Origin: Candidatus Cloacimonadota bacterium
GTDB lineage: Bacteria > Cloacimonadota > Cloacimonadia > Cloacimonadales > TCS61
DNA length: 34,095 nucleotides
NCBI GenBank assembly: GCA_021734245.1
Contig: JAIPJH010000023.1
Span: 1-34,095 of the forward strand
Direction of reading: 5' to 3'
Shown in pieces: positions 1-34,095 of the stretch. Under the pieces are notes generated by a model that was given only the letters and a program-made list of their open reading frames with translations, was not told the origin of the DNA and did no database searches. Each line of letters begins with the position of its first letter. The stretch's first letter is position 1. The position numbers were made by a program, and so were the translations under genes.

Positions 1-2
1 CA

Positions 3-77
3 ATAATTTTCATGGGATTATCTCTCTCAGGAATTGGCCTGGACTCTAATTTTTTGGGGGAGATTTTCCCAGCATGA
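3..77 (+). CDS. C-terminal fragment of a probable membrane protein
   Basis: An open frame enters from the left edge and ends at a TGA, giving about 24 residues that are hydrophobic and glycine/serine-rich. The stretch FMGLSLSG resembles the first membrane segment of the protein encoded just downstream (LLGISLSG at about residue 18), so this may be the tail of a related small membrane protein in the same operon. The fragment is too short for a family assignment, and a chance frame cannot be excluded. Confidence 0.4.
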   Translation: MIFMGLSLSGIGLDSNFLGEIFPA

Positions 78-160
78 TTTATTTGTATAGAAAATAATAA
101 GTTAGAGTAAAAAAAAGAAGGTTTTGTGTTACAGAACCAGCAAGTACGAAAGGAGGAAAC

Positions 161-682
161 ATGACAAAAAAAGATAAAAGCAGAATCTTTTCCGGGATCG
201 TTTTGATACTTCTGGGAATTTCGCTTTCTGGAGTGAATATTTTTAATGGATTTGGTGAAAACAGTATCTTGCTGTTGATTGGTGGATTATTCATCGCCTG
301 GTATTTTTACAGTAATGCTTATGGACTTCTCATTCCCGGCTGCATTCTGGCTGGAATGGGATTAGCATCTTTTGACGGGCATCATTTCTGGAATTCACCT
401 CATAACACCCAATTGGGTTTAGGTCTTGGTTTTATAGCAATTTACATCATCGATAGAGTGCACACAGGAAGAAGTCACTGGTGGCCCTTGATACCAGGTG
501 GAATTATCACGCTTTCCGCTCTCAGTCATGGAGCTTTTGGCATTAGAATTGAAATGGCTTTATTTTGGCCTGTTGTCCTTATTCTTATCGGAATCTGGAT
601 CATTGGAAAATCTACAGGTCTGATACATAAGAAGAAAGAAAATGAAGAAATTCGTCCATTGAATAAAGATGAAAATAAATAA
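161..682 (+). CDS. LiaF-type transmembrane domain protein (DUF5668-like)
   Basis: This 173-residue protein is almost entirely hydrophobic. I see about four to five membrane segments (roughly residues 10-28, 36-65, 85-95, 105-125 and 133-150), with a charged cytoplasmic tail (KKKENEEIRPLNKDENK). The pattern of short helices rich in Gly, Ile and Leu with a WP motif (FWPVVLILIGIWII) is that of the LiaF transmembrane/DUF5668 family, often found in proteins tied to envelope stress. There is no C-terminal LiaF beta domain. The start is well supported by AAAGGAGG about 6 nt upstream. The gene overlaps the next one by 14 nt, so they are probably co-translated. Family call is by pattern; the function is unknown. 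Confidence 0.75.
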   Translation: MTKKDKSRIFSGIVLILLGISLSGVNIFNGFGENSILLLIGGLFIAWYFYSNAYGLLIPGCILAGMGLASFDGHHFWNSPHNTQLGLGLGFIAIYIIDRVHTGRSHWWPLIPGGIITLSALSHGAFGIRIEMALFWPVVLILIGIWIIGKSTGLIHKKKENEEIRPLNKDENK

Positions 683-1232
683 AAAAGTCTTAATACCAAT
701 CGCCAACGGAACAGAAGAACTGGAAGCTGTTGCTATTATCGATACACTTCGTCGCAGCGGAGCAGAAGTGGTTGTAGCTTCCATACAAGAGAAAATAATC
801 ACCGGAAGCTGTAAAACCAAAATAATTGCAGATAAATTGATCTCAGAATGTAAAGAAGAAGACTGGGATTTGATAGTATTGCCAGGTGGATTGCCCGGTT
901 CAGAATACCTGCGAGATTCAAAGGAACTTACAACTCTTCTGAAGAAACAGGCTGCATCAGGAAAATTGTATGCTGCCATTTGTGCGGCTCCGGTTATTGT
1001 TCTACAACATCATGGACTGCTGGAAGGTAAAAAAGCGACCGTAAATCCAGCCTTGGCTGACAAAATGAAGAACAAAGCACATCTGAAAGAAAGAGTAGTT
1101 GTGGACGACAATTGCATTACCAGTCAGTCTCGTGGAACAGCTTTAGAATTTGCTGTAAAACTGATCGAACTTTTAATCGATAAAGATAAAGCAGATGAGA
1201 TTGCTGAAAAAATGTTACTTCTCCAAAGCTGA
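669..1232 (+). CDS. DJ-1/PfpI family protein (YajL/ThiJ-like)
   Basis: This 187-residue single-domain protein of the DJ-1/PfpI superfamily is close to the usual DJ-1/YajL length of about 190. Visible hallmarks are GTEELE at residues 14-19, whose last glutamate (E19) matches DJ-1 Glu18, the DLIVLPGG strand-turn at 67-74, and the nucleophile elbow AICAAP with Cys105 in the position of DJ-1 Cys106. These give the Glu/Cys pair typical of the family. Members are linked to oxidative stress defence, glyoxalase III or proposed deglycase activity, but the exact substrate cannot be read from sequence. The start ATG lies inside the preceding membrane-protein gene and has no strong ribosome binding site, consistent with translational coupling. 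Confidence 0.92.
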   Translation: MKINKKVLIPIANGTEELEAVAIIDTLRRSGAEVVVASIQEKIITGSCKTKIIADKLISECKEEDWDLIVLPGGLPGSEYLRDSKELTTLLKKQAASGKLYAAICAAPVIVLQHHGLLEGKKATVNPALADKMKNKAHLKERVVVDDNCITSQSRGTALEFAVKLIELLIDKDKADEIAEKMLLLQS

Positions 1233-1327
1233 AAAGGATTTACTGACAAATCAGTTGACAGCATAACTACCCGAAAAAAAATGCATTTTTGAAATTTTAA
1301 TTAATATATATTTGTAGGAGATAGATG

Positions 1328-1537
1328 ATGAAAAAAGGAATTCACCCTAAGTATGAAAAGGTTACAGTAACCTGTTCCTGTGGCAATACTTTTGAAACAA
1401 AATCGACAAGCAAGAATATTGAGAAGGTTGAAATTTGTTCTCAATGCCATCCTTTCTATACTGGTAAGCAGCGTAAACTTGCCAAAGAAGGACGTATAGA
1501 AAAATTTAACCAAAAATATAGTAAAGTTAACAAATAG
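1328..1537 (+). CDS. rpmE: 50S ribosomal protein L31, zinc-binding type
   Basis: The protein begins MKKGIHPKY, the standard L31 opening, and has four cysteines (16, 18, 37 and 40 of the 69-residue form) as CSC and CSQC. It is therefore the zinc-binding (C+) L31 type rather than the zinc-free paralogue. Two ATGs lie in tandem at 1325 and 1328; the second gives a 7-nt gap from GGAG and fits the family N-terminus better. FYTGKQR in the middle is conserved in bacterial L31. The gene stands alone and is followed by a strong hairpin terminator. It binds at the central protuberance of the large ribosomal subunit. Confidence 0.97.
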
Positions 1538-1553
1538 CTAAAGAAGATTTTTT

Positions 1554-1595
1554 CGCACCACAATTGTATTTATTCTATGATTGTGGTGCGTTTTT
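1554..1595 (+). terminator. Rho-independent terminator after rpmE
   Basis: A perfect 11-bp stem (CGCACCACAAT at 1554-1564 with ATTGTGGTGCG at 1580-1590) encloses a 15-nt loop and is followed directly by TTTTT. It sits 16 nt after the L31 stop and points with the gene. Confidence 0.9.
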
Positions 1596-1607
1596 ATATA
1601 ATATAAA

Positions 1608-1733
1608 ATGAAAAATATAATTCGTCTTCCTGACGGTTCTCTTGGCTTTATTTGGAAAGGATCTCGTGAAAGTTCTTTCAGCTTTACATCGGATTTTGTA
1701 ACTGAGATTCTTCAGAATGACGAAATTAAATAA
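1608..1733 (+). CDS. Possible small protein, 41 residues
   Basis: An ATG-initiated frame of 41 codons fills the gap between the rpmE terminator and the DUF1385 gene and ends 2 nt before the latter's ATG. The peptide starts MKNIIRLPDGSLGFIWKG and reads like a folded protein: mixed polar and hydrophobic residues, an alternating strand pattern in the first half and a helical EILQNDEIK end. No clear Shine-Dalgarno is present, and transcription would have to start between the terminator and the ATG. I do not recognise a family. It could be a real small gene, a leader peptide or chance. Confidence 0.4.
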   Translation: MKNIIRLPDGSLGFIWKGSRESSFSFTSDFVTEILQNDEIK

Positions 1734-1735
1734 AA

Positions 1736-2734
1736 ATGGTAAATTTAATGAAAAATAAACAAAACTCTGAACAAAAAAAAGAAATCCAGGTTGGTGGTCA
1801 GGCAGTTATCGAAGGTGTGATGATGCGTGGGCCAAAATATCTGGCAACGGCTGTGCGCCGTAAAGACAAAAGTATCGAGATCAAAAAGCAGAAATTTGAT
1901 TCTAAAACCAAGCAGAACAAGTTTTTTGGTTTGCCTATTATTCGAGGTTTTGTATCACTGGTAGAAATGATGATCATCGGTATTGGAACTCTTAGTTTTT
2001 CTGCTTCAAGAGCAGAATTGGACTGGGAAGATAAAGACAAAGAAAAGAAAAAGAAAAAATCTGAATCACGAGAAAAAACCGAAGAAATTTTCAGTTATAT
2101 ATTCGCTTTTGGTTTAGCATTTTTACTTTTTGCCTTCCTGCCCTACCGCATTGCCGAATGGCTGAATCTGGGTAAACAGAATATCTATTTCAATCTATTT
2201 GCTGGAGCAATCCGTATAATATTTTTTGTTCTCTACGTTTGGTTAATCAGCCTTATGAAAGATGTGAAGCGCATTTTTGAATATCATGGAGCCGAACATA
2301 AATCTGTATTTGCCTACGAAAGTGATACCGATCTTTCATTGGAAAGTATTCAAAAATTTGGAACTCAACATCCCCGCTGCGGAACCAGTTTCATGTTTTT
2401 TGTTTTACTTATTTCTATTTTAGTATTTTCCATCGTGGATACTCTGGTTGCCTATTTTTGGAAGACTCCAACTTACATTGTCAGATTAGCTTATCATATT
2501 TTAATGATCCCTTTCATTTCAGGAATTTCTTACGAAGTACTGAAACTTTCCGGTAAGAATATCAAGCATCCTCTGGTAAAATTGATGACAGCACCCGGAC
2601 TTGCTTTGCAGAAAATCACTACCCAGCCACCCGATAACGAGCAGGTGGAAGTAGCTGTGATCGCTATGAAATGTGCTTTGGAAATGGATATTTCCGAATA
2701 TGAAAATGTTACTTTTATCGAGGAAAATAAATGA
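1736..2734 (+). CDS. DUF1385 family membrane protein (YqhQ-like)
   Basis: This 332-residue protein matches the DUF1385/YqhQ family. It opens with VGGQAVIEGVMMRGP at about residues 19-33, has a charged Lys-rich stretch near residues 100-115, about five membrane helices (roughly 116-135, 145-170, 220-240, 255-275), and the family motifs YHGAEHKSVFAYE and HPRCGTSF. Family members are integral membrane proteins of unknown biochemical role, and in many bacteria the gene sits just upstream of prfA, as here. The stop overlaps the prfA ATG (ATGA, 4 nt), implying co-translation. A second in-frame ATG at 1748 could be the true start because neither has a strong ribosome binding site. Confidence 0.93.
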   Translation: MVNLMKNKQNSEQKKEIQVGGQAVIEGVMMRGPKYLATAVRRKDKSIEIKKQKFDSKTKQNKFFGLPIIRGFVSLVEMMIIGIGTLSFSASRAELDWEDKDKEKKKKKSESREKTEEIFSYIFAFGLAFLLFAFLPYRIAEWLNLGKQNIYFNLFAGAIRIIFFVLYVWLISLMKDVKRIFEYHGAEHKSVFAYESDTDLSLESIQKFGTQHPRCGTSFMFFVLLISILVFSIVDTLVAYFWKTPTYIVRLAYHILMIPFISGISYEVLKLSGKNIKHPLVKLMTAPGLALQKITTQPPDNEQVEVAVIAMKCALEMDISEYENVTFIEENK

Positions 2735-3798
2735 TCCCGGAAGAAAGAATAAAAGAAATTAAAGCTGAATATGAAGAATTGAAAGTGGATATCATGGATC
2801 CCGGTAAAATGTCGGATCGCAGATATTACAGCAAGATTTCCAGGCAATTCAAATATCTGGAAGAAATTCTTCAATGCTATAAAGTTGTAAAGGAGCTGGA
2901 TAAATCACTTACCGAAACCAAGGAAATGATCCAAAATGAATCCGATCCTGAAATGAAGGAACTGGCCCGTGAAGAAGTAGAAAATCTGGAAGCGAAATTC
3001 AACAAGAAATTTGAAGAATTGAAAGATCTTTTAGCACCTCGCGATCCTAACGACGACAAAGATGCGATCGTGGAAATTCGTGCTGGATCTGGTGGTGATG
3101 AAGCTGCAATATTTGTAGCAGATCTCTACCGGATGTATTGCTACTACGCCGATAAACAAGGTTGGAAGAAAACTATTATTTCTTCAAATCCAATCGGAGT
3201 GGGCGGCTACAAAGAAATTATTTTCTCACTTTCCGGTAACAACGTTTATGGAACAATGCGCTTTGAAAGCGGTGTTCATCGAGTTCAGCGAGTTCCGGTA
3301 ACGGAATCTCAAGGCCGAGTTCACACTTCTGCCATCAGCGTGGCAGTGCTGCCCGAAGCCGATGATGTGGAAATTGAAATAGATCCTAACGATTTAAAAA
3401 TTGATGTTTACCGTTCCAGTGGTCATGGTGGACAAAGTGTGAATACGACCGATTCCGCCGTGCGAATCACTCACCTTCCTACAGGATTGGTCGTAACCTG
3501 CCAGGATGAGAAATCTCAACTGAAAAATAAAGCTAAAGCTATGAACGTTTTACGTTCCCGACTTCTGGATATGGAAATCTCCAAGCAGGAAGCTGAAATT
3601 TCGGCTGCCAGGAAATCTCAGGTTGGTACAGGAGACCGCAGTGCGAAGATAAGAACCTACAATTTTCCACAATCTCGCGTTACCGATCACAGAATAAATT
3701 TGACATCTTACAAACTAAATAACATATTGCTCGGAGATCTGGATGAGTTTATCGAAGCTCTTAAGATCGCCTATAAAAATGAGATGATGAATGGCTAA
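2731..3798 (+). CDS. prfA: Peptide chain release factor 1
   Basis: RF1 recognises UAA and UAG stop codons and triggers peptide release. This 355-residue protein is full length for the family (about 360). The stop-codon-reading tripeptide is PVT at residues 189-191, which is the RF1 type (PxT) rather than the RF2 type (SPF). The catalytic GGQ lies at 233-235 in SSGHGGQSVNTT. AGSGGDEAAIF at about 118-128 is also typical. The gene is translationally coupled to the upstream DUF1385 gene. The methyltransferase gene prmC, which often follows prfA, is absent here; a transporter gene comes next instead. Confidence 0.97.
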   Translation: MIPEERIKEIKAEYEELKVDIMDPGKMSDRRYYSKISRQFKYLEEILQCYKVVKELDKSLTETKEMIQNESDPEMKELAREEVENLEAKFNKKFEELKDLLAPRDPNDDKDAIVEIRAGSGGDEAAIFVADLYRMYCYYADKQGWKKTIISSNPIGVGGYKEIIFSLSGNNVYGTMRFESGVHRVQRVPVTESQGRVHTSAISVAVLPEADDVEIEIDPNDLKIDVYRSSGHGGQSVNTTDSAVRITHLPTGLVVTCQDEKSQLKNKAKAMNVLRSRLLDMEISKQEAEISAARKSQVGTGDRSAKIRTYNFPQSRVTDHRINLTSYKLNNILLGDLDEFIEALKIAYKNEMMNG

Positions 3799-3824
3799 AG
3801 AAAGTGGATGAATTAAAAGAACCC

Positions 3825-3856
3825 GAACCTTCGGAACATTCGTTCTCACAAGGTTC
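3825..3856. repeat. Hairpin related to the dispersed TTCGGAA repeat
   Basis: Outer arms GAACCTT (3825-3831) and AAGGTTC (3850-3856) pair perfectly, and an inner GAAC/GTTC stem lies in the loop. The loop contains CTTCGGAACATTC, close to the CTTCGGAATGTT core seen at 6370-6626 and 16669-16703. There is no T-run, so it is more likely a repeat element than a terminator. Confidence 0.45.
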
Positions 3857-3903
3857 ATCAAAAAGCAAATTTATATTTACAACCTTTAACAGGCTATAGT
3901 TTT

Positions 3904-5175
3904 ATGTGGATAGTATCTGTTGTTATTGTGTTGATTTTTTTCTATCTTTCTGCCTTTTTCTCGGGCATCGAAACTGGATTGATCTCAGTCGATAGACTGA
4001 AAATGGAACAAGCAGCAAAAAATGATAAGAAGAAAAAACAGATCCTGGAATTTTTAAGCAATCCCGATCATTTGTTCGGCACTACACTTTTTGGCAACAA
4101 TATTTCCGTAGTCATTGTAACATCCGTTTCAATATATCTGATCGATGTAATGAAACAGAAACAAATTTTCAATATTTCAGAACATGTAGCCACACTTATT
4201 ATTGCAGGTCTGATTCTGGTGATAGCAGAAATAATTCCCAAAGCACTTTATCGTGATCGTCCCAATCAGTTAGTTACAAAAGGTTTTTCTGCACTCAAAA
4301 TTTTCAGTGTTATTTTCAGTCCTTTTGTGAAATTTGTATCTCTGTTCAATACAATATTGGCCAAACTCTTCAAATTACCCGAAAATGAAGGATATCATCT
4401 TTTTACAAGAGAAGATCTTTCTTATATGCTTTCGGAAGCCAAAGATGATGGTGCTCTGCACGAAGATCAACGTGAGATGCTGGAAGAAGCTTTGGAATTT
4501 ACAGAATTGGATGCTGAAAACGTAATGGTTCACAGAACTGAAATTGTTGCCTTTGAGAAGAACACACCAATTCCAGAAGTCATCAAAATCGCTCATGAAA
4601 ATGGTTATACACGTTTTCCTGTTTATGAAGAGGATCTCGATACTATCATCGGAATTTTAATCATCTATGATCTGATCAAAACCGACATCAAAGACAGCGC
4701 TGTTGCCGGCGATTTTGTAAGAGAGGCATATTTTGCACCCGAAACAACTGACGTCGATCATCTGCTCACAGAAATGCAAACCAATAAAAAAAGTATGGCG
4801 ATCATTGTGGATTCATTTGGTGGAACAGCTGGTTTGGTTACAATTGAAGATATTTTAGAAGAAATCGTTGGTGAGATAGAAGATGAGTATGATAATTCTG
4901 AATCTGGTGTGGAAAAGATCGATGATAGTACTTATCAAATGCCGGGATTCATGGAGATCGACTTTCTGAACAACGAGTATGAGTTTGGATTACCGGAAGG
5001 TGATTATGAAACCATTGCCGGCCTTATTATTGATACACAGGAAAAAATCCCCCGTCAGGGAACAAAATTCAAGGTTGGATTCTGGGAAATCAATGCTTTG
5101 CAGGTAACCGATAAAAAGATCGTACGAGTCCAGTTGAAGAACACTCGAAATCCAAATGCGAAAAATAAAAACTAA
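3904..5175 (+). CDS. CNNM/CBS-domain transporter (HlyC/CorC family)
   Basis: This 423-residue membrane protein has the CNNM (DUF21) transmembrane domain at about residues 1-180, a tandem CBS pair at about 200-325 and a CorC/HlyC C-terminal domain at about 340-415. The segment FFSGIETGLISVDR near residues 19-32 is the usual first-helix motif, and DSFGGTAGLVTIEDILEEIV is the linker hallmark of the second CBS domain. Relatives are involved in Mg2+ or Co2+ efflux or resistance; bacterial CorC-type members export Mg2+ with Na+. The specific ion cannot be decided here. The 3' end overlaps the following guanine deaminase gene by 20 nt, suggesting one transcript. Confidence 0.93.
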   Translation: MWIVSVVIVLIFFYLSAFFSGIETGLISVDRLKMEQAAKNDKKKKQILEFLSNPDHLFGTTLFGNNISVVIVTSVSIYLIDVMKQKQIFNISEHVATLIIAGLILVIAEIIPKALYRDRPNQLVTKGFSALKIFSVIFSPFVKFVSLFNTILAKLFKLPENEGYHLFTREDLSYMLSEAKDDGALHEDQREMLEEALEFTELDAENVMVHRTEIVAFEKNTPIPEVIKIAHENGYTRFPVYEEDLDTIIGILIIYDLIKTDIKDSAVAGDFVREAYFAPETTDVDHLLTEMQTNKKSMAIIVDSFGGTAGLVTIEDILEEIVGEIEDEYDNSESGVEKIDDSTYQMPGFMEIDFLNNEYEFGLPEGDYETIAGLIIDTQEKIPRQGTKFKVGFWEINALQVTDKKIVRVQLKNTRNPNAKNKN

Positions 5176-6370
5176 TCTGCTGAATCCTGTTTCAGCAGAA
5201 AATGTAGAATTTAAAAAGAACATCTTTCTAACTTTAGAAAACGGAAAGATCACTTCCATCGAAGCTGAATTTGACGGTGAATTTGAAGACAAAACCGATC
5301 TTATCTGCTGTCCGGGATTTATCGATACTCATGTTCATCTATCTCAATTTTATATTCGTGGATCGCACAGTCCAAACCTGCTGCATTGGCTAAATACCTA
5401 CACTTTTCAGGAAGAAAAACGTTCCCGAAATGAAGATTACGCCAGAAAAGTTGCAGAAGATTTTTTTGTCGATCTGGTAAGCAAAGGAACTACAACTTCA
5501 GTAATTTATACAGCTCCTTTTAAACCAGCTTGTGACATTGCTTTTCAAGTAGCAGAAGAAAAGAAAATTCGTGCCATCATCGGCATGACAATGATGGACA
5601 TGGAATCACCCGAATATCTGCAGCAGAAACCACTTTTAGCTTTTGATGACAGCGTCGATCTATTTCATAAATGGAATAAAAAATCAGACCTTTTGGAATA
5701 TATTTTTACACCACGTTTTGCACTGACCTGTTCTTCTGAATTAATGCAGATAACAGGAGATTTTGCCAGGAATGAAAATGCTTTCATTCAGACCCATCTT
5801 TCCGAAAATAAAGAAGAAATAAAACGTGCTCTGGAACTTTTTCCAAAATATAAAAGCTACACCGAAATTTATGCCGAAACTGGAATTTTGAGCCCGAAAA
5901 CAATTTTGGGACACGTAATTCATGTTGATGAAAATGAGCTGCAACTTCTGAAAGAAACAAATTCCAAAATTGCGCATTGTCCCGATTCCAACTTCTTTTT
6001 AAAAAGCGGCATGTTTTCGTGGCAAAAGATCAAAGAATCAGAAATTGATTTTGCCCTTGCTTCCGATGTTGGTGGTGGTTCTTCTCTCAACATGCTGAAT
6101 GTAATGAAAATGGCAGCATTCCGCCAAAATGATCTGGTGGTTTCTCCGCAGGAATTGTTTTATCGCGGAACTCTGGGAGCTGCCAAAATTCTGGGAAAAG
6201 AAGAGATCATCGGTTCTATCCAACCTGAAAAAGATGCTGATCTGGTTTTCCTGAAACTGTCTGATTTCCAAAAATATAACGAAACCGAACTGCTGTCCAA
6301 ATTGATCTACACGCACGAAGATGTGGAAGTTGTGGAAACACTGGTGCAAGGAAAACAAGTATTTAAATAA
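5156..6370 (+). CDS. guaD: Guanine deaminase (amidohydrolase family)
   Basis: Guanine deaminase hydrolyses guanine to xanthine and ammonia in purine catabolism or salvage. The 404-residue protein shows the amidohydrolase metal ligands in the guanine-deaminase setting: FIDTHVHLSQF (H59, H61), TPRFALTCSSELM near 185-197, QTHLSE (H214, E217), GHVIH (H253) and AHCPDSNFFLKSG from 273, then SDVGGG with D304. LHWLNTYTFQEE at about 76-87 is also characteristic of this enzyme rather than of cytosine or chlorohydrolase relatives. The start overlaps the transporter gene by 20 nt. The gene is followed by tandem repeats and a hairpin that may end the transcript. Confidence 0.93.
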   Translation: MRKIKTNLLNPVSAENVEFKKNIFLTLENGKITSIEAEFDGEFEDKTDLICCPGFIDTHVHLSQFYIRGSHSPNLLHWLNTYTFQEEKRSRNEDYARKVAEDFFVDLVSKGTTTSVIYTAPFKPACDIAFQVAEEKKIRAIIGMTMMDMESPEYLQQKPLLAFDDSVDLFHKWNKKSDLLEYIFTPRFALTCSSELMQITGDFARNENAFIQTHLSENKEEIKRALELFPKYKSYTEIYAETGILSPKTILGHVIHVDENELQLLKETNSKIAHCPDSNFFLKSGMFSWQKIKESEIDFALASDVGGGSSLNMLNVMKMAAFRQNDLVVSPQELFYRGTLGAAKILGKEEIIGSIQPEKDADLVFLKLSDFQKYNETELLSKLIYTHEDVEVVETLVQGKQVFK

Positions 6371-6626
6371 ACTTCCGAATGTGCAAAGCTCTTCGGAATG
6401 TTTCTCCCACAAAAAACAATCGGATGATCTCAACTTCCAAATGTGCAAAGCTCTTCGGAATGTTGTCTCCCACTAAAAAAACAATCGGATGATCTGAACT
6501 TCCAAATGTGCAAAGCTCTTCGGAATGTTGTCTCCCACTAAAAAAACAATCGGATGATCTGAACTTCCAAATGTGCAAAGCTCTTCGGAATGTTGTCTCC
6601 CACTAAAAAAACAATCGGATGATCTG
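6370..6626. repeat. Four tandem 65-bp repeats downstream of guaD
   Basis: Copies start at 6370 (62 bp, slightly divergent), 6432, 6497 and 6562; the last three are nearly identical 65-bp units. Each holds AACTTCC(A/G)AATGTGCAAAG, then CTTCGGAATGTTGTCTCCC, an A-run and CAATCGGATGATCTG. In the first copy TTCCGAA and TTCGGAA form a perfect 7-bp stem; in copies 2-4 a G-to-A change breaks one pair. Units abut without unique spacers. Open frames on the minus strand here are by-products of the repetition. Confidence 0.9.
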
Positions 6627-6645
6627 CGAACAATCCGATGTTTTT
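6614..6645 (+). terminator. Hairpin plus T-run at the end of the 65-bp repeats
   Basis: ATCGGAT (6614-6620) pairs with ATCCGAT (6633-6639) around a 12-nt loop and is followed by G then TTTTT. The left arm is the last repeat unit's own CGGATGATC segment, so the repeat array may supply half of the guaD transcript terminator. The stem is short. Confidence 0.5.
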
Positions 6646-6741
6646 CTATAAAATATTTGACTTTAAAACTGCCTGTTTTAACCAGTCTCATTTAGTTAAT
6701 GAATAATAATTTATAGTTATTTGAATATTGGGAGTGAAGAT

Positions 6742-7203
6742 ATGGAAAAGATTCTAAAAGTTTCCGATATGATTAATGAAAATTTCATCCTAGACATAGA
6801 AGGCGACACCAAAAAAGAAGCTTTGAACGAACTGCTGGATGTAATCTGTGAAAGTCCATTGATAACAGAACCAAAAATATTTAGAAAAGCTATCTTCAAG
6901 CGGGAAAAGCTGATGAGTACAGGAATCGGCTATGAGATCGCTATTCCTCACGCCAGGCACAAATCCATCAAAGATTTTGTGATAGCTCTGGGTAGAAAAA
7001 AGGAAGGCTTAGAATATGCATCTATCGATGATAAACCTGTTAAGCTTATTTTCATGATCGGAGCATCTGATAAGCAGGATAAAGATTACATCAGATTGAT
7101 TTCCAGATTAGTTCTACGCTTAAAAAATAAAGAATTCGTGAATAATCTTTTAAAAGCCAAAGATGCAGCAGAAATGTATAAGATAATTCATGAGCAGAAA
7201 TAA
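6742..7203 (+). CDS. PTS EIIA domain protein (PtsN/fructose EIIA type)
   Basis: This is a single EIIA type-2 domain of 153 residues. The phosphorylatable histidine is in GYEIAIPHARH (H70 counting from the chosen start), matching the GIAIPHAR-like active site of fructose/nitrogen EIIA. I chose the ATG at 6742 because GGGAG lies 8 nt upstream; a TTG at 6721 would add seven residues. No EIIB, EIIC or sugar genes are nearby. The next two genes are a cation/proton antiporter and a PII-like protein, so a regulatory role in ion transport, as PtsN has with K+ systems in other bacteria, is more likely than sugar uptake. That role is inference. Confidence 0.9.
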   Translation: MEKILKVSDMINENFILDIEGDTKKEALNELLDVICESPLITEPKIFRKAIFKREKLMSTGIGYEIAIPHARHKSIKDFVIALGRKKEGLEYASIDDKPVKLIFMIGASDKQDKDYIRLISRLVLRLKNKEFVNNLLKAKDAAEMYKIIHEQK

Positions 7204-7230
7204 AGCAAAACTCAAGCAAGGTTCAATGAA

Positions 7231-8436
7231 ATGAACAGTACATTTTTCCTGATTTTTATGGGCGGCTCTATCTTGCTGGCACTACTTTTAGCAAAAGGTA
7301 CAAGCCTGGTAAAATCTCCATTTGTTGTCGGCTATATTATTGCTGGTGCAATAATTGGCCCTGCTGTTCTAAGTCTGATAAATTACCAGCAGATCGAATC
7401 GATGAATGTGATAAATACTATCACACTTTCTTTTCTGGGTTTTGGTATTGGTGGTGAATTAAAATTTAAAGAGCTCAAGAAACTGGGAAAATCCATTTTT
7501 GCTATTGTGTTTTTCGAAGCTACTGCAGCCTTCCTGGTAGTGGGAATAGCAACAACTTTGATCTTACACAATATTGGTTTAGGCTTGATCTACGGCGCTT
7601 TAGCATCGGCAACAGCTCCGGCTGGAACGGTAGATGTTATACGGCAGTACAAAGCCAAAGGCAATTTAACAACGACACTTTTTGCTGTGATGGGATTGGA
7701 CGATATTTATGCACTTATCATTTTCACAATCTCAATTCCTATCGCAATAATTCTGTTAGGTGGTGGAAAAGCACATCCATCTGTTTTACATTCTCTGGGC
7801 CATTCTGGAATCGAGATCGCAATGGAAATTGGCATTGGTGTCATTGTTGGTTTTATTCTCATCTTCATTGCAAAACGCATCCACGACAGAGTTATGCTCT
7901 TACTTTTCACTTTAGGAATTATTCTTTTAAACTGCGGTATTTCTCAAATGCTGGAAATCTCTCCAATCCTACTGAACATGGCGGTGGGAATCGTGGTTGT
8001 AAATAATAACGCTGTAGTTGCACGCAGAATTTTTGCAGCAATTGGCGACTGGTCTCCACCGATTTACGTGTGGTTTTTTGTGTTAGTGGGAACCAGATTA
8101 GATATTCATTTGATTTCAAAATATTCGATTTTAATATTAATTTACATTTTTGCACGATCATCAGGTAAATGGGGTGGTGCTTTTGCAGGAGCAAAATTGT
8201 CAAAAGCTCCTTCTAAAACAATAAAATATTTGGGACTTACTTTGCTGTCTCAAGCCGGAGTTGCGATAGGTTTAGCTTTGGCTGCATCAACTGCTTTGGA
8301 AAAATTGGGAATGATAACCGAAGCAAAACAAGTGATGGGCGTGATGACTGCAACTACATTTCTGATCATGCTGATCGGTCCGATTCTGGCAAAAATAGCT
8401 CTGGTGAAAGCCGGAGAAACACATGCCGAGGAGTAA
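7231..8436 (+). CDS. Cation/proton antiporter (CPA2 / Kef-type)
   Basis: This 401-residue protein has about 11-12 hydrophobic helices. The segment ASATAPAGTVDVIRQY near residues 125-140 and the acidic pair in MGLDDIYALIIF (D157, D158) are the conserved transport-site features of the Na+/H+ exchanger/Kef (CPA2) superfamily; a DD pair usually marks electrogenic members. FFEATAAFLVVG just before it fits helix 4. There is no C-terminal RCK (TrkA-N) domain, unlike KefB/KefC. Regulation may instead come from the EIIA encoded 27 nt upstream and the PII-like protein that follows immediately. Substrate (Na+ or K+) is not decided by sequence. Confidence 0.92.
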   Translation: MNSTFFLIFMGGSILLALLLAKGTSLVKSPFVVGYIIAGAIIGPAVLSLINYQQIESMNVINTITLSFLGFGIGGELKFKELKKLGKSIFAIVFFEATAAFLVVGIATTLILHNIGLGLIYGALASATAPAGTVDVIRQYKAKGNLTTTLFAVMGLDDIYALIIFTISIPIAIILLGGGKAHPSVLHSLGHSGIEIAMEIGIGVIVGFILIFIAKRIHDRVMLLLFTLGIILLNCGISQMLEISPILLNMAVGIVVVNNNAVVARRIFAAIGDWSPPIYVWFFVLVGTRLDIHLISKYSILILIYIFARSSGKWGGAFAGAKLSKAPSKTIKYLGLTLLSQAGVAIGLALAASTALEKLGMITEAKQVMGVMTATTFLIMLIGPILAKIALVKAGETHAEE

Positions 8437-8439
8437 ATG

Positions 8440-8757
8440 ATGTATGCAATAATTCAAATAAACAAAGAAAAATATTTCGATGATGTTTTGATGGCTCTTA
8501 CCGAAGCTGGAGTAGAAGATCCTGTTGTTTTTTCGGGAGAAGCTCTGGGTCATAAACTGGTTTTTGATATGCCGGTTTTTGCCGGATTTAGAAGTTCCAT
8601 GAAACCTGGTGAAAGCTATGCTAAAATAATAATGGCAGCTACAGAAGAAGATAAAATCGATTTTATGCTGGAAGAACTGAAGAACTCGGGAGTAAATTTC
8701 ATCGAAGATGAGATCGGCAAAATCGTTTTGATTCCAACCCACAAAATATATAAATAA
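8440..8757 (+). CDS. PII-like small regulatory protein
   Basis: This 105-residue protein has a beta-alpha-beta-beta-alpha-beta pattern. It begins MYAIIQINKEKYFDDVLMAL and ends with VNFIEDEIGKIVLIPTHKI, which fits the ferredoxin-like fold of PII-like (GlnB/NRII-like) trimeric sensors. It lacks a recognisable T-loop Tyr51 region, so it is not a classical GlnB. GAGGAG lies at 8428-8433, inside the end of the antiporter gene; the ATG at 8440 is spaced better than the one at 8437. PII-like proteins often bind and gate the transporter encoded beside them, so control of the antiporter by a nucleotide or ion signal is a reasonable inference. The fold call rests on pattern only. Confidence 0.7.
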   Translation: MYAIIQINKEKYFDDVLMALTEAGVEDPVVFSGEALGHKLVFDMPVFAGFRSSMKPGESYAKIIMAATEEDKIDFMLEELKNSGVNFIEDEIGKIVLIPTHKIYK

Positions 8758-8779
8758 AAAATATAAATTCGGAGGAGAA

Positions 8780-10444
8780 ATGCGAATCGTAGAATGTGTA
8801 CCAAATTTTAGCGAAGGTAGAGATCTTAAGGTTATCGATCAAATATCTGAAGTTATAAAAGCCGTAGATGGAGCCACGCTTTTAGACGTTGATCCCGGTG
8901 CAGACACGAACAGAACTGTGGTTACGATTGTGGGAGAACCGGAACCGGTAATGGAAGCGGCTTTCCAGGCTATCAAAAAAGCTTCACAGCTTATCGACAT
9001 GACAAAACACAGTGGAGCTCATCCCAGAATGGGAGCAACTGATGTATGTCCATTCGTTCCAGTAAGCGGCGTTACAATGGATGATTGCGTGGAATTTGCC
9101 AAAAAAGTAGGAAAGCGCGTTGGCGATGAACTGGGAATTCCAATTTATCTCTATGAATATGCTGCCAGCAAACCGGAATGGAAAAACCTGGCAAATGTAC
9201 GAAAAGGTGAATATGAAGGTTTGAAAGATCGGGAAGGAAAAGCAGAATGGAAACCTGATTTCGGACCACATAAGTTCAACCCAAAAGCTGGTGCCACAGC
9301 AGTTTCTGCTCGTGAATTCCTGATAGCTTATAATATAAACTTGAATACTCGCGACAAGAAAAAGGCTCACGATCTGGCTCTTACAATTCGAGAACGTGGA
9401 CGCTGGGCTCGTGATGAAAAAAGAAAAATAATCCGCGATGAAAACGGCAAAAAAGTGCGTCAACCAGGCTTATTCAAATTTTGTAAAGCTGTCGGCTGGT
9501 ACATCGATGAATATAATCGTGCTCAAATCAGTATTAACCTGACAAATTACAAAGTAACTCCTCCACACTTAGTTTTAGAAAAGGTTCGTGAATTAGCTGT
9601 AGAAAAAGGAATTCAAGTTACCGGAAGCGAACTTGTAGGTCTGCTTCCCAAAGAAGCAATTTTGATGGCAGGACGATATTATCTGGATAAACTGGCTGAA
9701 AGTTCCGGAATCCCAGAAAAGATGATCATCGAAACGGCAATTCAATCAATGGGATTGGATGATCTGAGTGAATTTGATATCAATGAAAAGGTTATCGAAT
9801 ATGCAATTGCTAAAAAAGATAATCTGGTAAATATGACTTTAGTTGATTTTGCAGATGAACTTTCTTCCGATTCTCCTGCACCTGGTGGTGGTAGCGTGGC
9901 TGCTCTTTGTTCATCGATGTCTGGAGCTCTTTCTGCCATGGTTTCCAATCTTACTTTTGGCAAAAAAGGATACAAAAAAGTTTGGGAAGAAGCCAAGGAA
10001 TTGGCTGTTCTGGGTCAGAAGATAAAAGAGGATTCTATTTACGCCATCGATAAAGATACTCAAGCTTTTTATGAAATGATGGATGCTGCACGTCTTCCCA
10101 AGAAAACTGACGAAGATAAGAAAATTCGAGAAGAAGCAATGCAGGAAGCTACCAAGAATGCTATCCTGGTTCCGCTGGAAACTCTGGAAATCGCACTCCG
10201 CGCTGCTGAGCTTTCACAAAAAGTTGCAGCTATCGGAAATGCAAATGCACTTTCCGATGCCGGTGTAGCAGCTATCACAGCAAATGCAGCTGCAAAATCT
10301 GCTTATCTGAATGTGAAAATAAATATGGCTGGAATCGAAGATGAAAATTTCAAATTTGACATTCTGACCAAAGCCGATACTCTTTTGGAAAAAGTAAATA
10401 ATATCGCATTAAAAGTGGAAAAAGAAGTACAGGGAAAAGTGTAG
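8780..10444 (+). CDS. ftcD: Bifunctional glutamate formiminotransferase / formimidoyl-THF cyclodeaminase
   Basis: This enzyme transfers the formimino group from formiminoglutamate (histidine degradation) to tetrahydrofolate, then releases ammonia to give methenyl-THF. The 554-residue protein is a fusion like mammalian FTCD (541 residues). The transferase N-domain opens MRIVECVPNFSEGRD and has KHSGAHPRMGATDVCPF, where H81 corresponds to catalytic His82 of the pig enzyme. The transferase C-domain ends near residue 325. The cyclodeaminase domain runs from about 350 with SSDSPAPGGGSVAAL. GGAGG lies about 6 nt upstream. No other hut genes are in the window, so its formiminoglutamate source must be encoded elsewhere. 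Confidence 0.96.
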   Translation: MRIVECVPNFSEGRDLKVIDQISEVIKAVDGATLLDVDPGADTNRTVVTIVGEPEPVMEAAFQAIKKASQLIDMTKHSGAHPRMGATDVCPFVPVSGVTMDDCVEFAKKVGKRVGDELGIPIYLYEYAASKPEWKNLANVRKGEYEGLKDREGKAEWKPDFGPHKFNPKAGATAVSAREFLIAYNINLNTRDKKKAHDLALTIRERGRWARDEKRKIIRDENGKKVRQPGLFKFCKAVGWYIDEYNRAQISINLTNYKVTPPHLVLEKVRELAVEKGIQVTGSELVGLLPKEAILMAGRYYLDKLAESSGIPEKMIIETAIQSMGLDDLSEFDINEKVIEYAIAKKDNLVNMTLVDFADELSSDSPAPGGGSVAALCSSMSGALSAMVSNLTFGKKGYKKVWEEAKELAVLGQKIKEDSIYAIDKDTQAFYEMMDAARLPKKTDEDKKIREEAMQEATKNAILVPLETLEIALRAAELSQKVAAIGNANALSDAGVAAITANAAAKSAYLNVKINMAGIEDENFKFDILTKADTLLEKVNNIALKVEKEVQGKV

Positions 10445-10521
10445 TAATTAAATATTGAAGATTTGATATTTTCTTTTGAAAGGTTTGTTTATTTTGCTCG
10501 AACAGGTTAAAAGGGGAAATA

Positions 10522-10920
10522 ATGAACAATAAAGAAATTCGCTGGAAACAAAGATTCCAGAATTTTGAAAAAGCTTTTTTGCTTTTGCAGAAATATGTTA
10601 AAATTGTAAAGCCTAATGAAATAGAAAGAGCAGGAATTATCCAGTTTTTTGAAATGGCATTTGAACTATCCTGGAAGTTAATGAAAGACTATTTAGAATC
10701 AACAGGTTTTTTGTTACAAAGTCCAAGAGAATCTATCAAACAAGCTTTTCAAACTAACCTGATCGAAGATGGTCACATTTGGATAGATGCTTTAAATGAC
10801 AGAAACCTAACAGCTCATACATACGATGAGAAATTGGCTTTGCAGATAATTGAAGTGATCAGGAAAAAATATTATCCTGAAATGAATAAATTTTATCTTC
10901 TAATGGATTCGAAAAAATGA
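10522..10920 (+). CDS. HepT-like HEPN protein (HI0074 family), partner of MntA
   Basis: This 132-residue, all-helical protein is of the 'nucleotidyltransferase substrate-binding' HI0074 type. FEMAFELSWKLMKDYLE at about 43-59 is the family core, and DRNLTAHTY holds R94, H99 and Y101, an Rx4H arrangement like the HEPN RNase motif of HepT toxins. AAAAGGGG lies upstream. The stop overlaps the following nucleotidyltransferase gene by 4 nt. In type VII toxin-antitoxin systems HepT is the RNase toxin, silenced by AMPylation of the tyrosine by MntA. Activity of this HI0074-like branch is less well established. Confidence 0.88.
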   Translation: MNNKEIRWKQRFQNFEKAFLLLQKYVKIVKPNEIERAGIIQFFEMAFELSWKLMKDYLESTGFLLQSPRESIKQAFQTNLIEDGHIWIDALNDRNLTAHTYDEKLALQIIEVIRKKYYPEMNKFYLLMDSKK

Positions 10921-11237
10921 AATTTGGCTTAACAGAAAAGGATATTCAATTAATTCAAAAGGCAGCTAAGAAATTTGAAAATATTGAAAAAATAATCATA
11001 TTCGGTTCACGATCGATGGGTAACTATAAAAATGGTTCTGATATCGATTTAGCTCTTGTAGGTAAAAATATTTCAGATGAGATAATGAAACGTTTCACAG
11101 ATTTAGTCCAAGAAGAATATCCTTTGCCGTATTTTTTTGATATTGTGAGCTATAACACAATAACGAATATTGATTTATTAAATCATATAAAATCAGAAGG
11201 AAAAATTTTATATACAAATATTAGAAAAACAGGATAA
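10917..11237 (+). CDS. MntA-like minimal nucleotidyltransferase
   Basis: This 106-residue protein carries the polymerase-beta-like nucleotidyltransferase signature: IIIFGSRSMGNYKNGSDIDL, with the GS at 30-31 and catalytic aspartates D42 and D44, and a third acidic residue in FFDIVSY (D75). The size fits MNT-domain antitoxins. It is encoded directly after, and overlapping by 4 nt, the HEPN-type partner, which is the standard two-gene arrangement. It likely AMPylates the HEPN protein. Whether the pair acts as a toxin-antitoxin or in defence cannot be told from sequence. Confidence 0.9.
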   Translation: MKFGLTEKDIQLIQKAAKKFENIEKIIIFGSRSMGNYKNGSDIDLALVGKNISDEIMKRFTDLVQEEYPLPYFFDIVSYNTITNIDLLNHIKSEGKILYTNIRKTG

Positions 11238-11240
11238 ATT

Positions 11241-11678
11241 ATGCAAAATATACAAAATCTCATTCAATTATTGCAAACAGCTATTTCTCCCATCGTATTA
11301 ATTTCTGGTGTAGGTTTGCTGCTCTTATCGCTAACCAATAGAATGGGTAGAGTTATCGATCGTTCCCGATATCTGGTTCAGGAAATTGAAGCCGGAAAAG
11401 ATGACCACAAAAAGCATGTACAGATCGGCATTTTATATCGTCGAAGCCATATTTTACGTGCTTCTATTACCTGCATTTCCATAACGATTCTGTTTGCCAG
11501 CATCATGATCCTGGAATTGTTCATCGGCTATTTTTCTCACCTGGATATTTCAAATTCTTTTATCGCATTTTTCGTTCTAGCAGTTATTACTCTTATTCTG
11601 GGAATTCTGCTTTTTCTGGTTGATATTGCAGTAACTTTGAAGGCACTAAAACTTCAGGTACAAGAATACATAAAATGA
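11241..11678 (+). CDS. DUF2721 family membrane protein
   Basis: This 145-residue protein has three hydrophobic segments (about 14-30, 75-95 and 107-130). The segment SPIVLISGVGLLLLSLTNRM followed by RVIDRSR is the characteristic beginning of DUF2721 proteins, whose function is unknown. The gene begins 3 nt after the nucleotidyltransferase gene and overlaps the next radical SAM gene by 4 nt, so it is part of a tightly packed run of genes. Confidence 0.85.
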   Translation: MQNIQNLIQLLQTAISPIVLISGVGLLLLSLTNRMGRVIDRSRYLVQEIEAGKDDHKKHVQIGILYRRSHILRASITCISITILFASIMILELFIGYFSHLDISNSFIAFFVLAVITLILGILLFLVDIAVTLKALKLQVQEYIK

Positions 11679-12610
11679 AATACAAACACCTTTTTGGACC
11701 GGTTCCTTCCCGACGTTTGGGAATGTCATTGGGAGTCGATCTGGTTCCACACAAAGTCTGTACTTTCAACTGCGTTTATTGCGAGGTAGGAAAAACAACA
11801 AATCATACGTTGGAACGCAAAGAATACGTTCCAATTGTAGAGGTTCTGGATGAGCTTAGCCACTATTTATCTCAAGAACCAGTTTTAGATTTTATCACAT
11901 TTTCGGGAGCTGGAGAGCCCACTTTAAATAGTGGAATAGGAGAAGTGGCAGAATTCATAAAAGAGAATTACCCCAAATACAAACTGGCACTTCTTACAAA
12001 TTCTTCTCTTCTAGGGCAGGAAGAAGTTAGAAATGAAGTAATAAATGTAGATTTGATTTTACCTTCTTTAGATGCTGTAAGCCAAGATGTGTTTGTAAAG
12101 ATCAATCAGCCACAAGAAGGAATATTTAGCGAAAAAATAATTGAAAGCCTTATCAGATTTAATCAGGAATTCTCGGGAGAAATGTGGTTGGAAGTCTTCA
12201 TTGTTCCAGCTGTTAATGATACAAAATCTGAGCTGAAGCTTATGAAAAAAGCAATTAAACAGATCAAGCCAGCCAAAATACAATTAAACACTTTAGATAG
12301 ACCGGGAACTGAAAACTGGGTGCAACCCAAAACAGAAAAAGAATTAAAAAAAATACTCAAATTCTTTAAACCTCTTCCTGTAGAAATCATTGCAAAATTT
12401 CGTACTCACGGTCAATTCTTCAGCTTTAACGAAGATATCGAAAATCAAATTTTCGAAACAATCAGAAGGAGGCCTTGTACATCTGCAGATTTATCAGAAA
12501 TGCTTGGTTTACCCGAAAGTGAAATTAACAAATATTTGAAAGAACTTCTTATTTTGAAAAAAATATTCACAGAATCTCGAGAACGGGGAGTTTTTTATCG
12601 TGCTCTCTGA
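11675..12610 (+). CDS. Radical SAM protein with C-terminal winged-helix-like domain (copy 1)
   Basis: This 311-residue protein has the radical SAM cluster motif CX3CX2C at C29, C33 and C36 (VCTFNCVYCEVG), preceded by the family opening LFGPVPSRRLGMSLGVDLVP. FSGAGEPTLN near 85-94 is the SAM-binding GGE-like motif and NTLDRPGT is another conserved block. The C-terminal 60 residues look like a small DNA-binding-type helix-turn-helix (RRPCTSADLSEMLGLPESEI). The family is annotated widely only as radical SAM (COG0731-like); the substrate is unknown. A close paralogue lies at 20686-21618. The 3' end overlaps the next gene by 11 nt. Confidence 0.92.
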   Translation: MKYKHLFGPVPSRRLGMSLGVDLVPHKVCTFNCVYCEVGKTTNHTLERKEYVPIVEVLDELSHYLSQEPVLDFITFSGAGEPTLNSGIGEVAEFIKENYPKYKLALLTNSSLLGQEEVRNEVINVDLILPSLDAVSQDVFVKINQPQEGIFSEKIIESLIRFNQEFSGEMWLEVFIVPAVNDTKSELKLMKKAIKQIKPAKIQLNTLDRPGTENWVQPKTEKELKKILKFFKPLPVEIIAKFRTHGQFFSFNEDIENQIFETIRRRPCTSADLSEMLGLPESEINKYLKELLILKKIFTESRERGVFYRAL

Positions 12611-13139
12611 GCAAATCTTAAAAACAGCAGAACAAGAATCAGATTTACATCCCAAAGCAACATTAATTGATTTTTACAAACTTTTTTTTCAAGCTGTTTT
12701 TGGTCCGGGACATTTTATCAAAAATGAGGAAGCAGCAAAAATATTTCTTCAGCAGGAGCTGGCTTCGGCAAAGAGTTTCGAAGATTATCTTTACCAAAAA
12801 ATCACCTGTAAAAAAACATTTTATCGTGTTAATTTAAAAGTAGTAAAACAGAAACTCGTTTGCCAGAAAGATTTTTTGCAAGGCTTTCTACGCAGCAGTC
12901 GGTTCAAATCGGAAATCAGTTATCAAGATTGGGCTTCCGAATGGAAGCAAATTGAATCTTTCCTCAAAAAATCTTCCCTCAAAATAACCGATTTTGAGGA
13001 AGCCAGCCGCCAATTGGAAAGGAATTTTAAAAACAGAAAATATGTTATCTCCCACAGCCAGATTTATCGGGAATCCTATTTTCCACATTATCGACTTTTT
13101 ACGGAAAAAGAATTTATCAAGTTCGGACTTGAAAAATGA
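12600..13139 (+). CDS. Conserved protein of unknown function
   Basis: This 179-residue soluble protein has no membrane segment or signal peptide. Visible blocks are FFQAVFGPGHFI at about 28-39, YRVNLKVVK near 75-83 and HSQIYRESYFPHYRLF near 151-166. From memory these resemble an unnamed bacterial family with 'YQAVFGAEH', 'RVNLR' and 'HSEAYR..Y.P.YR' blocks, but I cannot name it. The histidine and tyrosine pattern might form an active or binding site. It overlaps the radical SAM gene by 11 nt, so it is probably co-expressed with it and might be functionally linked. Confidence 0.8.
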   Translation: MLSEQILKTAEQESDLHPKATLIDFYKLFFQAVFGPGHFIKNEEAAKIFLQQELASAKSFEDYLYQKITCKKTFYRVNLKVVKQKLVCQKDFLQGFLRSSRFKSEISYQDWASEWKQIESFLKKSSLKITDFEEASRQLERNFKNRKYVISHSQIYRESYFPHYRLFTEKEFIKFGLEK

Positions 13140-13273
13140 AACAGCCACGTTTGAGACAAACACACAAACGGATGATTAATACATCAATTCCCTCGAACTC
13201 CCTTGACAGTGGGATATGTAAAAAAAAATGAAAGAAAAGAATAGCTTTTTGACAATTCTAAATCTAAGAAATT

Positions 13274-13318
13274 CTCCCCTGACAAGGGGAGATACGGCTT
13301 TAGCCGGAGAGGGGTTTT
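13274..13318. repeat. Palindromic CTCCCC...AGAGGGG repeat element
   Basis: CTCCCCTGACAAGGGGAG forms a hairpin, followed by a second one (ACGGCTTTAGCCG) and AGAGGGGTTTT. The layout matches the left part of the two ~83-bp elements at 19185-19266 and 19301-19384. It ends six bases before the ATG of the phosphoesterase gene, and its GAGGGG lies 10 nt upstream of that ATG, so the repeat may supply the ribosome binding site. Confidence 0.65.
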
Positions 13319-13324
13319 AATCAT

Positions 13325-14425
13325 ATGAAAAAAATAATCATTATATTTTTACTGTTCATCTTTATTGCTTTATCTTCACAGGAGATCCAGTTTGGGAAAA
13401 TCGACTCAACAAAGCTTTCAGATGGACCTTATATTTCCTGGCAGAATGATGATATTTTTGTAGATTATATTTATCAGGGAAAAGCTTATCAAAAAACTTT
13501 TTCAAAACAGGAATTAGAGAAGCAAAATCTTGCAATTCCTGAATTGAATTTTGACCAGAAAATCAATTTTGAACATAAAACTCCCAAAGATAATTTCCAG
13601 AATATTCAGAAGTTTTTCGTGGTCAGTGATATTCACGGTCAGTTCAATAGATTTGTAGCAATTTTAAAAAACAATTCCATAATTGATAATGAAAACAACT
13701 GGATTTGGGAAAATGGCCATTTGATAATTCTTGGAGATATTTTCGATCGCGGAACGCAAGTTACAGAAAGTTTATGGCTAATTTACAAATTGGAAAATCA
13801 GGCAGAAAAAGCAGGTGGAAAAGTTCATGTTTCGTTGGGAAATCATGAGTTGATGATCTTCCAAAATGATCTTCGCTACATTCATGAAAAGTATATTTTT
13901 GTAACTGAAAAACTCAATAAATCTTATTCAGAGCTGTTTGTAGAAAATACTGTTTTGGGAAATTGGCTGCGTTCAAAACCAGTAATTATCAAGATCGATA
14001 ATAATCTATTTTGTCATGCTGGGATCAGTCCCAAATTAGCAGAAGAATTCACTGATTTCAAAGCAATAAATACAGTTGTTGGAGAACAATTCTTAAACTC
14101 AAATTTTAAGGAAGATACTGAATTGGATAAGTTGATTTATCACAGTAATGGACCTTTCTGGTATCGCGGTTATTTCTATTCTTCCAAAAGATATGATCTT
14201 ATCAAAGAATCAGAACTTGATGCTGTTCTTGCGAAATTTCAATCTCATAAGATAATAGTTGGACATTCAACTCAGGATTCAGTTCTTACGTTATGGAATG
14301 GAAAAGTTATTGCCGTAGATAGCGGTATAAAATACGGAGATAAAGGTGAAGGATTGCTCTGGCAAAATAATAAATTTTACCGTGCTTTTTCCAATGGAGA
14401 AAAGAAAGTTCTTGATTTCTATTAA
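13325..14425 (+). CDS. Secreted metallophosphoesterase (PPP-like, calcineurin fold)
   Basis: This 366-residue protein starts with a signal peptide (MKK, then a hydrophobic stretch to about residue 18), so it is probably exported or periplasmic. All metal-binding blocks of the PPP/calcineurin fold are present: VSDIHGQF at about 99-106, LGDIFDRG near 136-143, LGNHELM near 171-177, and FCHAGISP near 229-236. This pattern resembles 'Shewanella-like' and diadenosine-tetraphosphatase-like phosphoesterases. A dimetal centre and phosphatase chemistry are well supported, but the substrate (protein phosphate or nucleotide) is not. A CTCCCC repeat abuts the 5' end and may provide the ribosome binding site. 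Confidence 0.9.
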   Translation: MKKIIIIFLLFIFIALSSQEIQFGKIDSTKLSDGPYISWQNDDIFVDYIYQGKAYQKTFSKQELEKQNLAIPELNFDQKINFEHKTPKDNFQNIQKFFVVSDIHGQFNRFVAILKNNSIIDNENNWIWENGHLIILGDIFDRGTQVTESLWLIYKLENQAEKAGGKVHVSLGNHELMIFQNDLRYIHEKYIFVTEKLNKSYSELFVENTVLGNWLRSKPVIIKIDNNLFCHAGISPKLAEEFTDFKAINTVVGEQFLNSNFKEDTELDKLIYHSNGPFWYRGYFYSSKRYDLIKESELDAVLAKFQSHKIIVGHSTQDSVLTLWNGKVIAVDSGIKYGDKGEGLLWQNNKFYRAFSNGEKKVLDFY

Positions 14426-14456
14426 TGATTTTTATTAAATAGTTATGGAGGTATAA

Positions 14457-14900
14457 ATGAAGAAGATTTTGGTCGCCATAGATTTTACTGAAGTTACAGA
14501 TCGTGTTATCGATTTTGCCAGCAAATTTGCTTTGGAATTCAAAGCTAAGCTCTGTATATTGCATTCAGAATCTTTCGACTATTACATTCCCGTTAACGAA
14601 TATGATGAATTCCCCCAGGTTTTGCAACTCAGAGAAAGTCGTTTGAAAGCCGTTAAGAAAAGGTTGAAAGATCTAAAAGCAAATTTGAAAAGTAATAGTT
14701 TGGATGTGAAAAGCGTTTTGATGGAAGGCCCTACAACTGACAATATACTTTCTGAAGCAGAAAAATTCAAAGCTGATCTCATTATTGTTGGTTCGCACAA
14801 ACATGGAAAGTTTTATAACCTGCTCTTCGGCAGCACCCACGATGAACTAATTAAACATTCCAAATTTCCTGTACTTGTTATACCACCAGTAGATAAATAA
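14457..14900 (+). CDS. Universal stress protein (UspA family)
   Basis: This 147-residue single Usp domain begins MKKILVAIDFTEVTDRV and has the ATP-loop region IIVGSHKHGKFYNLLFGST near residues 109-127, then HSKFPVLVIP. In the usual ATP-binding form the loop is G-2x-G-9x-G-S/T; here the second glycine is a lysine, so nucleotide binding may be weakened or altered. GGAGG lies upstream. The next gene begins on the base after the stop. Confidence 0.93.
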   Translation: MKKILVAIDFTEVTDRVIDFASKFALEFKAKLCILHSESFDYYIPVNEYDEFPQVLQLRESRLKAVKKRLKDLKANLKSNSLDVKSVLMEGPTTDNILSEAEKFKADLIIVGSHKHGKFYNLLFGSTHDELIKHSKFPVLVIPPVDK

Positions 14901-15293
14901 ATGCCTTCCGATAAATCGCAAACTCAAGATCCGTATTTATTGCGGTTAAGCAAAGACGAGAAACTGTACAAGATTTTTATCTTTCGTCCTAAAGCTGGTG
15001 CCGACATGAACTTCGAATATCGCATCCTGACTAAAGAAGCACAAGACGGCACTTTAGAAATGGTCAGTTACAATTTCAAGATCATTGATAATGTTCCACA
15101 AAAAACTTCCATCATGCGTTCAAAAAATATCCAGAAAGAACAAATCGATGATATTGTTTTCAGTGTAAAACTTCAAACCAATACTTCCGAAGAGGAATTC
15201 GAGGAGATTGACCTTTCGGTTTTTGATTCGATAGATGAACAGATCGCTTTCCTGGAGAAAAGAGATAAAATAAACAAAGAATATATAATGTAG
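14901..15293 (+). CDS. Hypothetical protein adjacent to Usp
   Basis: This 130-residue soluble, charged protein starts directly after the Usp stop, so it is likely translated by reinitiation. It contains a short run of strands (LYKIFIFRPKAG, EYRILTKEA, MVSYNFKIIDNVP) followed by an acidic region rich in Glu (about residues 90-115) and a basic tail. I recognise no family. Coupling to Usp suggests a stress-related role, but this is only contextual. Confidence 0.75.
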   Translation: MPSDKSQTQDPYLLRLSKDEKLYKIFIFRPKAGADMNFEYRILTKEAQDGTLEMVSYNFKIIDNVPQKTSIMRSKNIQKEQIDDIVFSVKLQTNTSEEEFEEIDLSVFDSIDEQIAFLEKRDKINKEYIM

Positions 15294-15560
15294 CAATCTG
15301 TAGATAAATACATCTCTTTGGAGTGAGCCAATCATTTGTTTCGCTTTTTTTGGACTGCATCAATTCTTTGATGCAAAGCGACAAAGTCGCTTTAAAAGAG
15401 CAGAGCTGTAACCAGTTCTAACGGCAAATAATTGTCAGACTGGAGTTCAGATTGATTATTTTCCGAAACCTGCAGTTCATTTTTTTTTAAACGTTAATTG
15501 TTCTGAACTCCACTCTCACTTCATTATAGTGAAGTCCAGATTAAAACTACAAAAAATAAT
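15294..15560. other. Hairpin-rich intergenic region
   Basis: No convincing gene is present. Nearby stem-loops are GCATCAA/TTGATGC (15357-15374, 4-nt loop) and AAAGCGAC/GTCGCTTT (15375-15393, 3-nt loop), back to back. A 10-bp perfect inverted repeat GGAGTTCAGA (15442-15451) and TCTGAACTCC (15502-15511) brackets about 50 nt. CTTCATTATAGTGAAG follows near 15520. None is followed by a good T-run. It may be a remnant repeat element or a structured transcript end or leader. Confidence 0.6.
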
Positions 15561-15589
15561 TTGACTTTTGCACATATGTGCATTACCTT
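15561..15589 (+). promoter_or_regulatory. Promoter with palindromic operator for the DUF134/NifX/MinD cluster
   Basis: TTGACT (15561-15566) as -35 and TACCTT (15584-15589) as a weak -10 are separated by 17 nt. The spacer contains the perfect 14-bp palindrome TGCACATATGTGCA (15569-15582). An operator covering the spacer would block RNA polymerase. The first gene downstream encodes a DUF134 helix-turn-helix regulator, which may act on it. The -10 is poor, consistent with a regulated promoter. Confidence 0.6.
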
Positions 15590-15619
15590 GTCTTCATAAT
15601 AAAAATAAAAGGATTGATT

Positions 15620-16075
15620 ATGCCGAGACCAAAGAAGAAAAGACTGGTTCACCGACCACCACTTTATACTTCTTTCAAACCAATTGGAGTTCGTGTAAAT
15701 GTTCTGGAACAAATTTCTTTAACATTGGACGAACTGGAAGCTATCAGATTAACTGATTTTGATGGTAAAGATCATGCTGAAGCTGCTGATGAGATGGAAA
15801 TTTCACGATCTACTTTTACCCGACTTATCGAAAAAGCACGTAGAAAAGTAGCTCAATTTCTGATTGAAGGAAAACACCTTTTCATCGAAGGTGGAGATGT
15901 GCATTTTAAAGGAAACATATTACGGTGTCAGCATTGTGGCCATATGTTTAAAACAGATTTTGAAAATCCAATGATAGTTTGTCCATCCTGTGGTTCAAAA
16001 GACCTGATGGATCTGGCTGGTGGATTTGGTCATGGAAAATGTTGTCGCGGTTTTAATCGAGGTCATGGGAGGTAA
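15620..16075 (+). CDS. DUF134 family helix-turn-helix regulator with zinc ribbon
   Basis: This 151-residue protein begins MPRPKKKRLV, the typical DUF134 opening. A sigma-70-region-4-like helix-turn-helix follows: LTLDELEAIRLTDFDG at about 35-50, then HAEAADEMEISRSTFTRLI at 52-70. A zinc-ribbon-like pair CQHC (C103, C106) and CPSC (C121, C124) comes next, and the tail GHGKCCRGF has two more cysteines (C141, C142). I chose 15620 because AAAGGA lies 6 nt upstream; a frame from 15578 would start inside the operator palindrome. The cysteine-rich C-terminus suggests metal or redox sensing (inference). It heads a cluster of NifX-like and ferredoxin-ATPase genes. Confidence 0.92.
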   Translation: MPRPKKKRLVHRPPLYTSFKPIGVRVNVLEQISLTLDELEAIRLTDFDGKDHAEAADEMEISRSTFTRLIEKARRKVAQFLIEGKHLFIEGGDVHFKGNILRCQHCGHMFKTDFENPMIVCPSCGSKDLMDLAGGFGHGKCCRGFNRGHGR

Positions 16076-16078
16076 ATT

Positions 16079-16261
16079 ATGCCAAGAGGCGATGGAACAG
16101 GACCAGAAGGAAAAGGTCCTCGCACAGGTAGAAGTTTGGGAAAAGCCAGCGGAAATAATATGGGCAGCGGAATTGGAAAACCCAGAAGAACTTCCGGTGG
16201 AAGAAATTCAAGTAGAAAAAATTCCGGTCAAGGTCTTGGTCGGGATAGAAACCGAAATTAA
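16079..16261 (+). CDS. Small DUF5320-like Gly/Arg-rich protein
   Basis: This 60-residue protein opens MPRGDGTGPEGKGPRTGRS, the MPRGDxTGPxGxGPxTGR signature seen also in the next gene. The rest is low-complexity Gly, Ser, Arg and Asn without cysteines. GGGAGG lies upstream, 3 nt after the DUF134 stop. Proteins with this signature typically lie beside NifX-like and MinD-type ATPase genes in anaerobes. The role is unknown. A longer frame from 16020 in another reading frame is a shadow. Confidence 0.8.
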   Translation: MPRGDGTGPEGKGPRTGRSLGKASGNNMGSGIGKPRRTSGGRNSSRKNSGQGLGRDRNRN

Positions 16262-16282
16262 TATTTTTTTTAGGAGGTAATT

Positions 16283-16591
16283 ATGCCAAGAGGTGATAGA
16301 ACGGGCCCAAATGGTATGGGACCAATGACAGGAAGAGTTTTAGGTTATTGCAATAATTTTGCCAGCCCAGGTTTTGGAAAAATGAGTCCCCGCGGAATGG
16401 GAAGAGGTTATTTTGGTCGTGGCGGTGGATTTGGTAGAGGATTCCGTCGTTTTCCCAATAGTGGTTGGAATTATGCAAACGTTCCAGACAGCAAAACCCA
16501 AAAAGCAATTTTAGAAGATGAGATCAAACTTCTCAGCGATCAACTGGAAGATATGAAAAAGCAGTTAACTGAGTTATCTCAAAATGAGTAA
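16283..16591 (+). CDS. DUF5320 family protein
   Basis: This 102-residue protein starts MPRGDRTGPNGMGPMTGR, with a single cysteine in GYCNNF (C23). A Gly/Arg/Phe-rich middle (FGRGGGFGRGFRRFP, about 45-59) is followed by a helical, probably coiled-coil C-terminus (LEDEIKLLSDQLEDMKKQL). AGGAGG sits at the right distance from the ATG. This is the complete form of the family, whereas the preceding gene is a shorter one lacking the coiled coil. Function unknown; the ORP-like context suggests a role with metal-cluster proteins. Confidence 0.88.
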   Translation: MPRGDRTGPNGMGPMTGRVLGYCNNFASPGFGKMSPRGMGRGYFGRGGGFGRGFRRFPNSGWNYANVPDSKTQKAILEDEIKLLSDQLEDMKKQLTELSQNE

Positions 16592-16630
16592 TATTTTTCA
16601 CAGGAGTTGATTATTCAGTTCCTGATTATC

Positions 16631-16658
16631 GGCAGGGGTTGATCTCTCCTCCCCTGCC
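16631..16658. terminator. GC-rich hairpin after the DUF5320 gene
   Basis: GGCAGGGG (16631-16638) pairs perfectly with CCCCTGCC (16651-16658) over a 12-nt loop, 39 nt past the stop. Only AATTTAAAT follows, so it is a weak intrinsic terminator at best; it could be an attenuating or mRNA-stabilising stem. Confidence 0.4.
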
Positions 16659-16668
16659 AATTTAAATC

Positions 16669-16703
16669 TTCGGAATGTTCCGGCAACCGCTGGATCTTCC
16701 GAA
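16669..16703. repeat. Dispersed TTCGGAA/TTCCGAA hairpin element
   Basis: TTCGGAA (16669-16675) and TTCCGAA (16697-16703) form a perfect 7-bp stem, with an inner CCGG/CCG arm. The CTTCGGAATGTT core is the same as in the 65-bp repeats at 6370-6626. Confidence 0.6.
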
Positions 16704-16733
16704 TGTTTTATACTCAAATCAAGGATTTAGTTA

Positions 16734-17018
16734 ATGAAATCGAATAATAGAAATTATCGTTATAGAAATCGTAGAAATAAAACTTTTTCCGGAAGGAATT
16801 CAGTTGTCTCTACTCTAATAACTGCGTTTGCAAGTATCGTAACAAAAGATCTTCTAAGCGACAATAGCAAAATTAAAAGATTCCTGAAAAATACCTTCCA
16901 ACCCCAAAAAATAGAAAAGCAAAAGAAAAAAGAAATTATAGATGGAAAATACTCTGTTTTGGATGAAATTTCTGAAACAGAAGAACAAAAAATAAAACAT
17001 ATTGGAGAAAAGAAATGA
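16734..17018 (+). CDS. Small basic protein of unknown function in the ORP-like cluster
   Basis: This 94-residue protein has a strongly basic, Asn/Arg-rich start (MKSNNRNYRYRNRRNKTF), a short hydrophobic stretch near 23-37 (SVVSTLITAFASIVT) that could be a helix or a marginal membrane segment, and a Lys/Glu-rich tail. There is no convincing Shine-Dalgarno. The last codons overlap the next gene by 4 nt (ATGA), which supports that it is translated. No family recognised. Confidence 0.65.
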   Translation: MKSNNRNYRYRNRRNKTFSGRNSVVSTLITAFASIVTKDLLSDNSKIKRFLKNTFQPQKIEKQKKKEIIDGKYSVLDEISETEEQKIKHIGEKK

Positions 17019-17353
17019 ACAAGAAAATCGCTATTCCCACTACACGTGGCGAGTTAAGTGCACATTTTGGACATTGTGAGAAATTCGCAATTTATGATAT
17101 CCACGACAACAAAATTATCAAAGAAGAATTCGTAACTCCTCCTCCTCACGAACCAGGATCGCATCCAGCTTTCTTAAGAGAATTAGGTTGTGATGCTATT
17201 ATTGCAGGAGGAATGGGATCGCGTGCTCAATCGTTGTTTGCCCAAAATAATATTGAAGTTATCATTGGTTTACGTTCTGATAATTTAGAAGGACTCGTGG
17301 AAGAATATATCTCTGGCAATTTAGAATCTGGTGAAAATCTCTGCGATCACTAA
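17015..17353 (+). CDS. NifX/NifB-type (dinitrogenase FeMo-cofactor family) small protein, copy 1
   Basis: This 112-residue single-domain protein opens KKIAIPTTRGELSAHFGHCEKFAIYD and contains CDAIIAGGMGSRAQSLF, both typical of the dinitrogenase iron-molybdenum cofactor family that includes the 'orange protein' ORP. It ends with the family's common CDH tail. Such proteins bind labile metal-sulfur clusters; ORP carries a Mo-Cu sulfide cluster. The gene overlaps the upstream small gene by 4 nt. No nif structural genes are nearby, so nitrogenase assembly is unlikely and a redox or cell-division-related ORP role is the better guess. Confidence 0.93.
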   Translation: MNKKIAIPTTRGELSAHFGHCEKFAIYDIHDNKIIKEEFVTPPPHEPGSHPAFLRELGCDAIIAGGMGSRAQSLFAQNNIEVIIGLRSDNLEGLVEEYISGNLESGENLCDH

Positions 17354-17431
17354 AGGAACATCGATTTGCTCGGAAAATTTAAATATGATTTGTAATCAGT
17401 ATTTTCTGTGTAAATCCGTGAGTAAATAAAA

Positions 17432-18298
17432 ATGAAAATAGCCATTGCCAGCGGAAAAGGTGGAACCGGAAAGACTACACTTTCCACCAATCTTGCTCTA
17501 TTTCTGTCGGAAAAACAAGCAGTGATCCTGACCGACCTCGACGTAGAAGAACCGAATTCAGGATTGTTTATTAACGGCAAACTGATCCATCAGGAAGACA
17601 AATTCAAAATGATACCTTCCTGGAAAAAAGAAAATTGTACACTTTGTGGAAACTGTCAGAAAGTCTGTAATTTTAATGCTATAATAAAGCTGGGAAAACG
17701 AATTATGACCTTCCCGGAATTATGCCATAGCTGTTTTGCCTGCAGCGAACTTTGCCCGACAAAATCACTGCCCATGATCCCGCAGAAAATGGGAGAGTTA
17801 AAACACTTTTCGTTAGAAAATTTGGATTTTATCGAAAGTAAATTGGATATCGGACAGGAACAGGCAGTTCCATTAATTGCAAAGACATTAGATTATATCG
17901 ATCAGAAATTTGGTAATAACATCATCAAACTTTTCGATGCACCTCCTGGAACTTCCTGCCCGGTAATAGAAGCGACAAAAGATGCGGATTTCATAATTTT
18001 AGTAACCGAACCAACTCCTTTCGGTTTGCACGATCTGAAATTGGCTGTAGATACAATGAAAGCTCTCAAAAAGAATTTTGCTGTAGTAATAAATCGTTTT
18101 GGCATTGGAAATAATGGTGTCATCGATTATTGCAAAAGTGAAGAAGTTAAAATTCTGGCAAAACTTCCCAACTATCGTCACATTGCAGAATTGTATTCTC
18201 GTGGTGAATCGATATATCAACACATTCCAATTTTCAAAACTGAATTACAGAAAATTGCTGATCACATAATTAAGCTGCAAACCGGAGTTGCAAAATGA
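17432..18298 (+). CDS. MinD/Mrp-type ATPase with ferredoxin insert, copy 1
   Basis: This 288-residue P-loop ATPase has the deviant Walker A SGKGGTGKTTL (residues 7-17), LTDLDVEEPN as switch I and LFDAPPGTSCP as Walker B/switch II. Two CX2CX2CX3C motifs (C69, C72, C75, C79 and C98, C101, C104, C108) should hold two [4Fe-4S] clusters. This is the architecture of the paired MinD ATPases in ORP loci, where the two act together. The stop overlaps the second ATPase gene by 4 nt. The 78-nt gap upstream contains a short TGTGTAAATCCGTG repeat-like sequence. Electron transfer or cluster delivery to the NifX-like proteins is inferred from context. Confidence 0.95.
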   Translation: MKIAIASGKGGTGKTTLSTNLALFLSEKQAVILTDLDVEEPNSGLFINGKLIHQEDKFKMIPSWKKENCTLCGNCQKVCNFNAIIKLGKRIMTFPELCHSCFACSELCPTKSLPMIPQKMGELKHFSLENLDFIESKLDIGQEQAVPLIAKTLDYIDQKFGNNIIKLFDAPPGTSCPVIEATKDADFIILVTEPTPFGLHDLKLAVDTMKALKKNFAVVINRFGIGNNGVIDYCKSEEVKILAKLPNYRHIAELYSRGESIYQHIPIFKTELQKIADHIIKLQTGVAK

Positions 18299-19197
18299 AA
18301 GAAATAGTTGTTATCTCCGGAAAAGGCGGCACCGGCAAAACATCTATCACAGCATCTTTTGCAATATTGGGTGGCAAAAATATAGTGGTGGCAGATTGCG
18401 ATGTGGATGCCGCCGATATGCACCTGTTGCTGCAACCTGATTGGAATTTCTCAGAAGATTTTTTCAGCGGAGTTGCAGCTGAGATCGATCAGGATAAATG
18501 CATAAAGTGTGGTAAATGCGCTGATGTTTGCCGATTCAATGCAATTCCAATCGTTGAAAAAAAATACGTTGTGAACGATCTTAATTGTGAAGGTTGTGGA
18601 TTTTGCTTTCATGTTTGTCCTCGTGATGCTATTTCCATGATAGAACAGAATGTAGGAAAATGGTTCATCTCCAACACAAAAGCAGAAAATCACATGGTTC
18701 ATGCAGCTTTAAAAATCGGAGCAGATAATTCCGGCAAATTAGTGGCAAAAGTAAAAAAGGAAGCCAAGCAGATAGCTGTTTCAGAAGAAAAGGCTTTCAT
18801 CATCGTTGACGGTTCTCCAGGTATCGGTTGTCCTGTTGTTTCTTCTCTTTCCGGAGCAGATTATGCTATTCTGGTAACCGAACCTTCAGTTTCTGGTATT
18901 CATGACCTGAAAAGGGTTTACGAATTGGTTAAAAAATTTAAGATACCCGCTGCTTGCATAATCAATAAAGCTGATATTAATACCGATGTAACAGCTCAGA
19001 TAAAAGCATTCCTGGATGAAGAGAATATTATACATCTGGTTGATCTGCCTTATGACGAAACATTTACCAAAGCAATGACGGCAGGTAAAACGATCATCGA
19101 ATTTGGAGAAAGTGAGATGAAAAAGTTAGTGGAAAATAGTTGGAGAAAAATAAAAGAACTGCTTACAGATAAACAAAAAAGAAGCTCCCCTTCGTAA
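18295..19197 (+). CDS. MinD/Mrp-type ATPase with ferredoxin insert, copy 2
   Basis: This 300-residue paralogue of the preceding protein has Walker A SGKGGTGKTS (residues 8-17), VVADCDVDAAD and VDGSPGIGCPV. Its eight ferredoxin cysteines (C69, C72, C75, C79, C98, C101, C104, C108) fall at exactly the same residue numbers as in copy 1, so the pair is likely to form a heterodimer or matched complex. The C-terminus (KIKELLTDK then QKRSSPS) appears altered: the coding end is repeated twice downstream at 19264 and 19382. The latter copy reads GATGAACACTAA after the shared part, suggesting that the ancestral end was TDEH. Confidence 0.94.
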   Translation: MKEIVVISGKGGTGKTSITASFAILGGKNIVVADCDVDAADMHLLLQPDWNFSEDFFSGVAAEIDQDKCIKCGKCADVCRFNAIPIVEKKYVVNDLNCEGCGFCFHVCPRDAISMIEQNVGKWFISNTKAENHMVHAALKIGADNSGKLVAKVKKEAKQIAVSEEKAFIIVDGSPGIGCPVVSSLSGADYAILVTEPSVSGIHDLKRVYELVKKFKIPAACIINKADINTDVTAQIKAFLDEENIIHLVDLPYDETFTKAMTAGKTIIEFGESEMKKLVENSWRKIKELLTDKQKRSSPS

Positions 19198-19418
19198 GGA
19201 GAGATCAGAGGGGTTTTTATGCCAAACAAATAAATGTAATTTGGAGCAAACCCCCTTCCAAGGGAGACAAAAATAAAAGAGTTGCTCACAGAAAAAAAAG
19301 CTCCCCTTCGTAAGGGGAGATACAGAGGGGTTTTTTATGCCAAACAAATAAATGTAATTTGGAGCAAACCCCCTTCCAAGGGAGACAAAAATAAAAGAGT
19401 TGCTCACAGATGAACACT
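19143..19418. repeat. Duplicated gene end plus two ~83-bp palindromic elements
   Basis: The segment AAAATAAAAGA(A/G)(C/T)TGCT(T/C)ACAGA occurs at about 19147, 19270 and 19388, with periods of about 121 and 118 bp. Between copies lie two elements (19185-19266 and 19301-19384). Each starts CTCCCCTTCGTAAGG and ends CCCCCTTCCAAGGGAG; the inner parts AGGGGTTT/AAACCCCC and GCCAAA/TTTGGAGC also pair, giving a nested imperfect palindrome. The first copy of the flanking segment is the coding end of the ATPase gene. It looks like insertion of a MITE-like or REP-like element with flank duplication, or tandem duplication afterwards. Confidence 0.8.
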
Positions 19419-19438
19419 AAAAGCACGAAAAATGGATC

Positions 19439-19467
19439 AGTGTAATTCCGTGAAAATCCGTGAGCTA
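19439..19467. repeat. Short CCGTG-type dispersed repeat
   Basis: AGTGTAATTCCGTGAAAATCCGTGAG contains two CCGTG units 10 nt apart, just upstream of the second NifX-like gene. A related TGTGTAAATCCGTGAG lies at about 17407-17422 upstream of the first ATPase gene. This resembles short repeats scattered in many environmental bacterial genomes. Confidence 0.4.
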
Positions 19468-19479
19468 ATGGAGAAAACA

Positions 19480-19818
19480 ATGAAAATAGCTTTTACGGCA
19501 AAAGGAACAGAGTGGGATTCACAAATGGATCCTCGTTTTGGAAGAACAGAATTCATCGTAATTTATGATGATGAAAAAGATGAAATGAAAAACGTTGATA
19601 ATCGAGATATTGAAGGTGTGGCTCATGGTGCCGGTCCTCAAACAGCTCAAAAACTCTTCGATCTAAAACCTGATGTTTTGATCACAGGAAATGGCCCTGG
19701 TGGAAATGCAGGCAGAGTTCTTCAGCAAGCTAATATGAAAATTTTTATCGGTGCCGGAAACATGACGGTGAAAGAAGCGTATGAAGCTTTTAAAGATGGC
19801 AAGTTAAGTAACAATTAA
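19480..19818 (+). CDS. NifX/NifB-type small protein, copy 2 (ORP-like)
   Basis: This 112-residue protein starts MKIAFTAKGTEWDSQMDPRF, with GRTEFIVIYDD and VLITGNGPGGNAGRVLQ, the form of the dinitrogenase cofactor family closest to ORP-type proteins. Start 19480 is chosen because GGAG sits 6 nt upstream and the family N-terminus fits. It has no cysteine, so any cluster would be held by other ligands, unlike copy 1 with C24 and a CDH tail. It follows the duplicated repeat region and precedes the MBL-fold gene by 7 nt. Confidence 0.93.
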   Translation: MKIAFTAKGTEWDSQMDPRFGRTEFIVIYDDEKDEMKNVDNRDIEGVAHGAGPQTAQKLFDLKPDVLITGNGPGGNAGRVLQQANMKIFIGAGNMTVKEAYEAFKDGKLSNN

Positions 19819-19825
19819 TCCATTT

Positions 19826-20464
19826 ATGAAAATCACGATCGTTTACGACAACACAACAGAAATACCGGGTTTGCTGGCAGATTGGGGTTGGTCATGTTTG
19901 GTGGAAAAACAAGATAGGAAAATCTTGTTTGATACAGGTGGCAACGGAAAAATCCTGCTGGAAAACATGCTGGCTTTGAATATCGATCCTACCTCGATCG
20001 ACGATGTCGTCATCTCGCATTCGGATTTCGATCATATCGGGGGATTATCCACTTTTCTGAATGCCAATCCAACCGCAGTTGTTCATATTCCGATTTCCTT
20101 TCGTGGTATTCATTATCCAAACCAAGTAAAATATTACAATTCTCCAACTGAAATTTATTCTGGATTTTTCCTGTCTGGAGAGCTGGACAAGCGTGAACAA
20201 TCACTCGCTGTAAAAACTGAAAAAGGTTTGGTTTTGGTGGTTGGTTGCGGTCATCCAGGAGTTGGAAAGATTATGGAATCTTTTTCTCAATTTGGAGATA
20301 TCTGTTCTATTGTAGGAGGTCTCCACGGTTTCAAGGAATTTGAACTTCTAACAAATATTGAGAAAATTTGCCCATCTCATTGTACAGTTCATAAAGCTAG
20401 AATAAAACAACTTCATCCTGAAAAATACCTGGAAGGTGGAGTTGGAGAAGTATTCTTGTTATGA
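19826..20464 (+). CDS. Metallo-beta-lactamase-fold hydrolase (COG1237-like)
   Basis: This 212-residue MBL-fold protein begins MKITIVYDNTTEIPGLLADW and has KILFDTGGNGKILLEN, then the metal motif SHSDFDHIGG (H65, D67, D69, H70). In the classical HxHxDH motif the second position is His; here it is Asp. Further metal-ligand candidates are VVGCGHPG (H at about residue 147) and GGLHGF. The C-terminal PSHCTVHK also fits the COG1237 group. These proteins are often encoded with ORP/MinD genes. The substrate is unknown. The stop overlaps the next small gene by 4 nt. Confidence 0.92.
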   Translation: MKITIVYDNTTEIPGLLADWGWSCLVEKQDRKILFDTGGNGKILLENMLALNIDPTSIDDVVISHSDFDHIGGLSTFLNANPTAVVHIPISFRGIHYPNQVKYYNSPTEIYSGFFLSGELDKREQSLAVKTEKGLVLVVGCGHPGVGKIMESFSQFGDICSIVGGLHGFKEFELLTNIEKICPSHCTVHKARIKQLHPEKYLEGGVGEVFLL

Positions 20465-20661
20465 GGGATACTCAATGTAAATGGTATCAGACTTGTCCGA
20501 TGAAATACTTTATAGAACAGGGTAAACTGGATAAAAAATGGATGGAAAAATATTGCTGGGGAGACTGGCAAAACTGTATTCGTTTTCAATTGGAAGAAAA
20601 GGGTATTTTTCATTCTGACAACATGCTGCCAGACGGAATGATAAATAATAGTTTAATCTGA
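20461..20661 (+). CDS. Four-cysteine mini-protein
   Basis: This 66-residue protein has C6, C12, C32 and C39 in QCKWYQTCPMKY and KYCWGDWQNCIRFQ, suitable for one zinc ion or an Fe-S cluster. It also has several aromatic residues and a conserved-looking end (FHSDNMLPDGMI). ATGA overlap with the MBL-fold gene indicates co-translation. I recall similar small cysteine proteins in anaerobes and archaea annotated inconsistently, but I cannot name a family. It closes the ORP-like cluster. Confidence 0.82.
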   Translation: MRDTQCKWYQTCPMKYFIEQGKLDKKWMEKYCWGDWQNCIRFQLEEKGIFHSDNMLPDGMINNSLI

Positions 20662-20685
20662 CATTACTAAAAAAAGGATAAAAGA

Positions 20686-21618
20686 ATGAAATATTTATTT
20701 GGTCCGGTTCCTTCCCGCAGATTGGGTATTTCGCTGGGAGTGGATTTGGTTCCGCATAAAGTATGCAGTCTGAATTGTGTATATTGCGAAGTGGGAAGAA
20801 CAACCAATCTGACCATTGAAAGAAAAAAATATATTCCAATCAATGAAGTTATCGCAGAATTAAAGGAATATCTGAAACAAAAACCGGAGCTCGATTTTGT
20901 TACCTTTTCAGGTCAGGGAGAGCCAACTTTGAACAGTGGTTTAGGAAAAGTAATAGATTTCATCAAAGACCATTTTCCCCAATACAAAGTAGCCGTGATT
21001 ACAAATGGAACTCTCTTCTGGAATGCCAAAGTTCGCGCTGAAGTAGCTCGTACCGATGTACTTCTACCTTCTCTCGATGCGGTTTCCCGAAAGATGTTTC
21101 TGAAAATTAACCGTCCAAGTAAATTTTTGGAGATCAAAAAAATCATTGCGGGGCTTGTTCGACTTAAACAAGAATATGAAGGCAAAATTAATCTGGAAAT
21201 TTTCCTGATTCCTCACCTTAATGATACTGAAGAAGAATTGCTTCTATTGAAAGAAGCAGTTGATAAAATCAAGCCCGATCTGATTCAATTAAATACACTT
21301 GATCGACCGGGCACGGTAAGTTCTGTCAAAGCTGTTTCTCGCAAAAACCTTCTTAGAATCAAATCCTTTTTTGAACCCCTGCCCGTGGAAATCATCGCCA
21401 AACCGGAAACCAGAAAACGAATATCGAGTTTTAACCAAGACATCGAAGAAATGATTTTGGAAACTATCAAAAGAAGACCCTGTACCGATAAAGATCTGAC
21501 AGAAATCTTGAATCTTCATCAGAATGAACTCAATAAATATCTTAGCGAATTGATCGACTCCGGGAAAATCATCTCCGAGCAATTGGATCGGGGATTGTTT
21601 TTCAAACTCAGGAATTGA
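20686..21618 (+). CDS. Radical SAM protein with C-terminal winged-helix-like domain (copy 2)
   Basis: This 310-residue protein is a close paralogue of the one at 11675-12610: LFGPVPSRRLGISLGVDLVP, the CX3CX2C cluster at C27, C31 and C34, FSGQGEPTLNSGLG, NTLDRPGT and a C-terminal RRPCTDKDLTEIL module are all shared, by eye at well over half of positions. AAGGA lies 7 nt before the start. Placement right after the ORP-like cluster may indicate that it acts with those metal-sulfur proteins, but the gap of 24 nt and its own ribosome binding site leave this open. Confidence 0.92.
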   Translation: MKYLFGPVPSRRLGISLGVDLVPHKVCSLNCVYCEVGRTTNLTIERKKYIPINEVIAELKEYLKQKPELDFVTFSGQGEPTLNSGLGKVIDFIKDHFPQYKVAVITNGTLFWNAKVRAEVARTDVLLPSLDAVSRKMFLKINRPSKFLEIKKIIAGLVRLKQEYEGKINLEIFLIPHLNDTEEELLLLKEAVDKIKPDLIQLNTLDRPGTVSSVKAVSRKNLLRIKSFFEPLPVEIIAKPETRKRISSFNQDIEEMILETIKRRPCTDKDLTEILNLHQNELNKYLSELIDSGKIISEQLDRGLFFKLRN

Positions 21619-21648
21619 AAGAAATGTCGGCAGACAGAGAGAGAAAAT

Positions 21649-22497
21649 ATGAAAACCTATCTTGATTGCTTTCCCTGTTTTTTGCAGCAAGCTTTGCGCG
21701 CCGGCAGAATTGCCGGAGCCGATGAGCAGACTTTGAAAAAATTATTGGATGAGGTGGGGCAGATGCTGAAGGATATTCCGCTTTCCCACACACCGCCGGA
21801 AACAGGCGAGATCATCTACGGAATGATCTCAAAAATTACTGGCAACAGCGATCCCTATAAAAAAATCAAGCAGCAAAACATCGAATATGCAATGCAGCTT
21901 TATCCCGACCTGAAAAATAGGATCAAAAAATCCGAAGATCCGTTGCTGACTGCTATCCGACTGGCCATTGCCGGCAATGTGATCGATCTCGGCGTGAATC
22001 GAAAATTCGATCTTGTTAAAGATATCGAAACTGTCCTGGAACAGGAGTTTACCGTCTTTGATTATCAGCGGTTCAAAGCCGGATTGGCTAATTCAGACAA
22101 AATTCTCTATCTTGCCGATAATGCCGGCGAAACTGTGTTTGATAAGCTCCTGATCGAAGAATTGAGAAAGCCGGTAATTTATGCCGTGCGTGAAATTCCT
22201 GTTTTAAACGACGTAACCATCGTTGAAGCCAGACAGATCGGCATCGATAAAGTGGCTACTGTTATATCTTCCGGTTCCACCGCACCCGGCACGATCCTGA
22301 AAAATTGCAGCCCTTCATTTATAGAAATTTTTAATAATTCCGACCTGATCATCAGCAAGGGACAGGGAAATTACGAAGGACTTTCCGGGGAAGATGCGCC
22401 AATATTTTTTCTGCTGAAAGTGAAATGCGAAGTCATCGGCAGAGATCTGGAAGTGCCCCCCAATGCCATCATCCTGAAGGGATCGGAAGCATGCTGA
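21649..22497 (+). CDS. DUF89 family metal-dependent phosphatase
   Basis: This 282-residue protein opens with CFPCFLQQALRAG (C7 and C10), as in subfamily I DUF89 proteins, and contains YLADNAGETVFDKLL at about 153-167, the signature with metal-binding Asp and Asn, and SKGQGNYEGLSG near 240-251. DUF89 members are 'damage-control' phosphatases acting on phosphorylated metabolites. The DNA is visibly richer in G+C than its neighbours (two counted lines are 33/60 and 32/60 G+C, another 26/60). The stop overlaps the VOC gene start by 7 nt. Confidence 0.93.
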   Translation: MKTYLDCFPCFLQQALRAGRIAGADEQTLKKLLDEVGQMLKDIPLSHTPPETGEIIYGMISKITGNSDPYKKIKQQNIEYAMQLYPDLKNRIKKSEDPLLTAIRLAIAGNVIDLGVNRKFDLVKDIETVLEQEFTVFDYQRFKAGLANSDKILYLADNAGETVFDKLLIEELRKPVIYAVREIPVLNDVTIVEARQIGIDKVATVISSGSTAPGTILKNCSPSFIEIFNNSDLIISKGQGNYEGLSGEDAPIFFLLKVKCEVIGRDLEVPPNAIILKGSEAC

Positions 22498-22868
22498 ATC
22501 ATATTGGAATAACAATCAACTCCCAACAGGAAATTTCAGATTTCTATCAAGAAATCCTCGGTTTCGAAATTATAAAAAACTTTCAGATCAATTCAGAACT
22601 TTCCAATCAAATTTTCGAAATGAAAAATTCTGCAGAAGTATTTTTATTGAAAAAAGATAATATCTTCCTGGAGATATTTATCAGTCCACAAGGAATAGTA
22701 AATAAATATAATCATGTTTGTTTATCATACTCAAACCGAAAAGATTTAATATCACAAGCCAAAGAAAAAAAATATAAAATTAGAATAGTTCCCAGGGAAG
22801 ATTTTGATCTGGTCTTCGTTTATGATAAAAGTGGAAACATTTTTGAGATTAAAGAACTGGTGAAATAG
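22491..22868 (+). CDS. VOC (glyoxalase/bleomycin-resistance fold) family protein
   Basis: This 125-residue protein starts MLNHIGITINSQQEISDFYQ, the usual VOC beta-alpha opening with a metal-ligand His (H4), followed by ILGFEI. Later NIFLEIFISP, NHVCLSY (second His ligand candidate) and GNIFEIKEL at the end complete the paired beta-alpha-beta-beta-beta pattern. Start 22491 lies inside the end of the DUF89 gene and matches the family N-terminus; an upstream ATG at 22425 would add an unrelated 22-residue shadow. The substrate is unknown. Confidence 0.85.
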   Translation: MLNHIGITINSQQEISDFYQEILGFEIIKNFQINSELSNQIFEMKNSAEVFLLKKDNIFLEIFISPQGIVNKYNHVCLSYSNRKDLISQAKEKKYKIRIVPREDFDLVFVYDKSGNIFEIKELVK

Positions 22869-24032
22869 ATGAGAGATAAATTCCAGACAAAAAACGTGAT
22901 CACAGTGTCTATTGCTCATTTAATTCACGATACATATCAAGCTTTTCTGGCTCCAATTCTACCGCTGCTGATCGAAAAATTTGGCATCACCGTATTTTTA
23001 GCCGGTCTGCTTGATATTGTCCGCAAAATACCTTCGCTGGCCAATCCTTTTATCGGTCTGCTGGCCGATCGAATGAGCGTGCGCTATTTCATCATTCTGG
23101 CTCCTACAATTACCAGTGTGGCGATGAGTTTGATGGGAGTGGCACCAACCTATATTTTTCTGATTATCCTGGCTTTCATGGCTGGAGTTGGCTCAGCAAT
23201 TTTCCATGTTCCGGCTCCGGTAATGATCAAGCATATTTCCCATGATAAAATCGGCAAAGGCATGAGTTTTTATATGCTGGGAGGTGAACTGGCTCGTACT
23301 TTAGGACCGATTCTGATCTTGGGTGCAGTTTCACTGTGGGGTTTGGAAGGAACTTATCGTTTAATTCCACTGGGAATATTAGCATCGGGTTTACTATTTT
23401 TCCAGCTTCGCAAAATCGAGATCAGGCAAGATTTCCAGAAGAAAAAAGAAATAAGCGCCAGAAAAACATTCAATAATCTATTACCTTTTTTTATCACAAT
23501 TGCTGGCATAATGTTTTTCCGATCTGCCATGAAATCGGCTCTCACGATCTATCTTCCCACCTATCTCACAGCCAAAGGTTCCAGTTTATGGATTGCCGGC
23601 ATTTCACTTTCCATTTTACAATTTGCCGGAGCCGGCGGAACGCTGCTGGCGGGAATAATTTCCGATAAGATCGGCAGAAGAAATTCTTTGCTGATCATTT
23701 CAATTGCCAATCCCATTTTGATGTTTTTATTTATTTATCTGCAGGGAATCTGGAAAATCCCGATCCTGATCATTACAGGATTATTCCTGTTTGGAGCCGG
23801 ACCGGTAATTTTAGCTTTGGTTCATGATCTCGATTCCGAGCATATGTCATTTATCAATGGCGTGTACATGACCATCAGTTTCATTCTAAGCTCGATTATG
23901 ATTCTGGCAGTCGGCTATTTTGCCGATACTATCGGATTGGATCTAACATATAAAATCTCAGCCTGGATTGCTTTCGGTTCAATTCCATTTGTTTTGATGA
24001 TAAAATCAAATAATACAAGGAGAGAAAGATGA
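22869..24032 (+). CDS. MFS transporter, Fsr (fosmidomycin resistance)-like
   Basis: This 387-residue protein has 12 predicted helices. The opening AHLIHDTYQAFLAPILPLL and GLLADRMSVR between helices 2 and 3 fit the Fsr-like branch of the major facilitator superfamily, and ISDKIGRRNSLL gives the second-half repeat of the loop motif. Relatives export small molecules such as fosmidomycin, but the natural substrate is unknown here. It starts on the base after the VOC stop and overlaps the next flavoprotein gene by 4 nt (ATGA). Confidence 0.92.
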   Translation: MRDKFQTKNVITVSIAHLIHDTYQAFLAPILPLLIEKFGITVFLAGLLDIVRKIPSLANPFIGLLADRMSVRYFIILAPTITSVAMSLMGVAPTYIFLIILAFMAGVGSAIFHVPAPVMIKHISHDKIGKGMSFYMLGGELARTLGPILILGAVSLWGLEGTYRLIPLGILASGLLFFQLRKIEIRQDFQKKKEISARKTFNNLLPFFITIAGIMFFRSAMKSALTIYLPTYLTAKGSSLWIAGISLSILQFAGAGGTLLAGIISDKIGRRNSLLIISIANPILMFLFIYLQGIWKIPILIITGLFLFGAGPVILALVHDLDSEHMSFINGVYMTISFILSSIMILAVGYFADTIGLDLTYKISAWIAFGSIPFVLMIKSNNTRRER

Positions 24033-25387
24033 AAAGCTTTGATGTAATTATTATTGGCGGTGGTCCTTCCGGTATCATTACCGGTGTAACAGGTAAAAAG
24101 CAAAATCCGGATAAAAGTTTTTTGATGATCAAAAAAGATGAGAAAGGTTTGGTACCCTGCGGAATTCCTTATATTTTTCACGATTTGAAGGATGTATCTG
24201 AAAATATGATGGGACCCAAACCGTTTGTGGATGCCGGTGGAGAAGTTTTGGTAGATACTGTAAACAAAGTAGATGCTGAAAAGAAAACTGTTTCAACCGA
24301 GAAAACCGGTGAGATCCAATACGGAAAACTTGTGTTTGCAACTGGTTCAAACCCCCTGATTCCTACTTTCATCAGAGGCTACGATCTGGAAGGAGTCAGT
24401 TATATTAACAAAGATTATGATTATATCGAAAAGTTGAAAGCAAAAACTGACAGCATCAAAGATATCGTAGTTATTGGAGGTGGATTTATCGGAGTGGAAG
24501 TTGCCGAACAATTGGCCAAACATTCCAACAAAAATGTATCTCTGGTAGAAATGGAAAAATATTGTCTTTATAGAGCTTTTTCTGAAGATGTAGCTTCCAG
24601 AGCGGATGAAATATTAAGAGCTACAAATATCAAGCTTTTTACGGGAACAAAAGTTCAGGAAATCAAAGGAAAAAATGGAAAAGTTGATCGAGTTCTTCTT
24701 TCTGATGGATCTGAGATCAAAGCCGAAATGGTGATCTGCTCAATCGGCTACATTCCAAACACAAAACTGGCACAGGAAGCTGGATTACAGATGAATGATA
24801 ATAATGCAATTTTAGTTGATCGTTATATGCGGACAAATATAAAAGATGTTTATGCCGTAGGCGATTGTGCCGGAACGCGAGGATTCATTACCGGCGGCAG
24901 CGATAACGTGATGCTGGCATCCACGGCTACTGCAGAAGCCAGAATTCTTGGCTACAATCTATTTAATATAAACTTAATTAGAAACTTCCAGGGAACTTTA
25001 GCCGTTTTCAGCACCGAGATAAATGGTAGAGCTTTTGCTTCTGCCGGTGCAATCGAGCAAGCTGCAATAAATTCCAATATCAGTTTCATTACAGGTGAAT
25101 TCCAGGATGTAGATCGTCATCCCGGCAAACTTCCAGGAACTATGAAACTTTACATTAAACTCATTGTATCTCCTCAAAATGGAATCATTATCGGTGGAGA
25201 ACTTTGCGGTGGAAAATCTGTGGGTGAACTCATTAATGTTATCGGGCTTGCCATTCAAAAACGAGTTACAGTATATGAACTGATTTCATTCCAGATGGGA
25301 ACTCATCCGCTGCTTACCACAGCTCCTACAAAATATGTTCTCATCAAAGCTGCCGAAAATGCCATTGCCAAAATAAAAAAGTGTTAG
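24029..25387 (+). CDS. CoA-disulfide reductase/NADH oxidase-like flavoprotein
   Basis: This 452-residue FAD- and NAD(P)H-dependent oxidoreductase has FAD motif IIIGGGPSG (residues 7-15), the redox cysteine C44 in LVPCGIPYIF, which is the single-cysteine signature of CoA-disulfide reductases and Nox-type oxidases, the NAD(P)H motif VIGGGFIGVEVAEQ near 147-160, and the second FAD motif VYAVGDCAG near 273-281. The C-terminal dimerisation domain ends with HPLLTTAPTKY. It could reduce CoA-disulfide, polysulfide or oxygen; these cannot be separated by sequence alone. It is followed by a probable metal exporter gene. Confidence 0.93.
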   Translation: MKSFDVIIIGGGPSGIITGVTGKKQNPDKSFLMIKKDEKGLVPCGIPYIFHDLKDVSENMMGPKPFVDAGGEVLVDTVNKVDAEKKTVSTEKTGEIQYGKLVFATGSNPLIPTFIRGYDLEGVSYINKDYDYIEKLKAKTDSIKDIVVIGGGFIGVEVAEQLAKHSNKNVSLVEMEKYCLYRAFSEDVASRADEILRATNIKLFTGTKVQEIKGKNGKVDRVLLSDGSEIKAEMVICSIGYIPNTKLAQEAGLQMNDNNAILVDRYMRTNIKDVYAVGDCAGTRGFITGGSDNVMLASTATAEARILGYNLFNINLIRNFQGTLAVFSTEINGRAFASAGAIEQAAINSNISFITGEFQDVDRHPGKLPGTMKLYIKLIVSPQNGIIIGGELCGGKSVGELINVIGLAIQKRVTVYELISFQMGTHPLLTTAPTKYVLIKAAENAIAKIKKC

Positions 25388-25445
25388 ACATTTTAACTGG
25401 AATTTCGGATTGATTGATTAGTTAAAATTTTAGTGGGAGGAGCAG

Positions 25446-26468
25446 ATGATCCTGGAAATAATTGAACATGCATTTATGATAACCGGTTTTGTGTTTGTAA
25501 TGATGCTGGTGATCGAATATGTGAATGTTCAAACAAAAGGAAGCTGGCATCAGGTTCTGCAAAATAAACGCTGGCTACAGTATGTTCTGGCTGCCGTATT
25601 AGGAGTAATTCCCGGTTGCCTGGGCTCTTTCACTGTCGTTGCGCTCTTCTCACACAATATTGTTTCATTCGGAGCTTTGGTCACCACAATGATAGCTACC
25701 AGTGGCGATGAAGCTTTCGTTATGCTTGCTATGTTCCCGGCTGATGCATTGAAGCTTTTTGCAATATTGTTTATAGTTGGAATTGGAGCTGGAATTCTAA
25801 CCGATAAATTATTTCCAAAGCTAAACTTTACGAAAAAATTCGGTCATCAAAAATTACCTTTGCATGAAGAACAGAAATGTGACTGCTTCAATTTTAAAAA
25901 CATTATCCAGCAAGTAAAACGACCATCCTTGCAACGTGTGTTGCTATTTGTCATCGTAGGATTTTTGATTTATGGAATTATGATTGGTTACATTGCGCAT
26001 GAAGAAAAGAGCTGGATAAGAAATACCTTACTGGTCACATCTTTCATTGCTCTTTACATCATCATCACCGTTCCCGATCATTTTCTGAAAGAACATCTCT
26101 GGAATCACATTGTCAAAGTTCATATTCCCAAAATTCTGCTCTGGACTTTTGGAGCTTTACTGATTATTCATTTCCTGTTGGATTCTATAGACATCAAAGC
26201 CTGGGTTCAGAGTAACATTATAGTTGTTCTTTTAGTTGCTTGCATCATTGGTCTGATTCCGGAATCAGGACCTCACCTGATTTTTGTTACTCTTTTTGCT
26301 ACCGGATCAATTCCGTTCAGTGTTCTTGTGGCAAGTTCAATTGTACAAGATGGACACGGCATGATCCCGCTTCTGGCAGAAACGAAACGTGGTTTCATCT
26401 TGGTAAAAGCCATAAATTTCGGTTTCGGTTTTGTTATCGGTTTATTGGGATTGCTTAGCGGATTTTGA
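25446..26468 (+). CDS. 10-TM heavy-metal exporter-like protein (ArsP_2/DUF2899 type)
   Basis: This 340-residue membrane protein has about ten helices in two related halves. GVIPGCLGSFTVVALF with IATSGDEAF (about 55-95) and GLIPESGPHLIFVTLF with IVQDGHG (about 270-305) are matching blocks, consistent with an inverted-repeat transporter. A central cytoplasmic loop has HEEQKCDCF. This resembles the putative 10TM heavy-metal/arsenic/manganese exporter family; no in-frame TGA suggests selenocysteine. GGGAGGAG lies at the right distance. The substrate is not determined. Confidence 0.82.
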   Translation: MILEIIEHAFMITGFVFVMMLVIEYVNVQTKGSWHQVLQNKRWLQYVLAAVLGVIPGCLGSFTVVALFSHNIVSFGALVTTMIATSGDEAFVMLAMFPADALKLFAILFIVGIGAGILTDKLFPKLNFTKKFGHQKLPLHEEQKCDCFNFKNIIQQVKRPSLQRVLLFVIVGFLIYGIMIGYIAHEEKSWIRNTLLVTSFIALYIIITVPDHFLKEHLWNHIVKVHIPKILLWTFGALLIIHFLLDSIDIKAWVQSNIIVVLLVACIIGLIPESGPHLIFVTLFATGSIPFSVLVASSIVQDGHGMIPLLAETKRGFILVKAINFGFGFVIGLLGLLSGF

Positions 26469-26562
26469 TCGATATTTCATATTTCAATTTTGTAGATAGC
26501 TATTCTTAGCTTGACATCTGTAACTCATTCAAATTTTCTCAGTTTCAAATTAAGGAAAGTTA

Positions 26563-27261
26563 ATGAGGAAAAATATAGCAATTATCACTGCCGGAGGTAG
26601 CGGCAGACGATTTGGAAGTAATAAAAAGAAGCAATTTGTTGAAATTGCAAATCGGCCAATCTTATTCTGGACGATTGATAAATTTGTTAGATATGATGAA
26701 ATTCACAAGATAATCATAACCTTACCACCAGAAGATTTCGCTGAACAACAAGAACTGATAGAAAAAGAATTCCATTCGCATATATTTAAATTTGTTAAAG
26801 GTGGAAAAGAACGACAAAATTCAGTTTTCAATGCACTTTCTGCTTGTTCCAGAGATACAGATTTTGTATTTATCCATGATGGAGTTCGTCCTTTTATCAG
26901 CTTGGAAGAAATAAAAAAATTACATGAAAATGCTTTAAAATTTGATGCCGTAATTCCTGGCTACAAAGTAAAAAACACTATCAAACAAATCGGGGGCAAT
27001 CAAATAAAAAAAACAGTTCCCCGTCAGGCTCTGATCGCGGTTCTTACACCGCAGATTTTCCGATATTCGATTATCTGGGAATGTCACCAAAAAGCCAAAA
27101 AAGATAATATTATCTGCACTGATGATGCTGCTTTGCTTGAATATTTTAATATACCTGTTCACTGGATCGAATGCTCTTCCAAAAATATAAAAATAACTGA
27201 GCCGAACGATCTGAGATTAGCAGAATTCTATTTGAAAAATGAGATGGAGAAAAATACATGA
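26563..27261 (+). CDS. ispD: 2-C-methyl-D-erythritol 4-phosphate cytidylyltransferase
   Basis: IspD makes CDP-methylerythritol in the MEP isoprenoid pathway. The 232-residue protein has the CTP-binding loop ITAGGSGRRFGSNKKKQF (about 8-25), KGGKERQNSVFNAL, FIHDGVRPF with the metal Asp, TVPRQALIAVLTPQIF and KITEPNDL. These fit IspD; the related TarI ribitol-phosphate enzyme shares the fold and cannot be fully excluded. AAGGAAAG lies upstream. No ispF follows; the stop instead overlaps a GlmS-like gene by 4 nt. A lone TTGACA at 26511-26516 may be part of its promoter, but no clear -10 is seen. Confidence 0.88.
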   Translation: MRKNIAIITAGGSGRRFGSNKKKQFVEIANRPILFWTIDKFVRYDEIHKIIITLPPEDFAEQQELIEKEFHSHIFKFVKGGKERQNSVFNALSACSRDTDFVFIHDGVRPFISLEEIKKLHENALKFDAVIPGYKVKNTIKQIGGNQIKKTVPRQALIAVLTPQIFRYSIIWECHQKAKKDNIICTDDAALLEYFNIPVHWIECSSKNIKITEPNDLRLAEFYLKNEMEKNT

Positions 27262-29975
27262 ATTTAAAGAAATTAGAAAATTTTGAATTGAAAATCCCAT
27301 TTCCTATTTTGGGAATTGGTTGTGGTGTATTGGGACTGAGCTTAGCCAAGGTAAGTGTAAAAATGGGAAAATATGCTTCTCAGCTGCTGCGAGCTTTAGA
27401 ATATCGCGGTTATGATTCCACCGGAGCAGCCTTCCAAAAAGATGATTTAGATGTAAAACTTTTGAAAGATGTTGGAGCTCCCAGCACACTTGTAAAAACT
27501 CTGGGCATCGAAGATGAAGAAGGTAAGATTTTCTGCGGCCAGGTTCGCTGGGCTACGTTTGGAAATGTTACTCAAAAAAACGCACAACCTCACAAGGTAA
27601 AATGTAAACAATTTATTTACGGCGCTCATAATGGCAACATTACCAACACGCGCGAATTAAAAACATTCCTGCTTTCCGAAGGTCATAATGTAGTATCTGA
27701 TAATGATGGTGAGATGCTGGTTCATACCGTGGAACATTATTTTGATAATGAACTCAGTAAGATCCGCATCGAAGATCAAACTGATCATAAAATAAGAAAA
27801 GAATGCATGAGAAAAGGCATCATTCAAGCTGCCGATAAAATGGTCGGTTCTTACGCTGCTGTTGTGGTCGATCCTCTTACCGAAACTTCCTGGGCAATAA
27901 AAGGTGGCAGCAGTTTATATTTTGGAGTGGGAGAAATTGATGACAATCAATTCGGCCTGGCTTCTTCTGATCTTACAGCTGTTCTTCGTTTTACAAAAAT
28001 GTTGGTTAACTTGCGGGAAGGTGAGTTTGTAGAATTTCAAGTAAATGAATTTAAGATCTTCGCTTTTAAAGAAATCAAAGTAAAAAAACCAGGTAAAAAA
28101 GATCAGATCATCAATGCCGGAGATCAGATTAAAAAACAACCAGTTCGTTCTAAACTAAGAGCAGAAGACACCGAATTGCTGCCACCATTTGATTATTTTA
28201 TGGAACAGGAAATTCATGCCGAAGTAGAATCTTCCGGCAAATTGGTAAAATTATTTCAAGGTGGATCGAACACAGCAAAGCACATGCTGAACCTTTTACA
28301 AAAGGAAAATATCTATAAAACATTGGAAGAGCTTTACAAGAAAATTTCCAAAGAAGATGAGCATGAAATGCAACAAAAGATATTCGATGATTTTAGAAAC
28401 AGTGATGAAGCTGAGAATTTTTACAAAAAGGTAAAGGCAAAATATCCTGCCATTTACAATGAACTGGTAAAAAAAGATTTTGAGAAAAAATACTTTTTCT
28501 CTTCCGACAAAAACCTTTATATTGATCTTTTGGGAAAAGATTTTGATAAAATAAGTTTACTGATCTCCAAAGCTCTGGATACTTTAAATGAATTCCAAGA
28601 CGTCGATGAATTCAACAAAAGTGTGGATGATTTTCTAGAGATTGCTCATAATACCTGCAAAAATAATCGAAATATTTATACTATTGCCTGTGGTACTTCA
28701 TACCACGCTACTTTAGTTGCAGCACTGTTTTTCAACGAGATCGCCAACTTGGAAATAATTCCTATTCTACCCGGAAATTTCCGTGGTCAATATTCTCGAA
28801 GTCTGCACGATAACGACGTTATTATCGGTGTTTCTCAGAGTGGCGAAACCAAAGATCTGATCGATATTTTCAACGATGTGGAGAAATCTGGACTCAACAT
28901 TAAAAAAGTTGTGCTGGTAAACAATATGAATTCTACTTTAGGTCAGGAAAAAAGTGATGTTTCCATTCCTATTTTCTGCGGACCGGAAATAGCTGTTCCT
29001 GCTACCAAAAGCTTCATAAATCAGATAACTCTTTTCTATTATCTTGCTATCAAAACTGCGGAAAAACATCTGGAAATAATCAAAGAAATCGATCCCAAAA
29101 ATCATAAAAAGCTTCAGCATTCCATTGCCGAAAGAAAAGAATCTATCAAACTTATCCCCAAATTAATTCAAGAGACCATCGAAACAACAGAAGACCAGAT
29201 CGAATTTGTAGCCAGCAAGATTTATATGGAACCCTCGATGCATATTCTGGCCACCAAGATCATGGGAGTTGCCAAAGAAGGTGCACTGAAAATACGTGAA
29301 ACTGTTCTGAATCACACTGAAGGTGGTGAAGCTTCAGAATTCAAACATGGCCCCAATACAATTTTGGGGAAAAATACTGTTTTTGGTTTGAAAAGCGTAA
29401 AAGCAATGATCAGACATTTCAACAACACTCTGGATGAAATGGATCTGATAGCAGAGAAAAGAGGCCTGAAATCAGATGATCGCCGAAAAATCTCGCGAGC
29501 TCTCAGTAATTATGTTTTCACGCAATCTTATCCTTTTAATCTTTCACCAAAAGCGATGAAAGTATTCAAGGAAACTGCTGAAAAATTTGATTTTTTCCAA
29601 AATGCTTATCGAAACTATCCCCTTATCTATGTAACTGGTCCTGATGAAAGGGATGTAAATTTGACTATTTCCCAGATCAATACTCATAAAATTCGTGGTG
29701 GTGACACATTTGTAATTGCAGAAGAAGATGATAAACTTTTTGAAAATGCCAAAACAAATCCACACGATGAAGGTTATTATGGCTGGGGATACATTATTCT
29801 TCCCAAAACTGGTGATACTCTGCTTACAACTTTTTCTGCAACTATCGTCCTGCAGATTTTGGCACTGAAAATGAGTGTGAGAAAAATGGCTTATCTGGAT
29901 CGTATGGAGATCAGCGATCATGGTGTTCATCCCGACGTTCCTAAAAATGTATCCAAATCAATAACTGTAGATTAA
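27258..29975 (+). CDS. Large GlmS-like glutamine-fructose-6-phosphate aminotransferase
   Basis: The protein is GlmS-like but 905 residues against about 610. The class II glutaminase domain shows LLRALEYRGYDSTGAA at about 44-59, GQVRWATFGN near 93-102 and HNGNITNTR near 124-132, and the catalytic cysteine seems to be C22 (GIGCGVLGLS), preceded by 21 residues that must be cleaved. The join FDYFMEQEIH at about 310 is followed by roughly 110 extra residues before SIS1 (IACGTSYHA at about 474, VSQSGETKD near 523, AVPATKSF). A second insertion of about 80-90 residues follows FKHGPNTIL in SIS2. It ends KNVSKSITVD like GlmS. It overlaps ispD by 4 nt. Glucosamine-6-phosphate synthesis is likely but not certain. 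Confidence 0.88.
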   Translation: MNLKKLENFELKIPFPILGIGCGVLGLSLAKVSVKMGKYASQLLRALEYRGYDSTGAAFQKDDLDVKLLKDVGAPSTLVKTLGIEDEEGKIFCGQVRWATFGNVTQKNAQPHKVKCKQFIYGAHNGNITNTRELKTFLLSEGHNVVSDNDGEMLVHTVEHYFDNELSKIRIEDQTDHKIRKECMRKGIIQAADKMVGSYAAVVVDPLTETSWAIKGGSSLYFGVGEIDDNQFGLASSDLTAVLRFTKMLVNLREGEFVEFQVNEFKIFAFKEIKVKKPGKKDQIINAGDQIKKQPVRSKLRAEDTELLPPFDYFMEQEIHAEVESSGKLVKLFQGGSNTAKHMLNLLQKENIYKTLEELYKKISKEDEHEMQQKIFDDFRNSDEAENFYKKVKAKYPAIYNELVKKDFEKKYFFSSDKNLYIDLLGKDFDKISLLISKALDTLNEFQDVDEFNKSVDDFLEIAHNTCKNNRNIYTIACGTSYHATLVAALFFNEIANLEIIPILPGNFRGQYSRSLHDNDVIIGVSQSGETKDLIDIFNDVEKSGLNIKKVVLVNNMNSTLGQEKSDVSIPIFCGPEIAVPATKSFINQITLFYYLAIKTAEKHLEIIKEIDPKNHKKLQHSIAERKESIKLIPKLIQETIETTEDQIEFVASKIYMEPSMHILATKIMGVAKEGALKIRETVLNHTEGGEASEFKHGPNTILGKNTVFGLKSVKAMIRHFNNTLDEMDLIAEKRGLKSDDRRKISRALSNYVFTQSYPFNLSPKAMKVFKETAEKFDFFQNAYRNYPLIYVTGPDERDVNLTISQINTHKIRGGDTFVIAEEDDKLFENAKTNPHDEGYYGWGYIILPKTGDTLLTTFSATIVLQILALKMSVRKMAYLDRMEISDHGVHPDVPKNVSKSITVD

Positions 29976-29989
29976 TTTGTACACTTGAA

Positions 29990-30495
29990 ACTCCTGTTTC
30001 AGCATTCTCGATCTGGCAGATCGAGCGGTTTCATCATTCTCGATCTGGCAGATCGAGCTACTCCTCACATTCTTGTTCCAAAACTCCACACAATCTTCTC
30101 GTTCCAAAACTCCCGTTTGGGAACGCAAATGCACTTCAAACTCCGGTTTCAGCATTCTCGATCTGGCAGATCGAGCTACATTTACCTTCTTGTTCCTGAA
30201 CTCCATACAATCTTCTCGTTCCAAAACTCCACACAATCTTCTCGTTCCAAAACTCCCGTTTGGGAACGCAAATGCACCTCAAACTCCGGTTTCAGCATTC
30301 TCGATCTGGCAGATCGAGCTACATTTACCTTCTTGTTCCTGAACTCCACACAATCTTCTCGTTCCTGAACTCCATACAATCTTCTCGTTCCAAAACTCCA
30401 CACAATCTTCTCGTTCCAAAACTCCCGTTTGGGAACGCAAATGCACTTCAAACTCCGGTTTCAGCATTCTCGATCTGGCAGATCGAGCTACATTT
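29990..30495. repeat. Composite tandem repeat array with five hairpin units
   Basis: The palindrome CTCGATCTGGCAGATCGAG (8-bp stem, 3-nt loop) occurs at 30007-30025, 30039-30057, 30157-30175, 30300-30318 and 30469-30487. From the third copy on, spacing is 143 then 169 bp, the difference being one extra 26-bp subunit (AACTCCACACAATCTTCTCG plus TTCCTG). Another subunit, ACTCCCGTTTGGGAACG, pairs with the preceding CGTTCC. No unique spacers exist, and open frames on either strand arise from the repetition. The array fills the gap between the GlmS-like gene and the kinase gene. Confidence 0.9.
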
Positions 30496-30530
30496 ATCAT
30501 CTCTTACTTCTCACTTTTGCAAAAAAAACA

Positions 30531-30570
30531 TTTGGAAGATTCGATGAATCGAAACATTCCAAAGTTTTTT
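30531..30570 (+). terminator. Hairpin terminator, possibly bidirectional
   Basis: TTTGGAA (30531-30537) pairs with TTCCAAA (30557-30563), with an inner GATTC/GAATC stem in the loop, and G then TTTTTT follows. An A-run (AAAAAAAA at 30521-30528) upstream would act as a T-run for the minus strand. It separates the GlmS transcript and repeat array from the kinase gene. Confidence 0.65.
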
Positions 30571-30647
30571 CATTTTTTTTTGATTGACTAATATATATAA
30601 ATTTAATTAACAATAATTAAATTGTGAATGGAAAGGAGCGGCGATAT

Positions 30648-33600
30648 ATGAACAGAACTATTTTCGTGGCAGATGATGAAAAAAATCTTTTAGAAATATA
30701 CCAGGATATATTTTCATACAAATCTAAAAATTCCAAATTATATTTTGAAGCAAATTTCTTTGATAGTGGAGATTCTCTTCTGCAAGAATTCAAAAATTTT
30801 TACAAACATAATAAACGCGTTCCTATTTGCATTCTCGATGTACGTATGCCCGGCCTGGATGGTTGGCAAACAGCTAATGAAATAAGAAAAACAGATCCTC
30901 AAACCATCATTATTATAGTTACAGGATTTGATGATAAAAGTTCAGAAGAAATCATGCAGTCTCTCAGTCATGATTATTATTTTATTCGAAAACCATTCAC
31001 AGAAAGCGAAATACTTTCATTGGCAGATTCTCTTTTGAAAAACTGGAATAAAACTCAAGCACTATTCCGCTATGCTGAAGAAATCAAATCTACCACATTT
31101 GAATTGAATGAAAGTAAAGAAAAATTCAAACATCTGGAAGATAATCTTAAAGATCACTATTTCTTTTACACACACGATGTAAAACGCAAGTTTTCTTATG
31201 TAAGCCATTCTGTAAAAAATGTTTTAGGTTATTCAGAAGAAGAATTTATTAATGAAAGAAATAATTTTGTTACAGATAATCCTAAAAACAATAATGCTGC
31301 CGAATATACAAATATGGCAATAAACGGAAAACGACCACCTATTTTTGAAATAGAACTTCACCACAAAGATGGATCATTGCACACCTTAGAATTATCGGAA
31401 TTTCCCATTTTTGATGAAGAAAACAACGTGGCTGCAATTGAAGGTATGGCTCATGATGTAACAGACCGAATTGAAACTGATAAAAAACAAAAACTTCTGC
31501 TGGAAATATCAAATGCTATCAACAGAATTACCGATATTCGAGAACTTTACAAATCTATTCAAGATTCGCTAAACAAAGTTATCGATACTACGAATTTCTA
31601 CATTGCACTTTACGATAAAGAAACGGATACTCTTTCACTTCCATACCAGCAAGACGAAATGGATGAGTATAATTCCTTTCCAGCTGGAAAAACTTTTACA
31701 GCTTATGTTATCAGAAGTAAGAAGTCTCTTCTGGCAGATCAGGAAAAACAAAAGAAACTGATTGATGCCGGCGAAGTAGAGCAGGTAGGCACTTCCTCCA
31801 AAATCTGGTTGGGAGTTCCCCTTTTCGTTCAAAAAGAAGTAATCGGAGTTGTTGCAGTTCAAAGTTATGAAGATGAAAATCTATATACAGAAAAGCATCA
31901 GGAATTATTGGAATTTGTATCTGAACAGATAGCAATAGTCGTGGAAAGAAAAAAAACCGAAATAGCGTTGCACCAGGCAAAAGAAGCAGCCGAAGCTGCT
32001 GCCCGAGCCAAAGCAGATTTCTTGGCTTCCATGAGTCATGAGATCAGAACTCCAATGAATGGTGTGATCGGCATGACAGGACTGCTGAGCGATACTCCGC
32101 TAAACGAGGAACAAAGAGAATATGTGGAAACAATTCGCATTAGTGGAGAAAGCCTTCTCACCATTATCAACGATATTCTTGACTTTTCTAAAATTGAATC
32201 CGGAAAAATGGAATTGGAAACTCAACCATATGAATTAAGGTCTTGCATTGAAGAAACTTTCGATCTGGTATCTACTAAAGCAAGTGAAAAAAAATTGGAT
32301 CTGGTCTATCTGATCGAAGCAGATATTCCTCCTTTTATCGAAGGTGATATAACCCGATTACGTCAGGTTTTGGTAAATCTTGTGAATAATGCAATCAAAT
32401 TCACTGACAAAGGTGATATCTTTGTTCATGTGGAAAAGAAATCTACAAAAAACAAAACACTGGAATTGCTGGTATCGGTAAAAGATACCGGTATCGGCAT
32501 TCCCAAAGAACGTCTAAATCGCTTGTTCAAAGCCTTTTCTCAGGTAGACTCTTCTACGACCAGAAAGTATGGTGGAACTGGTTTGGGCTTGGCAATTTGT
32601 AAACGCATTACCGAAATGATGGGCGGAAAGATCTGGGTGGAAAGTGAATATGGAGAAGGTTCTACATTCTTCTTTACTTTCAAAACAACTGCGGCTCCTG
32701 TAAGACGTTCGAAAATTTATACGGAAAGCATTCCCGAAATGCAGGGAAGTAAAATCCTCATTGTTGATGACAACTCTACTAATCGCAGAATTTTGAAACT
32801 GCAATGTGAACGTTGGAAGATGCATCCTGTTGCAGTGGAATCTGGAAAAGAAGCCTTGAACATGATACATAATGGTGAAAAATATGACATTGCAATTCTG
32901 GATATGCACATGCCTGAAATGAATGGAGCTGAATTAGGAATTGAAATCCGCAAAAAATATACTCATGAAGAACTTCCATTGATCATGTTGAGTTCCGTTG
33001 GCAGGCCGAATAATGAAGATATTCCAGAAGGTACTTTTAATATGTTCCTTTCTAAACCTGTAAAACAGAGTCAGTTGTTTGATTCCATGTCCAAAGTCCT
33101 CACCAAAAAAGTGGAAAAAGTTGAAACCATATCGCGAACTACTAAGTTGGATGTTAACCTGGCAAATAAAATACCATTAAAAATATTGTTGGCAGAGGAC
33201 AACATCATAAATCAGAAAATTGCTGTCAGAATTTTACAAAAAATGGGTTATCAGGCAGATGTCGTAGCAGATGGTCTGGAAGTGATCGATGCCCTGAAAA
33301 GACAGCATTACGACCTGATATTCATGGACGTGCAAATGCCGGAAATGGATGGTTTGGAGGCTACCAAGAAAATTTTACAGATCTGGCCCAAAGCCGATAT
33401 CAGACCAAAAATAATTGCCATGACAGCAAACGCCATGGAAGGTGATAAAGAAATCTGTATCGAAGCAGGAATGGATGATTATATTTCTAAACCGATTGCG
33501 GTGGAAGAAGTACAGGACGCAATTCAACGTTGGGGAGAAAAGAATAAAGATGTGGGATCAAAAGTAAAACGTCCAACTTCCGATGAAATAATGGATTGGG

Positions 33601-34004
33601 CAATGATCGATTCTCTCAAAAATCTTGATATTGGAGATGAGGCAGGAAATCTGCTTGTTGATCTGGTCAACATCTTCCAAAATGATTTTTCTGAGCATTA
33701 TCAGAATTTGATTTCTGCAATAAAAAAAGATGATTCAGGAAGTATTCAGGCCTTGTCTCACAAGTTGAAAGGAACAGGAGCAAATCTGGGTGCAAAAGGC
33801 TTTGCCAAAATCAGTTATAATCTGGAAACAAAAAGTAAAAACAATGATCTTTCGGGAGCAGAGGAATTGGCAAATGCTCTGAAGAAGATGATGTTTCTTA
33901 CTCTGGAAGAATATGCCACCTATTTTCGTACCATTGGCAAAGAGTTTGAAATAACTTTAGGTAGTGTAACATGTTTTATGAAAAGTTATGAAACATTTTC
34001 ATAA
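30648..34004 (+). CDS. Hybrid sensor histidine kinase / response regulator (REC-PAS-GAF-HK-REC-REC-HPt)
   Basis: This 1118-residue cytoplasmic signalling protein lacks membrane helices. Order: N-terminal REC (D64 in CILDVRMPG), PAS (about 165-280), GAF (about 285-440), HisKA with H464 in [16 protein letters not shown], HATPase ([29 protein letters not shown]), two REC domains (D752 in [12 protein letters not shown]894 in [11 protein letters not shown]), and HPt (H1038 in [13 protein letters not shown]). A BarA/ArcB-like phosphorelay is expected; the N-terminal REC would let another kinase feed into it. I chose 30648 because AAGGAG lies 9 nt upstream; a GTG at 30624 is the alternative. TTGACT at 30584 may be a -35. 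No output regulator gene is seen before the window ends. Confidence 0.95.
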
Positions 34005-34095
34005 AGCGAGAATAGAAAAACATAAGTGAAAAATAGTGTCAAATCGTGGATAAGTCTGAAATTTATCTAAAGTGTACACTATCCACACCACGACT

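Follow-up and report, generated by a model that had tools for sequence, protein, structure and literature searches.

Gene content of the locus

The window analysed here, i.e. the whole stretch of 34,095 nucleotides from a Candidatus Cloacimonadota bacterium, was examined by profile searches together with the positions of the open reading frames, which place ten genes at 15620-20661, all on the + strand. The original prediction had described a run of nine genes; the run is real and every gene was found, the number being corrected to ten and the start of the second Di-Nase gene moved from 19432 to 19480 by comparison with homologues. No RNA elements or tRNAs were found in the window. The features of the locus and of the two genes that follow it are:

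15561..15589, + strand: putative operon promoter, read from the sequence (TTGACT at 15561-15566, a 17-nt spacer holding the palindrome, TACCTT at 15584-15589)
15569..15582, no strand assigned: palindromic operator TGCACATATGTGCA, proposed DUF134 site, from counts in upstream regions
15620..16075, + strand: DUF134 HTH and zinc-ribbon protein, proposed repressor of the locus (PF02001, E 4.3e-22)
16079..16261, + strand: DUF5320 short form, 60 aa, pI 12, without coiled coil (PF17253, E 1.7e-7; composition)
16283..16591, + strand: DUF5320 long form, 102 aa (PF17253, E 8.7e-29; composition; linkage)
16734..17018, + strand: basic protein of 94 aa with a hydrophobic segment, a divergent DUF5320-like variant (position at the locus in carriers)
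17015..17353, + strand: DiN1, stand-alone Di-Nase domain of MrpORP type, SAHFGHCE...CDH (Nitro_FeMo-Co/Di-Nase, E 1e-20; NF041136 positions 264-365, E 1.5e-35)
17432..18298, + strand: ATPase1, MinD/Mrp-like P-loop ATPase of Orp3/Orp4 type with two [4Fe-4S] ferredoxin motifs (CbiA/ParA and 4Fe-4S matches)
18295..19197, + strand: ATPase2, of the same architecture and type, overlapping ATPase1 by 4 nt (CbiA/ParA and 4Fe-4S matches)
19480..19818, + strand: DiN2, ORP-type Di-Nase with an RFGR motif and no conserved Cys (Di-Nase family, E 6e-13)
19826..20464, + strand: MBL-fold hydrolase (PF00753, E 9.8e-13)
20461..20661, + strand: four-Cys mini-protein (C6, C12, C32, C39), no family; homologous to a C-terminal extension of uracil-DNA glycosylases
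20686..21618, + strand: radical SAM protein (PF04055, E 1.3e-15)
21649..22497, + strand: ARMT1/DUF89-type damage-control phosphatase (PF01937, E 2.1e-72)

By its gene content, the locus is the known "orange protein" (ORP) gene cluster of anaerobes in a Cloacimonadota form. It holds the core of such a cluster, namely a pair of neighbouring P-loop ATPases that each carry two [4Fe-4S] ferredoxin motifs, and a one-domain ORP-type Di-Nase protein, DiN2. Linkage was followed in 59 genomes of the Cloacimonadota order and in a wider survey of 80 loci with the ATPase pair, and DUF5320 was also counted in 41 well-flanked loci from about 16 phyla; the linkage of the genes is far above chance.

The ATPases and the Di-Nase proteins

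The eight ferredoxin cysteines lie at identical positions in both ATPases (69, 72, 75, 79, 98, 101, 104 and 108), as had been predicted. In ATPase2 all eight are invariant across 19 sequences with identity down to about 40%, and ATPase1 is present in 40 of the 59 order genomes.

The ORP-type core that had been claimed for the locus was borne out by both Di-Nase proteins. DiN2 is a homologue of ORP (phmmer E 9.9e-13 against the apo-ORP of D. gigas, 2wfb), and DiN1 corresponds to the C-terminal domain of MrpORP (NF041136) as a stand-alone protein, with the HFGHC and CDH motifs described in PMC6345978; it differs from MrpORP in having no fused P-loop domain and a Ser in place of the first Cys of the CXHFGHCE motif. 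In the Di-Nase tree, DiN2 groups with all 13 DUF5320 and DUF134 fusions, which fall in the ORP half, while DiN1 groups with the two Mrp-Di-Nase fusions, both in the other half. The full MrpORP, Mrp P-loop and Di-Nase in one protein, is not at the locus, which holds the Di-Nase half only. No Mrp gene is found in this locus, though many relatives carry one there, as a gene separate from the Di-Nase gene or fused to it; the genome's one full-length match to Mrp lies on another contig (C1:152022-152768). Neither Di-Nase protein of the window carries the fused cationic Gly/aromatic tail that is present on homologues elsewhere.

The DUF5320 and basic proteins

Both MPRGD proteins exceed the gathering cut-off of PF17253 (27 bits), the short form with 32.7 bits and the long form with 101 bits. 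The long form consists of a cationic Gly/Arg/aromatic N-terminal part (pI 11.7) and an acidic C-terminal helix region, the latter being absent from the short form. The basic protein is a DUF5320-like variant: in the window it stays below the PF17253 cut-off and matches no Pfam or NCBIfam model above cut-off, and its relatives in G010 and G011 score above that of PF17253.

DUF5320 is found in 38 of the 59 order genomes, and 33 of these 38 carriers have it adjoining the ATPase pair on one contig. It adjoins the pair in 34 of the 41 well-flanked loci, and across the 80 loci its density is 2.24 per 10 kb at up to 1 kb from the pair, compared with 0-0.07 at distances over 4.5 kb. In two carriers without the ATPase pair, DUF5320 still lies among Di-Nase genes, two in G006 and three in G021. 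The basic protein occurs in Cloacimonadota only, and at the ORP locus in all 22 carrier genomes (22/22). The linkage of the small genes to the Di-Nase and ATPase genes in other genomes, as claimed, held for the DUF5320 and basic genes and was loose for the four-Cys gene. This linkage was the test that the original prediction had set for its own refutation, which the DUF5320 and basic genes passed.

Additionally, eight proteins combine ORP and DUF5320, both domains scoring above the Pfam cut-offs, and this fusion arose in two or three independent lineages; a DUF5320-ferredoxin fusion is present in L207. The structure model of a natural ORP-DUF5320 fusion predicts the ORP fold (2wfb, TM 0.92 by target length), a disordered stretch at 117-151 and a helix at 154-185. 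Over 27 DUF5320 N-terminal parts the composition is 30% Gly, 15% Lys/Arg and 15% aromatic with a pI of 10.6, compared with 21%, 10%, 20% and 10.7 for the tail of IssA (PMC5524996), a likeness of composition and not of homology. DUF5320 is missing in the five Campylobacterota loci and in some others that retain the ATPases and ORP and is, therefore, not indispensable. In the literature searched, two papers mention DUF5320, and neither has a title that concerns its function.

DUF134 and the promoter palindrome

The DUF134/UPF0251 protein (PF02001) combines an HTH like that of sigma-70 region 4 with a zinc ribbon. ATG 15620 is the most likely start codon of its gene, because the first one upstream, GTG 15578, sits inside the promoter palindrome. 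The putative promoter (15561-15589) is not listed by a generic promoter scan and its -10 element (15584-15589) is a weak match; in relatives the upstream order is TTG...palindrome...TTATNTTG.

Of 76 loci, 58 have the palindrome TGNACATATGTNCA, with at most three mismatches, in the promoter that precedes DUF134, where 0.85 would be expected; its arms covary between phyla. Pattern searches for a regulon in this 3.1-Mb genome returned one site only at one mismatch or less. The 59 genomes contain 29 matches, 3 of them elsewhere and 5 inside the DUF134 coding sequence, which we judged to be coincidental codons. DUF134 is also fused to ORP, in five proteins from three clades. Neither an operator nor a target of DUF134 was found in the literature searched, and we propose that the palindrome ahead of the cluster is a DNA switch that is new with respect to that literature.

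Accessory genes

The MBL, radical SAM and ARMT1 genes lie near the ATPase pair in 13, 11 and 14 of the 80 surveyed loci, respectively. Stand-alone copies of the four-Cys gene, with which the MBL gene travels, are near the pair in 6 of the 80. In the order, the four-Cys gene adjoins ORP genes in 4 of 20 carrier genomes and is fused to uracil-DNA glycosylase in several others, so that the idea of all ten genes as one unit does not hold. Because of the glycosylase fusions and the loose linkage in Cloacimonadota, the four-Cys protein was rejected as a core ORP part and kept as an accessory. We propose that the MBL, four-Cys, radical SAM and ARMT1 genes form a looser accessory module outside the core machine.

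An origin of the four-Cys protein by splitting from the genome's own glycosylase is unsupported, the only UDG found (C12) lying elsewhere and having no such extension. Its AlphaFold model (mean pLDDT 67.6, pTM 0.37) is too poor for a fold search. Downstream of the locus, at 25446-26468, lies a putative heavy-metal exporter of the ArsP_2 type.

Discussion

The closest known system is the ORP complex of Desulfovibrio (Orp3, Orp4, Orp8, Orp9/MrpORP and Orp5; operon make-up from PMC6345978 and PMC3897727), with which the locus shares the pair of ferredoxin-type MinD/Mrp ATPases and the presence of ORP-type and MrpORP-type Di-Nase proteins in one locus. A bound Mo-Cu sulfide cluster is a further feature of the ORP system. 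In contrast to Desulfovibrio, the locus has a solitary Di-Nase half with no Mrp half beside it, the DUF5320 and basic proteins are additions, and DUF134 with its palindrome is found instead of the sigma-54 activator DVU2106. No sigma-54 activator is among the core genes; one flanks the related ATPase-less locus of G006, and a similar gene is found at that of G021. IssA, the thioferrate storage protein of Pyrococcus furiosus, has in common with the locus a Di-Nase domain and a cationic, Gly- and aromatic-rich disordered segment. This tail is fused in IssA, whereas in this locus DUF5320 would provide it in trans, with an extra acidic helix; thioferrate, in the form of nanoparticles, is a feature of IssA.

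The reading that we prefer, with a probability of roughly 0.55, is an ORP-type metal-sulfide system with cationic DUF5320 and basic tails acting in trans, repression by DUF134 and an accessory module set apart. It is founded on the observed gene set, on homologies (ATPases of Orp3/Orp4 type, ORP and the Di-Nase half of MrpORP), on conservation and on domain fusions. The two ferredoxin-ATPases would spend ATP and electrons on building an anionic metal-sulfide cluster on DiN2, or on releasing it from there, and DiN1, with the Mrp protein encoded elsewhere in the genome, would supply Fe-S units. The unexplained small proteins, DUF5320 and its relative, resemble positively charged tails that have separated from the orange protein, and we propose that DUF5320 is an ORP tail acting in trans. 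As detachable disordered cationic tails, the DUF5320 and basic proteins would keep the anionic cluster or polymer bound to DiN2 by electrostatic attraction, an action modelled on the fused IssA tail, which has been proposed to hold thioferrate (PMC5524996), and the long form would join the subunits through its acidic helix. DUF134 would repress the whole operon from the promoter palindrome.

A stress system for heavy metals or sulfide is rather unlikely; it would trap toxic copper, molybdenum or a surplus of iron and sulfide in the cluster and include the genes downstream that resemble exporters and chelatases. It overlaps the preferred reading and does not exclude it. The ArsP_2 exporter, which directly follows the locus in L077, L080, L099 and L135, a putative heavy-metal chelation gene (DUF364) in the module of one relative and the storage of iron and sulfur by IssA when both are abundant (PMC5524996) point in this direction, and a single-target repressor is compatible with an inducible response. 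However, the tie of the exporter to the locus is one known from inside the phylum. We consider it unlikely that the DUF5320 and basic proteins are RNA- or nucleoid-binding proteins and mere hitch-hikers in the operon. In favour of this explanation, Gly/Arg-rich cationic proteins often bind nucleic acids, and an acidic C-terminal helix is missing from the short DUF5320 form (pI 12); against it stand the fusions of DUF5320 to ORP in independent lineages and to ferredoxins, and the fact that carriers with no ATPase pair have kept it next to Di-Nase genes. A counterpoint to the reading as tails is that Gly/Arg sequences of low complexity are also able to bind RNA or DNA. The missing Mrp gene, the loci that do without DUF5320 and the weak -10 element likewise speak against the preferred reading.

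A cell-division or positioning system, with MinD/ParA-like ATPases placing the septum or chromosome and the small basic proteins as DNA or membrane anchors, appears very unlikely. A division role was proposed by the authors of the Desulfovibrio ORP work (PMC4672049; PMC3897727), polar localisation of MrpORP has been observed (PMC6345978) and a hydrophobic segment is present in the basic protein. Matches of the ATPases to MinD profiles exist but are weak, the minD_arch scores of 49 and 61 bits lying far under the cut-off of 202. The eight conserved ferredoxin cysteines of each ATPase, and the proteins in which ORP or DUF5320 is joined to a ferredoxin, indicate redox or metal chemistry. Finally, a carrier system for the nitrogenase cofactor (FeMo-co/NifX-NafY) is suggested by the match of both Di-Nase proteins to a Pfam family named after FeMo-co and has a negligible probability: there is no other Di-Nase gene in the genome, nifX and nifB models match far under cut-off and, among proteins of solved structure, ORP and its relatives are the closest in sequence. 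A nitrogenase role was rejected since this 98.5% complete genome has no nitrogenase component above family cut-off, which extends to the whole genome the earlier remark that no nitrogenase genes are near.

The metal-sulfide reading may reach further, although we put this forward tentatively: in many anaerobic phyla, there may be an ORP machine for metal-sulfide assembly or storage whose IssA-type tail is split off as DUF5320, with up to three per locus and one possibly membrane-associated, the dose or exchange of tails controlling the cluster and a dedicated DUF134 repressor acting on one operator per genome. Given the tail likeness and the DNA switch ahead of the cluster, the role of the small proteins is therefore open to testing. 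Two orphan families are now tied to the ORP system, DUF5320 as a candidate protein partner and DUF134 as a candidate regulator with a concrete 14-bp site. Both families thereby gain a functional context in many anaerobic phyla, and the ORP system is linked to iron-sulfide storage of the IssA type.

Gene content of the locus and of its host

All ten genes listed in the original prediction were found; they span 15620-20661 of the + strand, with the start of the DUF134 gene corrected, most likely, to 15620. Four of them are as follows:

16734-17018, + strand, basic protein
17015-17353, + strand, DiN1, the stand-alone Di-Nase
19480 (most likely corrected start)-19818, + strand, DiN2, the second Di-Nase
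20461-20661, + strand, four-Cys protein

The eight ferredoxin cysteines occupy the same positions in both ATPases (69, 72, 75, 79, 98, 101, 104 and 108), and those of ATPase2 are invariant in the 19 homologues compared. The host genome, of which the window is contig C23, has 3.1 Mb and is 98.5% complete; no nitrogenase component above cut-off was found in it. A whole-genome search gave two Di-Nase genes in total, both within this locus, and the single full-length match to Mrp is found on a different contig.

The core of the locus is of the ORP type

DiN2 matches the apo-ORP of Desulfovibrio gigas (2wfb), and the match of DiN1 is to the C-terminal MrpORP domain; DiN1 also presents the HFGHC and CDH motifs of MrpORP (PMC6345978), with Ser replacing the first Cys. 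In a midpoint-split tree of 151 Di-Nase domains, DiN1 and DiN2 fall in opposite halves. These matches, together with the tree placement, indicate that the ORP ingredients are present, MrpORP as its Di-Nase half only, and bear out the assignment of the core to the ORP loci.

Across genomes of the same order, the recurrent arrangement is DUF134, one or two DUF5320, basic protein, DiN1, ATPase1, ATPase2 and DiN2, sometimes interrupted by Mrp or a universal stress protein (Usp). In many relatives (L082, L085, L097, L109, L114) a Usp gene separates DiN1/basic from ATPase1; that of the window is at 14457-14900, upstream of DUF134. Two radical SAM paralogues, both matched by one model, stand on either side of the locus (11675-12610 and 20686-21618), and a radical SAM gene is kept upstream of DUF134 in many relatives. 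The gap between ATPase2 and DiN2 is filled (19143-19421) by a repeat of 118 nt in two tandem copies that are nearly identical (99% over 83 nt), and by a third, partial copy; a portion of about 33 nt of this repeat, with the stem CTCCCCTTCGTAAGGGGAG, has about 28 further copies across the host genome. A third Di-Nase type of about 130 aa, containing FATDDGKTFMSRHFGD, follows DiN2 in many relatives and is not in the host genome.

Third Di-Nase type in homologous loci
L087, 7645-8049
L089, 10262-10654
L079, 5579-5971

A palindrome upstream of DUF134

15569-15582, palindrome TGCACATATGTGCA, in the putative promoter upstream of DUF134, between TTGACT and TACCTT

A match with at most 3 mismatches was found in 58 of 76 distinct DUF134 upstream regions, compared to 0.85 in Markov-shuffled sequences, a test that is not blind, since the consensus was picked after viewing the same upstream sequences. 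The members come from at least 8 phyla, and the arms covary (TGCACATATGTGCA, TGAACATATGTTCA, TGGACATATGTCCA, TGAGCATATGCTCA). The genome-wide specificity is independent of this post hoc choice: the window palindrome is the sole site with at most 1 mismatch in the host genome, and TGNACATATGTNCA occurs 29 times in the 59 genomes, 21 times upstream of the first gene of the locus, five within the DUF134 coding sequence and three elsewhere, compared to two occurrences of the reversed control pattern. We infer that DUF134 may repress its own gene via this putative operator; a full-text search, with subscription literature mostly outside its reach, found no paper giving a DUF134 target. An imperfect inverted repeat, with 25-nt arms (GGAGTTCAGA/TCTGAACTCC) 36 nt apart, lies further upstream at 15434-15519.

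The downstream module is more loosely tied

The four-Cys protein, present in 20 of the 59 genomes, adjoins the ORP genes in four of these (G000, G014, G023, G036). In several others it constitutes the final ~60 residues of a uracil-DNA glycosylase of 252 aa, or the glycosylase gene is placed between the MBL and four-Cys genes. In a survey of 80 loci, selected by ATPase2 alone and covering about 16 phyla (assigned from record titles), a stand-alone four-Cys gene was found within 4.5 kb of the ATPase pair in six loci, from Omnitrophota, Neomarinimicrobiota and Spirochaetota; in the Omnitrophota loci MBL, radical SAM and ARMT1 recur alongside. From the 4/20 adjacency, the glycosylase fusions and the six stand-alone copies, the tie of this module to ORP loci is real but looser, and the proposal that the ten genes form one set does not hold in that form.

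The extended glycosylase adjoins an MBL gene, and its extension is possibly an additional metal site.

Uracil-DNA glycosylase with four-Cys extension
L124, 8159-8917
L130, 3411-4169

The MBL protein of the window (19826-20464) has HSDFDH versus the usual HxHxDH metal motif; as Asp replaces the second His, its metal site may be unusual.

DUF5320 and the basic protein are linked to the ORP genes

The predicted linkage of the small genes to the Di-Nase/ATPase genes was recovered elsewhere for both families. By whole-genome search, DUF5320 is carried by 38 of the 59 order genomes, beside the ATPase pair on the same contig in 33. The remaining five comprise a cut-short version of this cluster (G011), a short contig shared with DUF134 (G030), a separate contig (G046) and two genomes without the pair that yet retain DUF5320 among Di-Nase genes and ARMT1 (G006, G021). 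In the 80 loci, DUF5320 hits reach a density of 2.24 per 10 kb at distances of up to 1 kb from the pair, compared to 0 to 0.07 beyond 4.5 kb; the domain is present in 34 of the 41 loci having 3-kb flanks, and is missing from the five Campylobacterota loci. The basic protein, limited in this survey to Cloacimonadota, occurs in 22 of the 59 genomes, within this locus in all 22. In G010 its N-terminus is that of DUF5320, and the G010 and G011 proteins exceed the DUF5320 cut-off; we read it as a putative divergent DUF5320 with a hydrophobic segment, which, as a guess, might contact the membrane.

Eight proteins, all above both Pfam cut-offs, present an ORP-type Di-Nase running on into DUF5320. They form three clades, with the two Cloacimonadota proteins clearly apart from the others in the tree; one carries an added ferredoxin (L210), and in L207 DUF5320 and ferredoxin are joined in one protein. 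DUF134 is fused to an ORP-type Di-Nase in five proteins (three clades), while Mrp fusions were found only with the non-ORP Di-Nase type. Other ORP proteins have a tail rich in Gly and Arg, with Met, in which a terminal zinc-ribbon-like CxxC motif takes the place of the DUF5320 helix.

ORP with zinc-ribbon-like tail
L179, 3140-3811
L189, 6428-7018

The predicted model of a natural ORP-DUF5320 fusion exhibits the ORP fold, then a disordered stretch, then a helix. In the long form (27 members), the N part of DUF5320 has on average 30% Gly, 15% Lys/Arg, 15% aromatic residues and a pI of 10.6. The C part is nearly Gly-free and has an acidic pI of 4.8. The N part resembles, in composition and not by homology, the cationic tail of the thioferrate protein IssA (15 Gly, 7 cationic and 14 aromatic in 70 residues, pI 10.7), for which binding of the anionic thioferrate has been proposed (PMC5524996). 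The literature search described for DUF134, with the same limits, returned no paper on what DUF5320 does. We conclude that DUF5320 belongs to the ORP system and that the window carries a new form of ORP locus.
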